Assembly: GCF_001646865.1 (NCBI RefSeq)
Contig: NZ_LRRB01000324.1
Coordinates: 1 to 64,000 of the forward strand
Reading direction: 5' to 3'
From: Aldersonia kunmingensis
Lineage (GTDB): Bacteria; Actinomycetota; Actinomycetes; Mycobacteriales; Mycobacteriaceae
DNA length: 64,000 nucleotides
The position numbers were made by a program, and so were the translations under genes. This document shows, piece after piece, positions 1 through 64,000 of the stretch (its first letter is position 1; each line of letters starts with the position of its first letter). Below the pieces are notes generated by a model. It was given only the letters and a program-made list of their open reading frames with translations. It was not told the DNA's origin and made no database searches.

Positions 1-432
1 CGCAACGGGGGCACCCAGATCGGTGTCGCCGTCCTTGAACTGCACGGTGCCACCGGCCTCAGCCGGAGCCACGTTCGCGGTCAGGTCCACCGACACGCCC
101 GTGTTCGCGGTCGCCGGCGCGGCCAGCGTCGTGGTGGTGGCCACGTCAGCGTCGGTCACGTTGACCACACTCGCCGCCGAGGTCGAGGTGATGAACCCGG
201 TACCGCCGCTGTACACCGCGGTGATGCTGTGCGCACCCGACGTGGTGAACGTGTGCGGCAGAGTCGCCACACCCGCGGTCACCGGCACCGGGGTACCGAT
301 GTCGGTCGCGCCGTCCTTGAACTGGACGGTGCCGCCGGCCTGGTTGGGGTCGACGTTGGCGGTCAGGTCCACGGACACGCCCGTGGTCGCCGTCGCCGGC
401 GCGGTCAGCGTCGTGGTGGTGGCAACGTCAGC
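1..432 (-). repeat. Tandem 282-bp repeat encoding Ig-like domains
   Basis: The segment ending at 432 and the segment ending at 150 encode nearly the same opening (DVATTTTL, then TGVSVDLTANV and GGTVQFKDG), and the DNA is also very similar. The period is 282 bp (94 codons). The second copy runs off the window, so the total number of copies is unknown. Close DNA identity between adjacent units favours changes in copy number by recombination. Confidence 0.8.
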
Positions 433-1242
433 CGCGACCACGTTGACGGTGGCCAGGGGGCCACCGCCCGCGTTCAGCGGGCCATTCTTGGTGTCCGAGG
501 GGACGCAGCGGGTGGGTGCCCACTGGGTGCCGAGGAGGCTGGCCTTGGCGAGCAGGGTGTACCAGTTCTCGTTGTTGTTGTACAAGGCGGCATTGCCGGC
601 GGTCCGCACCTTCGGCTGGATGACGCCGGGGGCTCCGGCCACGACCGTGATGTCGACGGCGGGCAGCTGGAACCAGCTGTCGCCAGCCGTATTGGGGGTG
701 CCGTTGAGGTTCAACTTGGTCTTCGGCGCGACGATGCCGCCCTCGGAGTTGGTGCTGTTTTGCGCACCGTTTGCGATCACCGCGTTGTTTCCGGACAGGC
801 GGATGATCGTACCGTTCGCATCGGCGGCGCCGGCGGTGTTGACGCGCAGCACGTTGGGGGCGACGCCAGACAAGTTAAAGCTGGTGCCGGGCACGACCGC
901 GGCGCTGACGAAGGTGGAGTTCGCCGGGATCGCGTAGTCGGCCTTCAGGCGCGTGATGTTCGTCGTGGTGGCGCCCGAGTCCTTGTCCGGGTAGGCCGAC
1001 GCCAGGTTCTGAACCCGGTAGGTGAAGGTCTGCCCTGCGTTGACCTGCGCCGGCGCGTCGACACTGACCGAGTACGCCGTCGGCTTGTCCACGTTGCCGA
1101 TGATCGACGTGGCCGCGCAGAAGTCGGTAAACGGCACGACGGTGACAACAGCGGAGGCGGGGCTGCCAGTCAAGGCAAGCCCCGCGGCTACAGCGACGGC
1201 CCCGGTGCATGCCACCGTCCGTCGAATTACTGGTCGATTCAT
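1..1242 (-). CDS. Exported Ig-like domain repeat protein (3' end outside window)
   Basis: The frame stays open to the window edge, so only the first 414 residues are seen. They begin with a signal peptide: basic start, hydrophobic core at about residues 10-25 and an Ala-Ser-Ala cleavage motif ending near residue 31. Residues 32 to about 265 form a domain I do not recognise, with two cysteines (C42, C246) that could pair outside the cell. Bacterial Ig-like domains of about 94 residues follow, starting near residues 271 and 365; each opens with DVATTTTL and contains GGTVQFKDG, typical of Big_3-type repeats. Repeat proteins of this sort are usually surface or secreted binding proteins; no ligand can be inferred. 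ATG at 1242 was chosen because it gives the signal peptide at once; no clear ribosome binding site is visible. Confidence 0.85.
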   Translation of the reverse strand, partial: MNRPVIRRTVACTGAVAVAAGLALTGSPASAVVTVVPFTDFCAATSIIGNVDKPTAYSVSVDAPAQVNAGQTFTYRVQNLASAYPDKDSGATTTNITRLKADYAIPANSTFVSAAVVPGTSFNLSGVAPNVLRVNTAGAADANGTIIRLSGNNAVIANGAQNSTNSEGGIVAPKTKLNLNGTPNTAGDSWFQLPAVDITVVAGAPGVIQPKVRTAGNAALYNNNENWYTLLAKASLLGTQWAPTRCVPSDTKNGPLNAGGGPLATVNVVAADVATTTTLTAPATATTGVSVDLTANVDPNQAGGTVQFKDGATDIGTPVPVTAGVATLPHTFTTSGAHSITAVYSGGTGFITSTSAASVVNVTDADVATTTTLAAPATANTGVSVDLTANVAPAEAGGTVQFKDGDTDLGAPVA

Positions 1243-2019
1243 AGGGAGAGGGTCTTTCGTCAGGGGTTCGCCGATGTCGGGCTTTTGACCAACATCGGCG
1301 GCGCGGGGGGGCGCGCCGGAAACTTAACAGGATCGTAACGAGGATCACAAGACCTTCTTAAAGACGAATGATTCACATTCGCGAAGTGCCACATAGGTCT
1401 TCGCCGATCGAGAGAACGTGTTACAGAAATGAATCGGCGAGCGACCCATACGCAGCGCCGATACTCGCAGTAACACGTATCCACACCCATTTCCGACGGG
1501 GTGAACGTGTTACAGAAAACGAGTCGGCGAGCGACATAGCACTTCGCGATCGCGACACGCTGCACACTGGTTCCGGATCCGTCGGCCGCATCAACCGGCG
1601 CCCAGGGACTCATCGGAGCCGATGGCTGGTAGCGGATTTCCTATCCGTAGAGTATAATGCGCGCTCGGTTGCGAGCCGCGCCCGTACCGCCGCAAGCCGG
1701 CGTTCGCACAAGAACGAAATACTCCGCGAGACCGAAGAATCGACGGGCACCGCCTGGCACTGGCTCAACCCCCGCCCGAATTACTAAGCATCACAACGAG
1801 ATGCAGTCGACGCCGGGAACCGCCCGTAGCGGAAGCGTCCGCACAGCGGGGCTACGCCCGGTTAACGTGGCGATACGGCAAACGCCACAGGAAAGCGCGC
1901 ACGCGCCACCGCCCTACACAAGTTGAAGCGGATCTCCACCGGAATCTGTCGCGAAACAACGTCTACGAATCCCACCGGCGGCCAACACCCATGGCTTCTC
2001 GTTCGAACGACGTTCCTCA
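1243..2019. other. Gene-poor, AT-richer intergenic stretch
   Basis: No convincing gene was found. The base composition is visibly less G+C-rich than the flanking genes, and the short frames lack the G/C-ending codons seen in real genes here. It holds the 5' region of the Ig-like gene, the duplicated motif at 1414-1535, and an isolated TATAAT at 1653-1658 with no obvious gene behind it. Confidence 0.5.
1414..1535. repeat. Duplicated 32-bp motif with an inverted third core
   Basis: Positions 1414-1445 and 1503-1535 share GAACGTGTTACAGAAA followed by TCGGCGAGCGAC, differing by one indel and two or three substitutions. Their core ACGTGTTAC also occurs inverted at 1470-1478. Three copies of a 9-mer in about 100 bp, 170-290 bp upstream of the Ig-like gene, look like binding sites for a regulator. 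No regulator is identified. Confidence 0.45.
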
Positions 2020-2319
2020 TTGGCGTCAGGGGTGGTGCACACGGACACCTTGGGCGCAGTAGGCGGTCCCTCGCTGACAGTGCGGTACGGCCTCACCAAG
2101 GACATCCACACCTACAACGTCGCGAAGATCAACTCGCACGAGATCGTCGCGATGTGGCACGACGCCAAAACGCGACGAAACTATCGGACAGCGTCGGCTA
2201 CATATTCCGTGGTCCCGGTTGGCGGCCTCAACCGACCTTGGAAACCCTCAGCAGTCGCATTCTTCGAACTGACGCTAGAAGATTGCGACCCGCGACATAC
2301 GCCGCGCCCTAAACGTTAA
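2020..2319 (+). CDS. Possible small hypothetical protein or gene remnant
   Basis: A 99-codon frame from TTG at 2020, ending 11 bp inside the 3' end of ychF on the other strand. The support is codon use: from about 2090 to 2165 nearly every codon ends in G or C (GLTKDIHTYNVAKINSH region), as in genuine genes here. Before and after that stretch the bias is lost. No ribosome binding site precedes the TTG and no family is recognised. It could be a decayed gene or a fragment left after an insertion. Confidence 0.3.
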   Translation: MASGVVHTDTLGAVGGPSLTVRYGLTKDIHTYNVAKINSHEIVAMWHDAKTRRNYRTASATYSVVPVGGLNRPWKPSAVAFFELTLEDCDPRHTPRPKR

Positions 2320-3388
2320 ACCTGAACTCCACCACGTCGCCGTCCTGCATGACGTACTCCTTGCCCTCCATCCGGACCTTGCCGGCGGCCTTGGCCGCAT
2401 TCATCGACCCCGCCGCGACGAGGTCGGCGTAGGAAACGACCTCGGCCTTGATAAAGCCGCGCTCGAAGTCGGTGTGGATGACGCCGGCCGCCTTGGGTGC
2501 GGTGTCACCCTTATGGATGGTCCAAGCGCGTGCTTCCTTCGGTCCGGCCGTCAGGTAGGTCTGCAGGCCGAGGGTGTGGAACCCGGTGCGGGCGAGGGCG
2601 TGCAGACCCGGCTCGGTCTGCCCGATCGAGTCGAGCATCTCCTGCCGGTCCTCCTCGTCCAGCTCGAGCAGTTCCTGCTCGACCTTGGCATCGAGGAAGA
2701 CCGAATCGGCGGGAGCGACGGAGGCCCGCAGCTCCGCGACCTTCGCCTCATCGGTCAACACCGCCTCGTCTGCGTTGAACACATAAAGGAACGGTTTGGT
2801 CGTCAGCAGGTGCAGCTCACGCAGCAGCCCGAAATCCAGCTGGTCCTTCACGCTGAACAGGGTCGTACCCGCTTCGAGGAAAACCTGAGCCTTGACGGCT
2901 TCCTCGTGCTGGGGCTTGAGTTCCTTGTTCTTCTTCGCTTCCTTCTCGAGCCGCGGCAGCGCCTTCTCGAGAGTCTGCATATCGGCGATGACCAGCTCGG
3001 TCTCGATGATCTCGATGTCCGACGCCGGGTCGACGCGGCCGTCAACGTGCACAACGTCGTCGTCGGAGAACACCCGGACCACCTGGCAGATCGCGTCGGC
3101 CTCGCGGATGTTCGCGAGGAACTTGTTGCCCAAGCCCGCGCCCTCCGAGGCACCCTTGACGATGCCGGCGATGTCGACGAACGACACCGTCGCAGGGAGG
3201 ATCCGCTCGGAACCGAAAATTTTGGCCAGCTCCTCCAGCCGTGGATCCGGCAGCTCCACCAGGCCGACGTTGGGCTCGATCGTCGCGAACGGATAGTTCG
3301 CGGCGAGCACGTCGTTGTTGGTCAGGGCGTTGAAAAGGGTGGACTTGCCGACGTTGGGCAGGCCGACGATCCCGAGGGTAAGGCTCAC
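2309..3388 (-). CDS. ychF: Redox-regulated ATPase/GTPase YchF (Obg family)
   Basis: A cytosolic translation-associated P-loop NTPase of 359 residues, the usual YchF length. The P-loop is GLPNVGKS at residues 8-15. The switch II region has DIAG, and the base-specificity motif is NADE rather than NKxD, the change that makes YchF prefer ATP over GTP in characterised members. A coiled-coil insertion rich in Lys/Glu lies mid-protein, and a C-terminal TGS domain ends in GDVVEFRFNV. The start is GTG at 3388. The M. tuberculosis counterpart is Rv1112, which sits beside the DUF6542 gene; here the two are about 20 kb apart. Confidence 0.95.
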   Translation of the reverse strand: MSLTLGIVGLPNVGKSTLFNALTNNDVLAANYPFATIEPNVGLVELPDPRLEELAKIFGSERILPATVSFVDIAGIVKGASEGAGLGNKFLANIREADAICQVVRVFSDDDVVHVDGRVDPASDIEIIETELVIADMQTLEKALPRLEKEAKKNKELKPQHEEAVKAQVFLEAGTTLFSVKDQLDFGLLRELHLLTTKPFLYVFNADEAVLTDEAKVAELRASVAPADSVFLDAKVEQELLELDEEDRQEMLDSIGQTEPGLHALARTGFHTLGLQTYLTAGPKEARAWTIHKGDTAPKAAGVIHTDFERGFIKAEVVSYADLVAAGSMNAAKAAGKVRMEGKEYVMQDGDVVEFRFNV

Positions 3389-3431
3389 GGTATTCGGATT
3401 CTACGGGCACGCGAATCCTCCACCCACCACG

Positions 3432-4214
3432 ATGGTCGTTATGGCGGATTGGGACGGCACGGCGTACGGCGATATCAGCGAACTTCAGCGCGCGATGGCG
3501 GCCGAGTCGCTATCGCTCGTGAGCCTCAACGGGAACGAACAGGTGCTCGACGTCGGCTGCGGCGACGGCTATGTGACCGCCCAGATCGCGGACCTGCTGC
3601 CGGAGGGTTCGATCCTCGGAATCGACCCAAGCCCGCGGATGATCACCGCCGCGCGGGCACGCTCCGCGCCTCCGGACCAGGGGCTACGGTTCGAGACGGG
3701 CGACGTCACGACGATGACCTTCGACGCCCAGTTCGATGTGGTCGTCTCGTTCAACGCGCTGCACTGGGTGCACGACCAGCCGGCGGCGTTCGGCCGTATC
3801 GCTGCAGCGTTGCGACCGGGTGGCCGGGCCCTCGTGGTGTTCGTGTGCTCCGGAGACCGCCGCACTGTCGAGCAGGTCGGCATGATCGTCGCCGAGGATC
3901 CGCGCTGGTCGACGGCGTTCAATGGATTCGAAGCGCCGTTCGAGCACCCGAATCCGGATATGTTCGACGCGATCGTCGACACCGCCGGACTGCGGGTCGT
4001 CGAGAAGAAGGTGATCGACCGCAGCTGGGATTTCGGTTCGCGCGAGGCTTTCGAGCGCTGGTGCCGGGTCGGCTTCTCGGACTGGACCGCGCGGATTCCA
4101 CAGCAGGACGTGGACGATTTCATCGGGGCCGTCGTGGACGAATACGAGAAGGTCATCGGCCATCCGGGTCGGTTCGGGTTCATGCAGTTGCGGGCGTCGC
4201 TGCAACGTGCCTAG
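3432..4214 (+). CDS. Class I SAM-dependent methyltransferase (trans-aconitate methyltransferase-like)
   Basis: A cytosolic methyltransferase of 260 residues (257 if ATG at 3441 is used). The SAM-binding motif I is VLDVGCGDGYVT, followed by the acidic loop GIDPSPRMI and motif II FDVVVSFNALHWVHD. The N-terminus (WDGTAYGDISELQRAMA) and the HW motif resemble trans-aconitate 2-methyltransferase (Tam), but the substrate cannot be read from sequence. It ends 30 bp before the carboxylase gene on the same strand, so the two may be co-transcribed. Confidence 0.75.
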   Translation: MVVMADWDGTAYGDISELQRAMAAESLSLVSLNGNEQVLDVGCGDGYVTAQIADLLPEGSILGIDPSPRMITAARARSAPPDQGLRFETGDVTTMTFDAQFDVVVSFNALHWVHDQPAAFGRIAAALRPGGRALVVFVCSGDRRTVEQVGMIVAEDPRWSTAFNGFEAPFEHPNPDMFDAIVDTAGLRVVEKKVIDRSWDFGSREAFERWCRVGFSDWTARIPQQDVDDFIGAVVDEYEKVIGHPGRFGFMQLRASLQRA

Positions 4215-4244
4215 GGCATCGCCGTCTCCCCCTACGCTGAGCAC

Positions 4245-7200
4245 GTGCGCCTACTCATTGCCAACCGCGGCGAGATCGCGCTGCGGATCATCCGCACCGC
4301 TCATGATCTCGATCTCGACACCGTCGCCGTGCACAGTGAAGACGATCTGGACAGCCCGCACGTGCGCGCCGCGACCGAGGCGATCGCACTGCCGGGCACG
4401 GGTGCTTCGGCCTATCTGAACATCGCCGCAGTCGTCGACGCGGTCAAGCGCAGTGGGGCCGATCTGGTGCACCCCGGCTACGGCTTCCTCAGCGAGAACG
4501 CAGCCTTCGCCCGCGCGGTCCGCGACGCCGGCGCGACCTTCGTCGGACCCGATCCCGAGCACCTCGAACTGTTCGGCGACAAGTCTGCGTCCCGCCGCGC
4601 CGCTATCGCCGCCGAGGTGCCAGTGCTGGCGGCCACCGATGGCCCGAGTAGCGCCGATGCGATTCGCGCGTTCTTCGCCGACCACCCCGACGGAATCATG
4701 GTCAAGGCACTCGCTGGCGGCGGTGGACGCGGGCTCCGCGCGGTGCGCGCCGCGGACGCCGTGGATGAAGCGATCCGGGCGTGCGCGGCCGAGGCGCGCG
4801 CGGCCTTCGGCAGCGACGAACTATTCGCCGAGGCACTAGTCCCCCACGCCCGCCACATCGAGGTACAGATCGCCGCCGATGCCCGCACCGTTGTGGCCCT
4901 GGGCGACCGCGACTGCAGCGTGCAGCGCCGCAATCAGAAGGTCATCGAGATCGCGCCCGCACCACAACTCGACGAGACCCTGCGGCGCGCACTGCACGAC
5001 GCCGCGATTGCCGTGTGTGCCAGCACGAACTACCGCGGTCTGGCCACCGTGGAGTTCCTGGTCTCCGGTACCGGCGCGAGCGCCGCATCCGAAACCGGTT
5101 TCACGTTCCTCGAGGTGAACCCGCGGCTGCAGGTCGAACACACCGTCACAGAGGCAGTCACCGGCCTGGACCTGGTCGCGGTCGGCCTGCGCATCGCCAT
5201 GGGCGAACCGCTCGACGGCATCGCCCTCGCCGGATACGAAGCCCGCGGCACCGCGATCCAGGCGAGGGTCAATATGGAGACGATGTCGGCGGACGGATCC
5301 GTTATCGCGACAACCGGCACGCTGCACGCCTTCACACCGCCCAGTGGTCCGGGCGTGCGGGTGGACACCTTCGGCCGACCGGGCCTGTCACCGAGCCCGC
5401 GGTTCGATTCGCTGCTCGCCAAGGTCATCGTGCACACCGCGAGCGATTCACTCGCCGCCGCCGCACGCAAGGCAGACACCGCGCTCGCGGAGTTTGTGAT
5501 CGATGGTGTGCCAACCAATCTCGAGTTCCTGCGGGCGATCCTTCGCGACGACGAGTTCCGCGCCGGCGCTGTCGACACCGGCTACCTCGACCGCCGCGGC
5601 AAGGACTTCGTGTCCGAGGTCGCGATGCCGGCCGCGATCTCGGCAACCGAGATCGATCTCCGGCCAGGTGAATTCGCGCTGCGTGCCCCGATGGCGGGGA
5701 CAGTTTTCGAGGTCGCGGATGAGGGCGCGGAACTGGCCGCGCACGAACCCATCGTCGTGCTCGAGGCCATGAAAATGCAGCATGTGCTCACCGCCGGAAC
5801 CGGCGCGCGAGTGCTTCGCATCCTCGTCACCCCGGGCCATACCGTTCGGCCGGGCGCTCCATTGGCGCTGTTCACCGCTACCACTGGTGACACCGAAATC
5901 GATGCGGTGCAATCGGATCTGGACGACGTGCGGCCCGATCTCGGCGAGATACACCGACGGCACGAGGTCACGCTCGATGCCGCCCGACCCGACGCGGTCG
6001 GGCAGGTGCACGCGCGCGGCAGGCGTACCGCCCGCGAGAACATCGCGGATCTGGTGGACGAGGGCAGCCTTGTCGAGTACGGCGCGCTGGCCATCGCCGC
6101 TCAGCGTGCCCGCCGCAGCGAGGAAGACCTGATCGCCAATACCCCCGGCGACGGCATGGTCTGCGGTATCGCGACGGTCGGCGCAGACGAATTCGGCCGC
6201 GACAAAGCACAGGTCGCCGTGCTGTCCTACGACTACTCGGTGCTGGCTGGGACGCAGGGCGCACGCAACCATGCGAAGACCGATCGCATGCTCGAACTGG
6301 CGGCCCGCAAACGACTCCCGTTGGTGTTCTTCCCCGAGGGCGGCGGCGGGCGGCCCGGTGACACCGATATCCCGCCGGGCGCGTCGCTCGACGTGCCGAC
6401 CTTCCGGGCCATGGCCGCGCTGCAGGGTCTGGTCCCCACGGTCGCTGTTGTCTCGGGTCGCTGCTTCGCCGGCAACGCCGCGCTGGCCGGCGTATGCGAC
6501 GTGCTGATCGCCACCCGCGACGCCAATATCGGAATGGGCGGTCCGGCAATGATTTCCGGTGGCGGGCTCGGCGAGTACCGGCCCGAGGAGATCGGCCCGA
6601 TCGACGTGCAGCGCAACAACGGTGTCGTGCATGTCGTGGCCGATGACGAGGCACACGCGGTCGCGGTCGCCAAGCAGTACCTGTCGTATTTCCAGGGCTC
6701 GGTTGCGGATTGGCAGGCGCCCGATCCCCGGCTGGCACGCCATGCCATTCCTGAGAACCGCCTGCGCGCCTACGACATTCGTCGTGCCATCGAGGCGATC
6801 GCGGACGTCGGCTCGGTCCTCGAACTGCGCGCCGACTACGGGGTCGGCATCGTCACCGCGCTCGTCCGTGTGGAGGGCGCGCCGATCGGTCTCGTCGCCA
6901 ACAGCAGCCACCACCTCGGCGGTGCGATCGATGCCGAGGGCGCCGACAAGATGACCGATTTCGTCGCACTGTGCGAGGCATTCCGGCTACCCATCGTGTC
7001 GCTGTGCGACACACCGGGTTTCATGGTCGGCCCGGACACCGAGCGGACGGCGGCGGTACGCCGGTTCGGCCGGCTGTTCGTCACCGGCGCACGCGCCACG
7101 GTGCCGTTCGGCATGGTCATCCTGCGCAAGGCCTACGGACTCGGCGCGATGGCCATGGCCGCCGGGTCACTGCGCGCCCCCGATTTCACCATCGCCTGGC

Positions 7201-7433
7201 CCACCGGAGAGCTCGGGCCGATGGGCCTCGAGGGAGCGGTCCGGCTCGGGTTCCGCAAGGAACTCGCCGCTGTCGCCGACCCCGCCGAACGGGACCGACT
7301 GTTCGACAGCCTCGTCGAACAGGCCTACCACCACGGCAAGGCACTCAACGCGGCGACGAACTTCGAACTCGACGACGTTATCGATCCGGCCGACACCCGC
7401 ACCTGGATCGCCAGACTGACGACGCCTAGGTAG
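4245..7433 (+). CDS. Single-chain multidomain acyl-CoA carboxylase (BC-BCCP-CT)
   Basis: A 1062-residue enzyme carrying all parts needed to carboxylate an acyl-CoA with bicarbonate and ATP. Biotin carboxylase fills about residues 1-450: ATP-grasp lysine near K154 with a glycine-rich loop, and the signature EVNPRLQVEH starting at E290. A biotinyl domain follows, with EAMKMQ and biotin lysine K510. A carboxyltransferase of about residues 560-1062 completes it. Most actinobacterial acyl-CoA carboxylases are split AccA/AccD proteins; this order matches the single-chain long-chain acyl-CoA carboxylase (LCC) described from Mycobacterium avium. Chain-length preference is not visible. GTG at 4245 gives the normal RLLIANRGEIA start. 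Its 3' end overlaps the convergent tetR gene by 8 bp. Confidence 0.88.
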   Translation: MRLLIANRGEIALRIIRTAHDLDLDTVAVHSEDDLDSPHVRAATEAIALPGTGASAYLNIAAVVDAVKRSGADLVHPGYGFLSENAAFARAVRDAGATFVGPDPEHLELFGDKSASRRAAIAAEVPVLAATDGPSSADAIRAFFADHPDGIMVKALAGGGGRGLRAVRAADAVDEAIRACAAEARAAFGSDELFAEALVPHARHIEVQIAADARTVVALGDRDCSVQRRNQKVIEIAPAPQLDETLRRALHDAAIAVCASTNYRGLATVEFLVSGTGASAASETGFTFLEVNPRLQVEHTVTEAVTGLDLVAVGLRIAMGEPLDGIALAGYEARGTAIQARVNMETMSADGSVIATTGTLHAFTPPSGPGVRVDTFGRPGLSPSPRFDSLLAKVIVHTASDSLAAAARKADTALAEFVIDGVPTNLEFLRAILRDDEFRAGAVDTGYLDRRGKDFVSEVAMPAAISATEIDLRPGEFALRAPMAGTVFEVADEGAELAAHEPIVVLEAMKMQHVLTAGTGARVLRILVTPGHTVRPGAPLALFTATTGDTEIDAVQSDLDDVRPDLGEIHRRHEVTLDAARPDAVGQVHARGRRTARENIADLVDEGSLVEYGALAIAAQRARRSEEDLIANTPGDGMVCGIATVGADEFGRDKAQVAVLSYDYSVLAGTQGARNHAKTDRMLELAARKRLPLVFFPEGGGGRPGDTDIPPGASLDVPTFRAMAALQGLVPTVAVVSGRCFAGNAALAGVCDVLIATRDANIGMGGPAMISGGGLGEYRPEEIGPIDVQRNNGVVHVVADDEAHAVAVAKQYLSYFQGSVADWQAPDPRLARHAIPENRLRAYDIRRAIEAIADVGSVLELRADYGVGIVTALVRVEGAPIGLVANSSHHLGGAIDAEGADKMTDFVALCEAFRLPIVSLCDTPGFMVGPDTERTAAVRRFGRLFVTGARATVPFGMVILRKAYGLGAMAMAAGSLRAPDFTIAWPTGELGPMGLEGAVRLGFRKELAAVADPAERDRLFDSLVEQAYHHGKALNAATNFELDDVIDPADTRTWIARLTTPR

Positions 7434-8070
7434 CGCCCGGCGAGATCACGCGTAGCCCGTACATGTAAGTCGTGAGGTATTCGGCGATCATCGGCGCGCG
7501 CATTGCCTTGTCCTCCGGGATCGTGATCAGCAGTGCGTACAGGCCGACGAGGAATGACACTCCGTTGTGCATGACGTCGACGTCGGCAGGGATCTCGCCG
7601 CGTTCCTTGGCGCTCTGCAATTCCTCGACAACTGCGACAATCACCGGGTAGTTGGCCCATTCCTCCGACGGCGGCCTCGTGGTGGAAAAGTGCAGGGCCA
7701 GAAAGTCTTTGAATAGTTTGCGGCCGAGGCGCCGCTCCAGCTTCTCCAGAACCCGCACAGCCTCGGTCAACGTCGCCCGGACGTCATGCGGGCGGGCGAA
7801 GAACCGCGTCAACTCGACCGCCATACGTTCTTGCTCGCGCCGCTCGAGCTCGAGCAGAACATGTTCCTTCGTCGGAAAGTGAAAGAAGAAGGTCCCGTGC
7901 GCGACTCCCGCGGCCGCGACGATTGCCGCGGTGTCGGCTCCAGCCAAGCCGTTGCGCTTGAATTCTGCGATCGCTGCACCCATTAGGCGCTCACGCGTCT
8001 GAGTCCCTTTGGTGCGCCGCTCGGGTGTCGTCGCCTTCAGTTGCCCGTCCGTCCTCTTATTTGCCGGCAC
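7426..8070 (-). CDS. TetR/AcrR-family transcriptional regulator
   Basis: A 214-residue repressor-type protein. The DNA-binding helix-turn-helix is at about residues 25-75 (TRERLMGAAIAEFKRNG, then the recognition helix HGTFFFHFPTKEHVL). The C-terminal half is the variable ligand-binding domain. It is divergent from the membrane operon starting at 8283 and convergent with the carboxylase gene, so the operon at 8283 is its likely target. The start is GTG at 8070. The ligand is unknown. Confidence 0.85.
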   Translation of the reverse strand: MPANKRTDGQLKATTPERRTKGTQTRERLMGAAIAEFKRNGLAGADTAAIVAAAGVAHGTFFFHFPTKEHVLLELERREQERMAVELTRFFARPHDVRATLTEAVRVLEKLERRLGRKLFKDFLALHFSTTRPPSEEWANYPVIVAVVEELQSAKERGEIPADVDVMHNGVSFLVGLYALLITIPEDKAMRAPMIAEYLTTYMYGLRVISPGAT

Positions 8071-8105
8071 CGCGCCGGACGCCGGGCCCCATCCTACGCC
8101 AGATT

Positions 8106-8265
8106 ACTGACTCGACTCAGTTTTCTTCTTCCCATCCGACGGATCGAGCGATATCGTGCGAGTCGAGCAAGGGTGCAGGCCGAGGACACAACTCATCGGT
8201 CCGTCATGGCTAGTAGGCAGGCTATGACTCAGCGCCCCACGTCCATAGCAACCTGACTGAAGTCA
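8106..8265. promoter_or_regulatory. Candidate operators between tetR and the membrane operon
   Basis: The divergent spacer contains ACTGACTCGACTCAGT at 8106-8121 (a palindrome at 14 of 16 positions), the related half-site ATGACTCAGC near 8224-8233, and the perfect inverted repeat TGACT-GA-AGTCA at 8254-8265, just upstream of the strong ribosome binding site GGAGG of the gene at 8283. A shared TGACT core suggests one regulator, most simply the adjacent TetR protein. Confidence 0.4.
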
Positions 8266-8282
8266 ATTCTTGGAGGTGTGGA

Positions 8283-9029
8283 GTGCAGATCTTGGAAGAG
8301 GTCCAGGACCTGCCCAAGGCGGGCAACATCAAAGCCCAATGGGTGAGCTTGTGGACCGGCCCCGCGGTGGGCGCCGTGCTCCTCGTGGCAACGCTGGCGT
8401 TTCCGGGTTTCTGGCCACCCATGTCACCGACGATGTCGGCGGACCAAGTGGCAGCGTTCTACGCCGACCACACCGCGTGGATGCGGTTCAGCCAGGTGAC
8501 CTTCAACCTGTGCGGGATCATGGTGCTGCCGTTCTTCATGGTGATCTGCGTGCAGATGAAGCGCATGAAGAGCCAGAGCCACATCTTCGCCTACTGCTAC
8601 CTGACCGCATTGGTCAGTGGTGCAACGATTTTCGCGTTGTCGAACATCTTGTTCCTGGTAGCGGCGTTCCGCCCGGACCGCAGGCCCGAACTCGTCATGC
8701 TGCTCAACGATCTGGCGTGGATCGTGCTGATTGCGCCGATCGGCATGGTGGTGAGCCAGTTCCTGCTCATCGCCGTGGCCGTCTATTTCGACAACGGCCC
8801 GGATCCGGTGTTCCCGCGGTGGGTCGGCTACTACTCGTTGACCACCGCCGTCGCGATGGTTCCCGCCGCGGGCGCGGCCGTCGTGCAGACCGGCCCGCTT
8901 GCGTGGGATGGCTTCCTGTCGTTCTGGGTACGCAACGGCGCGTTTGTCCTGTTCATCATCGTCATGTTCTTCGTACTGCGCCGCACGATCATTCGGCAGG
9001 CGGTCGACGAAGGCGTGGTGGCCAGTTGA
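8283..9029 (+). CDS. Multi-pass membrane protein of unknown function, paralogue of the next gene
   Basis: A 248-residue integral membrane protein with about six hydrophobic helices and a cytosolic tail (RRTIIRQAVDEG). No named family is recognised. It shares with the following gene the motifs FRPDRRPELVMLLNDL, FPRWVGY and GPLAWDGFLSFW, so the two are old duplicates. GTG at 8283 follows GGAGG closely. It is first in a four-gene operon with NorE- and NorF-like subunits, which suggests a role in a respiratory or redox membrane complex; this is inference from context only. Confidence 0.7.
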   Translation: MQILEEVQDLPKAGNIKAQWVSLWTGPAVGAVLLVATLAFPGFWPPMSPTMSADQVAAFYADHTAWMRFSQVTFNLCGIMVLPFFMVICVQMKRMKSQSHIFAYCYLTALVSGATIFALSNILFLVAAFRPDRRPELVMLLNDLAWIVLIAPIGMVVSQFLLIAVAVYFDNGPDPVFPRWVGYYSLTTAVAMVPAAGAAVVQTGPLAWDGFLSFWVRNGAFVLFIIVMFFVLRRTIIRQAVDEGVVAS

Positions 9030-9775
9030 GCACCTTCACACCCGACCGGAGCGCCGAAGCGCCGGTGCAGCCGCCGGGCGGCAAGCCGGACGTCAGGTTG
9101 ATGACGTGGTTCTTTCCGGCCTGGTACGGCGTCTTCGGGGTCATCATCTGCCTATTGGCGAGGGTGACACCGCCGCCGCGGCCGGATGTGAGCGATGCCG
9201 AGAAGGTCGAGTTCTTCACCGCCCACGGGCTGACCATCCAGATCGGTTTCTGCCTCCTGCTGATCCTGCTCGGCGGCGCCGCGATGACAAACGGACTCGT
9301 CGCGTATCACATGAAGCGCATGTCGGTGGGATCGGTTTTTGCCTACGGCTACATCGGCGGGATGGCCGTCGGCGCACTGCCCGGCTTTCTGCTCGTCGCG
9401 GTGTGCTTCCTGACAGCGACGTTCCGCGCCGATCGAGAGCCCGAACTGGTCGGACTGCTCTACGACCTAGGCCTGCTGTCCTACAACGGATCACTCGGCT
9501 GTTTCACCGCCGCGTACTTCGTGCTCGCGGTCGCCATCCTCTACGACAAGAACGACATCTTTCCGAAATGGTTCGCCTACGTGACGATCTGGCAGGTCAT
9601 CACCGAGGTCATCGCCACCCAGATGTTCGTGTTCGAATCCGGCCCGTTCGCCTGGAACGGTTCGATCGCCTTCTGGTGGGCGGTGGTGGTGTTCTCCGTC
9701 TGGCTGTGTGCGCTGATCTTCATACTCCGGCAGGCGGCCGCGAACGAACCTGTCGACGAACCGGCACTGGACTGA
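9026..9775 (+). CDS. Multi-pass membrane protein of unknown function, second paralogue
   Basis: A 249-residue membrane protein. TTG at 9026 overlaps the stop of the preceding gene (TTGA), the usual form of translational coupling; GTG at 9065 is an alternative start. A proline-rich N-terminal stretch is followed by about six membrane helices. The shared motifs are FRADREPELVGLLYDL, FPKWFAY and GPFAWNGSIAFWW. No function is known. Tight linkage with its paralogue and with oxidase-type subunits downstream suggests the two form a heterodimer in one complex. Confidence 0.7.
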   Translation: MSTFTPDRSAEAPVQPPGGKPDVRLMTWFFPAWYGVFGVIICLLARVTPPPRPDVSDAEKVEFFTAHGLTIQIGFCLLLILLGGAAMTNGLVAYHMKRMSVGSVFAYGYIGGMAVGALPGFLLVAVCFLTATFRADREPELVGLLYDLGLLSYNGSLGCFTAAYFVLAVAILYDKNDIFPKWFAYVTIWQVITEVIATQMFVFESGPFAWNGSIAFWWAVVVFSVWLCALIFILRQAAANEPVDEPALD

Positions 9776-9785
9776 GGCAATCGAA

Positions 9786-10397
9786 ATGACGCAATCAGAC
9801 GCTCTGCCCGTTCCGGCACCGACGCCGTCGGACGAGCCGGAGGCAGCTCCCCGCGCACACCTTCCCGGCGACGGAAACATGTGGGTGATGGTCCTCGGCG
9901 ACCTGATCATCTTCGGCGGCTACTTCATCATCTACATGATCTACCGGAACATGTATCCGGACGAGTTCCTGGAAGCGCAGCAACATCTCGTCATCAACCT
10001 CGGTGTGCTCAATACGGTTGTCCTGCTGACGAGTTCATGGTTCGTGGCCCGCGCCGCGTTCGCGGCGCGATCGGACCGGCATGAACACGCTGTGCGGCTC
10101 CTCTACGCCGGCGGACTCCTCGGCCTGCTGTTCATGGCGGTCAAGGGCTACGAGTGGTACACGAAAATCAATGCCGGGCAGACCAATTCCGAGGTCTTCT
10201 ACTCGTTCTACTACGTGATCACCGGTGTTCACCTGGTGCATGTGCTGATCGGCCTGATCGTGCTCGGCGTCCTCGTGCGCGAGCTGCGAAACCCGTCGCG
10301 GCGACGGGTGTCGGTCATCGAATCAGGCGCGGTCTATTGGCACATGGTCGATCTGCTCTGGGTGATCATCTTCGCTCTTCTGTATGTGATGAGGTAG
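9786..10397 (+). CDS. NorE-like haem-copper oxidase subunit III family protein
   Basis: A 203-residue, five-helix protein of the cytochrome c oxidase subunit III family, of the shorter NorE type. Typical motifs are PGDGNMWVMVLGDLIIF at the first helix, TGVHLVHVLIG mid-protein and YWHMVDLLWVIIFALLY at the C-terminus. NorE proteins accompany nitric oxide reductases and some quinol oxidases but carry no catalytic haem. No catalytic subunit I or norB gene is in the window. The start is ATG at 9786, 10 bp after the preceding stop. Confidence 0.82.
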   Translation: MTQSDALPVPAPTPSDEPEAAPRAHLPGDGNMWVMVLGDLIIFGGYFIIYMIYRNMYPDEFLEAQQHLVINLGVLNTVVLLTSSWFVARAAFAARSDRHEHAVRLLYAGGLLGLLFMAVKGYEWYTKINAGQTNSEVFYSFYYVITGVHLVHVLIGLIVLGVLVRELRNPSRRRVSVIESGAVYWHMVDLLWVIIFALLYVMR

Positions 10398-10399
10398 CC

Positions 10400-10699
10400 A
10401 TGACGAACCAAGCGAACGCCTCGCCCCGCCCCATTTCGCAGCGGAGCATCACCTGGGCCTGGCTGGCACTGGTCGCGATCACGATCGGGTCGGGTTGGCT
10501 CGCACCGGCGCATGTCGCAGGTCCAGTGCAGCCCAGCACGGCCATCACCTTCGTGGTCGTCGTTCTGGCCGCGATCAAATCGCGCGTGATCATCCAGTAC
10601 TTCATGGAAGTGCGCGCGGCACCCCGGTGGCTCATACGAGCCACCGACGCTTGGCTGACGGTGCTGGTCGTCGCGATTCTCGGGATCTACCTCAGCTAG
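10400..10699 (+). CDS. Prokaryotic cytochrome c oxidase subunit IV-like (NorF-like) membrane protein
   Basis: A 99-residue protein with three predicted membrane helices. The segment VVVLAAIKSRVIIQYFMEVRAAPRWLIRATDAW matches the prokaryotic Cox4/NorF pattern of a lysine-arginine pair between helices 2 and 3 (quoted here as AAIKSRVIIQYFME and RAAPRW). It lies 2 bp after the NorE-like gene. It is the last gene of the operon and converges on the SDR gene. Confidence 0.75.
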   Translation: MTNQANASPRPISQRSITWAWLALVAITIGSGWLAPAHVAGPVQPSTAITFVVVVLAAIKSRVIIQYFMEVRAAPRWLIRATDAWLTVLVVAILGIYLS

Positions 10700-10705
10700 C
10701 CGCGA

Positions 10706-11533
10706 TTACGAGGCACCCATCGCGCCAGCCGATGCCGCGGAGATGAGCGCCACCGCCTCGTTGCGGCTCAGAGACCCCAGGAACCCTGCGGCGGCACGCA
10801 TTTGTTCGCCGGCCATCAACGTCGGACCGTTGCCGAGGTTCTCGATTGCCTCGGCAACCACGTCCTCGACGGCGGCCGCGCCTTCGGGAACCGCGTCTTC
10901 ACTGGAGAGTTGGCCACGGCTGTGTTCGAGTCGGCGTAGCGCCGGGGTGTTCGTCTTGCCAAGGATCACCCCGAGCACATCCACGCCCTCGCCGTGCAAT
11001 TCGGCCCACAGCGATTCGGCGAACACCATGTCGAAGGCCTTCGAGGCGCCGTAGGCCACCATGTTCGGCCCACCGGCCAGTCCGGCGCCCGACCCGAAGA
11101 TCACGATGCCGCCCCGGCCGCGCGCCACCATCGGCTGTGCAAGCTGGTGGCACAGCTGCATTGGTACGACGCAGTTGCGCTGCACCATCGATTCAGCGGT
11201 CTCGATCGAATTGGACAGGAACGGCGCGAAATTCGGGTCGGCCCCCGCGCAGTACACGAGCATCCCGATCTCGAGATCGGCCACGCCCTCGAGGATCTGC
11301 GCCGCGGCCTGTGGCTGTGCGAGATCCAGTGCCAGCACGCGAGTCCCCACACCATGTCGCTCGGCGATGCCGGACGCGACGTCGTTCAGCACCTCGGCGC
11401 GACGCGCAATCAGCACGACGTCGACACCACGCGCCGCGAGTGACTCGGCAAACGTCGCGCCGACACCGTCGGACGCACCGGCGACGAGCGCCCACGGACC
11501 GTACTTGCGCGCGAATTCCGTTGTGCTAGTCAC
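10706..11533 (-). CDS. Short-chain dehydrogenase/reductase (SDR)
   Basis: A 275-residue NAD(P)-dependent oxidoreductase with a Rossmann fold. The cofactor motif is GASDGVG at about residues 19-25, an RR pair after the second strand (LIARRAEVL) hints at NADP(H), and the catalytic residues are the serine in IFGSGAG and YGASK. The substrate is unknown. GTG at 11533 overlaps the stop of the SnoaL-like gene by 4 bp, so it is the last gene of the alcohol-dehydrogenase operon. Confidence 0.85.
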   Translation of the reverse strand: MTSTTEFARKYGPWALVAGASDGVGATFAESLAARGVDVVLIARRAEVLNDVASGIAERHGVGTRVLALDLAQPQAAAQILEGVADLEIGMLVYCAGADPNFAPFLSNSIETAESMVQRNCVVPMQLCHQLAQPMVARGRGGIVIFGSGAGLAGGPNMVAYGASKAFDMVFAESLWAELHGEGVDVLGVILGKTNTPALRRLEHSRGQLSSEDAVPEGAAAVEDVVAEAIENLGNGPTLMAGEQMRAAAGFLGSLSRNEAVALISAASAGAMGAS

Positions 11534-11943
11534 GGGTTCGACACCACCACAACGCGCACCGAGGTGAACACCCGGTTCGCGATGCGCCAGCCGTCGCCGG
11601 TGCGGAGGAGGTCGTCGTCGTAGAAGCCGACCGCATTCACGCCCGATGCATTGTCGGCAGACATGACGAAGGCGTCTACGTAGGTCCGTGCCTGTGCTCG
11701 GTCACCGTCGACGGTGACGACGTGATTGCTCATCCGGTGCATGGTGTGACCGGCCGGCGCATGTACTGCCTCCATGAATTCGGTGACCGCGCCGACGCCG
11801 TTCCACTTTCCGATGTCGCCGTAGTCCAGCACGCAGTCCTCGGTGAACACGGTCCGGAACAGCGGCCAGTCCCGCCGATCGATACCGGTGGCGTAGCGCA
11901 ACAGCAGATCGTTGATGTCCTGGCGGTCTTCTCGCTCGGTCAT
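11530..11943 (-). CDS. SnoaL-like / NTF2-fold protein
   Basis: A 137-residue protein with the cone-shaped SnoaL-like fold: N-terminal helices (INDLLLRYATGIDRRDW), then FTEDCVLDYG, HRMSNHVV and a final strand after GDGWRIANRVF. Relatives include steroid isomerase-like and dehydratase-like enzymes as well as non-catalytic proteins. It is linked by 4-bp overlaps to the SDR (11533) and alcohol dehydrogenase genes (11940), so the three products probably act on one small-molecule pathway. Confidence 0.75.
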   Translation of the reverse strand: MTEREDRQDINDLLLRYATGIDRRDWPLFRTVFTEDCVLDYGDIGKWNGVGAVTEFMEAVHAPAGHTMHRMSNHVVTVDGDRAQARTYVDAFVMSADNASGVNAVGFYDDDLLRTGDGWRIANRVFTSVRVVVVSNP

Positions 11944-12992
11944 GATGCAGCTCCATTGGGATGAACGATGATTCGGGGTGGTCCCTCGCCGCGGCGGGCG
12001 AAGTCGATTGCGGCGGGGACATCGTCGAGATCGATCACCCTGCCGATACTCGGCGTCGGGTCGAGCCGACCTGCGGCGATCGCGTCGAGCGTGCCGTACC
12101 AGTCCTGTGGCATCGGGCCGCCACCGAACTGAATCGTCACACCCTGCCGCGTCGCGGTGGTGATGTCCAGGGTGTCACCGGTGTACCAGCCTCCGGCGCA
12201 ATAGATTCGGGTGGCCATGTCCGCGGACTCGACGAGTTTCTGGATCAGCCCGGAAGCGCCGACGCACTCGAACACCACCGCCGGACCCCACAGATTTCGT
12301 TCGGCGCGGAGTTCCCGCCAGACATCGAACGGCGATTCTTGCGCGGGGTCGACGACGACATGCGCGCCGAAGCAGTCGCGCGCCAGTTCGCGTCGCTCGG
12401 GATTGAAGTCGGACACGACGATCGGGTCGATGCCCCGGGCCGCGAGCGCCGCTACCGCGGACAGGCCGATCGCGCCGGCGCCAATCACGATCGGGATCTC
12501 GCCGGGCGCGAGAGCGGCTGAGCGAACATAGAATTCGCCGACCGCAAAGGCATCGACCAGTGCGACCGCATCGCTTGCGACATCGCTCTCGACCCGTCGG
12601 GCAATCCCTTCGGCGACCACGACCAATTCACCGAAGCTGCCCTGTGCGTCGGGATGCTGACCGATGATCCGGGCTCCGTCGGCACCGCCGTTGACGAGCC
12701 GGATGGGGATCGAGGTCACCCGAGTGCCGACCGGGAAGTTGTCGGTCGTGCCCGGTCCGTGCCCGATGACCTCACCGACGAATTCGTGGCCGAGCACGAT
12801 GTCGCGATCGGCGTCATAGAGCGATCGACCGGTTGGATCATCGACACCCATTTCGGGATGGTCCATGAAGTGCACATCCGAGGCGCAGATCGCCGTGCTC
12901 AGCGTCCGCAGGAGGAGTTCACCCTCGCCCGGCACCGGGTCCGCGGTGTCGCGGACCTCGAGCTTTCCCTCACGCAGCACAACCGCACGCAT
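11940..12992 (-). CDS. Zinc-binding alcohol dehydrogenase-like MDR protein
   Basis: A 350-residue medium-chain dehydrogenase/reductase. Catalytic-zinc ligands are visible (ICASDVHFMDHP and LGHEFVGEV), and a nucleotide-binding motif (GAGAIGLSAVAALAARG) supports NAD(P) binding. The four-cysteine structural-zinc lobe is absent: that stretch (IPIRLVNGGADGARIIG) has no cysteine. It is the first gene of a minus-strand operon with SnoaL-like and SDR genes and is divergent from an IclR regulator, the layout of a small inducible catabolic unit. The start is ATG at 12992. Confidence 0.82.
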   Translation of the reverse strand: MRAVVLREGKLEVRDTADPVPGEGELLLRTLSTAICASDVHFMDHPEMGVDDPTGRSLYDADRDIVLGHEFVGEVIGHGPGTTDNFPVGTRVTSIPIRLVNGGADGARIIGQHPDAQGSFGELVVVAEGIARRVESDVASDAVALVDAFAVGEFYVRSAALAPGEIPIVIGAGAIGLSAVAALAARGIDPIVVSDFNPERRELARDCFGAHVVVDPAQESPFDVWRELRAERNLWGPAVVFECVGASGLIQKLVESADMATRIYCAGGWYTGDTLDITTATRQGVTIQFGGGPMPQDWYGTLDAIAAGRLDPTPSIGRVIDLDDVPAAIDFARRGEGPPRIIVHPNGAAS

Positions 12993-13017
12993 TCGGACCT
13001 CCGATTAGGTGATCTCT

Positions 13018-13047
13018 AATATTCGAGATACTCTCTCGATATTTCGA
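13018..13047. promoter_or_regulatory. Candidate IclR operator between adh and iclR
   Basis: The inverted repeat TTCGAGA-N5-TCTCGAT (13022-13040) lies within a wider ATATTCGA/ATATTTCGA direct repeat. It sits midway between the two divergent start codons, where an IclR protein would control both its own gene and the dehydrogenase operon. Confidence 0.45.
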
Positions 13048-13083
13048 ACGGACTGTAAGCGGCAGCAGCGAGAGGAGTCAACG

Positions 13084-13932
13084 ATTCCCACATCGGCACC
13101 CACAAAACGCGTGCTCGACGTGCTCGAGTTGGTCGCCCGGGGCGATTCACTTCGCTTCTCCGATATCGCGCGCCGCCTCGACCTGACACAGGGCACCGCG
13201 CACGCGATCCTCGCCACGCTGTCCGACCGCGGCTGGATCACCCGCGATCCGTTGGACAAGTCGTATTCGCTCGGACCGGCAATGGCTGTCGTCGCCGCCC
13301 GCATGAGCACGGCTCGCCCACTGGCACACTCCGCACAGGCCGTCGCCGCGCAACTGTCGGCAGACACCGGTTACGCGGCCTCGGTCGTGGAGCGGGTCGA
13401 TGATTCCCTCGTGATCACCGCATTCGAGGGCGGTGGCCCTGCCCCTGCCGGAGCGCCCGGTGAGCGCATCCGCTTCGCGCCCCCCTTCGGAGTCGCCTTC
13501 GCGGCCTGGGACTCCCCCGCTGGACGCCGCGCATGGATCGATCGCGCCCCCGCCGATAGCCCGGAACTCGTCCGCCGGCTCGACGAGATCCTCACGCGTA
13601 CCCGCGAGCGGGGCTACGAAGTGGACTGGACGACACCGGCATTGGTGCAGGCCGCGCATCTGATGAGCACACTGCCCAACGAGGGTTTGCCCGATCACGT
13701 CCGCGAGATCACCGATCAACTCCTCGTGGAATTCACCACCATCGGCCTGCTCGGCAACGACGATCCCGCGCGGGACGCGCAGTCGGTCGCCACCATCGCG
13801 GCGCCGGTGTTCCGCGATCATCGCGTCGCACTGATCGTTGCTGTCCACCCGCTGCGGGCGCTCACCTCGGCCGAGGTCGACGAGGTCGGCAGCCAACTCG
13901 TCCGGGCGACGGCCGGAATCAGCGACCGGTAG
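13084..13932 (+). CDS. IclR-family transcriptional regulator (apparent ATT start)
   Basis: A 282-residue regulator with an N-terminal winged helix (KRVLDVLELVARG, FSDIARRLDLTQGTAHAILATL) and a C-terminal effector domain. The start is unusual. A strong ribosome binding site, AGAGGAG at 13071-13077, lies 6 nt before ATT at 13084, which gives a normal family N-terminus (PTSAPTKRVLDVL). The only upstream canonical start, GTG at 13009, adds 25 unrelated residues and lies inside the operator region. GTG at 13111 has no ribosome binding site and cuts into the HTH domain. It probably controls the divergent dehydrogenase operon. The 3' end overlaps the next convergent gene by 14 bp. Confidence 0.8.
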   Translation: MPTSAPTKRVLDVLELVARGDSLRFSDIARRLDLTQGTAHAILATLSDRGWITRDPLDKSYSLGPAMAVVAARMSTARPLAHSAQAVAAQLSADTGYAASVVERVDDSLVITAFEGGGPAPAGAPGERIRFAPPFGVAFAAWDSPAGRRAWIDRAPADSPELVRRLDEILTRTRERGYEVDWTTPALVQAAHLMSTLPNEGLPDHVREITDQLLVEFTTIGLLGNDDPARDAQSVATIAAPVFRDHRVALIVAVHPLRALTSAEVDEVGSQLVRATAGISDR

Positions 13933-15001
13933 CGACCGCTTCCGGGGCGGGCAGGACCGATTGGGCTCTCATCGCGAGGTTCAGGTGATAGGTGACGATC
14001 GCGAGTGTGAACAACCCGATCGCCATGTAGGTCACCGCGCCGAATCCTTCGACGGCAAAATCGACGAGCGCGTTCAGGAACGTGAAAACCAGTGCGGCAT
14101 AGCGCAACCACTGCAACGGCCACACCTTCGTAGTGCGCGTTCGAGCGATCATCGCCGGCAGCGAGAGCGCAAAGGTGATCGTCGCGCTGACGAGCAGGAT
14201 CACCGATGAGATGGAGGCGCCCTCGAGTTCGAGCTTGACGTTGTCATCGTCGTAGTAGACGCCGCCCATCGAAATGCCGGTCACGCCGAGCGCGAACGAC
14301 AGGAACGACGTGACCACCGTCAGCCAACCGACCACCGGTATCCAGCGCGGGCTGCGGAAGAAGTCCGGGATCAGCCGCTGGGCCCGCACCTGCACCGCAC
14401 GCAACCTCGCAGGCGCGGTAGGGGCCGCGTCGACGAGTGCCCGTACATGCGCGGCCTTTTCGGCGTCGGCGCCGCCGGCGAGTGCACGGTCGATCAGATG
14501 CCGCGCCTCGACTCGGCGATGGGGTGCGATCCCCCGCGCGACCCCATCCGCGGCGATCGACGCCGCCGACGCGAGGCACTCGTTCGCGCTGAGCGGCCGG
14601 ATGTCGCGCGTGATGCGCGAGGCAATGAGCAAGATGAACACCGAGATGTACATGATCTCGGCCGACGGTCCGTAAAAGTAGTCGTTGTCCTTCGTGACGA
14701 ACTTGCCGACCTCATCGAGGAACAACCCGAATCCGACGCCGCCCACGATGACGGCGGCCACCCGAACCCCCGCTCCCAGCAGCAGCCAGCAGATCAGCAA
14801 CGCGACCACCATTGCCGCACCGCCGTACAGCGCGTGCGCGATGTGCAGACTTCTGCCACCGACCTGCGGATAGCCGCTGAGTTCGAGGTACGCCCGGGTG
14901 CCAAGGATGGTTGCGACGGTGATCAGGAGGAATGCCTCCGCCAGCCCCGACCCCCCGGACACGCGGGTGAGAGGCCAGCGTCGTACAGCTTGTTCGGTCA
15001 T
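13919..15001 (-). CDS. Conserved multi-pass membrane protein of unknown function
   Basis: A 360-residue protein with about four membrane helices in the N-terminal third, a soluble, helical arginine-rich middle (about residues 140-215) and three or four C-terminal helices. A striking motif follows helix 3: GFGLFLDEVGKF, then an acidic-aromatic run DNDYFYGPSAE. I do not recognise the family. ATG at 14999-15001 was chosen because upstream in-frame sequence is not protein-like and would run into the divergent ada gene. Confidence 0.7.
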   Translation of the reverse strand: MTEQAVRRWPLTRVSGGSGLAEAFLLITVATILGTRAYLELSGYPQVGGRSLHIAHALYGGAAMVVALLICWLLLGAGVRVAAVIVGGVGFGLFLDEVGKFVTKDNDYFYGPSAEIMYISVFILLIASRITRDIRPLSANECLASAASIAADGVARGIAPHRRVEARHLIDRALAGGADAEKAAHVRALVDAAPTAPARLRAVQVRAQRLIPDFFRSPRWIPVVGWLTVVTSFLSFALGVTGISMGGVYYDDDNVKLELEGASISSVILLVSATITFALSLPAMIARTRTTKVWPLQWLRYAALVFTFLNALVDFAVEGFGAVTYMAIGLFTLAIVTYHLNLAMRAQSVLPAPEAVATGR

Positions 15002-15128
15002 CGCCCTGCCTCCAATCGGCGTCGACTTGCCGCACATCCGCTGTACACCAATTCGGGGTCGGTCGTGTCCGATTCGCCATGTCCGATTTCCGCTAGCCTC
15101 GATGGATGTGCATCGGCACAGTGGAGGC

Positions 15129-16616
15129 ATGACCGCAACCATCCGCACCGCGGCGCTCGACTTCGAGCGGTGCTATCGCGCGGCGTCCGCGCGTGACGCA
15201 CGGTTCGACGGACAATTCGTCACCGCCGTGCGCACCACAGGCATCTACTGCCGCCCGTCGTGCCCGGCGATCACCCCGAAACCAGGCAATGTCTCCTTCC
15301 TGCCGACCGCCGCGGCCGCACAACGCGCGGGGTACCGCGCCTGCCGCCGCTGCCTGCCCGATGCCGCGCCCGGCTCACCGGAGTGGAACGTCCGCTCCGA
15401 CCTGTCGGCGCGCGCGATGCGTCTGATCGCGGACGGCACGGTCGACCGTGTCGGCGTGGCCGGACTGGCAGCCGCGCTCGGCTATTCGTCGCGACAACTC
15501 ACCCGCACGCTGACGGAGGAACTCGGGGCCGGCCCACTTGCCCTTGCCCGCTCGCACCGCGCGCAGACCGCACGCCTGCTCATCCAGCGCACCGATATGC
15601 CGCTCTCCGATATCGCGTTCGCGGCGGGTTTCAGCAGCATCCGGCAGTTCAACGACACCGTTCGCGAGGTCTTTGCGGTGACGCCCACCCGGCTGCGAGA
15701 GGAGGCGGCCAAGCGCACGTCCGCCGATGCGGCTGTTGCTGCGGGGACGATCACGCTGTCGCTGCCGTTCCGCGAACCACTCGACCGGTCGTGGCTCGAG
15801 TGGTTCCTCCGCTCGCATGCCGCCGGAGGTCTCGAGGCGTGGTCGGGCGACGGGTACGTGCGCGCCATGCGCCTGCCCAACCGCCACGCGGTAGTTCGAA
15901 TCACTTTGGAGCCCAAGCATGTCCGGGCTCAGATCGCTCTTGCCGATATGCGGGACCTTGCCCCCGCGGTCGCGAAGCTGCGCCACCTGCTCGATCTCGA
16001 TGCGGATCCGCGGGCTGTCGACGACGCACTGATGCGCGACGAACTGCTCGCCCCAGCCGTTGCGGACACGCCCGGCATCCGGGTACCGGGAAACCTCGAC
16101 AGCACCGAACTACTGATCCGCACCATGATGGGCCAACAGGTCTCGGTGGCCGCGGCCGCGACGCACACCACCCGCCTGGTCGCCGCCCTCGGCGAACCCG
16201 TCACCTCCGACGCCCCGGGTGTCACGCACCTGTTCCCCACCGCCGAGTCGATCGCCGAGCACGGCGCAACCGTGCTCACCGGCCCGGCCCGGCGAATCGG
16301 TTCGATCGTCTCCGCGGCCGGCGCGCTCGCGGACGGCAGCCTCGCATTGCACGCCGGGCGGGAGGCCGCCGAACTGCGCGCCGACCTGCTCGCGCTGGAC
16401 CATGTCGGGCCGTGGACCGCGGACTACGTCACGATGCGGATCCTCGCGGATCCCGACGTACTGCTCGGCACGGACCTCGTCGTCCGGCAGGGCGCCGAAC
16501 AACTCGGCATCTCACTTCACGACTCCGCACACTGGGCGCCCTGGCGCTCCTACGTATCCATGCACCTGTGGCGCACCGCGTTGACGCGCCGCTCAGCGAG
16601 GAGGTTGGCACCATGA
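15129..16616 (+). CDS. AdaA-AlkA fusion: methyl-sensing regulator and 3-methyladenine DNA glycosylase
   Basis: A DNA alkylation-repair protein of 495 residues. The N-terminal Ada domain has the four zinc/methyl-acceptor cysteines C41, C45, C72 and C75. An AraC-type helix-turn-helix pair follows (LAAALGYSSRQLTRTL; LSDIAFAAGFSSIRQFNDT). The C-terminal half is an AlkA glycosylase with a helix-hairpin-helix (LDHVGPWTADYV) and the catalytic aspartate probably in LLGTDLV. The Ogt domain of E. coli Ada is missing but is encoded by the next, overlapping gene. ATG at 15129 has a GGAGG only 1 nt away; ATG at 15102 is an alternative. Confidence 0.88.
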   Translation: MTATIRTAALDFERCYRAASARDARFDGQFVTAVRTTGIYCRPSCPAITPKPGNVSFLPTAAAAQRAGYRACRRCLPDAAPGSPEWNVRSDLSARAMRLIADGTVDRVGVAGLAAALGYSSRQLTRTLTEELGAGPLALARSHRAQTARLLIQRTDMPLSDIAFAAGFSSIRQFNDTVREVFAVTPTRLREEAAKRTSADAAVAAGTITLSLPFREPLDRSWLEWFLRSHAAGGLEAWSGDGYVRAMRLPNRHAVVRITLEPKHVRAQIALADMRDLAPAVAKLRHLLDLDADPRAVDDALMRDELLAPAVADTPGIRVPGNLDSTELLIRTMMGQQVSVAAAATHTTRLVAALGEPVTSDAPGVTHLFPTAESIAEHGATVLTGPARRIGSIVSAAGALADGSLALHAGREAAELRADLLALDHVGPWTADYVTMRILADPDVLLGTDLVVRQGAEQLGISLHDSAHWAPWRSYVSMHLWRTALTRRSARRLAP

Positions 16617-17116
16617 ACGTCATGCACGCGACGCTGGAAACCCCTGCGGGACCATTCACCGCAATGGTCGACGCCGACGGCGTGGTCCTCGCCTCGGGGT
16701 GGACCGCCGATCCGGAGGCGCTGCGCGGGCTGATTCACCCGACGCTGCGACCCGCGGATTCCGCCGTCCGCGCCGAGCTCGGCGAAGCCACCCGAGCGAT
16801 CGAGGCGTACCACCGGGGCGACGTCACCGCGGTCGACGCGATACCCGTGGCCCAGCGATCCGGCGAATTCCTTGAACACGCGTGGCGAGTGCTGCGCAAG
16901 GTGCCGTCCGGCACCACGGTGACCTACCAGGGCTTTGCCGAGCTCTCCGGCAGGCCCGCAGCGACCCGCGCCGCGGCATCCGCATGCGCCCGAAACGCCG
17001 CGGCGCTCTTCGTGCCGTGTCATCGTGTCGTCCGAACGGACGGCGGTATGGGTGGATTTCGTTGGGGCACGGACGTGAAGCGGTGGTTGATCGCGCACGA
17101 ACGACACGAAGAATGA
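16613..17116 (+). CDS. ogt: Methylated-DNA--protein-cysteine S-methyltransferase
   Basis: A 167-residue suicide repair enzyme that moves a methyl group from O6-methylguanine (or O4-methylthymine) to its own cysteine. The active-site motif is PCHRVV with C136, preceded by the DNA-binding region TYQGFAELSGRPAATRAAASA. ATG at 16613 overlaps the ada-alkA stop (ATGA) and is preceded by GAGGAGG, so the pair is translationally coupled and likely induced together by the Ada domain. Confidence 0.93.
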   Translation: MNVMHATLETPAGPFTAMVDADGVVLASGWTADPEALRGLIHPTLRPADSAVRAELGEATRAIEAYHRGDVTAVDAIPVAQRSGEFLEHAWRVLRKVPSGTTVTYQGFAELSGRPAATRAAASACARNAAALFVPCHRVVRTDGGMGGFRWGTDVKRWLIAHERHEE

Positions 17117-17176
17117 GACGCTGATCGCGAGTCCCCGCCAGCAGCCCCGGTTTGGGGCGGACCGGAAGGATCGCGC

Positions 17177-18355
17177 GTGACCGAGGAAGACTCGAAGCCC
17201 AACGGAACCACAACTTCCTCGGGAGCCGATCGCGGCGCCGTGATCGGCCAGGGCCTGATCTGGGTGGCCAAGTGGGCGCTGTGCATCGTGGCAATTGCCG
17301 CTGGTACATGGGTGCTCGGCTTCATCCTTGCCCGGCTGTGGGTGATCGTGCTGCCAGTGCTGCTCGCCATCGTCGTCTCCACCGTGCTGTGGCCACCCAC
17401 CAACGGGCTGACCAGACTCGGGTTGCGCCCCGGCGCCGCCGCGGGCATCACATTGGTGGGCTTCTTTGCGATCGTGGGCGGTGTCATCGCGCTGATCGTC
17501 CCGTCGGTTGTCGACCAGGTGCCGGAATTGGCAGACAAGGCCACCGATGGCGTGAACAAGGTGCGCGAGTGGATGCAGGGCCCGCCCCTCAACATCGACG
17601 ACGACCAACTCGGCTCCGCCGGGGACGCCATCGTGTCACGCGTGCAGTCCAGCGCCGACCAGATCGCGTCCGGCGTCTTCTCCGGTGTGTCGACGGCGAC
17701 CTCGGTGTTGATCACGTTCTTCCTGGTGCTGGTGCTGTCGTTCTTCTTCATCAAGGACGGGCCGCGGTTCCTGCCGTGGATGCACGCGGTCGCCGGGTCG
17801 AAGGGCGGTCGGCACCTCGAGGCAGTGGCGATCAGGTCGTGGTTCACCCTTGGCGGCTTCATCCGCACCCAGGCGCTGGTGAGCCTCATCGATGCCGTGT
17901 TCATCGGCACCGGCCTCGTGATCCTCGGCGTCCCACTCGCTCTCGTGCTCGCCGTGATCACCTTCTTCGGCGGGTTCATCCCGATGGTCGGTGCGTTCGT
18001 GGCGGGCGCGCTCGCGGTCCTCGTCGCGCTGGTGGCCAACGGCCTCACGACGGCACTGATCGTGCTCGGCATCATCATCGCGGTCCAGCAGATCGAGGGG
18101 AACCTGCTGCAACCGATGCTGCAGAGCCGAACGATGAAGCTGCACGCGGTGATCGTGCTGCTTGCGGTGACCGCGGGCGGCTCGCTGTACGGCATCCCGG
18201 GCGCGTTCCTCGCCGTTCCGGTCGCCGCGGTTGCGGCGGTGATCATTCGCTACATCGGCGAGCAGATCGATCTCCTCGCACCGGACCCCGACGCACCAGA
18301 AAACGCTATCCAGTCACAGCAGGAGCCAGACGAGAGCCAGCCCGCCCCCGAATGA
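17177..18355 (+). CDS. AI-2E family transporter (PerM-like membrane protein)
   Basis: A 392-residue integral membrane protein of the UPF0118/AI-2E exporter family. There are three N-terminal helices, a periplasmic-type loop (about residues 115-175), FFFIKDGPRFLPWM, and a C-terminal block of helices with GGFIPMVGAFVAG and QQIEGNLLQPMLQ, which are family signatures. The tail is acidic. Substrates of actinobacterial members are not established. GTG at 17177 follows GGAAGGA. The last 50 bp overlap the 3' end of sbcC on the other strand. Confidence 0.85.
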   Translation: MTEEDSKPNGTTTSSGADRGAVIGQGLIWVAKWALCIVAIAAGTWVLGFILARLWVIVLPVLLAIVVSTVLWPPTNGLTRLGLRPGAAAGITLVGFFAIVGGVIALIVPSVVDQVPELADKATDGVNKVREWMQGPPLNIDDDQLGSAGDAIVSRVQSSADQIASGVFSGVSTATSVLITFFLVLVLSFFFIKDGPRFLPWMHAVAGSKGGRHLEAVAIRSWFTLGGFIRTQALVSLIDAVFIGTGLVILGVPLALVLAVITFFGGFIPMVGAFVAGALAVLVALVANGLTTALIVLGIIIAVQQIEGNLLQPMLQSRTMKLHAVIVLLAVTAGGSLYGIPGAFLAVPVAAVAAVIIRYIGEQIDLLAPDPDAPENAIQSQQEPDESQPAPE

Positions 18356-21293
18356 CGTGCAGGCGGCTAGGGATTCGCTGCCGCATCTCGTCGACATGGC
18401 TGACAATGCCGACCACTCGGCCGCCGGCGCGCAGTTCGTCGAGCACGCCCATCACAGAGTCGAGAGTCTCGCTGTCGAGGGTGCCGAAGCCCTCGTCGAT
18501 GAACATCGTGTCGAGCACACGTCCGCCGCAATGTTCCGCAACGGTGTCCGCAAGGCCCAGAGCGAGCGCAAGGGAAGCCAGGAAGGTCTCGCCGCCCGAG
18601 AGCGACTTCGCGGGCCGCACCTCGCCGGTGTAGTCGTCGCGCACATCGAGCCCGAGTCCACCGCGCTTGCCGCGCGGGCCCGCGGCATCGGAATGCACGA
18701 ACTCGTATCGCCCGCCAGACATCCGGCGCAACCGCGCCGAGCCTGCGAGGGCGACTTCTTCGAGGCGAGCAGCCAACACGTACGAGCGCAACGACATTCG
18801 CCGGGTGTTCTCGCCGCGGCCGGCGACCAGGTCGGCCACGGCAGTGAGTTCTGCCTGCCGCTTCAGAACCGGGGCGAAACGATCCACCGCCGTCCATAGC
18901 TCCACGGTCAACGCCTCGAGCTGCCGAGCCCGACCCTGCGCCTCGGCATGGGCGGCCACCGCGGTGGTGTGCGCAGTCTTTGCCGTTGTGACGCGCTCGA
19001 CAAGCGTGTCCACATCCGCGGGCTCGGTCTCGCTCAGGGCGGCGATGTCTGGTTCGGCGAGCACCGCAACGGCATGCGCACGTTGGTTATTCGCGGCCTC
19101 GATCGCGTATTCCGTGTCCTTCAGCCAGTTGGTGTCGCGATGTGCCGCGCTCACCTCGTCGGCGTCTGCGAAGCCGGCATCGCGCAGAACAGTCTCGGCG
19201 CGGGCTGCCAGCGCCGCCGCAGAATCGCAACCGCTGCGTGCCGATTCGCGGAACCGGCGCAGGTCGGTCGCGGAGCCGACGAGCTCAGCAATGCGGGCGT
19301 GCCGGTGCCGCACGCTCTCGTCGCCGCCCGCGGCCACCCGCAGCTGCTCGCGCAGTTCGGCGAGTCGGACGGCGAGTGAGTTGCCAACCGCCTCCAGCGT
19401 CGCCGACTTCTGCCCGAGAGCACGCAGCTCGTTGCCGAGTTCCTCTTCGCGACCACGCAGTTCGGTGACGCGAACAGCGCGGGGCTCCGCCTCGGCGGCG
19501 AGCCGCTTGGCTGTTGCCAGCTGTCGGCTGACCTCCTCCAGCCGCGCCGCGAGCTCTGCCGGGTCGCCGTCGCCGCCGCGCGCGGCGCAGGCTTCGATTT
19601 GCCCCCGAAGTTCGGTCACCACAGCGCCGGCGCCATCGCGCTTCTGGGCGGCCTTACGTTCGGCCGCGACCGCGGCGTGCTCCTCGGCGTCCGAAACCGG
19701 GTCACCGATCGGCGCGGCGGGCGCGGGATGCTCGGTGGCACCGCAGACCTGGCAGGGGTCGCCGTCGACGAGTCCAGCGGCCAGTTCCGCCGCCATGCCG
19801 GCAAGTCGACGCTCGCGCAAGTCGAGTTCATGCTCGCGGGCATCGCTGTGCGCGACCCTCAGCCGCTCGTATTCGACTGCTGCCCTCTCCAATTTCGCGC
19901 GCAGCCCAGCCATCTCAACTGCGGCCGCAGCGACCGCCTTGGCGCGATCGCAGTCGGCGGTGTGGGCAGGAACCGTGGCGGCAGCCTCGCGTGCCGCGCC
20001 CAGCGCGGCCTCGGCGTCGACAATCAGTTCGGGCAGCTCCGCTCGCGCCGCGCGAGCGGCGGCCATTGTTGCCTCGGCCTGCTCGGCGTCGGTGACACAC
20101 TGCCGGTGTTCGGCGGCGAGCCGATCGGCTGTGTCGGCCTCAGCGACGAGGTCGCCGAGTCGACCGAGTTCTGCTGTCCACGCTTGGATCTCGTTGTCGA
20201 GCCGCAGGCTCGACTCACCCGACAGATCCGGGAGTTCCTCCACATCGAGGCCGCCCTCGATCCCGGCGAGCCGTTCCGCCTGCCGTGCAACCACATCCAC
20301 GGCGGCATCGGCGGCGCGGCGTGCCTCGGCTGCCTCGGCAATAGCCGCCGAGGCAGGGACGGCCCGGTTCGCACGCGCCAGCACAGCGGCTCGCTCTGCG
20401 CGATCGGCCGTGCCTGCGTCAAAGGCGTCCAATTGCTCGCGCGCAATCCCGCGACGTCGATGCAGGTCCGCGATCCGTCGCGCGTGCGCAAGCTCGTCCG
20501 CAGCCTCGTCCGCATCGCGACCGAAGGTCTCGACCCGGCCGCTCGCGACCGCCAGCTCGGCGCGCGCGTTCGTCAATAAGCCTGTTGCCCAGCCGAACTG
20601 CTCCTCATGCGAGCCGGGCAAAGCCTCCCCGACCTCGGCGGCTTGGCACACCTTCGCGACGAGCTGGTCGATCGCTGCGCGCTCGGCGTCGAGCGCCGCC
20701 GCGCCCTTCCGGCGCTTTTCGGCTAGCCATTCCTCGGCGGTGCCGAAGCGTTCGGTGTCGAAGAGCCGCTCGAGCAACTGTTCGCGATCGTCGTTGTCGG
20801 TCCGCAGGAATCGTGCGAAATCGCCCTGCGGCAGCAATACCACCTGAAAGAACTGGTCGGCACTCATCCCCACCAGCCGGAGTACCTCGTCGCCGATCTC
20901 GGGAATTCGCGAGAGGTTCTGCCCCTCACCGTCCAGCCAGGTCAGCGTTGCCGAGGCCGGCTGCGTCCGCATCCCCGACCCATCCCGTTTGAGGCGGGCG
21001 TAGTCCGGGCTGCGCGCGAGCCGAACGCGACGACCACCGAGGGTCGCCTCCAGGGCAACCTTCGGCACAACACCAACGGGCGCGTGATCCGATCGAAGTC
21101 GCTTCGCTTCCTTGCGCGCTCCGGGAACCGTTCCGTAGAGCGCGAAGGCGATGGCGTCGAGGATCGTCGTCTTGCCCGCGCCGGTCTGCCCATGCAGCAG
21201 GAACAGTCCGTCCGCGCCCAACGTGTCGAAGTCGACCACGGCAGTCTCGGCGAACGGGCCGAATGCGGTGATCTCGAGCTTGTGCAACCTCAC
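18306..21293 (-). CDS. sbcC: Exonuclease SbcC (Rad50-like SMC ATPase)
   Basis: The 995-residue ATPase subunit of the SbcCD nuclease, which opens DNA ends and hairpins. Walker A is GQTGAGKTTILDAI near residue 37. Long coiled-coil arms rich in Ala/Glu/Arg flank a zinc hook, DPCQVCG, near residue 512. The ABC signature is LSGGETFLASLALALG, with Walker B MFIDEGFG at the C-terminus. GTG at 21293 overlaps the sbcD stop by 4 bp. Confidence 0.93.
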   Translation of the reverse strand: MRLHKLEITAFGPFAETAVVDFDTLGADGLFLLHGQTGAGKTTILDAIAFALYGTVPGARKEAKRLRSDHAPVGVVPKVALEATLGGRRVRLARSPDYARLKRDGSGMRTQPASATLTWLDGEGQNLSRIPEIGDEVLRLVGMSADQFFQVVLLPQGDFARFLRTDNDDREQLLERLFDTERFGTAEEWLAEKRRKGAAALDAERAAIDQLVAKVCQAAEVGEALPGSHEEQFGWATGLLTNARAELAVASGRVETFGRDADEAADELAHARRIADLHRRRGIAREQLDAFDAGTADRAERAAVLARANRAVPASAAIAEAAEARRAADAAVDVVARQAERLAGIEGGLDVEELPDLSGESSLRLDNEIQAWTAELGRLGDLVAEADTADRLAAEHRQCVTDAEQAEATMAAARAARAELPELIVDAEAALGAAREAAATVPAHTADCDRAKAVAAAAVEMAGLRAKLERAAVEYERLRVAHSDAREHELDLRERRLAGMAAELAAGLVDGDPCQVCGATEHPAPAAPIGDPVSDAEEHAAVAAERKAAQKRDGAGAVVTELRGQIEACAARGGDGDPAELAARLEEVSRQLATAKRLAAEAEPRAVRVTELRGREEELGNELRALGQKSATLEAVGNSLAVRLAELREQLRVAAGGDESVRHRHARIAELVGSATDLRRFRESARSGCDSAAALAARAETVLRDAGFADADEVSAAHRDTNWLKDTEYAIEAANNQRAHAVAVLAEPDIAALSETEPADVDTLVERVTTAKTAHTTAVAAHAEAQGRARQLEALTVELWTAVDRFAPVLKRQAELTAVADLVAGRGENTRRMSLRSYVLAARLEEVALAGSARLRRMSGGRYEFVHSDAAGPRGKRGGLGLDVRDDYTGEVRPAKSLSGGETFLASLALALGLADTVAEHCGGRVLDTMFIDEGFGTLDSETLDSVMGVLDELRAGGRVVGIVSHVDEMRQRIPSRLHVIRGRAGSRLAPAVTG

Positions 21294-22480
21294 GCGGGGA
21301 CCGCCAGCGCAGCCGGCGAATCGGAGTCGATGTCAACTCCGCGATCGGCCTTCTCGCGGACTGCGGCGGCCAGCGCCTGCGCGACCCAGCCGAGCTCGGC
21401 CTCACTGGGCTCCGTATGCACGTCGGTGAGGAAGTTGCGCGCGATATCGAGATCGCTGCGACCCTCGACCCGCTCGCGGTAGGCCAGATCGGGCCGACCG
21501 CCGGGGGGCTGCCATTCGATGTGCACCGCGTGGGGGAAACGAGTCTGTAGCCGGCGCATCGCATCCACCGGCCGCACCTCATCGGTGAGGACTGCGGAGA
21601 TGTAGTGGCTCTCGCACGCGGCGTAGGCAGCCGATTCCAACAGTTCGTCCAACGTACCGTTCAACCGGCTGAGCCCTCGCACCAGCGGCAAATCGATTCG
21701 CTGCACCGACTGCAGCCCGGACTCGTCGAAATCGATGAGCCACACAGCCTTTCGGTGCGATCTCTCGCCGAACGAGTACGGCAGCGGCGAGCCCGAGTAG
21801 CGAACCCGGCTGGTGACCGTCTGCGGCGAGTGCAGGTGGCCGAGCGCCACGTAGTCCACGCCGTCGAAGCAGGCGGCCGGGACCGTCTCGACACCGCCCA
21901 CCGAGATGGACCGCTCCGATCCCGTTGCGGCCGCGCCGGAGACGAAGGCATGCGCGAGAACCACCGAGCGGATGCCGTCGCGCGCTGCAATATCCGCGCG
22001 GACGCGGGCCATCGCGGCATCGACGATCTCGGCGTGCGAACGTGCCTGCGGAACACCGAGTTCGACACGGGTGAGTTCGGGCTCGAGGTAGGGCAGGCCG
22101 TAGAAGGCGACCTCACCGTGCTCGTCGGACAGCAGCACCGGCCGGTCCACACCAGCGACGGTGGTGAACAGATGCAGCCCGCCGGCCGCCGCGAAACGCG
22201 CGCCCGCGCCGAGTCGTGCGGGCGAATCGTGGTTCCCCGAGGTTGCAACGATGACCGCGCCGGCAGCGCGGATGGCCTCGAAACCGTTGTTGCAGACGAC
22301 GATGGCGTCGGCACCTGGAATCGACCGGTCGTACACATCTCCCGGAACCACAACGACATCAACATCATGCGCCGTCACGAGTTCGGCGATCGCGTCGAGG
22401 CAGGCGGCCTGATCGGCAAGGAGGTCGACCCCGTGAAAGGTCCGACCGATGTGCCAATCCGAGGTGTGCAAAATCCGCAT
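21290..22480 (-). CDS. sbcD: Exonuclease SbcD (Mre11-like nuclease subunit)
   Basis: The 396-residue metallophosphoesterase partner of SbcC. Metal-binding motifs run in order: TSDWHIG at residues 7-13, PGDVYDR, SGNHDSP, an LAHAF segment and GHLHSPQ. The C-terminal part is the capping/SbcC-contact region. ATG at 22480 was chosen because it starts directly at the MRILHTSDWH family N-terminus. It is divergent from rmuC (103 bp apart). Confidence 0.93.
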   Translation of the reverse strand: MRILHTSDWHIGRTFHGVDLLADQAACLDAIAELVTAHDVDVVVVPGDVYDRSIPGADAIVVCNNGFEAIRAAGAVIVATSGNHDSPARLGAGARFAAAGGLHLFTTVAGVDRPVLLSDEHGEVAFYGLPYLEPELTRVELGVPQARSHAEIVDAAMARVRADIAARDGIRSVVLAHAFVSGAAATGSERSISVGGVETVPAACFDGVDYVALGHLHSPQTVTSRVRYSGSPLPYSFGERSHRKAVWLIDFDESGLQSVQRIDLPLVRGLSRLNGTLDELLESAAYAACESHYISAVLTDEVRPVDAMRRLQTRFPHAVHIEWQPPGGRPDLAYRERVEGRSDLDIARNFLTDVHTEPSEAELGWVAQALAAAVREKADRGVDIDSDSPAALAVPA

Positions 22481-22583
22481 GTCTTCGACGGTAGGAGATG
22501 ACACCGACAAACCCCGTTGTGTCTCGGGGCGTTTCGCGTCGCAGTTACCGAACTTGTCGGTGGCATGGGGCATTCTGCTCGCC

Positions 22584-23753
22584 ATGACCGTCGCGACCGC
22601 TTTCGCTCTCGCCATTGCCCTGGCCGTGGGAGTCGTTGTGGGCTGGCTGCTACATGCCAGTCGCGCGGGTGATCGCGCGGCCCGCGCAGAGGCGCGGCTG
22701 GCCGCGATGCAGGAGAACGAGCGGCTGCTGCGGCAGTCGCTCAGTGCCGCGAGCGAGGACTCGGCACGGCGTCACTCTACGGCGATCGGAGATCAGGTCG
22801 AGGCATTGGTCGGTCCGCTGCGCGTCGCCGTCGGGGCACTCAATGATCAGGTCGACAATGTCGAGCGCAACCGGATGGAGGCCTACGCCGGTCTGCGTGA
22901 GCAGGTCGCAGGCATGCACCGCACCTCGCAACAGCTGACCGATCAGACCGGTCAGCTCGTCACGGCGCTGCGCGCGCCTCAGGTGCGGGGCCGCTGGGGC
23001 GAGTTGCAGCTCGAGCGCGTGGTGGAGCTGGCTGGCATGACGCGGCACTGCGATTTCGACACCCAGGTCGTGGGCGATGGTGTCCGCCCGGACATGGTCG
23101 TGCGCCTCGCGGGCGGTAAGCAGATCGTGGTGGACGCCAAGGTGCCGTTCGCCGGTTATCTGGACGCCGCGCAGGCCCGCACGGACGCCGAGCGGAACGA
23201 GCACCTGGCCCGGCACGCGCGCCACGTTCGTACGCACGTGGACCAGCTCGCGGGAAAGACGTATTGGGCGTCCTTCGACCCGTCGCCGGAATTCGTCGTG
23301 TTGTTTCTTCCCGGAGACCCGTTCCTCGATGCGGCACTCACCACCGATCCGGGACTGCTCGACTACGCCTTCGGCAAGAACGTGATCCTGACCACGCCGA
23401 CAACTCTTATTGCGTTGCTGCGCACCGTTGCCTACACCTGGCGCCAGGAGGCGCTGTCCCGCGAGGCGGCGACCATCCAGCAGCTCGGTCGCGAGCTGTA
23501 CAGCCGCCTCGGCACGGCGGGCAAGCATCTCGACCGGCTCGGCTCGCAACTCGGCAAGGCAGTCGACTCCTACAACCACACTGTCGCGTCGATGGAGACG
23601 CGTGTGATGGTCACCGCACGCAGGCTCAACGAGATGGACCTGTTCGATGGCGACGTCGAGCCGATCCAGCAGGTCGATTCGTGGCCACGCGCGGTTGGGT
23701 TCGCTGATCCCCGGGTTGGCGACGGACATGCCAACGACGTATTTCGAACTTGA
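22584..23753 (+). CDS. rmuC: DNA recombination protein RmuC
   Basis: A 389-residue protein with an N-terminal membrane anchor (about residues 5-24), a coiled coil to about residue 125, and the RmuC nuclease-like domain: VRGRWGELQLERVVELAGM, VVDAKVPFAGYLDA and KNVILTTPTTLIALLRTVAY. The D-x-K in VVDAKVP fits the PD-(D/E)XK core proposed for the family. RmuC limits inversions at short repeats in E. coli, a role that fits beside sbcCD. The start is ATG at 22584. Confidence 0.9.
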   Translation: MTVATAFALAIALAVGVVVGWLLHASRAGDRAARAEARLAAMQENERLLRQSLSAASEDSARRHSTAIGDQVEALVGPLRVAVGALNDQVDNVERNRMEAYAGLREQVAGMHRTSQQLTDQTGQLVTALRAPQVRGRWGELQLERVVELAGMTRHCDFDTQVVGDGVRPDMVVRLAGGKQIVVDAKVPFAGYLDAAQARTDAERNEHLARHARHVRTHVDQLAGKTYWASFDPSPEFVVLFLPGDPFLDAALTTDPGLLDYAFGKNVILTTPTTLIALLRTVAYTWRQEALSREAATIQQLGRELYSRLGTAGKHLDRLGSQLGKAVDSYNHTVASMETRVMVTARRLNEMDLFDGDVEPIQQVDSWPRAVGFADPRVGDGHANDVFRT

Positions 23754-23770
23754 ACGGTTAATGTCGTGGG

Positions 23771-24676
23771 GTGCCATCCTCGCAACGTGCTCGCTCCGGA
23801 GTACCGGTTTCTCAGCGGTCGATACTCCAGGACGTGCCGGGCGTGTCGGCAATCTCCGCGGTGCTCATCGCGGGCGGTGCCACCCTCGTCGGCGTACTGC
23901 TGTGCGCGGCAGGCGGAGATGAACTCACCCGCACCTTTTCAGTGCTCTACCTGGGCGGATGCATCGTCGCGGCACTCATGGTTCGCTATCGCGGCCTGTT
24001 CACCGCGGTTGTCCAGCCACCGCTGATTTTGTTCATCGCCGTGCCCGTGGCGTATCAGTTCATGTCCGACGACAGTGGCGTCTCCCCGAAGGACATCGCA
24101 CTCAATGCGGCGATCCCGTTGGTCAACCGCTTCCCGCTGATGCTGTTCACCACATTGGTCACTCTGATCATCGGTGGTTACCGGGTATATCTGAAGCGCA
24201 GTGGCCCGGTAGTCGCGAGCGAGCGCCGCAGCAAGGAACCGCGGACTGCGACGCAGCCGCAGACCTCACCGGCCACCCCCGCGCGGGACACCACCCGGGC
24301 GGAATCGACCAGCCGCCCCGAAACGCCTTCGCGCCAGCGCACCGAACCTGCGGGCACTCAGCGCCAGCGGCAGGACCCGCCCACTCAGCGCCAGCAGCAG
24401 GCGGCACCGACCCAGAGGCGACGGCAGGACGCACCGGCCCCGCGGCCGCGGCGAACCGAGCCAGAGGGCAACCCGCGGCAGGAGACACCGCCTCGGCAGC
24501 GCCAGGACGCGCCGACTCAGCGGCAGCCGCGGACGCCAACCGGACAGCAAGCCCGCACACCGCAACAGCGCGCGCAGCGACCGGCACCGACGTCAACCGT
24601 TCGCATGCCCACCGCACGATCCGCTTCGGACGTACCCGAGCACCCGATGCCGCAGGTGCGCTACCGCGACCAGTAG
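23771..24676 (+). CDS. DUF6542 membrane protein with a Gln/Arg/Pro-rich tail
   Basis: A 301-residue protein with four hydrophobic helices between about residues 25 and 145, followed by about 150 residues of low complexity made almost only of Pro, Gln, Arg, Thr and Ala (units such as RQDAPTQRQ). The tail is probably disordered and strongly basic. It corresponds to M. tuberculosis Rv1111c by position between ychF and ispH; function unknown. GTG at 23771 lies 17 bp after rmuC. Confidence 0.75.
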   Translation: MPSSQRARSGVPVSQRSILQDVPGVSAISAVLIAGGATLVGVLLCAAGGDELTRTFSVLYLGGCIVAALMVRYRGLFTAVVQPPLILFIAVPVAYQFMSDDSGVSPKDIALNAAIPLVNRFPLMLFTTLVTLIIGGYRVYLKRSGPVVASERRSKEPRTATQPQTSPATPARDTTRAESTSRPETPSRQRTEPAGTQRQRQDPPTQRQQQAAPTQRRRQDAPAPRPRRTEPEGNPRQETPPRQRQDAPTQRQPRTPTGQQARTPQQRAQRPAPTSTVRMPTARSASDVPEHPMPQVRYRDQ

Positions 24677-24768
24677 GGCCGCATCACCGCGCACTTTCTG
24701 CAATGACCGCGCACGCCCAGGCATGCGCGAGCGCACGAAGAGATGCGCGGGCGCGAACTGGTCCGGAG

Positions 24769-25782
24769 TTACTTTCGTGCGGAGGGCCGCAGCTCACGCG
24801 GCAGGGCGAAGACCAGCGTCTCGTTCGCGGTGGTCACCGGCTGAACATCGGCGAAGCCGTGGTCCGCAAGGAGATCGATCACGCCGCGCACCAGCACCTC
24901 CGGAACGGATGCGCCCGAGGTGATGCCCACCGTCTGCACACCGTCCAGCCAGGACGGGTCGACCTCGCGCGCGTAATCCACGAGATAAGAGGCCTTCGCA
25001 CCGGCACCGAGGGCGACCTCGACGAGCCGGACCGAGTTCGAGGAGTTGCGCGAGCCCACCACGATGACGAGGTCGCATTCCGGCGCCATCGCCTTCACAG
25101 CGACCTGGCGGTTCTGCGTGGCGTAGCAGATATCGTCGCTCGGCGGGTCCTGCAACAGCGGGAACCGCTCACGCAGCCGGGCGACCGTGGCCATCGTCTC
25201 GTCCACGCTCAGCGTGGTCTGCGACAGCCAGATCACCTTCGACTCGTCCCGGACAATGACCGAATCGACCGCGTCGGGGCCGTCGACGAGCTGCACATGG
25301 TCGGGCGCCTCACCGGCAGTGCCCTCGACCTCTTCGTGCCCTTCGTGGCCGATCAGCAGGATGTCGAAGTCGTCGCGGGCGAATCGCTTCGCCTCCTGGT
25401 GCACCTTCGTCACCAGCGGGCAGGTCGCGTCGATGGTGCGCAGATTGCGCTCCGCGGCGGCCTCGTGCACCGCCGGCGACACTCCATGCGCCGAGAACAC
25501 CAGCAGCGCACCCTCGGGAACCTCGTCGGTTTCACCGACGAAAACCACGCCGCGCTCACTCAGCGTCTCCACCACGTGCCGGTTGTGCACGATCTCCTTG
25601 CGCACGTAGATCGGCGCGCCGTGCCGTTCGAGCGCCTTCTCGACGGTCTCCACGGCGCGGTCGACTCCCGCGCAGTAGCCACGCGGCTCGGCCAGCAGCA
25701 CCCGCTTGCCGCCGTTCGCAGTCGTCGGACCGGCACTCGCGGATCCCGCGATGCCGACATTCAGAGGAACAGCAGAAGACAT
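24769..25782 (-). CDS. ispH: 4-hydroxy-3-methylbut-2-enyl diphosphate reductase
   Basis: The last enzyme of the MEP isoprenoid pathway, an iron-sulfur protein giving IPP and DMAPP. It has 337 residues. The three cluster-ligand cysteines are in [10 protein letters not shown] (C37), [11 protein letters not shown] and [11 protein letters not shown]; the substrate motifs SAHGVSP and TSGASVPE are present. ATG at 25782 gives the usual short variable leader. It is convergent with DUF6542 and divergent from the lipid-droplet gene, as for Rv1110 in M. tuberculosis. Confidence 0.95.
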
Positions 25783-25903
25783 GCCATCAGAATACGGGTC
25801 GCCCCCTGTGCAACCCCGAATCCGCAGCTCCCCTGGGCTGTGGGCTGAGATGAATCGGCGGGCCAACTACCAAAACCGATGCCGATCAGGCACTCTATGC
25901 GTT

Positions 25904-26455
25904 ATGGTCCGTCCTCCGTATCTGGCCCGTGTCGCGACCGGAGCCGCCGTCTACGTGATCGAAGAGTCCCGCAAGCTGCCCTCGCAGGCCATCACGCTGC
26001 CCATGACGGCCATCAGCCAGGTCCTGCAAACCGCGATGCATTTCCAGCAGTTCGTCACCAGCCTCGCGATCAAGGGCGACGAGGTACTGAGCCAGTTCAC
26101 GGGCGAACGCGTCGAGGAGCCCGAGTGGGCCACCTTCGACGAGGACATCGAGGCTTCGGACCTGCCCGACAACCTGGACAGCGCGGCCGGCCGATTCGCG
26201 CTGTACTCGATGCCGCCCGTGTCGCCCGCCGATGAGCCCGGCACCGTCGAGTCGACGAACGGTGGCGTGGCCGAGCCCGAGATCGCGCAGTACCTGGACT
26301 ACGGCAGCCTCACCCTCGCCCAGCTGCGTGCACGGCTGCGCTCGCTGTCCGTCGAGGACCTCACCGCGCTGCTCGAGTACGAGGCCAAGACGCTGGCCCG
26401 TGCGCCGTTCCAGACCATGCTCGAGAATCGGATCGCGTCCGCGAAGGCCAAGTGA
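25904..26455 (+). CDS. Lipid-droplet-associated protein (Rv1109c-like)
   Basis: A 183-residue protein with an N-terminal amphipathic part ([24 protein letters not shown], given here as [14 protein letters not shown]) and a C-terminal helical domain ([34 protein letters not shown]). Mycobacterial relatives next to xseA are annotated as lipid-droplet-associated, which fits an organism storing triacylglycerol; the assignment rests on similarity and position. ATG at 25904 was chosen since upstream in-frame codons are not family-like. The stop overlaps the xseA start. Confidence 0.75.
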
Positions 26456-27738
26456 CCCAGGGCACCCCCAATTCCCCGGCACCGTCCGGGTCCCCGCGCA
26501 CCAAGGTGGCCAACTCACCCGAGCAGCCATGGCCGGTTCGCACGGTCTCCAACAAGGTCTCGCAGTGGATCGACAAGCTCGGCAGCATCTGGGTGGAGGG
26601 TCAGGTCACCGAGATCAAAATCCGGCCGGGCACTCGGACCGCGTTTCTCGTGCTGCGAGATCCGGTGGCGGACATGTCGCTTCCGGTGACCTGCACTCCG
26701 GAGCTGATCCGCGATGCGCCGGTGCCACTGCGTGAAGGCACTCGCGTCATCGTCTTCGGCAAAATGTCCTTCTTCCCCGGCCGCGGCTCACTTTCGTTGC
26801 GGATCACTGAGATTCGCGCTGTCGGCATTGGCGAGTTGCTCGCGCGAATCGAACGCCTGCGCAGCTTGCTCGCTGCCGAGGGGCTGTTCGATCCGCGGCT
26901 CAAACGCCCGATTCCGTTCCTGCCCGGCACCGTCGGGCTGATCACCGGGCGCGCGTCGGCAGCCGAGCACGATGTCCTCGAGGTCGCCCGAACCCGTTGG
27001 CCGGCAGTGCGATTCGAGATTCGCAACACTGCCGTGCAGGGCCCGACCGCGGTGTCGCAAATACTGTCCGCGCTCGCCGAACTCGACCGTGCCCCGCACG
27101 TCGACGTGATCGTGCTCGCCCGCGGCGGCGGCAGTGTCGAGGATCTTCTGCCCTTCTCCGACGAGACCCTGTGCCGCGCGATCGTCGCCTGCACCACTCC
27201 CGTCGTCAGCGCGATCGGGCACGAGCCGGACTCGCCACTGTGCGACCACGTCGCCGATCTGCGCGCGGCCACTCCGACCGATGCAGCGAAACGGATCGTG
27301 CCGGACGCCGCTGCGGAGGAGACGCGGGTGCGCGAGTTGCGCGACCGTGCTGCGGCGGCGCTGCGCGGCTGGGTGCAGCGCGAGTCTCGCCTGCTCGCAC
27401 AGATGCGCAGCCGGCCGGCACTCGCCGACCCGCTTGGTCAGCTGCACCACCGCGAGGAGGAGATCGAGCGGCTTCGTCTGGCGGCCCGGCGCGACGTGCT
27501 GCGCAGCCTCGACAAGGAAGAGACCACCACTCGCCACCAGAGGGAACGATTGGCCACCCTCGGCCCGGCGGCGACGCTCGCGCGCGGGTACGCCGTGGTG
27601 CAGCGGGTCGGTATCGAGGATCCGCACGTGGTCCGCACCGCCGCCGACGCACCGCCCGGCGCGCAGCTGCGCATCCGCGTCGCCGATGGTGCCGTCACCG
27701 CCGCCTCGCTTGGCCCCGACAAATCTGGGAGTCGATAA
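26452..27738 (+). CDS. xseA: Exodeoxyribonuclease VII large subunit
   Basis: The catalytic subunit of single-strand-specific exonuclease VII, 428 residues. An N-terminal OB fold ([12 protein letters not shown]) is followed by the nuclease core: [32 protein letters not shown], and [25 protein letters not shown] coiled coil and the C-terminal LARGYAVVQ motif bind XseB. GTG at 26452 overlaps the upstream stop (GTGA). Confidence 0.95.
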
Positions 27739-27740
27739 AC

Positions 27741-27965
27741 ATGACCGAGATCTCCGAACTCGGGTACGAACAGGCCCGCGACGAACTCGCCGACGTGGTG
27801 CGGACGCTCGAACAGGGCGGCCTCGACCTGGATGCCTCGCTCGAATTGTGGGAGCGCGGCGAGGCGCTCGCCAAGCGCTGCGAGGAACACCTCGCTGGTG
27901 CCCGGGCGCGGATCGAGCGTGCCCTCGGAACTGCAGAAGAGGCCGAGACCAACGATTCCGAATAG
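27741..27965 (+). CDS. xseB: Exodeoxyribonuclease VII small subunit
   Basis: A 74-residue helical-hairpin protein matching XseB in length and pattern: [17 protein letters not shown], then [22 protein letters not shown]. It stabilises XseA. It starts 2 bp after the xseA stop, so the two are co-translated. The tail is acidic. Confidence 0.93.
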
Positions 27966-28001
27966 CGGAGATCCCTCGGGAGTGCGCGATACCGTGAACC
28001 G

Positions 28002-28505
28002 GTGAGCGATCCGCGCCCGTCCGCGCCGATCATGTTCGGCATCCAGACCGAGAACACCGACCTGCTGCCGTGGTCGTGGGCGGAAGAGCGGCTGAATGCG
28101 GCACGGAACTTCTGGATCTCGAGCACCCGCCCCGACGGACGGCCGCACTCGCGGCCGATCTGGGCCGTGTGGCTCGACAACGCCCTCTGGTACAGCACGG
28201 GCTCACTGGCGCGGACCAACCTCGTAACCAATGACGCGTACGAGGTGCATATCGACGACGGCGAATCGGTGGTGATCGTCGAGGGCCGGGCCCGGCCCGT
28301 ACACCACGAACCCGACGCAGTGCAGCGCATGTGCGAGGTCTACAGCACGAAGTACGACTACCCGATGACCCCGCATGGGGACGAGATTCGCAGCAGTGAC
28401 GGTCAGGGCGGCCCGGTGTTCGTGCTCGATCCCGAGGTGGCGTTCGGCTGGATCGGCGAAATCGAGCGGCCCACGCGCTGGCGATTTACCTCGCCGACGT
28501 CCTGA
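28002..28505 (+). CDS. Pyridoxamine-5'-phosphate-oxidase-like (split-barrel) protein
   Basis: A 167-residue split beta-barrel protein. FWISSTRPDGRPHSRPIWAVWLDNALWY is the family core (seen as STRPDGRPHSRPIW), followed by RTNLVTNDAYEVHI and VVIVEGRARPV. Such proteins bind FMN, F420 or haem; the cofactor here cannot be decided, though F420 is plausible in this lineage. GTG at 28002. It is followed by two copies of the 59-bp repeat and a convergent gene. Confidence 0.78.
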   Translation: MSDPRPSAPIMFGIQTENTDLLPWSWAEERLNAARNFWISSTRPDGRPHSRPIWAVWLDNALWYSTGSLARTNLVTNDAYEVHIDDGESVVIVEGRARPVHHEPDAVQRMCEVYSTKYDYPMTPHGDEIRSSDGQGGPVFVLDPEVAFGWIGEIERPTRWRFTSPTS

Positions 28506-28520
28506 ACGCAGGCGCCTCAC

Positions 28521-28652
28521 GGGGGCGAATTGTGTTTATACGGGAAAATTTCGCACGCAGGAACAAGGTTTGCCCCCATTGGCTTGCGCTCACAGGTGCG
28601 AATTGTGTTCGTGGGTGCGAAGTATTGCCCCCGGCTAATAGATTTGTACCCG
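28521..28652. repeat. 59-bp nested-palindrome repeat, copies 1 and 2 (diverged)
   Basis: Copy 1 (28521-28577) and copy 2 (28594-28652) follow the consensus blocks GGGTGCAAATTGTG, GGGGGCGAAA, CTTCGCACCC and CAAGTTTTGCACCC. They are separated by 16 bp. Copy 1 has lost part of its inner left arm (CGGGAAAATTTCGCACG), and copy 2 has ATTGCCCCC in the inner right arm, so these are the most diverged units. They fill the gap between two convergent genes. Confidence 0.75.
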
Positions 28653-28668
28653 GGAAAGGGAGCGCGAG

Positions 28669-29235
28669 CTACCGCTCGAGCGGCTGCGCCTGCTGGACCG
28701 CGGTCGCGAGTTCGGTGAACTCCTGCGCGGTGCCGGAGCCTCGGATCAACACCCGAACCCCGCCGAGATCGGTGACCCAGGCGGGTTCGCTGCCCCGGTG
28801 GTCGTAGACCACCCAGGTCTTGCCCGCCACCTGCTCGGTGCCCGTCGCCGCGCGCTTGCCGACCGTGGCCGGGATGAGTGCCTCTTCGGTGGCGTCGGTC
28901 TGGGTCAGCGACACGTAGCGGTCGTGATTGGTGATGAAACCAACCGTGCTGACCTCGCCACCGCCCTCGTCGGTGAGGGTGGTCCGACCGCCCGAGTTGG
29001 CCTGCCAGGTGCCCGGCACCTGCGGGTTCCGGATCGGGAAGTCCAGCTCGGAAGCGTCGGACATAAGCGCCGCGTCGATGTCGAAGTTGGGCACCGGCCC
29101 GCTCTTCGCGCCGAAGGGTGCAAAGCTGCACATGCTTGCGGCGCCGGCCAACACCAGGCAGATCAGCGCCAGCGGGATCAGGGAAAGCATCATGTCCCGT
29201 TGGTTGTGCAGAATCCGCGGTTTGTCGTTTGCCAC
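28669..29235 (-). CDS. DUF4245 membrane-anchored protein
   Basis: A 188-residue protein with one N-terminal membrane helix ([18 protein letters not shown]) and an extracytoplasmic domain: [33 protein letters not shown] and [10 protein letters not shown]. This matches DUF4245 (M. tuberculosis Rv1100), next to glpX there as here. GTG at 29235 is preferred; function unknown. Confidence 0.82.
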
Positions 29236-29379
29236 GGGTCCAGTATCCCGTATGGCCTGGAGGCGACCCAATCCCGCACCGCGGGCAGTGACCCACAGGC
29301 GGTCCGTCGAGCGCCTGATGAGACAATCACGCTTGACTCGCCCTTGCCTTGCGCGGACGCCCCAGGAGGCCCAAGCACT

Positions 29380-30420
29380 ATGACGACCAGCAGCACACCG
29401 AGCCGCCGTGAGGCACCAGATCGCAACCTTGCGATGGAACTGGTGCGTGTCACCGAGGCAGGCGCGATGGCTGCCGGCCGCTGGGTCGGACGCGGTGACA
29501 AGGAAGGCGGCGACGGCGCGGCCGTCGACGCGATCCGTCAGCTGGTCTCGAGCGTCTCCATGAACGGCATCGTCGTGATCGGCGAGGGCGAAAAGGACGA
29601 GGCGCCGATGCTCTACAACGGCGAGCTAGTTGGCAATGGCGACGGCCCGGACTGCGACTTCGCGGTCGATCCGGTCGACGGCACCACCCTGATGGCCAAG
29701 GGCATGCCGAACGCGATCAGCGTCCTCGCGGTCGCCGAGCGCGGCGCGATGTTCGACCCGTCGGCCGTCTTCTACATGGACAAGATCGCGGTTGGCCCGG
29801 ATGCCGCCGACGCCATCGACATCACCGCCCCGGTCGCGGAGAACGTGCGCCGCGTCGCGAAGGCGAAGAAGGAACTGGTCTCCGACATCACGGTCTGCAT
29901 CCTCGACCGTCCCCGGCATGCGCAGATCATTCAGGAGGTCCGTGACACCGGTGCGCGCATTCGACTGATCACCGACGGCGACGTCGCCGGCGCAATCGCT
30001 GCGGCCCGTCCGGGCGCCGGTACCGACATGCTGGTCGGCATCGGCGGTACCCCCGAGGGCATCATCGCCGCCTGCGCGATGCGCTGTATGGGTGGCGCGC
30101 TGCAGGGCCGGCTCGCTCCGAAGGACGACGAGGAGCGCCAGAAGGCGATCGACGCCGGCCACGACCTCGACCGCGTGCTGCTCACCGAGGACCTGGTCGG
30201 CGGCGAGAACGTTTTCTTCGCAGCGACCGGCGTGACCGATGGCGATCTGCTGCGCGGTGTTCGCTACAGCGGTGGCGGTGCGACAACGCAGTCGATCGTG
30301 ATGCGCTCCAAGTCCGGCACCGTCCGGATGATCGACGCGTACCACCGGCTCACCAAGCTGCGCGAGTTCTCGGCCGTCGACTTCTTGGGCGACGAGACCG
30401 CCGCGCCGCCGATGCCGTAA
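29380..30420 (+). CDS. glpX: Class II fructose-1,6-bisphosphatase
   Basis: The gluconeogenic enzyme that hydrolyses fructose 1,6-bisphosphate, 346 residues. Metal and phosphate sites: [31 protein letters not shown] and [10 protein letters not shown], with [14 protein letters not shown]. Actinobacteria such as M. tuberculosis rely on this class (Rv1099c). ATG at 29380 follows AGGAGG. It is upstream of the two fumarase genes with 66 bp between; the small inverted repeat CGAAAC-TCC-GTTTCG lies just after its stop. Confidence 0.95.
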
Positions 30421-30486
30421 CCGAAACTCCGTTTCGACACACAGCTCACTCACCGAGACAGCCCACTCAACGAGGACGCGAGAACG

Positions 30487-32139
<1,653 letters not shown>

Positions 32140-32159
32140 TCGCGCCTAATGTCGGGTTC

Positions 32160-33557
32160 ATGAGCGAATCCGATCAGCAGTACCGCATCGAGCGCGACAC
32201 CATGGGCGAGGTGCACGTTCCGATCGACGCGCTGTGGCGGGCCCAGACTCAGCGGGCCGTGGAGAACTTCCCGATCAGCTTCCGGCCGCTCGAGCGCACC
32301 CAGATCCGCGCGATGGGTCAGCTGAAGGCCGCGTGCGCTCAGGTCAACAAGGACCTCGGGCTGCTCGACGGCCCGCTGGCCGACACGATCATTGCGGCGG
32401 CCAACGAGATCGCCGAGGGCCGGCATGACGATCAGTTCCCCATCGATGTGTTCCAGACCGGTTCGGGCACCAGCTCGAACATGAACGCCAACGAGGTGAT
32501 CGCCTCGATCGCCTCGCGAACCGGTATCGACGTGCACCCGAACGACCACGTGAACATGTCGCAGTCGTCCAACGACACCTTCCCGACCGCTACCCACCTC
32601 GCCGCGACCGAGGCCGCGGTGAAGGATCTTGTGCCCGCGCTGCAGCACCTGCGGCTTGCACTGCTGGATAAGGCAGTCGAGTGGAAAAACGTCGTGAAGT
32701 CCGGCCGCACCCACCTGATGGATGCGGTGCCGGTGACGCTCGGGCAGGAGTTCGGCGGTTATGCGCGCCAGATCGAGGCGGGTATCGAGCGGGTCATGGC
32801 CACGCTCCCCCGGCTCGGCGAACTGCCGATCGGCGGCACCGCGGTCGGCACCGGTCTCAACGCCCCGGATGGCTTCGGAACCAAGGTGGTTGCGCAACTC
32901 GTCGCGACCACCGGAATCGACGCGCTCACCGAGGCGAAGGATCATTTTGAGGCCCAAGCGGCGCGCGACGGTCTGGTCGAGGCATCCGGTGCGCTGCGCA
33001 CCATCGCGGTCTCATTGACCAAGATTGCCAACGACATTCGCTGGATGGGATCCGGCCCGCTCACCGGCCTCGCCGAATTGCAACTGCCCGATCTGCAGCC
33101 CGGTAGTTCGATCATGCCGGGCAAGGTCAATCCCGTTCTCCCCGAAGCGGTTACGCAGGTCGCCGCGCAGGTGATCGGCAATGACGCGGCGGTGACCTTC
33201 GGCGGCGCATCGGGCGCATTCGAGCTCAACGTCTACATCCCGATGATGGCGCGCAACCTGCTCGAGTCGTTCACGTTGCTGGCCAACGTGTCTCGGCTCT
33301 TCGCCGACCGCTGCATCAGTGGTTTGGTCGCCGATGTCGACAGGCTGCGGACGCTCGCCGAGTCCTCACCGTCCATCGTCACGCCCCTGAACTCCGCGAT
33401 CGGTTACGAGGAGGCTGCGGCCGTCGCGAAGCAGGCGCTGAAGGAGAAGAAGACGATCCGGCAGACCGTGATCGACCGGGGCCTGATCGGCGAGAAGCTG
33501 TCGGAGGAGGAGCTCGACCGCCGCCTCGACGTACTCGGCATGGCCAAGGTCAAGTAG
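32160..33557 (+). CDS. fumC: Class II fumarate hydratase
   Basis: A 465-residue, iron-independent fumarase of the aspartase/fumarase superfamily. Motifs: [18 protein letters not shown] with the catalytic histidine region, and the signature [12 protein letters not shown]. Also [15 protein letters not shown] and [13 protein letters not shown]. This enzyme is stable in oxygen and complements the class I enzyme upstream. ATG at 32160 follows that gene by 20 bp. The orthologue is Rv1098c. Confidence 0.96.
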
Positions 33558-33605
33558 CCCGGACTATCGTCGGCTGCACATCCGGATCAGGGGAGGATCA
33601 CCCAC

Positions 33606-34025
33606 ATGAGCGAAGCAACCGAACTGAACGTCGATGCGGTAAGCACCGTCCGCAATTTCCTGAAACTGCTCGAACTCGGTGATGTCGACGGCGCGTTCGC
33701 GCTGGCCGATCCCGATATCGAGTGGCGCAACACCGGGATTCCGACCATCCGCGGCATCGACCGTGTCCGCAAGGCGTTTGCGTCGATGGACCGCTACAAC
33801 ACGTTCTTCGCGGTCGATATCCACCACATCGCCGGCGAAGGCGACGTCGTGCTGACCGAGCGGACCGACTACATGGGCAAGGGCAAGTTCAAGGCCGGCT
33901 TCTGGGCCTGTGGCACGTTTGAACTCCGCAACGGCAAGGTCGTGCTGTGGCACGACCACTTCAGCTATGCCGATGCCATCCGCGGAATCGCGGTCGGGGC
34001 GATCGCGGCTCTGCGGTCGCGATAG
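33606..34025 (+). CDS. Limonene-1,2-epoxide hydrolase-like / SnoaL-fold protein
   Basis: A 139-residue NTF2-fold protein: VRNFLKLLELGDVDGAFALADPDIEWRNTG, GIDRVRKAF, VLTERTDYM and VLWHDHFSYAD. The ERTD and WHDHF segments resemble the Asp-Arg-Asp region of limonene-epoxide hydrolase relatives such as mycobacterial EphG, so an epoxide or lipid substrate is possible. ATG at 33606 follows GGGGAGGA. Confidence 0.7.
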   Translation: MSEATELNVDAVSTVRNFLKLLELGDVDGAFALADPDIEWRNTGIPTIRGIDRVRKAFASMDRYNTFFAVDIHHIAGEGDVVLTERTDYMGKGKFKAGFWACGTFELRNGKVVLWHDHFSYADAIRGIAVGAIAALRSR

Positions 34026-34035
34026 CCCCTAGGGT

Positions 34036-34875
34036 TTACGACCCGACGCCCGCGAGCAGCTCCGCGAACTCGGGACGTTCCGCGATATTCCAGCGCCGCA
34101 GTAGCGGGGCGAACACCAGCTCGGGCTCCCGGCGCGGGTCGTAGATACCCGCATCGGCGAGCTCGGCAACGGCGTCGCGTCCGGGCAGTTCGACCATCGG
34201 CACCACGAACTGCGGTATCCGGCTGGCGACCGCCGCCACCGTCTGTTCGGGCGTGAGCTTCAACGCGGCGGCGACGAGGTCCGCGAACAGCTCGCTCTGC
34301 AGCTCGTCGTCCAGGGCTATGCGATTGCAGATTGCGGCCACGACGGGGTCGCTCGTGAAGGCCGCGGTGTTGCGATGGCGCAGCGCCGACGCGGCTTCTT
34401 CGAAGGCACAGTTCGTCAGCATTTCGATCAGGTGCATCGGCTGGTGGTTGTAGCCGTCGGTCATCGCCTGCATCCGAATGCGTTCCAGCTCGACCGGATC
34501 CACCGCGCGAGTTGTCACCAGGTAGTTCCGCAGCAGCACCGCGTGCCGGAACTCCTCCGCTGTCCATCGGTTGACCCAGCGCCACCACACCCCGATGAAC
34601 ATGTTCCGGGCGATCTCACGGTGGTAGGACGGCATGTTGTCGGCGACCAGTACCCCGACCGTCAGCGCGAGCTTCTCGACCTCACCGAGCGTGGACTGCT
34701 CGGGCGCCCAATCCTCGCCACCCATCGCCGCGAAACTTCGCGCATCACTCCAGGGGATCAGTTCGTGCGGCTGCCAGATATCGGCGGCCTCAACGTGGCG
34801 ACGTAAATTGAGCTCGATCTCGAATGCGAGCGCATCCATGAGCTCATGATCGGTTAGCGTCTGCACCCCGCCCAC
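34036..34875 (-). CDS. Acyl-ACP desaturase (DesA2-like)
   Basis: A 279-residue diiron ferritin-like protein of the soluble acyl-ACP desaturase family. The ligand motif EEFRH is clear in WTAEEFRHAVLLRNY, with a second glutamate-histidine pair in FEEAASALRH. Position between fumC and phoH matches desA2 (Rv1094), one of the mycobacterial desaturases acting in fatty/mycolic acid metabolism. GTG at 34875 or 34866 could start it. Substrate and double-bond position cannot be read from sequence. Confidence 0.85.
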   Translation of the reverse strand: MGGVQTLTDHELMDALAFEIELNLRRHVEAADIWQPHELIPWSDARSFAAMGGEDWAPEQSTLGEVEKLALTVGVLVADNMPSYHREIARNMFIGVWWRWVNRWTAEEFRHAVLLRNYLVTTRAVDPVELERIRMQAMTDGYNHQPMHLIEMLTNCAFEEAASALRHRNTAAFTSDPVVAAICNRIALDDELQSELFADLVAAALKLTPEQTVAAVASRIPQFVVPMVELPGRDAVAELADAGIYDPRREPELVFAPLLRRWNIAERPEFAELLAGVGS

Positions 34876-34942
34876 GGTAGCCGTCTCGGCTCGCGGATGT
34901 GCGGTAGCTCACACAAACAATAAATTGGAACGGTAGTCCCAA

Positions 34943-35626
34943 TCAGCGGATGGCAATCACCGCACCGGGCGCGAGCCAGCGAATGATCTGCACAAGCGGC
35001 CCACGATCGAGCGCGACGCAACCGAGCGTCGGCGTGCCGTCGGTGAGATGCATGAAGAACGCCGATCCCCCGCCCGGCACGCGGCCCGGGTTTACACCCA
35101 TGACCACGGAGTATTCGTACTGCGGGATCTGGAGGTTCTCGCTCGCCGACTCGTTGAACGGGCAGCGGCCCGGCGCGCAGACCTGGTGGGTGTTGAACAG
35201 CGGGCTACGCGCGTCGCCGACCCACCAGTCGTTCCCTCCGATCCGCCGGTACGGCAGCAACCCACCCGGCGGCGGGGCCGTCCCGAAGACCGGGCCGAGC
35301 GAGAACACTCCGGCCGGGGTTGCCGGGATCCCATCGCGAGCCGCAGGCGCGATGCCCCGCGACCCGACCCAGCCCGGCACCGGCCCGACCACCGGCTGCC
35401 AGCCGGTCAAGGTGCGTTGCCACGCCGTCACGTTCGCGCGGCTGCCGCCGGTGCTTTCGACAGAGACAACCTGCAGGGCTACGCCCACCTGGGGTTCGAA
35501 CCACGGCCCGCCCACCGACTGGGCGGGCACCCGGTGCAGGGGCGCGGCGCTCGCGGGCAGGGCCGTGGACAGACCGAGCAGGAGGAGCGCCGGGAAGATC
35601 AGCGCTGCAAGAACACGTTTGCGCAT
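34943..35626 (-). CDS. Exported L,D-transpeptidase-like protein
   Basis: A 227-residue protein with a signal peptide (MRKRVLAALIFPALLLLGLS, cleavage near SASA/A at residue 27). The mature part has a YkuD-like arrangement: DGIPATPAGVFSLG, then FFMHLTDGTPTLGCVALD, where HLT...LGC supplies a histidine and catalytic cysteine. The usual SxGC serine is replaced by threonine-leucine, so it is a divergent member. Probably acts on peptidoglycan or is a related wall protein. ATG at 35626. Confidence 0.75.
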   Translation of the reverse strand: MRKRVLAALIFPALLLLGLSTALPASAAPLHRVPAQSVGGPWFEPQVGVALQVVSVESTGGSRANVTAWQRTLTGWQPVVGPVPGWVGSRGIAPAARDGIPATPAGVFSLGPVFGTAPPPGGLLPYRRIGGNDWWVGDARSPLFNTHQVCAPGRCPFNESASENLQIPQYEYSVVMGVNPGRVPGGGSAFFMHLTDGTPTLGCVALDRGPLVQIIRWLAPGAVIAIR

Positions 35627-35721
35627 ATCTCATGGTGCGACGTTGCCGAGATGACCGTTGGCAAGTTACCTCGGCGTGTCCCGACCGTGATGCGCTTCCC
35701 GGCGCTCTCCCGTCGGGTTGG

Positions 35722-37077
35722 TTACGAGTTGGGGCCGAATTCCTCGAGCATCTCGGTCACGAGCGCAGCGATCGGCGAACGCTCGCTTCGGGTGAGCGTG
35801 ATGTGCGCGAACAACGGGTGGCCCTTGAGCTTCTCGATGACAGCCGCCACGCCGTCGTGCCGCCCGACGCGCAGATTGTCACGCTGCGCGACATCGTGCG
35901 TGAGCACCACTCGCGATCCGGACCCGAGCCGGCTGAGCACGGTGAGCAGCACATTGCGTTCGAGCGACTGTGCCTCGTCGACGATCACGAACGAGTCGTG
36001 CAGCGAACGGCCGCGAATGTGCGTGAGCGGCAAGACTTCCAGCATGCCGCGGCTCATGACCTCTTCCATCACCTCCGGGCTGGCGAGCCCATCGAGGGTG
36101 TCGAAGACGGCTTGCGCCCACGGCCCCATCTTCTCGCTCTCGGAGCCCGGCAGGTAGCCGAGTTCTTGTCCGCCAACGGCGTACAGCGGGCGGAAGACCA
36201 CGACCTTGCGGTGGGTGCGCCGCTCCAGCACCGCCTCGAGCCCGGCCGTCAGCGCGAGCGCCGACTTGCCGGTGCCCGCCTTGCCACCGAGCGAGATGAT
36301 CCCGATGCTCTCGTCGAGCAGCAGGTCGAGCGCGATGCGCTGTTCTGCGGAGCGGCCGTGGAGTCCGAAGGCCTCACGCTCGCCGCGCACCAACTGCACC
36401 CGCTTGTCCGCGGTGACCCTGCCAAGCGCGCTCGACGAACTGCTCAGCAGCCGGATACCGGTGTGACAAGGCAACTCTCGCGCATCGTCGACATCCACGA
36501 TCCCTTCGGCATAGAGCGAATCCACCTGGGAGGAGGCCACATCGAGCTCCGCCATCCCGGTCCAGCCCGACGGCACCACATCGTGTGCGTGGTATTCGTC
36601 GGCGGGCAGACCCACCGCACCGGCCTTCACTCGCAGCGGAATGTCCTTGCTCACCAGCGTCACGTCGTGACCATCGCCGGCAAGATTCAAGGCACAGGCC
36701 AGGATTCGGGAATCGTTTGTGTCGGTGCGGAACCCGACCGGCAGCACCATCGGATCGGTGTGATTGAGCTCGACGTGCAACGTTCCGCCTTCGGTGCCGA
36801 TGGGCACCGGTTTATCGAGTCGTCCATGCAAAAGCCTGAGATCGTCGAGCATGCGCAACGCCTCGCGGGCGAACCAGCCCAGTTCGTGATGGTGACGTTT
36901 GCCTTCCAGCTCACCGATGACGACCAACGGCAGTACCACTTCATGCTCTGCGAAGCGGATGACGGCCCAGGGGTCGGACAGCAGCACCGACGTGTCGAGA
37001 ACGTAGGTCTTGATGCCAGCGGCGGGGGTGGCCCCCGCGTGTCCGTTGGTGTCGGGAACGGAGCGTGTAGCAGTCAC
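35722..37077 (-). CDS. phoH2: PIN-domain PhoH family ATPase (PhoH2)
   Basis: A 451-residue two-domain protein. The N-terminal PIN ribonuclease domain (about residues 22-170) has [12 protein letters not shown] and [11 protein letters not shown] as acidic motifs. The C-terminal PhoH helicase-like ATPase has Walker [14 protein letters not shown] and Walker [12 protein letters not shown]. Mycobacterial PhoH2 (Rv1095) is an RNase/RNA helicase linked to a small antitoxin-like ORF, phoAT; I could not identify one here. The start is GTG at 37077. The leader holds three inverted repeats. Confidence 0.93.
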
Positions 37078-37391
37078 GTGAGGCTCCTTCGCCTGCGCGG
37101 CACCCGCACAAACTCAACTCGCTGGGCCGGTCCGTCCTGTTGTGTCAGCTGACACAAGGGCCGGGTGCCGGCCCCCTCGAACTGAGTAGCTCAGTCACGA
37201 TCAGGACCTCCCGCACAGGCGGCTTCCCCGCTACCTGTACCGCCGACGCTAATACCTGTTCCGCGTGTCGGCCTGTTGGACAGAGGCGTGTCGAGTGAAC
37301 AACTTATTAAGCGGGTGCAACACGCATGGAACGGCGCGCGTGAGGATCTGGTGGCCAGGCCTCCGACCTGCGATTTATCGCCGATACGGCA
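37078..37391. other. Intergenic region between phoH2 and glyA
   Basis: No convincing gene was found in this gap. It contains the inverted-repeat cluster at 37140-37195 near phoH2 and, just beyond the gap, the glyA terminator hairpin at 37392-37431. The middle (about 37260-37390) shows no clear signal. Confidence 0.5.
37140..37195 (-). promoter_or_regulatory. Three adjacent inverted repeats upstream of phoH2
   Basis: In 56 bp there are a perfect 18-bp palindrome built from TTGTGTCAG and its complement (37140-37157), GGGCCGG-GTG-CCGGCCC (37158-37174) and ACTGAG-TAG-CTCAGT (37181-37195). The first looks like a dimeric repressor site, 62 bp before the phoH2 start; the second could be an RNA hairpin. 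The regulator is unknown. Confidence 0.5.
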
Positions 37392-37431
37392 ACGGCGTCG
37401 GGCCGGGGCAACTGCCCCGGCCCGACGCCGT
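37392..37431 (-). terminator. Terminator hairpin after glyA
   Basis: An 18-bp perfect stem (37392-37409 with 37414-37431) and a 4-nt loop, 20 bp downstream of the glyA stop. The tail on the minus strand lacks a strong T run, as is common in high-G+C actinobacteria. Confidence 0.7.
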
Positions 37432-37451
37432 GCGATCAGATTTCGGCTGGC

Positions 37452-38747
37452 TCAGCCGAGCAGGTTCCAGCTCTCCAGACCGTCGTAGAGCGGGTACTGC
37501 TTGGCCAGCGCGGACACGCGGCCGCGCAGCGTCGCGACGTCCGAGGAACCGGTCAGCGTGGCGGCGATGATGTCGGAAACCTCGGTGAACGCCGCGTCGT
37601 CGAAACCGCGGGTGGCGAGCGCCGGGGTGCCGATGCGCAGGCCGGAGGTGACCATCGGCGGGCGCGGGTCGAACGGCACCGCGTTGCGGTTCACCGTGAT
37701 GCCGACCTCGTGCAGCGCGTCCTCGCCCTGCTGGCCGTCGAGCTCGGAGTTGCGCAGGTCCACCAGAACCAGGTGCACATCGGTGCCACCGGTCAGCACG
37801 GTGATGCCCTTGGCCGCGACGTCATCGGCGGTGAGCCGCTCGGCGAGGATCTTCGCACCCGAGAGCGTGCGCTCCTGGCGCTGCTTGAACTCCTCGGTGC
37901 CGGCGACCTTGAGCGAGACAGCCTTGGCGGCGATCGCGTGCATGAGCGGGCCACCCTGCTGGCCGGGGAAGACCGCCGAGTTCAGCTTCTTGGCGAACTC
38001 CTGCTTGGCCAGGATGATGCCCGAGCGCGGGCCGCCGAGGGTCTTGTGCACAGTCGAGGACACAACGTCCGCGTGCGGGACGGGCGAGGGATGCAGACCG
38101 GCGGCAACGAGACCGGCGAAGTGCGCCATGTCGACCCACAGATACGCGCCAACCTCATCGGCGATCTCGCGGAAGGCGGCGAAGTCGAGGTGACGCGGGT
38201 AGGCCGACCAGCCCGCGACGATCACCTTCGGGCGCGCCTCGAGGGCGATCTTGCGCACCTCGTCCATGTCGACGCGGTGGTCTTCCTTGCTGACGCCGTA
38301 GGCGTGCACCTCGTACAGCTTGCCGGAGAAGTTCAAGCGCATGCCGTGCGTGAGGTGGCCGCCGTGCGCGAGGTCGAGGCCGAGCAGCTTCTCGCCTGGG
38401 TTCATCAGCGCCATCAGTACCGCGGCGTTGGCCTGCGCGCCGGAATGCGGCTGCACATTGGCGAATTCGGCGCCGAACAGGGCCTTCGCGCGATCGCGGG
38501 CCAGATCCTCGACGACGTCGACGTGCTCGCAGCCACCGTAGTAGCGGCGACCCGGGTAACCCTCGGCGTACTTGTTGGTGAGGACGGAACCCTGCGCCTG
38601 CAGGACCGCGCGCGGCACGAAGTTCTCCGAGGCGATCATCTCGAGGGTGTCGCGCTCGCGGGCGAGCTCACCCGCCATCGCGACAGCAACCTCGGGATCG
38701 AGCTCACCGAGAGACTGGGAAAGGATGGAGGAGGTCGTCTGCGTCAC
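37452..38747 (-). CDS. glyA: Serine hydroxymethyltransferase
   Basis: A PLP enzyme interconverting serine and glycine and charging tetrahydrofolate with a one-carbon unit. It has 431 residues. Motifs: [27 protein letters not shown] (short form [15 protein letters not shown]) and the PLP lysine in [14 protein letters not shown] at 38747 gives the family-like start. Corresponds to glyA1 (Rv1093). Confidence 0.96.
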
Positions 38748-38771
38748 GGGCTCAGTTTATGTGGGCGCACG

Positions 38772-39353
38772 TCAGTCGCTTGCAGCGGGATCGGACCGTA
38801 ACAGCGCAAGCAGGTTCGCCTCGGCGTCGTCGAGCGGCACGGTGGACTTACGCGCACGGGCAACGATGATCGCGCCCTCGATAGAACTGATCACGAAACT
38901 CGCCAACGAGCGGGCCCGGTCGGCTGCGATTCCTTCGCGGATGAAGGCGCCCTCGAGCTGGGCGATCCACGCCGTGAACGCACCGGCCGCCGCGGTTTGC
39001 ACGTCCGGCTCCGATCCCGCGAGTGCGGCGCCGACGATCGGGCAGCCCATGCCATAAGAGGTCGCCGGGAGCCCGCGGCGCCAATAGCTCGTGAGGGCCA
39101 CCACCCAGTCCTCCGGGCCGCCGGTGCTGGTGATCTTGTCGATGATCCCGGACAGCCGGTCGCCGGCCACGACAGTGGCCGCCGCGACGAGTTCGCTCTT
39201 ACCCGCCGGAAAGTGCTGGTAGAGCGAGTTTCGCGAGGTGTTCGTGCGGCCGAGCAATTCGGCAAGCCCGGTGCCGTGCACGCCCTGCTCACGGACGAGC
39301 GCGATGGTGCCGTCGATCAGCCGCTCGCGCGGCCCCTGCTCCCGGTTTGCCAT
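38772..39353 (-). CDS. TetR/AcrR-family repressor
   Basis: A 193-residue regulator: HTH at about residues 8-55 (RERLIDGTIALVREQG, LAELLGRTNTSRNSLYQHFPAG) and an effector domain containing GMGCPIVGAALAG, common in TetR proteins that sense organic compounds. ATG at 39353 was chosen because the upstream in-frame extension crosses the operator. It is divergent from the thioesterase gene across a long palindrome, so it most likely represses both. Confidence 0.87.
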   Translation of the reverse strand: MANREQGPRERLIDGTIALVREQGVHGTGLAELLGRTNTSRNSLYQHFPAGKSELVAAATVVAGDRLSGIIDKITSTGGPEDWVVALTSYWRRGLPATSYGMGCPIVGAALAGSEPDVQTAAAGAFTAWIAQLEGAFIREGIAADRARSLASFVISSIEGAIIVARARKSTVPLDDAEANLLALLRSDPAASD

Positions 39354-39386
39354 TCGTTCATCCTCCTGCGCCTCAGCGCGCCTTGC

Positions 39387-39440
39387 GTGAACCGATCGGT
39401 CCATGTTCCAATTATGCCAGACATGGACCGATCGGTTCAC
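39387..39440. promoter_or_regulatory. Paired TetR operator: perfect 20-bp inverted repeat
   Basis: Arms at 39387-39406 and 39421-39440 are perfect complements over 20 bp, with a 14-nt centre. Each arm contains the self-complementary decamer ACCGATCGGT, so there are two palindromic operators mirrored about the middle. It occupies the space between divergent tetR and thioesterase starts. Confidence 0.75.
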
Positions 39441-39456
39441 CGAAAAGGAGCAACTG

Positions 39457-39906
39457 ATGACCACTTCCGCGATCGATCTCACGAAGCTCTCCGGACTGGA
39501 ACTGCTGCGGACCGCAATCGACCTCGAGGGTCGCCCGCCCTACATCGGCGACCTGCTCGGCCTGGAAATTGACGAGGTCGAGCACGGCCGCGTCGTATTC
39601 GGCGTCACCACCCGGCCCGATTTCGCCAACCCGCTCGGCACCACACACGGCGGGATCTGCGCGACCCTGCTCGACTCGGTGATGAGTTGCTCGGTGCAAA
39701 GCACGCTCGACGCCGGGGTCGGCTACACGACGCTCGAGCTCAAGGTGAACTACATCCGCGCGGTCCCGATCGACGGCCGCCGACTCACCGCGACGGGCAC
39801 GACCATCCACGTCGGCCGTACCACCGCGACCGCAGAGGGCCGGGTCGTGGACGAGCAGGGCCGGCTCGTCGCGCACGGCACAACGACCTGCGCGATCTTC
39901 CGCTGA
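39457..39906 (+). CDS. PaaI-type acyl-CoA thioesterase (hotdog fold)
   Basis: A 149-residue hotdog thioesterase hydrolysing an acyl- or aryl-CoA. The active-site helix region is NPLGTTHGGICATLLDSVMSCSV (short form THGGICATLLDS), with strands TLELKVNYIRAV and TATAEGRVVDEQGRLVAHGT typical of the PaaI subfamily. ATG at 39457 follows AAAGGAG. Likely regulated by the divergent TetR protein. Substrate unknown. Confidence 0.85.
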   Translation: MTTSAIDLTKLSGLELLRTAIDLEGRPPYIGDLLGLEIDEVEHGRVVFGVTTRPDFANPLGTTHGGICATLLDSVMSCSVQSTLDAGVGYTTLELKVNYIRAVPIDGRRLTATGTTIHVGRTTATAEGRVVDEQGRLVAHGTTTCAIFR

Positions 39907-39929
39907 CGGGCTGAGTTCTGGCCGTTCGC

Positions 39930-39988
39930 GGGTGCAAATTGTGTAAACGGGGCCGAAACTTCGCACCCGGGAACAAGTTTCGCGCCCG
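39930..39988. repeat. 59-bp nested-palindrome repeat, copy 3 (single)
   Basis: A well-preserved unit: GGGTGCAAATTGTG, GGGGCCGAAA, CTTCGCACCC, CAAGTTTCGCGCCC. The inner arms form a near-perfect hairpin and the outer arms enclose it. It lies 24 bp after the thioesterase stop and 22 bp from the DUF885 stop, between convergent genes. Confidence 0.8.
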
Positions 39989-40010
39989 TTAGTGCCCAAA
40001 CACGAGCGCT

Positions 40011-41216
40011 TTAGACCTGGCTGCGCAGGGCGCCGGGGGTGAGCGGCTCGTCGAGCAGGCGGCCGAACCGGTCCACGCGCTCGTCGGCATCGGCAGCGGC
40101 ATCGAGCCAGCGACCGAGCAGCCGGTACCCCTCGACATACGTGCTGATGTACGCGCGCCAAAGCGGCGACGACAGGAACCGCAACTGCTGCCGGGCCCGC
40201 TCGGGCGTGGCGAGTGACCAGCGCTGGATGAATTCGGCGACGTCATCGGCGCTGCGGCCGCGGTCGTGCAGCAGCAGCGCGGCATCTTGGCGCACGCCGA
40301 GCAACTTCGCGGACGCCTTCGAAATCGCCTCGGCCCGTTCGCCATCGAACCGCAGCCCGAGATCGGCGTAGATCTCCTGCGCCCACATCCCCCAATTCGA
40401 CGGCACGATCGACTTCAGCGCGAGGTCGGCGAGACCCTCCGCCATCAAGCACTGCGGGGTGTTCACCAGGAACAGCTGCTGCTCGAGTTGACCGCCCGCG
40501 ACCAGGCCGGCCTCCTTACGGCAGTGCTCGGTGTGGTGGCCCGGGTACGACTCGTGCGCGATCAGGTGCGGTAGCCCCGCGAGGTACTGCTTCAGGTCCG
40601 AGTTGATCGCGACCTTGGACTGGAAGTCGCCGAGGTAGTAGTTGAAGCCCGACCAGGGCTTGTCCCCCACCACCTCATAGGTCACCCGCTCGGTCTCGGG
40701 CAGCGGGTACTGGGCGCGCACCAGATCGCGCAGCGCACTCGAGAACGCCTCCACGCACTCGGCGAGACGCTCCGGCGGAATCTCGTCGGCCTTACGGTGC
40801 GCGGCCATCCGCTCGGCGAGCGAATCGCCGGTGCCGTGCGGGAGCACCTCGTCGAGCAGTCGGTGAGCCTCGCGGTAGTCCGCCTCGTCGCCCGGCTCGA
40901 TACGCACGTCGAAGTAGGCCTCGACCTCGTCGACGAAACCGATCTCGTCGCCGGCGAACTTGCGCGCGGAGCATTCCAGCGCGCGCAGGTGCACGTCGAG
41001 AAACTCGGCGCGCTGCGAAGGCAGCCCGGAACCGTCGAGCTCTCGGCGCAACGAGACGGCCCGGTGCGCCAACTCGCGCGGGTCCGGCGCGGGCGCGTTC
41101 TCCACCGCACGGCGTAGTTCCGGGTCGCCGGTGTACGCGTCGACAAACCCCTCCTCGAGGCGATCGAACGCCAGCCCAAGCTGCAGATACTCCCGAACCA
41201 GAACCTCGGACTCCAT
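40011..41216 (-). CDS. DUF885 protein with a metallopeptidase-like motif
   Basis: A 401-residue, mostly helical protein. The hallmark is [14 protein letters not shown], where an HE...GHH arrangement resembles zinc peptidase sites and is conserved in DUF885. Other family features: [20 protein letters not shown] and [11 protein letters not shown]. No signal peptide is seen, so probably cytosolic. ATG at 41216. Reaction unproven. Confidence 0.8.
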
Positions 41217-41365
41217 GCCCGCGACACTATCGCCACACCCGGCGGGCGGGCATCCCGACGAGCGTGCACGGACCCTGGCAGCACGCACCGACGGCGATAC
41301 GAGCACAATCCGTCTATGCGACAGGTGCCGATCCGAGCGGAGCGCGCGGAGCAGCGGGTATGCGT

Positions 41366-42298
41366 ATGCCGCGCGTGAGCGAGCCGAGTCCCTATGTCGA
41401 GTTCGACCGCAAGCAGTGGCGCGAGCTGCGTAAGTCGGCCCCGCTGGTGCTCACCGAGGAAGAACTATTCGGACTGCGCGGTCTCGGTGAACAGATCGAT
41501 CTCGAGGAAGTCGCCGAGGTCTACCTCCCGCTGGCCCGACTGATCCACCTGCAGGTCGCCGCACGACAGCGGCTTTTCGCGGCCACCGCCACCTTCCTCG
41601 GCGAATCGCATCCGGACCAGCAGGTGCCGTTCGTGATCGGCGTCGCCGGCAGTGTTGCGGTTGGCAAGTCCACCACCGCTCGTGTGTTGCAGGCGCTGCT
41701 CGCGCGCTGGGAGCACCACCCACGCGTGGACCTTGTCACCACCGATGGCTTCCTCTACCCCACCGCCGAGCTGCAACGCCGCGGCATCATGCACCGCAAG
41801 GGATTTCCGGAGAGTTACAACCGGCGAAAGCTGCTCCGCTTCGTCACCGAGGTGAAATCCGGTGCCCCCGAAGTGGTTGCGCCGGTCTACTCACACGTCT
41901 CGTACGACATCGTGCCCGGGCAGTACCACCTGATCAAGCAGCCGGACATCCTCATCATCGAGGGACTCAACGTCCTTCAAACCGGTCCGCGGCTGATGGT
42001 CTCGGACCTGTTCGACTTCTCGATCTACGTGGACGCCCGGATCGAGGACATCGAAAAGTGGTATGTGCGAAGGTTTCTCGCGCTACGGGGAACGTCTTTC
42101 GCCGATCCGCAGGCACACTTCCACCACTACGCGGGCCTCACCGATCCGCAGGCCACCAGTGCCGCAGAAGAGCTGTGGCACAACATCAATCGGCCCAACC
42201 TGGTGGAGAACATCCTGCCGACCCGCCCGCGCGCCACACTCGTGCTGCGTAAGGACGCCGATCATTCGATCAATCGGTTGCGGCTCCGGAAGTTGTAG
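41366..42298 (+). CDS. coaA: Pantothenate kinase (type I)
   Basis: The first and regulated step of CoA synthesis, ATP-dependent phosphorylation of pantothenate. It has 310 residues. The P-loop is [12 protein letters not shown]; further motifs are [23 protein letters not shown] and IIEGLNVLQ. The N-terminus [15 protein letters not shown] matches the M. tuberculosis protein, so ATG at 41366 is preferred to 41360. The 3' end overlaps the next gene on the other strand by 29 bp. Confidence 0.96.
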
Positions 42299-42932
42299 GC
42301 GCGTTGCCGGATTCGTCCGGCGCATCCTCACCAGACTCGTCGCGTTTGCCGGTCGGCGTGGACCAGGCCCGTTCGATCTGGGAGATGACATCGATCGTGC
42401 GGGCGGCCTCGATATGCGGCTTGCGGATCTCCTGTGCGATGTAGCGCGCCACGAACCGCTTGATCTCGTGATCCACGCTGCCGAGCGCGCGCAGCACATT
42501 GCCGCGCAAAGTCTCTGCCCGCACGTCGATGAGCACATCCTCGGAGGACGGCTCGTCGACGTCGATGATCACCCACAGCGGCTCGGCGGCCCGCACGGTC
42601 AGCCGGAGCACGACATCGCCGTCGACGTCGAAGCGCTGCTTGTCCACGGACAGGTCGATGAGCAAATGCAGCCGGATCGGGATGGTGAGATCAAAGGTGA
42701 TGGTCTCGCCGTCGTTCCGCTTCAACTCGGGCGATCCGACATGCACCTTGGCCGAGACCTTGGCCAACCGGCCCGGCCCGGCACCGATCGGACCGAAGTC
42801 GAAGGAACTGCCGGCCAGCTCACCGAATGCTGCGGCGACCCGTTCGGGCGAAACGGCCAACTCGAAGAACCGACGGCCGAAGTTCTCGTAAGAGATATAG
42901 GCCGCGTCGTCACTGACATTCGGTTGTGCCAC
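42270..42932 (-). CDS. Conserved hypothetical protein
   Basis: A 220-residue soluble protein, apparently lineage-specific: [21 protein letters not shown], then an alternating-strand centre ([48 protein letters not shown]) and a helical C-terminal part ending in an acidic tail. The strand pattern suggests a beta-sandwich or SRPBCC-like fold, not confirmed. GTG at 42932. Convergent overlap with coaA. Confidence 0.65.
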
Positions 42933-43010
42933 AAGGCGAAGGCTACGCCAGTCCCGCAATTGGTGTGACTGGGGTTACCGGCAATCCGGGCGTTCCCGGC
43001 GCGCGGCTGG

Positions 43011-43778
43011 TCAGGTGCCGAAGCGGCGATGCCGGGCGGCGTAATCGCGCAGTGCACGCAGGAAATCGACCCGGCGGAACTCGGGCCAGTACGCCTCCGT
43101 GAACCAGATCTCCGAGTACGCGCTCTGCCACAGCAGGAAGCCGGACAACCGCTGCTCGCCCGAGGTGCGGATGACGAGATCCGGGTCCGGCTGACCGCCC
43201 GTGTAGAGATGCGCATCGATCGCGTCGACGGTGATCTGCCCGGCCAGTTCGTCACCGCTCACGCCGGCCGCGATCCGCTCGGTCAGCAGCGACTGCACGG
43301 CATCGGCGATCTCCTGTCGCCCGCCATAGCCGACCGCGACGTTGACGTGGGTGCCGGTGCGGCCCGCCGTGCGGTCCGAGGCCTCCTTGAGGCGGCGGGC
43401 CGATTCCGAAGGCAGCAGGTCGAGCGTGCCGACGATCTTGACGCTCCAGTTCTTGCTGGGTCCGCTGATCTCCTCGACGACATCGGTGATGATCTCGAGC
43501 AGCGAGTCGAGCTCGGACGCATCGCGTCGCAGGTTCTCTGTGGACAGCAGGTAGATGGTCGCCATTTCGATGCCGGCCTGATCGCACCAGGTGAGCAGTT
43601 CGGCGATCTTGAGCGCACCCATCCGGTGCCCGTGGGTGACGTCGGTGAAGCCATTTTCCCTGGCCCAGCGGCGATTCCCGTCGCACATGACGGCGACGTG
43701 GCGCGGGTGCTCCAAACCGTCGAGCTGCGCCAGCAATCGACGCTCGTACAGCTTGTAGAGCAGACCGCGCGGCTTCAC
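43011..43778 (-). CDS. Short-chain Z-isoprenyl diphosphate synthase (Rv1086-like)
   Basis: A cis-prenyltransferase of 255 residues: CDGNRRWARENG (catalytic aspartate), HGHRMGA, LLSTENLRRD and the C-terminal RTSGEQRLSGFLLWQSAYSE. It is close to M. tuberculosis Rv1086, which makes (2Z,6E)-farnesyl diphosphate as precursor for decaprenyl phosphate; the leucine in LLSTENL, where long-chain enzymes usually have phenylalanine, agrees with a short product. GTG at 43778. Confidence 0.88.
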   Translation of the reverse strand: MKPRGLLYKLYERRLLAQLDGLEHPRHVAVMCDGNRRWARENGFTDVTHGHRMGALKIAELLTWCDQAGIEMATIYLLSTENLRRDASELDSLLEIITDVVEEISGPSKNWSVKIVGTLDLLPSESARRLKEASDRTAGRTGTHVNVAVGYGGRQEIADAVQSLLTERIAAGVSGDELAGQITVDAIDAHLYTGGQPDPDLVIRTSGEQRLSGFLLWQSAYSEIWFTEAYWPEFRRVDFLRALRDYAARHRRFGT

Positions 43779-43921
43779 AGCTGCCGCGCCCCGGAGAGAT
43801 TCAACACGGGTCTAAACCCTACGCCGACGGGATTTGCCGCTGTGCGACCCATGCCACAGTGCCGTTTCGGCGATTCGCGGACGGGTATCCGGCTGGCAAC
43901 CTGCGGATTGGGGAGGACGCC

Positions 43922-44362
43922 GTGCCGACCACCAGCTATGAGACCGCCGCGTCGACAGATGAGGTCTGGGAGGTGCTGTCCGACGGCTGGAAGTTCCCAC
44001 TGTGGGTTGTCGGGGCCTCGCGAATCCGGGCCGTCGACCCCGGTTGGCCGAAGGAGGGCAGCCGCATCCACCATTCGATCGGCTTGTGGCCACTGCTCAT
44101 CAACGACACAACCCAGTCGCTCGATTGCCATCCGGGCCGGGAACTGCGCCTGGAGGCCAGGGCGATGCCGTTCGGCAAAGCCGAGGTGATCATTCGGTTG
44201 CACGACCTCGTGCGCGGCTGCAAGATCGAAATCATCGAGCACCTGAGCACGCCGCCGTTCACGCTGGTCCCGCGCCCGGCTCAGCGCGCGGCAATGCATC
44301 CACGCAACGTCGAGTCGCTGCGTCGGCTCGCCCTCCTTGCGGAGCGTTCCACCGGTGACTGA
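43922..44362 (+). CDS. SRPBCC-family (START-like) protein
   Basis: A 146-residue ligand-binding fold: SYETAASTDEVWEVLSDGWKFPLWVVGASRI, TQSLDCHPGRELRLEARAMPFG and IEIIEHLSTPPFTL. It would enclose a hydrophobic ligand. GTG at 43922 follows GGGAGGA. Its last 8 bp overlap the FAD oxidoreductase gene, a coupling that suggests a common substrate or product. Confidence 0.75.
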   Translation: MPTTSYETAASTDEVWEVLSDGWKFPLWVVGASRIRAVDPGWPKEGSRIHHSIGLWPLLINDTTQSLDCHPGRELRLEARAMPFGKAEVIIRLHDLVRGCKIEIIEHLSTPPFTLVPRPAQRAAMHPRNVESLRRLALLAERSTGD

Positions 44363-45932
44363 CACCGTCGACGCAGTCGTGATCGGCGCCGGGCAGAACG
44401 GCCTGGTGGCCGCCGCGACGATGGCCGACGCGGGCTGGGACGTGCTGGTCGTCGAGGCGCAGCCCGAACCCGGCGGAGCGGTGCGGAGTGCAGAACTGTT
44501 CCCGGGTTACTGCTCGGATCTGTTCAGCGCGTTCTATCCACTCGCGGTGGCCTCACGGGTACTGCGCCGCCTGGACCTCGAAAGCCACGGCCTGCGCTGG
44601 TCGCGCGCACCCGCGGTGCTCGGCCACCCGCGCAGTCCGGAGGACCGCGACGCCGTCCTGCTTCACCCGGACCCGGACCGCACGGCCGACGAACTCGGCC
44701 GCTTCGACATCGACGACCGCGATGCCTGGCTGCGCACGGTTGAGCAGTGGCACAAACATCGCGAGCCGCTGCTCGGTGCGCTGCTCGACCCGTTTCCACC
44801 GGTCAAGGCCGCCACGAAGTTACTGCGTGCGACCGGTCGCAGCGACTTGTTGGCCCTGGTCCGGTTCCTGATGCTGCCCGCACGGCGGATGGCACGCGAA
44901 CTGTTCGCGAGCGAGCAGGCCCGGCTGCTGATCCTCGGCAACGCGACCCATGCCGACATACCGCTCGACGCCCCCGGCAGCGGCGTCATGGGGTACCTGC
45001 TGACGATGCTCGGGCAGGACGGCGGCAATCCCGTTCCCGTCGGCGGCGCGGGCGCGCTGTCCGCGGCGCTCGTCGCTCGCGCACAGTCCGCGGGTGCCCG
45101 GGTGCGCTGCGGTGCGCGCGTCGAGACCATCGAGACGCGCTCCGGCTCAGCCACGGGCGTGCGCCTCGCGGGCGGCGAGCTGATCACCGCGCGGCGCGCT
45201 GTCGTGGCCGACGTCTCGGCCCCGGCGCTGTACACCGCACTACTGCCGAGCGATGCCGTGCCGAGCGCGGTGCAGTCGAGCCTTCGGGACTTCGAATGGG
45301 ACACCCCGACGGTCAAGGTGAATTACGCTCTGTCGCAGCCTATTCCGTGGCGGTCAGCCGGGCTCGCCGACGCGGGAACCGTACACCTCGGCGCCGACGA
45401 GCGCGGCCTGGTGCGCTGGATGACCGATCTGAACACCGGCGTGCTGCCCGAGTCGCCGTTCCTGCTGTTCGGCCAGATGACCACGGCCGACCCCTCGCGC
45501 TCACCGGCCGGCACCGAAAGCGCCTGGGCCTACACCCATTTGCCGCGCGAGATGCACGACGATGGCCTCGCCGACGAGCTCGCGACACGAGTGGACCGCG
45601 TCCTGGAGGCGCACGCGCCCGGTTTCGGGGACACGGTCGTCGGCAGGCAGGTGCAGCGGCCGAGCGATCTCGAAGCGGCGAATGCGAACCTGCACGGCGG
45701 CGCGGTCAACGGCGGAACCGCCCAGCTGTATCAACAACTCGTCTTCCGGCCGGTGCCCGGCCTCGGCGGCCCGGAGACCCCGATCGCGAAGTTGTACCTG
45801 GGCAGTTCGTCGGCGCACCCTGGCGGTGGAGTGCACGGCGCGTGCGGCTATGCGGCGGCGCGGTCCGCGCTCCTCGGCGGCGCACGTCGCCGCACCCGCC
45901 GCGCGGTCATGCGGCTGCTCGCAGGCGGCTGA
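44355..45932 (+). CDS. FAD-dependent oxidoreductase of the phytoene-desaturase-like family
   Basis: A 525-residue flavoprotein. An N-terminal Rossmann motif GAGQNGLVAAATMADAGWDVLVVEA (short form GAGQNGLVAAATMA) and GGAVRSAELFPGY bind FAD; LHGGAVNGGTAQLYQQ and a C-terminal GGGVHGACGYAAARSAL complete the fold. It resembles PYROXD2/CrtI-like proteins; the substrate is unknown. No carotenoid gene is nearby. GTG at 44355 overlaps the SRPBCC gene. Confidence 0.82.
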   Translation: MTDTVDAVVIGAGQNGLVAAATMADAGWDVLVVEAQPEPGGAVRSAELFPGYCSDLFSAFYPLAVASRVLRRLDLESHGLRWSRAPAVLGHPRSPEDRDAVLLHPDPDRTADELGRFDIDDRDAWLRTVEQWHKHREPLLGALLDPFPPVKAATKLLRATGRSDLLALVRFLMLPARRMARELFASEQARLLILGNATHADIPLDAPGSGVMGYLLTMLGQDGGNPVPVGGAGALSAALVARAQSAGARVRCGARVETIETRSGSATGVRLAGGELITARRAVVADVSAPALYTALLPSDAVPSAVQSSLRDFEWDTPTVKVNYALSQPIPWRSAGLADAGTVHLGADERGLVRWMTDLNTGVLPESPFLLFGQMTTADPSRSPAGTESAWAYTHLPREMHDDGLADELATRVDRVLEAHAPGFGDTVVGRQVQRPSDLEAANANLHGGAVNGGTAQLYQQLVFRPVPGLGGPETPIAKLYLGSSSAHPGGGVHGACGYAAARSALLGGARRRTRRAVMRLLAGG

Positions 45933-45956
45933 CCTCGCACTGCGGGGAATGAACGA

Positions 45957-45978
45957 GAACCTACGGTACCGTAGGTTC
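45957..45978. promoter_or_regulatory. 22-bp perfect palindrome upstream of trhA
   Basis: GAACCTACGGT followed directly by its complement, ending 22 bp before the TTG start of trhA. A perfect, gapless 22-bp palindrome in this place is a strong candidate operator, of the form many TetR-type dimers bind. No tetR gene is adjacent. Confidence 0.6.
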
Positions 45979-46000
45979 GTCCCCGACACAGGAGCCGCAG

Positions 46001-46669
46001 TTGACCGTCCTTGGCCTCGACGAACTACCCGTCAAGCCGCGTATGCGGGGCTGGATTCACGCCTGGGCCTTTGCGGTCTCGGTGGTCACCGGCATCGCTC
46101 TCGTGGCGACGGCGGTCGTCGTGCACTCGGCAGCGGCTGGCTGGGCTACCGCCGTCTACTCGGCCACGGTGTGCGGAGTCTTCGGGGTCAGTGCGGCGTA
46201 CCACCGAATTCACTGGCACAACCCGCGCCACCGGATCTGGATGAAGCGCGCCGACCATTCGATGATCTTCCTGTTCATCGCGGGCAGCTACACGCCCTTC
46301 GCGGTGCTCGGGCTGCCTCCCGACACCTGCAAGATCCTGCTCACCGTGGTCTGGTCCGGCGCCGCCGCGGGTGTCGCACTGAAGATGCTGTGGCCGGGCG
46401 CGCCGCGCTGGGTCGGTGTCCCGCTGTACCTGCTGCTCGGCTGGGCGGTGCTACCGGTTGTTGGCGAGATAACCCATCAGGTGGGGGTCGCGCCGATGGT
46501 GCTGCTGGTCATCGGCGGCCTGCTGTACAGCGGCGGGGCAATCCTCTACGCCACCCAGTGGCCCGATGTCTGGCCGCACACCTTCGGGCATCACGAGTTC
46601 TTTCACGCCGCAACGGTTCTCGCGGCGCTATGCCACTACTTCGCGGTGTGGCTGATCGTGCTCGGCTGA
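46001..46669 (+). CDS. trhA: Hemolysin III family protein TrhA (PAQR-type)
   Basis: A 222-residue, seven-helix membrane protein of the HlyIII/PAQR superfamily. Conserved metal-type residues: SAAYHRIHW, RADHSMIFLFIAGSYTPF and GHHEFFHAATVLAALCHYFAV. Family members affect membrane fluidity and lipid homeostasis; a haemolytic role is not implied. TTG at 46001 has AGGAG at ideal spacing. Confidence 0.9.
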   Translation: MTVLGLDELPVKPRMRGWIHAWAFAVSVVTGIALVATAVVVHSAAAGWATAVYSATVCGVFGVSAAYHRIHWHNPRHRIWMKRADHSMIFLFIAGSYTPFAVLGLPPDTCKILLTVVWSGAAAGVALKMLWPGAPRWVGVPLYLLLGWAVLPVVGEITHQVGVAPMVLLVIGGLLYSGGAILYATQWPDVWPHTFGHHEFFHAATVLAALCHYFAVWLIVLG

Positions 46670-46726
46670 GCACTGCCTTCGAGCCGCACTGCCGAGCCGA
46701 GTGCGGTGCCACCAAGATCGGGTAGG

Positions 46727-48760
46727 TCAGCGGGCCAGTGCCTCCCGCAGATCCTCCACGGTCAGCACCGGGCGGTCGCACACGAAGCCCCGGCAGACGT
46801 AGGCCGCGGCGGCATCCTCGACTAGCGGACGGTCCACGAGCAGCGGCGTCGAATCGGCACGGCCTCCGACGATGACCGCGCCACCCGGCGCGTAACTGCG
46901 TGCCTCGGCGAGGAGTCCGGTGTCCCCGTCCTCACCCAGCGACACCGCGACCTGCAGCGGACCTCGAATTGCCGCCTCCGCCACGGCGAGCCACTGGCCG
47001 GCCGAGCGCGGCGCCCGCGCGAGCACCACCGATGCCCGCCGCAGCGTCGCGTCGGCCAGTTCGCCGTAGCGAGCCGCCGCATCCGGGTCCGCCAGACACG
47101 ACGCGGTCAGCAGCGCCTCCGCCAGCGACGATGCCCCGGCGGGCGTCGCGCCGTCGATCGGGTCGCGCGGACGCAGGACGAGTACTTCGGCGTCGTCGGC
47201 GGTGTCGAACCAGCCGCCCGGTTCGTCGGGGTCGGCGAAATGGGAGATCGCGGCGTCCAGGATTTCCTGCGCCTGAGCCAGCCAGTCGGATTCGCCCGTG
47301 GCCTGATGCAGTGCGAGCAGTCCGGTCGCGAGCCAGGCGTAGTCCTCTAGCACACCGTCCGCGGTCCCGACGGTGCCGCCGAGCGAGGCTCGGCGCACCC
47401 GGCCGTCGGTGACGTGCACGTCGAGCAGGTGCCGGGCGCATCGTGCCGCGGCCTGCACCCATTCGGCGTGCCCTAGCGAGGCACCGGCCTCGGCGAGTGC
47501 GTTGACGGCCATGCCGTTCCAGGCGGCGATCACCTTGTCGTCACGCGCGGGTTGCGGGCGCCGGTTGCGCACCTCACGCATCGCCGCACGCACCCGGGCC
47601 ATTCGCGGCGCGTCGGTTGGATCGACCGGCAGCTGCAGCACCGAGGTGCCGTGCTCGAAGGTGCCTGCGGTGGTCACGGCGAAAAGCTCTGCGGCCCAGT
47701 TGCCGTCGGCCGGGCCGAGTTCACCGGCCAGCTCCCCCGGCGTCCAGACGTAGGTCGCGCCCTCGACACCCTCGGCGGCCGGGTCCACGACGGTGTCGGC
47801 ATCCAGCGCCGAGGCGAAGCCTCCGGCCTCCGTGATCAGGTCCGTCAGCAGGAACTCGGCGGTCTCCTCCGCGACCCGATGCGCGAGCAGGGATCCGCTG
47901 CGCCGGGCGAGATGCCCGTACACGCGCAGCAACTGCGCGTTGTCGTAGAGCATCTTCTCGAAGTGCGGCACCGTCCATGTGGTGTCGACGGCGTATCGCG
48001 CGAACCCGCCGGCGAGCTGGTCGTAAATACCGCCGCGCGCCATCGCCTCGGCGGTGCGGTGCACAGCCTCCCACACCTGCGGAGCACCGGTTCGTTCGAA
48101 GTTGCGGATCAGGCCCTCGAGCAATGCGGACGGCGGAAATTTCGGTGCGCCACCGAAACCGCCATGAGTCCGGTCCTCGTCACGCAGCACAGCAGCAACG
48201 GCGTGGTCGAGAAGTTCGGCGTTCACCTCGAACTCACCCGCGGGCAGCGCGTCGGCGTTCTGCCGCAACGCATCCACCGCGCCGGTCGCGGCCTCCTGCA
48301 CATCTTCGCGTCGGTCTCGCCAGGTCTGCGCGATCGCGAGGAGCACTTGCGTGAACGACGGCATCCCGCCGCGCGCCGTCTTCGGGTAGTACGTGCCGCA
48401 GTAGAACGGTTCGGCGGCGGGCGTGAGGAAACACGTCATCGGCCAGCCGCCCTGCCCGGTCATCGCGACGGTCGCGTTCATGTACAGCGCGTCGATGTCA
48501 GGGCGTTCCTCGCGGTCCACCTTGATGCACACGAAGTTGTCGTTCATCACGAGGGCGGTGTCGTCGTCTTCGAACGACTCGTGTGCCATCACGTGACACC
48601 AGTGGCACGCTGCGTAACCGACCGAGAGCAGGATCGGCACATCGCGTTCGCGCGCCCACGCCAGCGCGTCCTCGCTCCATTCCTGCCAGTGCACCGGATT
48701 GCCAGCGTGTTGACGAAGGTAGGGACTCGTCGCCGCGCCGAGCGCGTTCGCGTTACGCAG
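46727..48760 (-). CDS. DUF255 thioredoxin-domain protein (YyaL/spermatogenesis-associated 20-like), apparent CTG start
   Basis: A 677-residue protein: N-terminal thioredoxin-like domain with SVGYAACHWCHVMAHESFED (CxxC in CHWC), then an (alpha/alpha)6-barrel region with GGFGGAPKFPPS, VPHFEKMLYDNAQLL and AAWNGMAVNALAEA. Its role is unknown. The conserved opening TSPYLRQHAGNPVHWQEW lies upstream of the first GTG (48694). CTG at 48760 starts it exactly, with AGGAG at 48766-48770 overlapping the preceding stop, and no in-frame ATG, GTG or TTG is available nearby. Confidence 0.85.
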   Translation of the reverse strand: MRNANALGAATSPYLRQHAGNPVHWQEWSEDALAWARERDVPILLSVGYAACHWCHVMAHESFEDDDTALVMNDNFVCIKVDREERPDIDALYMNATVAMTGQGGWPMTCFLTPAAEPFYCGTYYPKTARGGMPSFTQVLLAIAQTWRDRREDVQEAATGAVDALRQNADALPAGEFEVNAELLDHAVAAVLRDEDRTHGGFGGAPKFPPSALLEGLIRNFERTGAPQVWEAVHRTAEAMARGGIYDQLAGGFARYAVDTTWTVPHFEKMLYDNAQLLRVYGHLARRSGSLLAHRVAEETAEFLLTDLITEAGGFASALDADTVVDPAAEGVEGATYVWTPGELAGELGPADGNWAAELFAVTTAGTFEHGTSVLQLPVDPTDAPRMARVRAAMREVRNRRPQPARDDKVIAAWNGMAVNALAEAGASLGHAEWVQAAARCARHLLDVHVTDGRVRRASLGGTVGTADGVLEDYAWLATGLLALHQATGESDWLAQAQEILDAAISHFADPDEPGGWFDTADDAEVLVLRPRDPIDGATPAGASSLAEALLTASCLADPDAAARYGELADATLRRASVVLARAPRSAGQWLAVAEAAIRGPLQVAVSLGEDGDTGLLAEARSYAPGGAVIVGGRADSTPLLVDRPLVEDAAAAYVCRGFVCDRPVLTVEDLREALAR

Positions 48761-48768
48761 TGTGGCTC

Positions 48769-49071
48769 CTAACGATCGGTGCCGTGCCCCGCCGTGTCGT
48801 TCCCATTCGGCTTCTGCTCGGCGGTGCCACCGGACTTCGGCTGCCCCGTGTCATCGGTATCCGAAAAGCGATCGGTGCCCTCATCGGCGGCCTGGTCCTG
48901 TTCGGGATGGTCCGGTTCGAAGGTATCCGGGAGCTTGCGCAGCTGCTTGTTCATCGAGCGGATCAGCAGCACCAGCCCGACGAGCAGCAGCAGCACAATG
49001 ACGAGCCCGATCGGCGATGCCTTGCCGAACTCCGGCCCGGTCGGGTTCTGCGCGAGAATCTGAGTGATCAT
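48769..49071 (-). CDS. Small single-pass membrane protein (Rv1083-like)
   Basis: A 100-residue protein: a short N-terminus, one membrane helix ([20 protein letters not shown]) and a hydrophilic, acidic, Gly/Asp/Thr-rich tail (about residues 50-100). Same position as M. tuberculosis Rv1083, between mca and the DUF255 gene. ATG at 49071 overlaps the mca stop (ATGA). Function unknown. Confidence 0.75.
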
Positions 49072-49946
49072 TCCGCGCCGTCCGTGTTGATTCCGGCGAA
49101 CAGGTCGGTCTCGGGAATCCCGGTATGCACCCGGGTCTTGGCGAGCTCGAACTCCTCAGTGGGCCAGACGCGCTGCTGCAACTGCAGCGGGATCGCGAAG
49201 AAGGCGCCATTCGGGTCGATCTGCGTCCGATGCGCGCGCAGCGCGTCGTCGCGGTTGGTGAAGTACTTGCCGCACTGGATCTGGGTCGTCACGCGGGCCA
49301 TGATGTCGCCATGCTCGGGCCGCCAGCGGTCCAACCACTCCTGCATGGGGAACGCATCACCGTTGCGGTCGTACTCCTCTTTGAAAAGCTCGAGGCGACG
49401 CCGGATGAAGCCGTGCGTGTAGTAGATCTTCTGCGGTTCCCACGGCTCGCCGGCCTCGGGGAACAGCGCCGGGTTGCCGGCCGCCTCGTACGCGGCCATC
49501 GAAACCTCGTGGCAGCGAATGTGATCCGGATGCGGATAACCGCCGTTTTCGTCGTAGGTGATCATCACTTGCGGACGGAACTGGCGCACGACGCGGACCA
49601 GCGCCTCGGTCGCCTCGTCGAGCGGAACGGTCGCGAACGATCCCTCCGGCAGCGGCGGCAGCGGATCGCCCTCGGGCAATCCCGAGTCGACGAATCCGAG
49701 CCAGTGCTGCTGCACCCCGAGAATCCGGGCGGCCTCCGCCATCTCCTCGCGGCGGATCTCGATCATCCGATCCTCGACGCCGGGCATGTCCATCGCCGGG
49801 TTGAGCACCGAGCCCCGTTCGCCCCCTGTGAGGGTGACGACCAGAACCTCGTGCCCCTCGTCGGCGTACCTGGCCAGCGTGGCCGCGCCCTTGCTCGACT
49901 CGTCGTCGGGATGGGCGTGCACCGCCATGAGCCGCAGTCCGCTCAC
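49068..49946 (-). CDS. mca: Mycothiol S-conjugate amidase
   Basis: A zinc hydrolase that cleaves mycothiol conjugates of toxins, releasing mercapturic acids for export; marks a mycothiol-using actinobacterium. It has 292 residues. Zinc motifs: [13 protein letters not shown] and GGYPHPDH. The substrate region TYDENGGY is conserved. GTG at 49946 ([13 protein letters not shown]) is preferred to 49958 because AAGGA precedes it and it matches the M. tuberculosis start. Confidence 0.95.
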
Positions 49947-50079
49947 GTTTTCCTTCACCTCAGCTTTGGTTCGCTACACCAGCGCCCGCCTGAAACAGCG
50001 GCGCGTCACCTCCCTATAGTTCCACTCGTCGCACTGTGCGCTCAGCCTCACCCCCGCCACCTCCCCGTCCGGAGCTTTC

Positions 50080-50505
50080 ATGACCCACGTCGGCCCAGCC
50101 GATCGCTACCCGTCCGCAACGGGTCGCCGACGTTCCTCGCGTTGGGTGATCGTGCTGCTCGGCGTGCTCGTGGTGGCACTCGGTATCGGGATCGCCTACG
50201 TCGGCTACCGGGAGTTCGGGGTCAAGGAAATCGAGGGGAAGCAAGTCTCCTTCGAGGTCGTCGACGACTCGACCCTGACCATCAAGATGGGTGTGACCAG
50301 GCAGGATCCGAGCCGGCCTGCGGTGTGCATCGTGCGGGCGCGGTCGCGCCAGGGTGACGAGACGGGCAGGCGCGAGGTCTATGTCGCCCCCTCGGACAGC
50401 GGCACTGTGCAATTCGATGTGCCCATCAGGACATCGCGCCCGCCGGTCATCGGCGAGGTCTACGGCTGCTCGTTCGACGTTCCGGCGTATCTCGAGGTCA
50501 ACTAA
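50080..50505 (+). CDS. DUF4307 membrane-anchored protein
   Basis: A 141-residue protein with a basic N-terminus, one membrane helix (WVIVLLGVLVVALGIGIAYV) and an extracytoplasmic domain: VSFEVVDDSTLTIKMGV, CIVRARSRQGDETGRREVYV and VYGCSFDVPAYL, with two cysteines. Matches DUF4307 (Rv1081c), between mca and greA as in mycobacteria. Function unknown. Confidence 0.82.
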   Translation: MTHVGPADRYPSATGRRRSSRWVIVLLGVLVVALGIGIAYVGYREFGVKEIEGKQVSFEVVDDSTLTIKMGVTRQDPSRPAVCIVRARSRQGDETGRREVYVAPSDSGTVQFDVPIRTSRPPVIGEVYGCSFDVPAYLEVN

Positions 50506-50561
50506 GTCGCGTTAGCGCAACCCCCAAAACGCGTCCACCGTGTGAAATCGGCAACTCGTGG

Positions 50562-50603
50562 TAGAATTGCCTGGTACACGGTTCCGGGCAATCGGAGCCG
50601 TGT
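50562..50603 (+). promoter_or_regulatory. greA leader: possible -10 box and hairpin
   Basis: A TAGAAT box at 50562-50567 is followed by a hairpin with 11-bp arms (ACACGGTTCCG at 50576-50586 and CGGAGCCGTGT at 50593-50603, one G-T type pair). It is about 150 nt before the greA start, which implies a long 5' leader. No clear -35 was seen. Confidence 0.4.
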
Positions 50604-50750
50604 TTGCTGCATTGGCGGCGCATGAGTAACGGCGCCAGCACGACATCTCGCACGGTGGGACCCTTGAATTGGTTCGGCCGGGCGGGTTTGTCGGCACTGT
50701 ATGGGCGGGCACCATGATTGCCGCCTCGACACGATATAGGAGCTATTGAG

Positions 50751-51245
50751 ATGACCGAGACCCAGGTGACCTGGCTGACTCCGGAATCGCACGACCGGCT
50801 CAAGAGCGAGCTCGACCAGCTCATTGCCAATCGTCCGGTCATCGCGGCGGAGATCAACGAACGACGTGAAGAGGGCGACCTCAAGGAGAACGGTGGCTAC
50901 CACGCCGCGCGTGAGGAGCAGGGCCAGCAGGAGGCGCGTATTCGCCAGCTGCAGGAGCTGCTGAACAACGCGAAGGTCGGCGAGGCGCCCACCCAGTCCG
51001 GTGTCGCGCTCCCCGGTTCGGTGGTCAAGGTGTACTACGACGGCGACGAGTCGGACACCGAGACCTTCCTGATCGCCACCCGCGAGGAGGGCCTGCGCGA
51101 GTCGAAACTCGAGGTTTATTCGCCGAACTCCCCGCTCGGCGGCGCGCTCCTCGATGCCAAGATCGGCGAGACCCGCGAGTACACGCTCCCCAACGGCAAC
51201 ACCATGAAGGTGACGCTGGTCAGCGCGGAGCCGTACCACTCCTGA
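50751..51245 (+). CDS. greA: Transcription elongation factor GreA
   Basis: A 164-residue factor that rescues backtracked RNA polymerase by stimulating transcript cleavage. The N-terminal coiled coil has [17 protein letters not shown] and the acidic tip [15 protein letters not shown], with the catalytic Asp-x-x-x-Glu in EEGDLKEN. The FKBP-like C-terminal domain ends [21 protein letters not shown] at 50751 follows AGGAG. Confidence 0.96.
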
Positions 51246-51262
51246 TCAGCTCGAAACGACGA

Positions 51263-51292
51263 ACGCCCCGGACCATTCGGTCCGGGGCGTTT
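51263..51292. terminator. Bidirectional terminator between greA and metB
   Basis: A 13-bp perfect stem (51263-51275 with 51280-51292), 4-nt loop, followed by T-rich TTTCGTTTG after greA. It sits between convergent genes and can serve both. Confidence 0.85.
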
Positions 51293-51308
51293 CGTTTGTC
51301 TGGGCTGA

Positions 51309-52481
51309 TCAGGCGAGTGCCTGCTCCAGGTCGCCGATCAGGTCGGCGGCGTCCTCGATACCGACCGACAGGCGCACGAGGTCGTTGGGAACCTCGAGCG
51401 CGGAGCCGGCCGTCGAGGCGTGCGTCATCGCGCCCGGATGCTCGATAAGCGACTCGACGCCACCGAGCGACTCGGCGAGCGTGAATACCTCGGTGCGGGC
51501 GCACAGTTCCCGTGCCGCCGCCTCACCGTCGGCGAGGCGCAGCGAGATCATGCCGCCGAATCGGCGCATCTGCTTCGCCGCGACCGCGTGGCCGGGGTGC
51601 TCGGCAAGGCCCGGGTAGATCACCTGGGCAACCTTCGCGTGGCCGGTGAGGAACTCCACAACCGCCTCGGCGTTGTCACTGTGCCGATCCATCCGCAGCG
51701 CAAGCGTCTTGATGCCGCGCAGTGTCAGGAACGCATCAAAGGGGCCCGGCACCGCGCCCGCGCCGTTCTGCAGGAACGCGAACTTGGTGTCGAGTTCCTC
51801 GTCGTCGGTAATCAGCGCGCCGCCGATGACATCGGAATGACCGCCGAGGTACTTGGTCGTCGAGTGCAGCACCACGTCCGCGCCGAGGGTGAGCGGCTGC
51901 TGCAGATAGGGCGAGGCAAAGGTGTTGTCCACCACCAGCTTTGCACCGCCGGCGTGCGCCACCTCCGCGAGCGCGGCGATGTCACCGATGTTGAGAAGCG
52001 GGTTGGTCGGGGTCTCGGTCCAGACAAGCTTGGTGTTCGGTCGCATCTGTGCACGGACCGCGTCCACGTCGGAAACGGGCGCCACCGAGTACTCGATGCC
52101 CCACTCCGTGAACACCTTGTCGATCAACCGGAACGTGCCGCCGTACGCGTCGTTCGGGATGACGAGGTGATCGCCCGGGCGCAGCGCGGCGCGGAGCATG
52201 CAGTCGGTTGCCGCCATGCCCGAGCCGAACGCCCGGCCGAAGGTGCCGGACTCGATCGCGGCGAGATTGTCCTCGAGTACGCGCCGCGTCGGGTTGCCGG
52301 TGCGGCCGTACTCGAACCCATTGCGCATACCGCCGACGCCGTCCTGCGCGAAGGTCGAACTCGCGTAGATCGGGACATTCACCGCACCCGTCTGGGCATC
52401 CGGGTCGAACCCGGCGTGCACGGCACGGGTGGAGAACCCCTGCCAGTTCGCGCGGTCGGCCTTGCTGCGCTGCTCACTCAT
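51309..52481 (-). CDS. metB: Cystathionine gamma-synthase / PLP-dependent transsulfuration enzyme
   Basis: A 390-residue Cys/Met-metabolism PLP enzyme joining O-succinyl- (or O-acetyl-) homoserine with cysteine. Motifs: FEYGRTGNPTRRVLE, FGSGMAATD, and the PLP-lysine site HSTTKYLGGHSDVIGG. Gamma-lyase activity cannot be excluded from sequence. ATG at 52481. Same neighbourhood as Rv1079 (metB); cbs follows 1.4 kb away, so both directions of transsulfuration are encoded nearby. Confidence 0.92.
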   Translation of the reverse strand: MSEQRSKADRANWQGFSTRAVHAGFDPDAQTGAVNVPIYASSTFAQDGVGGMRNGFEYGRTGNPTRRVLEDNLAAIESGTFGRAFGSGMAATDCMLRAALRPGDHLVIPNDAYGGTFRLIDKVFTEWGIEYSVAPVSDVDAVRAQMRPNTKLVWTETPTNPLLNIGDIAALAEVAHAGGAKLVVDNTFASPYLQQPLTLGADVVLHSTTKYLGGHSDVIGGALITDDEELDTKFAFLQNGAGAVPGPFDAFLTLRGIKTLALRMDRHSDNAEAVVEFLTGHAKVAQVIYPGLAEHPGHAVAAKQMRRFGGMISLRLADGEAAARELCARTEVFTLAESLGGVESLIEHPGAMTHASTAGSALEVPNDLVRLSVGIEDAADLIGDLEQALA

Positions 52482-52624
52482 GGCGATGAGCATATTCCCC
52501 GCCGCATGGCCTGAAATCGGCGGGACATCCAGCCACAATGAGCAAGAATCTTCTCTCAATTACCACAAGGTCCCGAAACGGACGCTCGCCAGCCGATAGC
52601 CTGCCTTCCAGGGAGGACACCATT

Positions 52625-53128
52625 ATGAGCTTGCCGACAACGCCTATCCGACAGCCACTCCTGCGTGCAGCGACCGTGCTGTTCGTCCTGCTCGCGGGCC
52701 TGTTCGGCATGACCGCGCCGGCCCAAGCGGCCCCCACGCGCGTCACCGAACTCGGCCAGGTGCACACCCTTGCCGGCGGCAGCCTGTTCTGCGCAGGCAG
52801 CGTCCGGGTATGGGCAACGACCAATACGGACTGGGGTGATCGCTCGATCCTCAATGCGCAGGCGCTGCCGATGCAGGGGTTGGCAACTGGCTCGGTGGGG
52901 ACCTCGGCCGGCTCGAGTCTCGGCGGCCCCTGCGTCGTGGGTGTGCGGGTCGGATGGCGCAATGTGACCACGGGCCAGGTCGGTGAATGGCGCTTCGCAG
53001 TCACTTCCGGTCCGTACGGCAGCATGCAGTACGCGCTGTTCCAGCCCACCGGGAAGGGACGCATAGTGACCGACGTGACCACCGACCAGTTGAACATTCC
53101 GAGCTTCAGCGCGTACGACGTCTTCTAG
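52625..53128 (+). CDS. Exported protein of unknown function, paralogue A
   Basis: A 167-residue protein with a signal peptide: LLRAATVLFVLLAGLFGM and a PAQAA cleavage site at about residue 35. The mature part of about 130 residues has two cysteines (LFCAGS, GPCVVG) and motifs VRVWATTNTDW, VRVGWRNVTTGQVGEW, FQPTGKGRIVTDVTTDQLNIPS (short form FQPTGKGRIVTDVTTDQL). No family is recognised. ATG at 52625 follows GGGAGGA. It is absent between metB and cbs in M. tuberculosis, where pra sits instead. Confidence 0.8.
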   Translation: MSLPTTPIRQPLLRAATVLFVLLAGLFGMTAPAQAAPTRVTELGQVHTLAGGSLFCAGSVRVWATTNTDWGDRSILNAQALPMQGLATGSVGTSAGSSLGGPCVVGVRVGWRNVTTGQVGEWRFAVTSGPYGSMQYALFQPTGKGRIVTDVTTDQLNIPSFSAYDVF

Positions 53129-53143
53129 GTCGTAAACACCAAG

Positions 53144-53170
53144 GGCCGGGCAGGCATTGTCTGCCCGGCC
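53144..53170 (+). terminator. Terminator hairpin after exported paralogue A
   Basis: A 10-bp perfect stem GGCCGGGCAG / CTGCCCGGCC with a 7-nt loop, followed by TTCTGCTGT. Nearly the same hairpin recurs after paralogue B, so it was duplicated with the gene. Confidence 0.75.
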
Positions 53171-53292
53171 TTCTGCTGTCCGGATCGGCTACGCGTTCCC
53201 AGCACGGCCCGGCGGGGCCTTCGCAGCAGCACCTCGGGTCCAACATTACGAACCGCTACCCTCTACTGGTCAAGCGTTCAGAAAGGAATTGT

Positions 53293-53808
53293 ATGAGTTT
53301 GCCGAATTGGCCCAGCCGAAAGGCATTGCTCCGCGCAGTGACTGTGTTGGCAATTTCGCTTGCGGGCCTGTTTAGCACCGTCGCGCCGGCGCAGGCAGCG
53401 CCCACCCGCGACAAAGAACTCGGTCAGGTGCAGACGATCACCACCGTCGGCGGGTTTTGCGCGGGAAGCATCCGGGTGTGGGCATCGGCCAACGCGGAGT
53501 GGCATGGCCGAGCGATGCTCAATGTGCAGGCGCTGCCGTGGCAGGGCTTGAGCGGCTCGTCGAGCGGCTGGTCGTCCGGCTCGGCGGCCGGATCCTCGCT
53601 CGCAGCCAGCTGCAGCGTGGGGGTTCGGGTCGCATGGCGCAACGTGCACACCGGCAAGACGGGTGAATGGAAATTCCAGCTCACCGCCGGCCCCTCCGGC
53701 AGCATGCAGCACGCGATGTTCCAGCCCACCGGTAAGGGACGAGTCGTCACCGACGTGACCACGGACCAGCTCAATATTCCGAGTCACGGCGAGTTCGACG
53801 CCGAGTAG
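53293..53808 (+). CDS. Exported protein of unknown function, paralogue B
   Basis: A 171-residue paralogue of the preceding gene: signal peptide (LLRAVTVLAISLAGLFS, PAQAA cleavage), shared cysteines (GFCAGS, ASCSVG) and shared motifs VRVAWRNVHTGKTGEW and FQPTGKGRVVTDVTTDQL. It differs by a Ser/Gly-rich insertion (SGSSSGWSSGSAAGSS). ATG at 53293 follows AAAGGAA. Both probably form small disulfide-stabilised beta domains outside the cell; role unknown. Confidence 0.8.
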   Translation: MSLPNWPSRKALLRAVTVLAISLAGLFSTVAPAQAAPTRDKELGQVQTITTVGGFCAGSIRVWASANAEWHGRAMLNVQALPWQGLSGSSSGWSSGSAAGSSLAASCSVGVRVAWRNVHTGKTGEWKFQLTAGPSGSMQHAMFQPTGKGRVVTDVTTDQLNIPSHGEFDAE

Positions 53809-53822
53809 ACCGCAACTGGCAT

Positions 53823-53856
53823 AAAGGCCGGGCAGGCATCGCCTGCCCGGCCTTTT
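53823..53856. terminator. Terminator between paralogue B and cbs
   Basis: A 15-bp stem (53823-53837 with 53841-53855) and 3-nt loop followed by TTTT. The same GGCCGGGCAGG core as the hairpin after paralogue A. It can terminate both convergent genes. Confidence 0.85.
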
Positions 53857-53866
53857 GCTGTTCGGA

Positions 53867-55252
53867 TCAGCTGCTCTCGCTGAGGAAGCCGAGCAGGTCG
53901 TGGCGAGTGATAACGCCGACCGGCTTGCCATCCTCCACCACCATCAGCGCATCGGTGTCGTGGAGGGCCTTGGTCGCAGCCGATACCTGCTCGCCTGCAC
54001 CGATCAGCGGGAACGGCTGGCTCATGTGCTTGGCAACGGGATCGGCGAGATGCGCACGGCCCTCGAAAACTGCCGAAAGCAGGTCGCGCTCGGTGACGCT
54101 GCCCGCGACCTCACCGGCCATGACCGGCGGCTCGGAACTGACGACGGGCATCTGCGAGACGCCGTACTCGCGGAGGATCTCGATCGCGTCGCGCAGCGTC
54201 TCGGACGGGTGGGTGTGCACGAGATCCGGCAGCGCACCGGACTTGCCGCGCAGCACATCGCCCACTGTCGGCTCGTCGGTCTTGCCGTCGAGGCGCGAGC
54301 GGAGGAACCCGTAGGAGCGCATCCAGTCGTCGTTGAAGATCTTCGACAGGTAGCCGCGGCCGCCGTCCGGCAGCAGCACGACCACCACAGCGCCCGGGCC
54401 CTCCCGCTCGGCAACCTCGAGTGCGGCGACCATGGCCATGCCGCACGAGCCGCCGACCAGTAGGCCCTCCTCGCGAGCGAGGCGGCGGGTCATCTCGAAC
54501 GAATCGGCGTCCGAGACCGCGATGATCTCGTCCGGAATGGCCGGGTCGTACGCGCTGGGCCAGAAGTCTTCACCCACGCCCTCGACGAGGTAGGGCCGTC
54601 CGGTGCCACCGGAGTAGACCGAGCCCTCGGGGTCGGCGCCGACGACCTTGACCTTGCCGCCCGAAACTTCCTTCAGGTACCTGCCTGCGCCGGTGATCGT
54701 GCCGCCGGTGCCGACGCCGGCAACGAAGTGTGTGACCTTGCCATCGGTGTCGCGCCAGATCTCGGGACCGGTGGTCTCGTAGTGGCTCGCCGGGCCGCCG
54801 GGGTTGGAGTACTGGTCCGGCTTCCAGGCGCCCGGGATCTCGCGCGTCAGCCGGTCGGAGACGTTGTAGTAGCTGTCCGGGTGCTCCGGCGGCACGGCGG
54901 TCGGGCACACCACGACCTCGGCGCCATACGCCTTGAGCACGTTGCGCTTGTCCTCGCTGACCTTGTCCGGGCAGACGAAAACGCACTTGTAGCCGCGCTG
55001 CTGGGCGACGAGCGCCAGGCCGATGCCGGTGTTGCCGGAGGTCGGCTCCACGATCGTGCCACCGGGCTTCAACGCGCCGGACTCCTCCGCGGCGTCGACC
55101 ATCTTCACCGCGATACGGTCCTTCGAGCTGCCGCCCGGGTTGAGGTACTCGATCTTGGCGGCGACCACGCCGGAATTCGGCCGCACTACCGACGAGAGCT
55201 TGACGAGCGGGGTGTTCCCGATGAGATCGACGACATGCTCAGCGATACGCAT
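53867..55252 (-). CDS. cbs: Cystathionine beta-synthase
   Basis: A 461-residue PLP enzyme condensing homocysteine with serine. The PLP lysine is in NPGGSSKDRIA, the phosphate loop is GVGTGGTITGAG, and EPTSGNTGIG is conserved. A C-terminal pair of CBS regulatory domains (about residues 335-461) includes SQMPVVSSEPP and DALMVVEDGKPVGVITRHDLL. Corresponds to Rv1077. ATG at 55252 starts the family N-terminus MRIAEHVVDLIGNTPLV. Confidence 0.95.
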   Translation of the reverse strand: MRIAEHVVDLIGNTPLVKLSSVVRPNSGVVAAKIEYLNPGGSSKDRIAVKMVDAAEESGALKPGGTIVEPTSGNTGIGLALVAQQRGYKCVFVCPDKVSEDKRNVLKAYGAEVVVCPTAVPPEHPDSYYNVSDRLTREIPGAWKPDQYSNPGGPASHYETTGPEIWRDTDGKVTHFVAGVGTGGTITGAGRYLKEVSGGKVKVVGADPEGSVYSGGTGRPYLVEGVGEDFWPSAYDPAIPDEIIAVSDADSFEMTRRLAREEGLLVGGSCGMAMVAALEVAEREGPGAVVVVLLPDGGRGYLSKIFNDDWMRSYGFLRSRLDGKTDEPTVGDVLRGKSGALPDLVHTHPSETLRDAIEILREYGVSQMPVVSSEPPVMAGEVAGSVTERDLLSAVFEGRAHLADPVAKHMSQPFPLIGAGEQVSAATKALHDTDALMVVEDGKPVGVITRHDLLGFLSESS

Positions 55253-55387
55253 GACTCCATCGTCCCAGAACGGCCGGGTGAACACTTCGCTGGCTACCCC
55301 TTAGTGTGCCGACGCGCTTGCCGCTCAGCGACTAGATTCGAATCGGCTCAAGATGTCGTGGGAAACGGTGGATCGAGGGGTGAGGCG

Positions 55388-56392
55388 ATGACTCCCCGAT
55401 GGCGGGTGGCGGCGGTAACGGGCGCCGCGACGGTGGTTGCCGGATCGAGCGCCGGGACGGCGTATTGGGCGGCCTACAACTACCTGATGAATCAGGCGGC
55501 GACGGCGCGCGGTGTGATAGGCCGCGACACCGCCAAACCCCCCGCAGCGGACGGGATCTACTCCCCCGGGTGCGTCGCACCGGAAACTGCGGGAGCACCG
55601 TTCGACCTGCACCTGATGATCTTCGGCGACTCCACCGCAGCCGGGCAGGGCTGCACGATTGCCGAGGAGGTGCCGGGCGTACGCATTGCGCGCGGGCTCG
55701 CCGAGGAGACCGGGCAACGGATCCGGTTGAGCACCAAGGCGATTCCGGGCGCAACCTCGAAGGGCCTCTCCGGCCAGGTCGACGCGATGTTCATCACCGG
55801 TCCTGCACCGGACGCCGCCGTCATCCTCATCGGCGCCAATGACGTCACGAAGAAGCACTCCATCGCGGCCTCGGCGCGCCGGCTCGGCGAGGCCGTGGAC
55901 CGGCTGCATCAGGCGGGCACCGTTGTTGTGGTCGGGACGTGCCCTGATCTGGGCGTCATCACCGCGATCCCGCAACCGCTGCGCACGGTGGTACGGAACT
56001 GGGGGCTCCGGCTGGCGCGCGCCCAGGCCGAGGCGACGCGTGCGGGCGGCGGGCATCCGGTGGCACTGGCCGACCTGCTCGCGCCGGAGTTCCTCGCCGC
56101 ACCCGACCGTATGTTCTCCCCCGATCAGTTCCACCCGTCCGCCGCGGGATACGAACTTGCTGCGGAGGAACTGCTGCCGGTGCTCGCCGCGGCACTCGGC
56201 GAATGGCGGGGCGGTCCGATCCCCGACGCGCCCGAGTTGTCCGAGGCTGCGGAGAAGCGCCGAACCAGTGCCCGCGCGGTCGATGCGCTCAACCGTTTCC
56301 TCCGCCGCCACGACGACACGGCCACGGCGCAGACGGTGCTCGCGGCGGCAGATTCCGGACGGCACCGAAGCGCCGCCGCCCGCGCGACGTAA
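55388..56392 (+). CDS. SGNH/GDSL-family hydrolase (Rv1075c-like)
   Basis: A 334-residue protein with an N-terminal signal or anchor (VAAVTGAATVVAGSSAGTAYW) and an SGNH esterase domain: block I FGDSTAAGQG (nucleophile serine), block III LIGANDVTKK and block V DQFHPSAAGYELA (catalytic Asp and His). Likely an exported esterase acting on acyl or acetyl esters. ATG at 55388 follows a GAGG-rich site. Divergent from cbs by 135 bp. Confidence 0.88.
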   Translation: MTPRWRVAAVTGAATVVAGSSAGTAYWAAYNYLMNQAATARGVIGRDTAKPPAADGIYSPGCVAPETAGAPFDLHLMIFGDSTAAGQGCTIAEEVPGVRIARGLAEETGQRIRLSTKAIPGATSKGLSGQVDAMFITGPAPDAAVILIGANDVTKKHSIAASARRLGEAVDRLHQAGTVVVVGTCPDLGVITAIPQPLRTVVRNWGLRLARAQAEATRAGGGHPVALADLLAPEFLAAPDRMFSPDQFHPSAAGYELAAEELLPVLAAALGEWRGGPIPDAPELSEAAEKRRTSARAVDALNRFLRRHDDTATAQTVLAAADSGRHRSAAARAT

Positions 56393-56457
56393 TGTTGCCC
56401 GCGACCATAGTGATTTGACCCACGAATAGGGATCAGGTTCCACAGAGGAGTTTTGCA

Positions 56458-57675
56458 ATGCCCGAGGCAGTAATCGTTTCTGCTGTGCGCTCGCCGATCG
56501 GTCGCGCCGGCAAGGGATCGCTCAAGGACGTTCGGCCGGACGATCTGGCCGCTCAGATGGTCGCCGCGGCGCTCGCGAAGGTGCCCGAGCTCGACCCGAC
56601 CGAGATCGACGACCTGATCATGGGCTGCGGTCAGCCCGGCGGTAAGTCCGGCTTCAACATCGCCAAGGTTGTCGCCACGACCCTCGGCTACGACTTCGTG
56701 CCCGGCGTCACGGTCAACCGCTACTGCTCGTCGTCGCTGCAGACCACCCGGATGGCGATGCACGCCATCCGCGCTGGTGAGGGCGATGTCTTCATCTCCG
56801 CCGGTGTCGAGTCGGTCTCGAGCTTCCCGTCCGGCAACGCCGACGGCTGGCCCGACACCAAGAACGACCGCTACGCCGATGCGCAGGCGCGCACCGCGCA
56901 GTCCGCGCTTGGCGGCGTCACCTGGACCGACCCGCGTGCGGACGGCGTGCTGCCCGACATCTACATCGCGATGGGCCAGACCGCGGAGAACGTCGCGACC
57001 TACACCGGTATCTCCCGCGAGGACCAGGACCGCTGGGGCGTGCGCAGCCAGAACCGCGCCGAGGACGCGATCAACCGCGGCTTCTTCGCCAACGAGATCA
57101 CCCCGGTCACCCTGGCCGACGGCACCGTCGTCTCCACCGACGACGGCCCGCGTGCCGGCACCACCTACGAGGGCATCAGCGGCCTGAAGCCGGTCTTCCG
57201 TCCCGACGGCACCGTGACCGCCGGCAACGCCTGCCCGCTCAACGACGGTGCTGCCGCGCTCGTGATCATGTCCGACACCAAGGCCAAGGCCCTCGGCCTG
57301 ACCCCGCTCGCGCGAATCGTCTCCACCGCCGCGACCGGCCTGTCCCCCGAGATCATGGGCCTCGGCCCGATCGAAGCGGTCAAGAAGGCCCTCGGCTACG
57401 CGAAGATGTCGACCTCCGACATCGACCTGTTCGAGATCAACGAGGCGTTCGCCGTTCAGGTGCTCGGCTCGGCTCGTGCGCTTGACCTCGACGAGGACAA
57501 GATCAACATCTCGGGTGGTGCGATCGCGATCGGTCACCCGTTCGGCATGACCGGTGCCCGCATCACCAACACCCTGCTCAACAACCTGCGCGAGCAGGAC
57601 AAGACCTTCGGCGTCGAGACCATGTGTGTCGGCGGCGGCCAGGGCATGGCGATGGTGCTCGAGCGCCTCAGCTGA
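56458..57675 (+). CDS. Acetyl-CoA acetyltransferase (thiolase, FadA3-like)
   Basis: A 405-residue thiolase cleaving 3-ketoacyl-CoA, or condensing acetyl-CoA. The nucleophilic cysteine is in NRYCSSSLQTT, followed by EINEAFAVQVL, GHPFGMTGAR and a C-terminal base cysteine in MCVGGGQGMAM. Corresponds to Rv1074c. ATG at 56458 follows AGAGGAG. Chain-length preference is not predictable from this. Confidence 0.93.
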   Translation: MPEAVIVSAVRSPIGRAGKGSLKDVRPDDLAAQMVAAALAKVPELDPTEIDDLIMGCGQPGGKSGFNIAKVVATTLGYDFVPGVTVNRYCSSSLQTTRMAMHAIRAGEGDVFISAGVESVSSFPSGNADGWPDTKNDRYADAQARTAQSALGGVTWTDPRADGVLPDIYIAMGQTAENVATYTGISREDQDRWGVRSQNRAEDAINRGFFANEITPVTLADGTVVSTDDGPRAGTTYEGISGLKPVFRPDGTVTAGNACPLNDGAAALVIMSDTKAKALGLTPLARIVSTAATGLSPEIMGLGPIEAVKKALGYAKMSTSDIDLFEINEAFAVQVLGSARALDLDEDKINISGGAIAIGHPFGMTGARITNTLLNNLREQDKTFGVETMCVGGGQGMAMVLERLS

Positions 57676-57693
57676 TCCCTCTTCGGGTCACAA

Positions 57694-57734
57694 AGCACCC
57701 GCGGGCGATTCGTCGCCCGCGGGTGCTTCTTTTT
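57694..57734 (+). terminator. Strong intrinsic terminator after the thiolase gene
   Basis: A 15-bp perfect stem (57694-57708 with 57713-57727) with a TTCG tetraloop, directly followed by TCTTTTTT. The best intrinsic terminator in the window. Confidence 0.95.
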
Positions 57735-57746
57735 GGCTCGCTTCGC

Positions 57747-57880
57747 GGGTGCAAATCTTCCGTACGGGGGCGAAACTTCGCACCCACGAACAGGTTTTGC
57801 ACTCGTGAAGGACTGCTAAACCGGTGCGAAATTGGTAAACGGGGGCGAAACTTCGCACCCGGGAACACAATTTGCACCCG
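57747..57880. repeat. 59-bp nested-palindrome repeat, copies 4 and 5
   Basis: Copy 4 (57747-57805) and copy 5 (57822-57880) are separated by 16 bp, like copies 1 and 2. Both keep the inner hairpin GGGGGCGAAACTTCGCACCC intact; the outer arms are GGGTGCAAAT / GTTTTGCACTC and CGGTGCGAAATTG / CAATTTGCACCCG. They lie between the thiolase terminator and the convergent membrane-protein gene. Confidence 0.85.
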
Positions 57881-57902
57881 TTTGGGCGCCCGAAAACGAG
57901 AA

Positions 57903-57928
57903 CGGCCCCGCGCTGATGCGCGAGGCCG
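57903..57928 (-). terminator. Hairpin after the Bax-inhibitor-type gene
   Basis: Arms CGGCC-CGCGC and GCGCG-GGCCG with one central mismatch and a TGAT loop, 16 bp beyond the stop of the minus-strand gene. The minus-strand tail contains CTCGTTTTCG. Confidence 0.6.
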
Positions 57929-57943
57929 CTGTCGTGTCGGTTG

Positions 57944-58792
57944 CTAGTCGCTGTTGAAGTAACTCAGCAGACGCAGGATCTCGACGTAGAGCCAGACCAG
58001 GGTGACGGTGAGGCCGAGGGCCACGCCCCAGGCCGCCTTCTCGGGCGCGCGCGCCCGGATCAGCTGGTCGGCAGCGTCGAAGTCGAGCAGGAAGCTGAAC
58101 GCGGCGAGCGCGATGCAGACCAGGCTGAAGATGATGGCGATCGCTCCACCGTCGCGCAGGCCGAAGCCGCCGGGGGTGAAGAAGCTCGCGATCAGGTTGC
58201 CGAGCACGAGCACCATCACGCCGATCAGGCCGCCGATGATCATTCGGGTCAGCCGCGGCGTCACCCGGATCGCACCGGTCTTGTAGACGACCAGCATGCC
58301 GAAGAAGACGCCGAACGTACCGAGGATGGCCTGGATGATCAGCTCACCGCCGCCGGCACCGCCGAATTCGACGTTGGTGAACATGAACGACAGCGCGCCG
58401 AGGAAGAAGCCCTCCGCCGCCGCGTAGCCGAGCACCAGGGCGGGGTTGTCCATCTTGCGGCCGAAGGTCGCGACGAGCACGAGGACCAGACCGATCAGGC
58501 CGCCGCCGATGACGAACGGTGCGGCGAGGTCGGCGTTCCCGTCGACGAGAACGTAGGAGACGATCGCGGTCAGTGTCAGGACGGCCAGAGTGATGCCGGT
58601 CTTGGTGACGACATCGTCGATCGTCATGGACCGGGTCTCGGGCGCAGCCTCGTACTGCTGCGGCGGGTACTGCTGCCCGTATCCCTGCTGGGCTACCTGG
58701 CCTGCGCCGGCCGCGGCGGACCCGAATGTGGCGTATCCGCCGCCCTCCTGCTTGGGCAGGTTGCGGAACACCGGGTTGGTGGTCGTGCGCAC
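57944..58792 (-). CDS. Bax inhibitor-1 / YccA family membrane protein
   Basis: A 282-residue protein. The first 60 residues are Gln/Tyr/Gly/Pro-rich and cytosolic (GYGQQYPPQQYEA), followed by MTIDDVVTKTGITLAV and seven membrane helices. The family-type ending includes LDFDAADQLIRARAPEKAAWGVALG and WLYVEILRLL. Related proteins are calcium-leak channels or stress proteins; the role here is unknown. GTG at 58792 is preferred to ATG 58801, whose ribosome binding site would be too close. Confidence 0.85.
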   Translation of the reverse strand: MRTTTNPVFRNLPKQEGGGYATFGSAAAGAGQVAQQGYGQQYPPQQYEAAPETRSMTIDDVVTKTGITLAVLTLTAIVSYVLVDGNADLAAPFVIGGGLIGLVLVLVATFGRKMDNPALVLGYAAAEGFFLGALSFMFTNVEFGGAGGGELIIQAILGTFGVFFGMLVVYKTGAIRVTPRLTRMIIGGLIGVMVLVLGNLIASFFTPGGFGLRDGGAIAIIFSLVCIALAAFSFLLDFDAADQLIRARAPEKAAWGVALGLTVTLVWLYVEILRLLSYFNSD

Positions 58793-59017
58793 CGTGCACA
58801 TCCCTTCTCGTGTGACCGGGCGAAACGAGTGCTCTCGTCTCTCCTTGTACGGTAAACGCCGGACGCTCGCGGCAGGTTCCCAGCGAACATCGTGTCCTTC
58901 GGACAATTCGGACTCTACCCGCGTGCGCCCGATTGTCCGGTCCGGCAGCGACCGCACTTGCCCGCAACCGTAGCGGTGCGGCGTGTAGCGCGCGCTCGGA
59001 CGGGGCATTCCCGCCCC

Positions 59018-59251
59018 ATGTGCGAAAGCATCGCCGACGCGGACCAACCCCGCGACGACGTGGAAGCAGAACTCCTCGACCAGGCCGAGGGCCTCGATCC
59101 CGACGAACTCGGCACTGCCGATGACGACGTATACGACGCGCCCGAGGGCTGGAGCGAGGCAGACAAGTTCGGCACTACCGCGCGTGAGGCCAAACAGGGC
59201 GAAAGCGCGGACCGCAAGCTGGCACGCGAGGAGCCGGACACCGGCGCCTAG
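59018..59251 (+). CDS. DUF5709 small acidic protein
   Basis: A 77-residue, highly acidic protein: AELLDQAEGLDPDEL, DDVYDAPEGWSEADKFGTTA and the C-terminal GESADRKLAREEPD, which are DUF5709 features widespread in actinobacteria. No membrane segment; probably disordered. ATG at 59018. The last 4 bp overlap the methyltransferase gene on the opposite strand. Confidence 0.78.
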   Translation: MCESIADADQPRDDVEAELLDQAEGLDPDELGTADDDVYDAPEGWSEADKFGTTAREAKQGESADRKLAREEPDTGA

Positions 59252-60366
59252 CGGCGCGAGCGCGTCACCGTGAACTTGCGGTTGCGGCCCACCTGCTCGG
59301 TCGGCCCGACGAGGCGCGCGAGATCCGCCTTGTAGCCGAGGTCGGAGTTGTACACCGTCCATAGTTCCCCGCCGGGGCGCAACGCCCGCGCCGCGCCGCG
59401 AAACAACTTGTCGGCGAAACCGGTGTTCACGCTCGCACCGGAATGGAACGGCGGGTTGCACACCACGAGGTCGGCGGTGCCGGCCGGGAACTCGGCGAGG
59501 GCGTCGTCGCGGGTGACGACTACACGATCACCGACACCACTGGCCGCCGCGGTCGCGCGGGCAGAGGCCACCGCACCCGCCGAGCGATCGGTCGCGATCA
59601 CTTCGATTTCCGGCCGCGCCTTGGCGAGGCAGACCGCGAGAATGCCTGTACCGCAGCCTAAATCGACGACAGTCCGGGCATCGGACGGCATTCGGGGAAG
59701 GAAGTCGAGCAGGAACCGGGTGCCGATATCGAGTTTGGCACCGGCAAAGGCGGTGCCGAACGCGACCACGGTGATGCCGAGATCGGGTAGCTCGGCACGC
59801 ATCGGAGATGGCTGCGCACCAACCGGTTTCGGTTCGGTTGAGACGACCACTCGGGACTTCTGCCGGCCGCGTGTAGGTTGCACGACCGAAAATGACTCGC
59901 CGAGAACACCATTCATTGCGACGGTGATGTGCTTGTCCCGGCCACCGGCATAGACGACAACGGCGGGGTCGGCCCAGCGCGCGACCGCATCGGCGAGTTC
60001 GCGCAACTCGTCGAGCCCGCGCGGGAGCCGCATCAGCACGGTGCGCGCACCGGCCAGCAGATCAGGCCCCAGCTCACACTGCCGGTAGGCATCGGACAGT
60101 CCGGCGCGGTCCGCATTGTGCGCGAGCGCCTGCTCACCGGTGAGCGGATCGCAGAACGACCGGATGCCGCGCACCCCGGCAGCGGCCGCACCGAGCGTCA
60201 ACGCGCCGTAGTTGTCGCCGATCACGGCAACCGTGCCCGACTCGGCATCGGCGAGTGCGTCGACCGCCGTGTCGAGAATCAGCCGGTCGGCCGCATCGAC
60301 AGCGAAGAGATTGACGGCCTCGTCATCGGGAAACCGGCGCAGGCCGGCGAAGATGTCCTCGCTCAT
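59248..60366 (-). CDS. Class I methyltransferase of the RsmC/RlmG (MTS) type
   Basis: A 372-residue protein with the two-part design of 16S/23S rRNA guanine-N2 methyltransferases: a degenerate N-terminal copy (about residues 1-180) and a catalytic C-terminal domain with VVDLGCGTGILAVCLA, an acidic ATDRSAGAV loop and the catalytic LVVCNPPFHSG motif. Likely modifies rRNA; the exact base is not known. ATG at 60366. Confidence 0.82.
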   Translation of the reverse strand: MSEDIFAGLRRFPDDEAVNLFAVDAADRLILDTAVDALADAESGTVAVIGDNYGALTLGAAAAGVRGIRSFCDPLTGEQALAHNADRAGLSDAYRQCELGPDLLAGARTVLMRLPRGLDELRELADAVARWADPAVVVYAGGRDKHITVAMNGVLGESFSVVQPTRGRQKSRVVVSTEPKPVGAQPSPMRAELPDLGITVVAFGTAFAGAKLDIGTRFLLDFLPRMPSDARTVVDLGCGTGILAVCLAKARPEIEVIATDRSAGAVASARATAAASGVGDRVVVTRDDALAEFPAGTADLVVCNPPFHSGASVNTGFADKLFRGAARALRPGGELWTVYNSDLGYKADLARLVGPTEQVGRNRKFTVTRSRR

Positions 60367-60379
60367 ATCGGGTGGGCCG

Positions 60380-61519
60380 CTAGGCGCGGACGCTCAGCCC
60401 GACCCGCTGGAACTCCTTGAGGTCGGAGTAGCCTGCCTTCGCCATCGACCGACGGAGACCGCCGACGAGGTTCAGCGAGCCGTACGGATCATCGGACGGG
60501 CCACTGAGCACCGTCTCGAGGCTAGGGCGCTCACCAGCCGAGACCGGCAGCATGGCTCCGCGCGGCATGGACGGGTGCGCCGCCACCGACGGCCAGTACC
60601 AGCCGCCGCCGGGCGCCTCGGCAGCGAGCGCGAGCGGCGCACCGAGAACGGCGGCGTCCGCGCCGCAGGCGATGGCCTTGGCGAGGTGGCCCGAGGTCGC
60701 GATGTCGCCATCGGCAATCACGTGCACGTAGCGGCCACCGGTTTCGTCGAGGTAGTCGCGTCGTGCGGCGGCGGCATCGGCGATTGCCGTGGCCATCGGG
60801 ATACCGATGCCGAGCACTTCGCCGGTAGTCGTGGCGCCGGCCATCGAGCCGTAGCCGACGATCACGCCGGCAGCACCGGTGCGCATCAGGTGCAGCGCGG
60901 TGCGGTGATCGCTCACGCCACCCGCCACGACCGGAACATCGAGTTCGGCGATGAAGGTCTTGAGGTTCAACGGCTCTTCCTCGCCGCGGCCGACATGCTC
61001 GGCGGAAATGATCGTGCCGTGCACGACGAGCAGGTCGATGCCGATCTTCAGCAGCGCCGGGGTCACGGCCCGGGCGCTCTGCGGGCTGACCCGGACCGCG
61101 GTGGTCACACCGGCAGCGCGCACCTTCGCGACGACCTCCGCGAGCAGATCGGGCTGTACCGGCGCCTGGTGCAACGCCTGCAGCTTCTGGATCGGCGCGT
61201 CCGGGTCGTCGTCCTTCTCGGCCGATTCCACCAGCTCGGCGAGCTTGGTCTCGACATCGGTGTGGCGTGCCCACAGGCCCTCGCCGTTGATCACACCGAG
61301 GCCGCCGCGGCGGCCGAGTTCGATCGCGAAATCCGGCGAACCGAGCGCGTCGGTCGGGTGCGACAGGATCGGGATGTCGAACCGATAGGCATCGAGCTGC
61401 CAGGACAGCGAGACGTCCTTCGACGAACGGGTGCGACGCGACGGAACGATGTCGACATCGTCCAGTTCGTAGGTCCGGCGGGCGGTGCGGCCCATGCCGA
61501 TTTCAACGAGGTCGCGCAC
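60380..61519 (-). CDS. guaB3: GuaB3-family IMP dehydrogenase-related protein
   Basis: A 379-residue TIM-barrel protein of the GuaB3 family, found next to guaB in actinobacteria (Rv3410c). It lacks the CBS pair, and the IMPDH loop GSICTT is replaced: the matching region reads VVHGTIISAEHVG with no catalytic cysteine. A barrel core such as VVAGGVSDHRTAL, VIVGYGSMAG and HVIADGDIATSG remains. The reaction is not settled for most members. GTG at 61519. Confidence 0.9.
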   Translation of the reverse strand: MRDLVEIGMGRTARRTYELDDVDIVPSRRTRSSKDVSLSWQLDAYRFDIPILSHPTDALGSPDFAIELGRRGGLGVINGEGLWARHTDVETKLAELVESAEKDDDPDAPIQKLQALHQAPVQPDLLAEVVAKVRAAGVTTAVRVSPQSARAVTPALLKIGIDLLVVHGTIISAEHVGRGEEEPLNLKTFIAELDVPVVAGGVSDHRTALHLMRTGAAGVIVGYGSMAGATTTGEVLGIGIPMATAIADAAAARRDYLDETGGRYVHVIADGDIATSGHLAKAIACGADAAVLGAPLALAAEAPGGGWYWPSVAAHPSMPRGAMLPVSAGERPSLETVLSGPSDDPYGSLNLVGGLRRSMAKAGYSDLKEFQRVGLSVRA

Positions 61520-61615
61520 GCGCGTCCTTTCTGTTGGCGCCGCTTTCGCGGCAGCTCCGGTGGCGCCGCGTGTGTCGCGGCTGCTCTCTCGGGTGACTCG
61601 GAAGTGAAGCTACCG

Positions 61616-63250
<1,635 letters not shown>

Positions 63251-63256
63251 TCACGC

Positions 63257-63286
63257 GCGGGAAAGGAAATCGACAACTTTCCCCGC
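63257..63286 (-). promoter_or_regulatory. Hairpin in the guaB leader
   Basis: GCGGGAAAG at 63257-63265 pairs with CTTTCCCCGC at 63277-63286 (one bulged base), 73 nt upstream of the guaB start in the divergent guaB/DUF5319 region. It may be a leader hairpin or an operator. No known riboswitch pattern was recognised. Confidence 0.3.
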
Positions 63287-63382
63287 CGCTAAGACCATGG
63301 TATCGGCTCCAGTTGGTGCGAACACACCACACCGAAGGGCGACCGCTGGCGAAGACCACATCCCACTGCGTACCGTTGTGGT

Positions 63383-63787
63383 GTGCGTGACCATTTGCCA
63401 CCCGGACTCCCACCCGACCCGTTCGCGGGCGACCCCGCAGATCCCTCGGCGGCACTGGATGCCATCGAGCCTGGTGAACCGCTTAGTCCGCAGGAACGAC
63501 TCGCCGTCGAAGAAGATCTCGCCGATCTCGCTGTGTACGAGGCGCTACTCGGTCATCGCGGCATTCGTGGCCTGGTCGTCTGCTGTGAGGACTGCAAGCA
63601 GGATCACTATCACGACTGGGACATGCTGCGCGCGAACCTGCTGCAGCTACTGGTCGACGGCACCGTCCGGCCACACGAGCCGGCCTACGACCCGATCCCC
63701 GAGGCGTACGTCACCTGGGACTACTGCCGCGGCTACGCGGATGCGTCGATGAACGAGGCACTGCACGGCGACGGCTTCGACGCCTGA
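63383..63787 (+). CDS. DUF5319 protein with a cysteine/histidine cluster
   Basis: A 134-residue soluble protein: Pro/Asp-rich N-terminus, LSPQERLAVEEDLADLAVYEALL, then RGLVVCCEDCKQDHYHDWDML, a Cys-Cys-x2-Cys...His-x-His cluster that could bind zinc, and a C-terminal VTWDYCRGYADA. It corresponds to Rv3412, divergent from guaB as here. GTG at 63383. Function unknown. Confidence 0.82.
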   Translation: MRDHLPPGLPPDPFAGDPADPSAALDAIEPGEPLSPQERLAVEEDLADLAVYEALLGHRGIRGLVVCCEDCKQDHYHDWDMLRANLLQLLVDGTVRPHEPAYDPIPEAYVTWDYCRGYADASMNEALHGDGFDA

Positions 63788-63800
63788 CCCGACTTACGAC

Positions 63801-63841
63801 AAACGAAAGGCTCGGCCGGATTCCGGCCGAGCCTTTCGTTT
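63801..63841. terminator. Bidirectional terminator after the DUF5319 gene
   Basis: A 19-bp perfect stem (63801-63819 with 63823-63841) and 3-nt loop. The arms begin AAACGAAAGG and end CCTTTCGTTT, so each strand has a T-rich tail. Confidence 0.9.
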
Positions 63842-63893
63842 GTCCTACGTCAGCGGGAGGTGAAGATCATTCGGTCAGGCGCGAACGCCCTGG

Positions 63894-64000
63894 TCACAAA
63901 CCGCCGGTCCCGTCCGGATTCACACCCAGTCCACCCGGCTGAACAGCGCCGGGATGCGGAAGCAGGGGCGGATCCGAGCGGATCGTCGTCGGCGGCGGCA
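63894..64000 (-). CDS. C-terminus of a proline-rich protein, possibly anti-sigma-D factor RsdA (partial)
   Basis: Only the last 35 residues or so are visible: a run of prolines, TTIRSDPPLLPHPG and VNPDGTGGL, ending at TGA (63894-63896). Position and strand fit rsdA (Rv3413c), which follows the DUF5319 gene in M. tuberculosis. The other two minus-strand frames end in stops with less protein-like content. The call rests mainly on position. Confidence 0.4.
   Translation of the reverse strand, partial: PPPTTIRSDPPLLPHPGAVQPGGLGVNPDGTGGL

What the first reader, a model, noticed from the sequence alone, without database searches (positions are those of the whole stretch)
8283..9775. Old duplication producing a membrane protein pair with a new shared motif
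The two unknown proteins share FR(P/A)DR(R/E)PEL..LL.DL in a loop, FP(R/K)W near mid-protein and GP(L/F)AW(D/N)G..FW before the last helices, but little else. Charged residues inside an otherwise hydrophobic protein usually mark function. The genes are joined by a TTGA overlap, so equal amounts are expected.
Basis: seen in the sequence. Interest (0 to 1): 0.5.

Follow-up and report, generated by a model that had tools for sequence, protein, structure and literature searches.

The report
Unnamed third partner of NorE/NorF-like proteins
Two neighbouring, related membrane proteins in this bacterium belong to an unnamed family that travels with relatives of NorE and NorF, two proteins of unknown role best known from nitric oxide reductase gene clusters, and so offer a new way to ask what NorE and NorF are for.

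Summary
The proteins (A, 8283-9029; B, 9026-9775) are paralogues over most of their length (32% identity over 202 residues, E 1e-28), not in three motifs only. The motifs are the signature of an unnamed six-helix membrane family, shared with single-copy relatives. A and B fit one old duplication (49 A rows one clade, 49 B rows another), and their NTGA overlap is kept in 64 of 67 two-copy loci.

They open a four-gene operon: A, B, a COX3 protein nearest to NorE rather than to the oxidase's own subunit III, and a COX4_pro (NorF-like) protein. In 298 genomes of the order, PF03626 (NorF-like) occurs in 34, all holding the A/B family; 48 of 49 copies lie within 2 kb of it. The window's genome has one COX1-type protein and so no reductase candidate. 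Fifteen of 63 family loci lack a NorF-like neighbour.

Best reading: a TetR-controlled inner-membrane complex with A/B as core and NorE/F-like helpers, often beside catabolic genes. The partnership is well supported; the activity is inferred. New variant of a known kind.

The parts
7426..8070 (-). TetR-family regulator, divergent from the operon (start codon uncertain)
   Evidence: PF00440 TetR_N E 1.3e-10; a gene of this similarity cluster lies upstream on the opposite strand in 34 of 97 loci examined
8106..8121 (.). palindrome ACTGACTCGACTCAGT, probable operator 1
   Evidence: conserved in relatives; CTGACTNNANTCA occurs only twice in the window, 0.02 expected
8253..8266 (.). half-degenerate palindrome CTGACTGAAGTCAA, probable operator 2, just upstream of the GGAGG of gene A
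8283..9029 (+). gene A: six-helix membrane protein, 248 aa, GTG start
   Evidence: predicted helices 11-39, 64-93, 101-129, 135-169, 179-199, 211-242 plus a short one at 53-62, pLDDT 85.4; ortholog in all 25 loci
8667..8693 (+). A: FRPDRRPEL motif
   Evidence: conservation
8811..8822 (+). A: FPRW motif
   Evidence: conservation
8892..8912 (+). A: GPLAWDG motif
   Evidence: conservation
9026..9029 (+). TTGA start/stop overlap of A and B
   Evidence: NTGA overlap in 64 of 67 two-copy loci, the window not counted
9026..9775 (+). gene B: paralogue of A, 249 aa, TTG start
   Evidence: predicted helices 21-43, 57-66 (short), 68-97, 102-133, 139-172, 181-201, 213-239, pLDDT 83.8
9422..9448 (+). B: FRADREPEL motif
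   Evidence: conservation
9560..9571 (+). B: FPKW motif
   Evidence: conservation
9641..9661 (+). B: GPFAWNG motif
   Evidence: conservation
9786..10397 (+). COX3 protein, nearest the NorE branch
   Evidence: PF00510 E 9.5e-16; tree of 44 rows
10400..10699 (+). COX4_pro (NorF-like) protein
   Evidence: PF03626 E 3.1e-12

Best explanation
A and B are the two halves of a heteromer in an inner-membrane complex whose other parts are the NorE-like and NorF-like proteins encoded right after them. The single-copy relatives would form the same complex as a homomer; one duplication split the roles, and B changed more than A. The A/B protein is the core and the NorE/F-like pair helps it assemble or stay stable, as COX3 and COX4 do for a heme-copper oxidase (that role of COX3/COX4 is recalled knowledge). 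The complex is switched on by a TetR repressor when a lipophilic substrate is present and serves membrane-linked steps of lipid, steroid-like or aromatic catabolism. Loops 1, 3 and 5 (PPxxP with a short helix; the R-x-x-R loop; GPxAWxG) must lie on one side of the membrane and could form a binding site there for an amphipathic molecule such as a substrate or quinone. Shown by sequence: homology, one duplication, coupled reading frames, four-gene order, co-occurrence. Inferred: physical complex, core/helper roles, ligand, substrate.
For: A/B homology. Four-gene order in all 25 fetched relatives. In 298 genomes of the order, PF03626 in 34, all 34 with the family, 0 without; 48 of 49 copies within 2 kb; all 39 two-copy loci have it. 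Plasmid records: COX3 in the fetched stretch in 15 of 16 records looked at, of 18 found, incl. alpha- and betaproteobacteria. A and B each one clade (100/96, 100/100), stems 0.49 and 1.66. Overlap 64 of 67. Partner COX3 rows one clade (98/95) next to NorE (97/90), apart from the oxidase's subunit III. Conserved charged and Trp/Gly residues. Operator palindromes. Catabolic neighbours: P450-type cluster in 20 of 97 loci, thiolase-type 13, KstD-like FAD protein 8, HsaD-like hydrolase 8.
Against: No physical or expression data. 15 of 63 family loci of the order have no NorF-like gene within 2 kb (7 of these are weak matches and several are at contig ends); one genome holds seven family genes but only one next to COX3, and also a NorF-like gene on a contig without a family match; one genome (G028) has the family and no NorF-like gene at all. 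One NorF-like copy lies 15 kb from the family. The family has no invariant His or Cys, so no redox cofactor is suggested. Neighbour counts had no background control and the loci are related. Charge counts of the loops do not settle which side faces out. The NorE + partner grouping itself is only 92/61.
Confidence: 0.55

Rival explanations
1. Alternative accessory cassette of the housekeeping aa3 oxidase: the COX3/COX4-like proteins replace the usual subunits on CtaC/CtaD under some condition, and A/B is an adaptor that steers or modulates the oxidase.
For: The window's genome has exactly one COX1-type protein, so it is the only heme-copper partner available; the partner COX3 still matches solved oxidase subunit III chains (32 PDB sequences, best E 8.5e-16).
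Against: Up to three differently regulated copies per genome; partner COX3 forms its own clade with NorE-type proteins; at the position where the oxidase's COX3 has Glu, 78 of 95 partners have Asp; the family also occurs without COX3/COX4.
Confidence: 0.2
2. Nitric oxide handling: the module supports a nitric oxide reductase, as NorEF is thought to do in denitrifiers.
For: COX3/COX4-like genes resemble NorE/NorF next to norCBQD in four plasmid loci looked at and the COX3 tree. 12 of 34 genomes with both markers have a second COX1-type ORF of about 800 codons that could be a quinol NO reductase (length-based guess).
Against: 22 of 34 such genomes, including the window's, have no such second type; where present it is never near the module (coordinates); the four NorE loci hold no member of the A/B family (best E 0.6).
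Confidence: 0.1
3. Small-molecule or lipid carrier: A/B is a transporter or lipid-passing protein beside Mce importers and SCP2 proteins, with NorE/F-like proteins only incidental.
For: Some loci lie beside Mce/MlaD genes or SCP2-like genes; 15 of 63 family loci lack the NorF-like gene.
Against: All 39 two-copy loci and 9 of 24 single loci keep the NorF-like neighbour, too tight for an incidental link; no match to a transporter family or fold.
Confidence: 0.15

Closest known systems
[quoted passage not shown]
   Same: adjacent COX3 and COX4_pro genes; the COX3 proteins group beside NorE. [quoted passage not shown]
   Different: no norCBQD nearby; a six-helix third protein, single or duplicated, precedes them; mostly in genomes without a reductase candidate.
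Heme-copper oxidase subunits III and IV (COX3 PF00510, COX4_pro PF03626)
   Same: both partner proteins match these families.
   Different: no subunit I or II gene in the operon; partner COX3 is a clade apart from the oxidase's own subunit III.
DUF4386 (PF14329), membrane proteins of unknown function
   Same: a set of ten weak relatives, one of which passes the DUF4386 cut-off (L135, 33.3 against 27.6 bits), aligns with the family profile at 99.5% probability over 215 columns.
   Different: A and B themselves show no DUF4386 match up to E 10, nor do the 16 profile members up to 0.1; the ten rows were found with the family profile, so the link is indirect.

Membership tests
NorEF module of nitric oxide reductase | COX3-type and COX4_pro-type genes side by side | tested here: met
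NorEF module of nitric oxide reductase | norB/norC (and norQ/norD) in the same cluster or at least in the genome | tested here: not met
   one PF00115 protein in the genome, on another contig (C204); the genes next to the operon in the window are an acyl-CoA carboxylase-like ORF, TetR, an SDR and others
NorE (COX3 branch) | groups with NorE rather than with oxidase subunit III | tested here: inconclusive
   own clade 98/95 next to NorE 97/90, but the branch joining the two is 92/61 (35 of 95 partner rows used, 4 NorE rows)
DUF4386 (PF14329) | A or B passes the Pfam cut-off | tested here: not met
   no match up to E 10
DUF4386 (PF14329) | distant homology by profile comparison | tested here: met
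   99.5% probability, E 1.1e-22 against A5, in which 1 of 10 rows passes the cut-off
Microbial rhodopsin / GPCR-like fold | fold match well above chance for helical bundles | tested here: inconclusive
   best VIA Z 10.6 and 10.9, under the 13 that helical bundles reach by chance; Foldseek, B only, 0 of 238 matches at E 0.001
Mycofactocin-associated systems | genome encodes mftC (TIGR03962) | tested here: not met
   0 of 6 family-positive genomes outside the window's family have a match at E 1e-30

The most novel reading that the evidence does not exclude
The A/B family is the core of a self-standing membrane complex that has taken the place of the heme-copper catalytic subunit: the NorE/NorF-like pair is a general assembly or stabilising module that serves unrelated membrane cores, one of them this unnamed family working in lipid, steroid or aromatic catabolism.
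Probability: 0.3. Interest if true: 0.75.

Novelty: new variant of a known kind. Interest (0 to 1): 0.5.

Why it matters
NorE and NorF are still called proteins of unknown function (PMC13036017, one passage). Here their relatives sit beside one unnamed membrane family in bacteria that mostly lack the reductase, so their role can be studied without it. The same tight rule (PF03626 only where the family is: 34 of 34 genomes of the order) gives a function lead for a family that the annotated plasmid records looked at call 'hypothetical protein' (14 of 14 annotated records).

Tried and rejected
Known-family searches for A and B: Pfam and NCBIfam to E 10 gave only sub-cut-off matches for A and none for B; PDB sequences gave none for A and one at E 1.6 for B, none for the profile up to E 1. 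Fold: rhodopsin/GPCR rows at Z 8-11 dismissed as a common helical arrangement.

Mycofactocin link: suggested by one plasmid with mftABCDEF beside the family and an mftR call in another; rejected as a requirement, 0 of 6.

Regulon: the operator with one mismatch gave 17 places in the genome against 28 for the reversed control, so no regulon can be read from it; only one exact match. Three palindromic one-mismatch places were looked at; one (C92) lies in a region that also holds a similar TetR gene. The operator is absent in L021-L024, L043, L095, L103-L105, of which L043, L095, L103, L104 and L105 do have a TetR gene of the same cluster.

Positive-inside rule: undecided. Literature: searches found no paper on this family in the library; the locus tags were my shortened forms of those shown, so that search is weak. 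Bergaust 2014 on norEF was seen only as a reference title; its full text is not held. A passage in PMC9976466 says NorE and NorF have no effect on heterologous NOR expression.

Full report
What is there. Gene A (8283-9029, GTG) and gene B (9026-9775, TTG) overlap by TTGA. B is followed after 10 bases by a COX3 gene (9786-10397) and after 2 more by a COX4_pro gene (10400-10699). A TetR gene (7426-8070) runs the other way upstream. A and B align over 202 residues at 32% identity, E 1e-28. Neither passes any Pfam or NCBIfam cut-off.

Relatives. A scan with B as query gave 25 loci, nearly all mycobacterial (one labelled Williamsia, as unverified contamination). All 25 have A, B, COX3 and COX4_pro in this order. 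The window's genome has a second complete set on contig C64 and a set with a single family gene on C132. Single-copy sets occur elsewhere, and on plasmids of Rhodococcus, Pseudonocardia, Streptomyces, Mycobacterium, Sphingobium, Novosphingobium and Diaphorobacter. I looked at 16 of the 18 plasmid records found: 15 have the COX3 gene in the fetched stretch, in one of them 2.6 kb away on the other strand; the Streptomyces NBC_00080 record has none. All 14 annotated records name the family gene 'hypothetical protein'. In the phylum sample the family is in 17 of 396 genomes.

Co-occurrence. In 298 genomes of the order the family profile matches 42 genomes at E 1e-6 (102 matches, 63 loci, 39 of them two-copy). 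PF03626, a curated model not built from these proteins, matches 34 genomes at E 0.001 (49 matches). All 34 are among the 42; 8 have the family only; none has PF03626 only; 256 have neither (Fisher p 2e-37, which ignores relatedness). 48 of 49 PF03626 matches have the family within 2 kb; the exception is 15 kb away. All 39 two-copy loci and 9 of 24 single loci have PF03626 within 2 kb. Of the 15 without, 7 are weak matches. Outside the order the rule is looser: genome G369 has seven family genes, one next to COX3, and a NorF-like gene on a contig without a family match; G028, G436 and G669 have family matches (the last two weak) and no NorF-like gene.

Which COX3. In a tree of 44 rows the 35 family-linked COX3 rows (chosen from 95) form one clade (98/95), next to NorE from four nor clusters and a Skermanella relative (97/90). 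The window genome's other COX3 and two plasmid heme-copper oxidase subunits III are far away (100/100); the branch joining NorE and the linked rows is only 92/61. At the position of the oxidase's conserved Glu, 78 of 95 linked rows have Asp and 17 Glu. The window's genome has four COX3 genes, three linked to the family, and one COX1-type gene. Of the 34 genomes with both markers, 12 have a second, divergent COX1-type ORF of about 800 codons, perhaps a quinol NO reductase; 22 do not. The four nor clusters show no family member (best E 0.6).

Duplication. In a tree of 140 family rows, 49 A rows form one clade (100/96), 49 B rows another (100/100), and 42 single rows lie on the other side of a 100/96 branch; the A and B subtrees show the same three subtypes. 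Stems are 0.49 (A) and 1.66 (B). The root is by midpoint and long branches are present, so the order of A, B and singles is less sure than the three groups. The start/stop overlap is NTGA in 64 of 67 two-copy loci (33 GTGA, 29 ATGA, 2 TTGA); two of the three exceptions are single genes that are broken, one (L101) has TAA. So the pair has been kept joined since the split.

Protein. Models of A and B (pLDDT 85.4 and 83.8, pTM 0.82 and 0.80) show six long helices and a short one after helix 1. With six crossings, loops 1, 3 and 5 share a side: PPxxP with the short helix, the FR-x-x-R loop, and GPxAWxG. KR(M) and D...FP(R/K)W are on the other. Conservation over 174 rows is in the observation check. 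No invariant His or Cys was seen, so a redox cofactor is not suggested. Foldseek found nothing at E 0.001 (B only); VIA rows at Z 10.6 and 10.9 are in the range of chance for helical bundles. Weak relatives lead to DUF4386.

Regulation and surroundings. Two palindromes, CTGACTCGACTCAG (8107-8120) and CTGACTGAAGTCAA (8253-8266), flank the TetR/A gap; CTGACTNNANTCA occurs nowhere else in the window (0.02 expected). With a slightly relaxed pattern, 22 of 26 loci (window and L001-L025) have at least one site upstream of A and 18 have two; of 13 further loci, 8 have one or more and 5 have none; in each locus with sites there are none elsewhere. The motif was drawn from 21 of these loci, so only the others are independent. 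Neighbours within 6 kb in 97 loci include a P450-type cluster (20 loci), a thiolase-type cluster (13), a KstD-like FAD protein (8) and an HsaD-like hydrolase (8) (names for one member each). In L039 the family gene sits beside a KstD-like gene and a meta-cleavage set; of its seven proteins scanned, two pass an NCBIfam cut-off (acetaldehyde dehydrogenase, 4-hydroxy-2-oxovalerate aldolase) and the KstD-, HsaD- and HsaA-like ones do not. These neighbour counts have no background control.

Reading. The partnership of the family with NorE/NorF-like proteins and the coupled pair are well supported. That they form one complex, with A/B as the core and NorE/F-like proteins as helpers in catabolism, is inference.

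Noticed in passing
L041 9246-10163, L165 8121-9104: A membrane protein of about 300 aa with no Pfam match lies near the family in two distant genomes and starts alike in both (DAWFFLFWAGLLVVVIALPW / TAWFFLFWAGLLVVVIALPW).
   Followed up: partly
L160, L162-L166 with L161 (genome G369): One 3.5 Mb genome of another class holds seven family genes, only one of them next to COX3/COX4.
   Followed up: partly
L199 1476-2024 and 3125-3138 (own genome, C92): A TetR gene like the window's lies about 1.1 kb from a palindrome like operator 2.
   Followed up: partly
window 8270-9775, + strand: The reading frame of B stays open back through the whole of gene A (501 codons from a TTG); relatives show open frames of about 500 codons too. 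Probably a side effect of high G+C.
   Followed up: no
window 4245-7433: A 1062-aa ORF that reads by eye like a biotin carboxylase, biotin carrier and carboxyltransferase in one chain (no family search run).
   Followed up: no
L078 7756-8306: On a Rhodococcus koreensis plasmid the family gene beside COX3/COX4 is broken into two frames.
   Followed up: no
L182 13132-13362 and L183 13132-13362: Sphingobium amiense and S. cloacae plasmids carry a second COX4_pro gene about 5 kb after the set.
   Followed up: no
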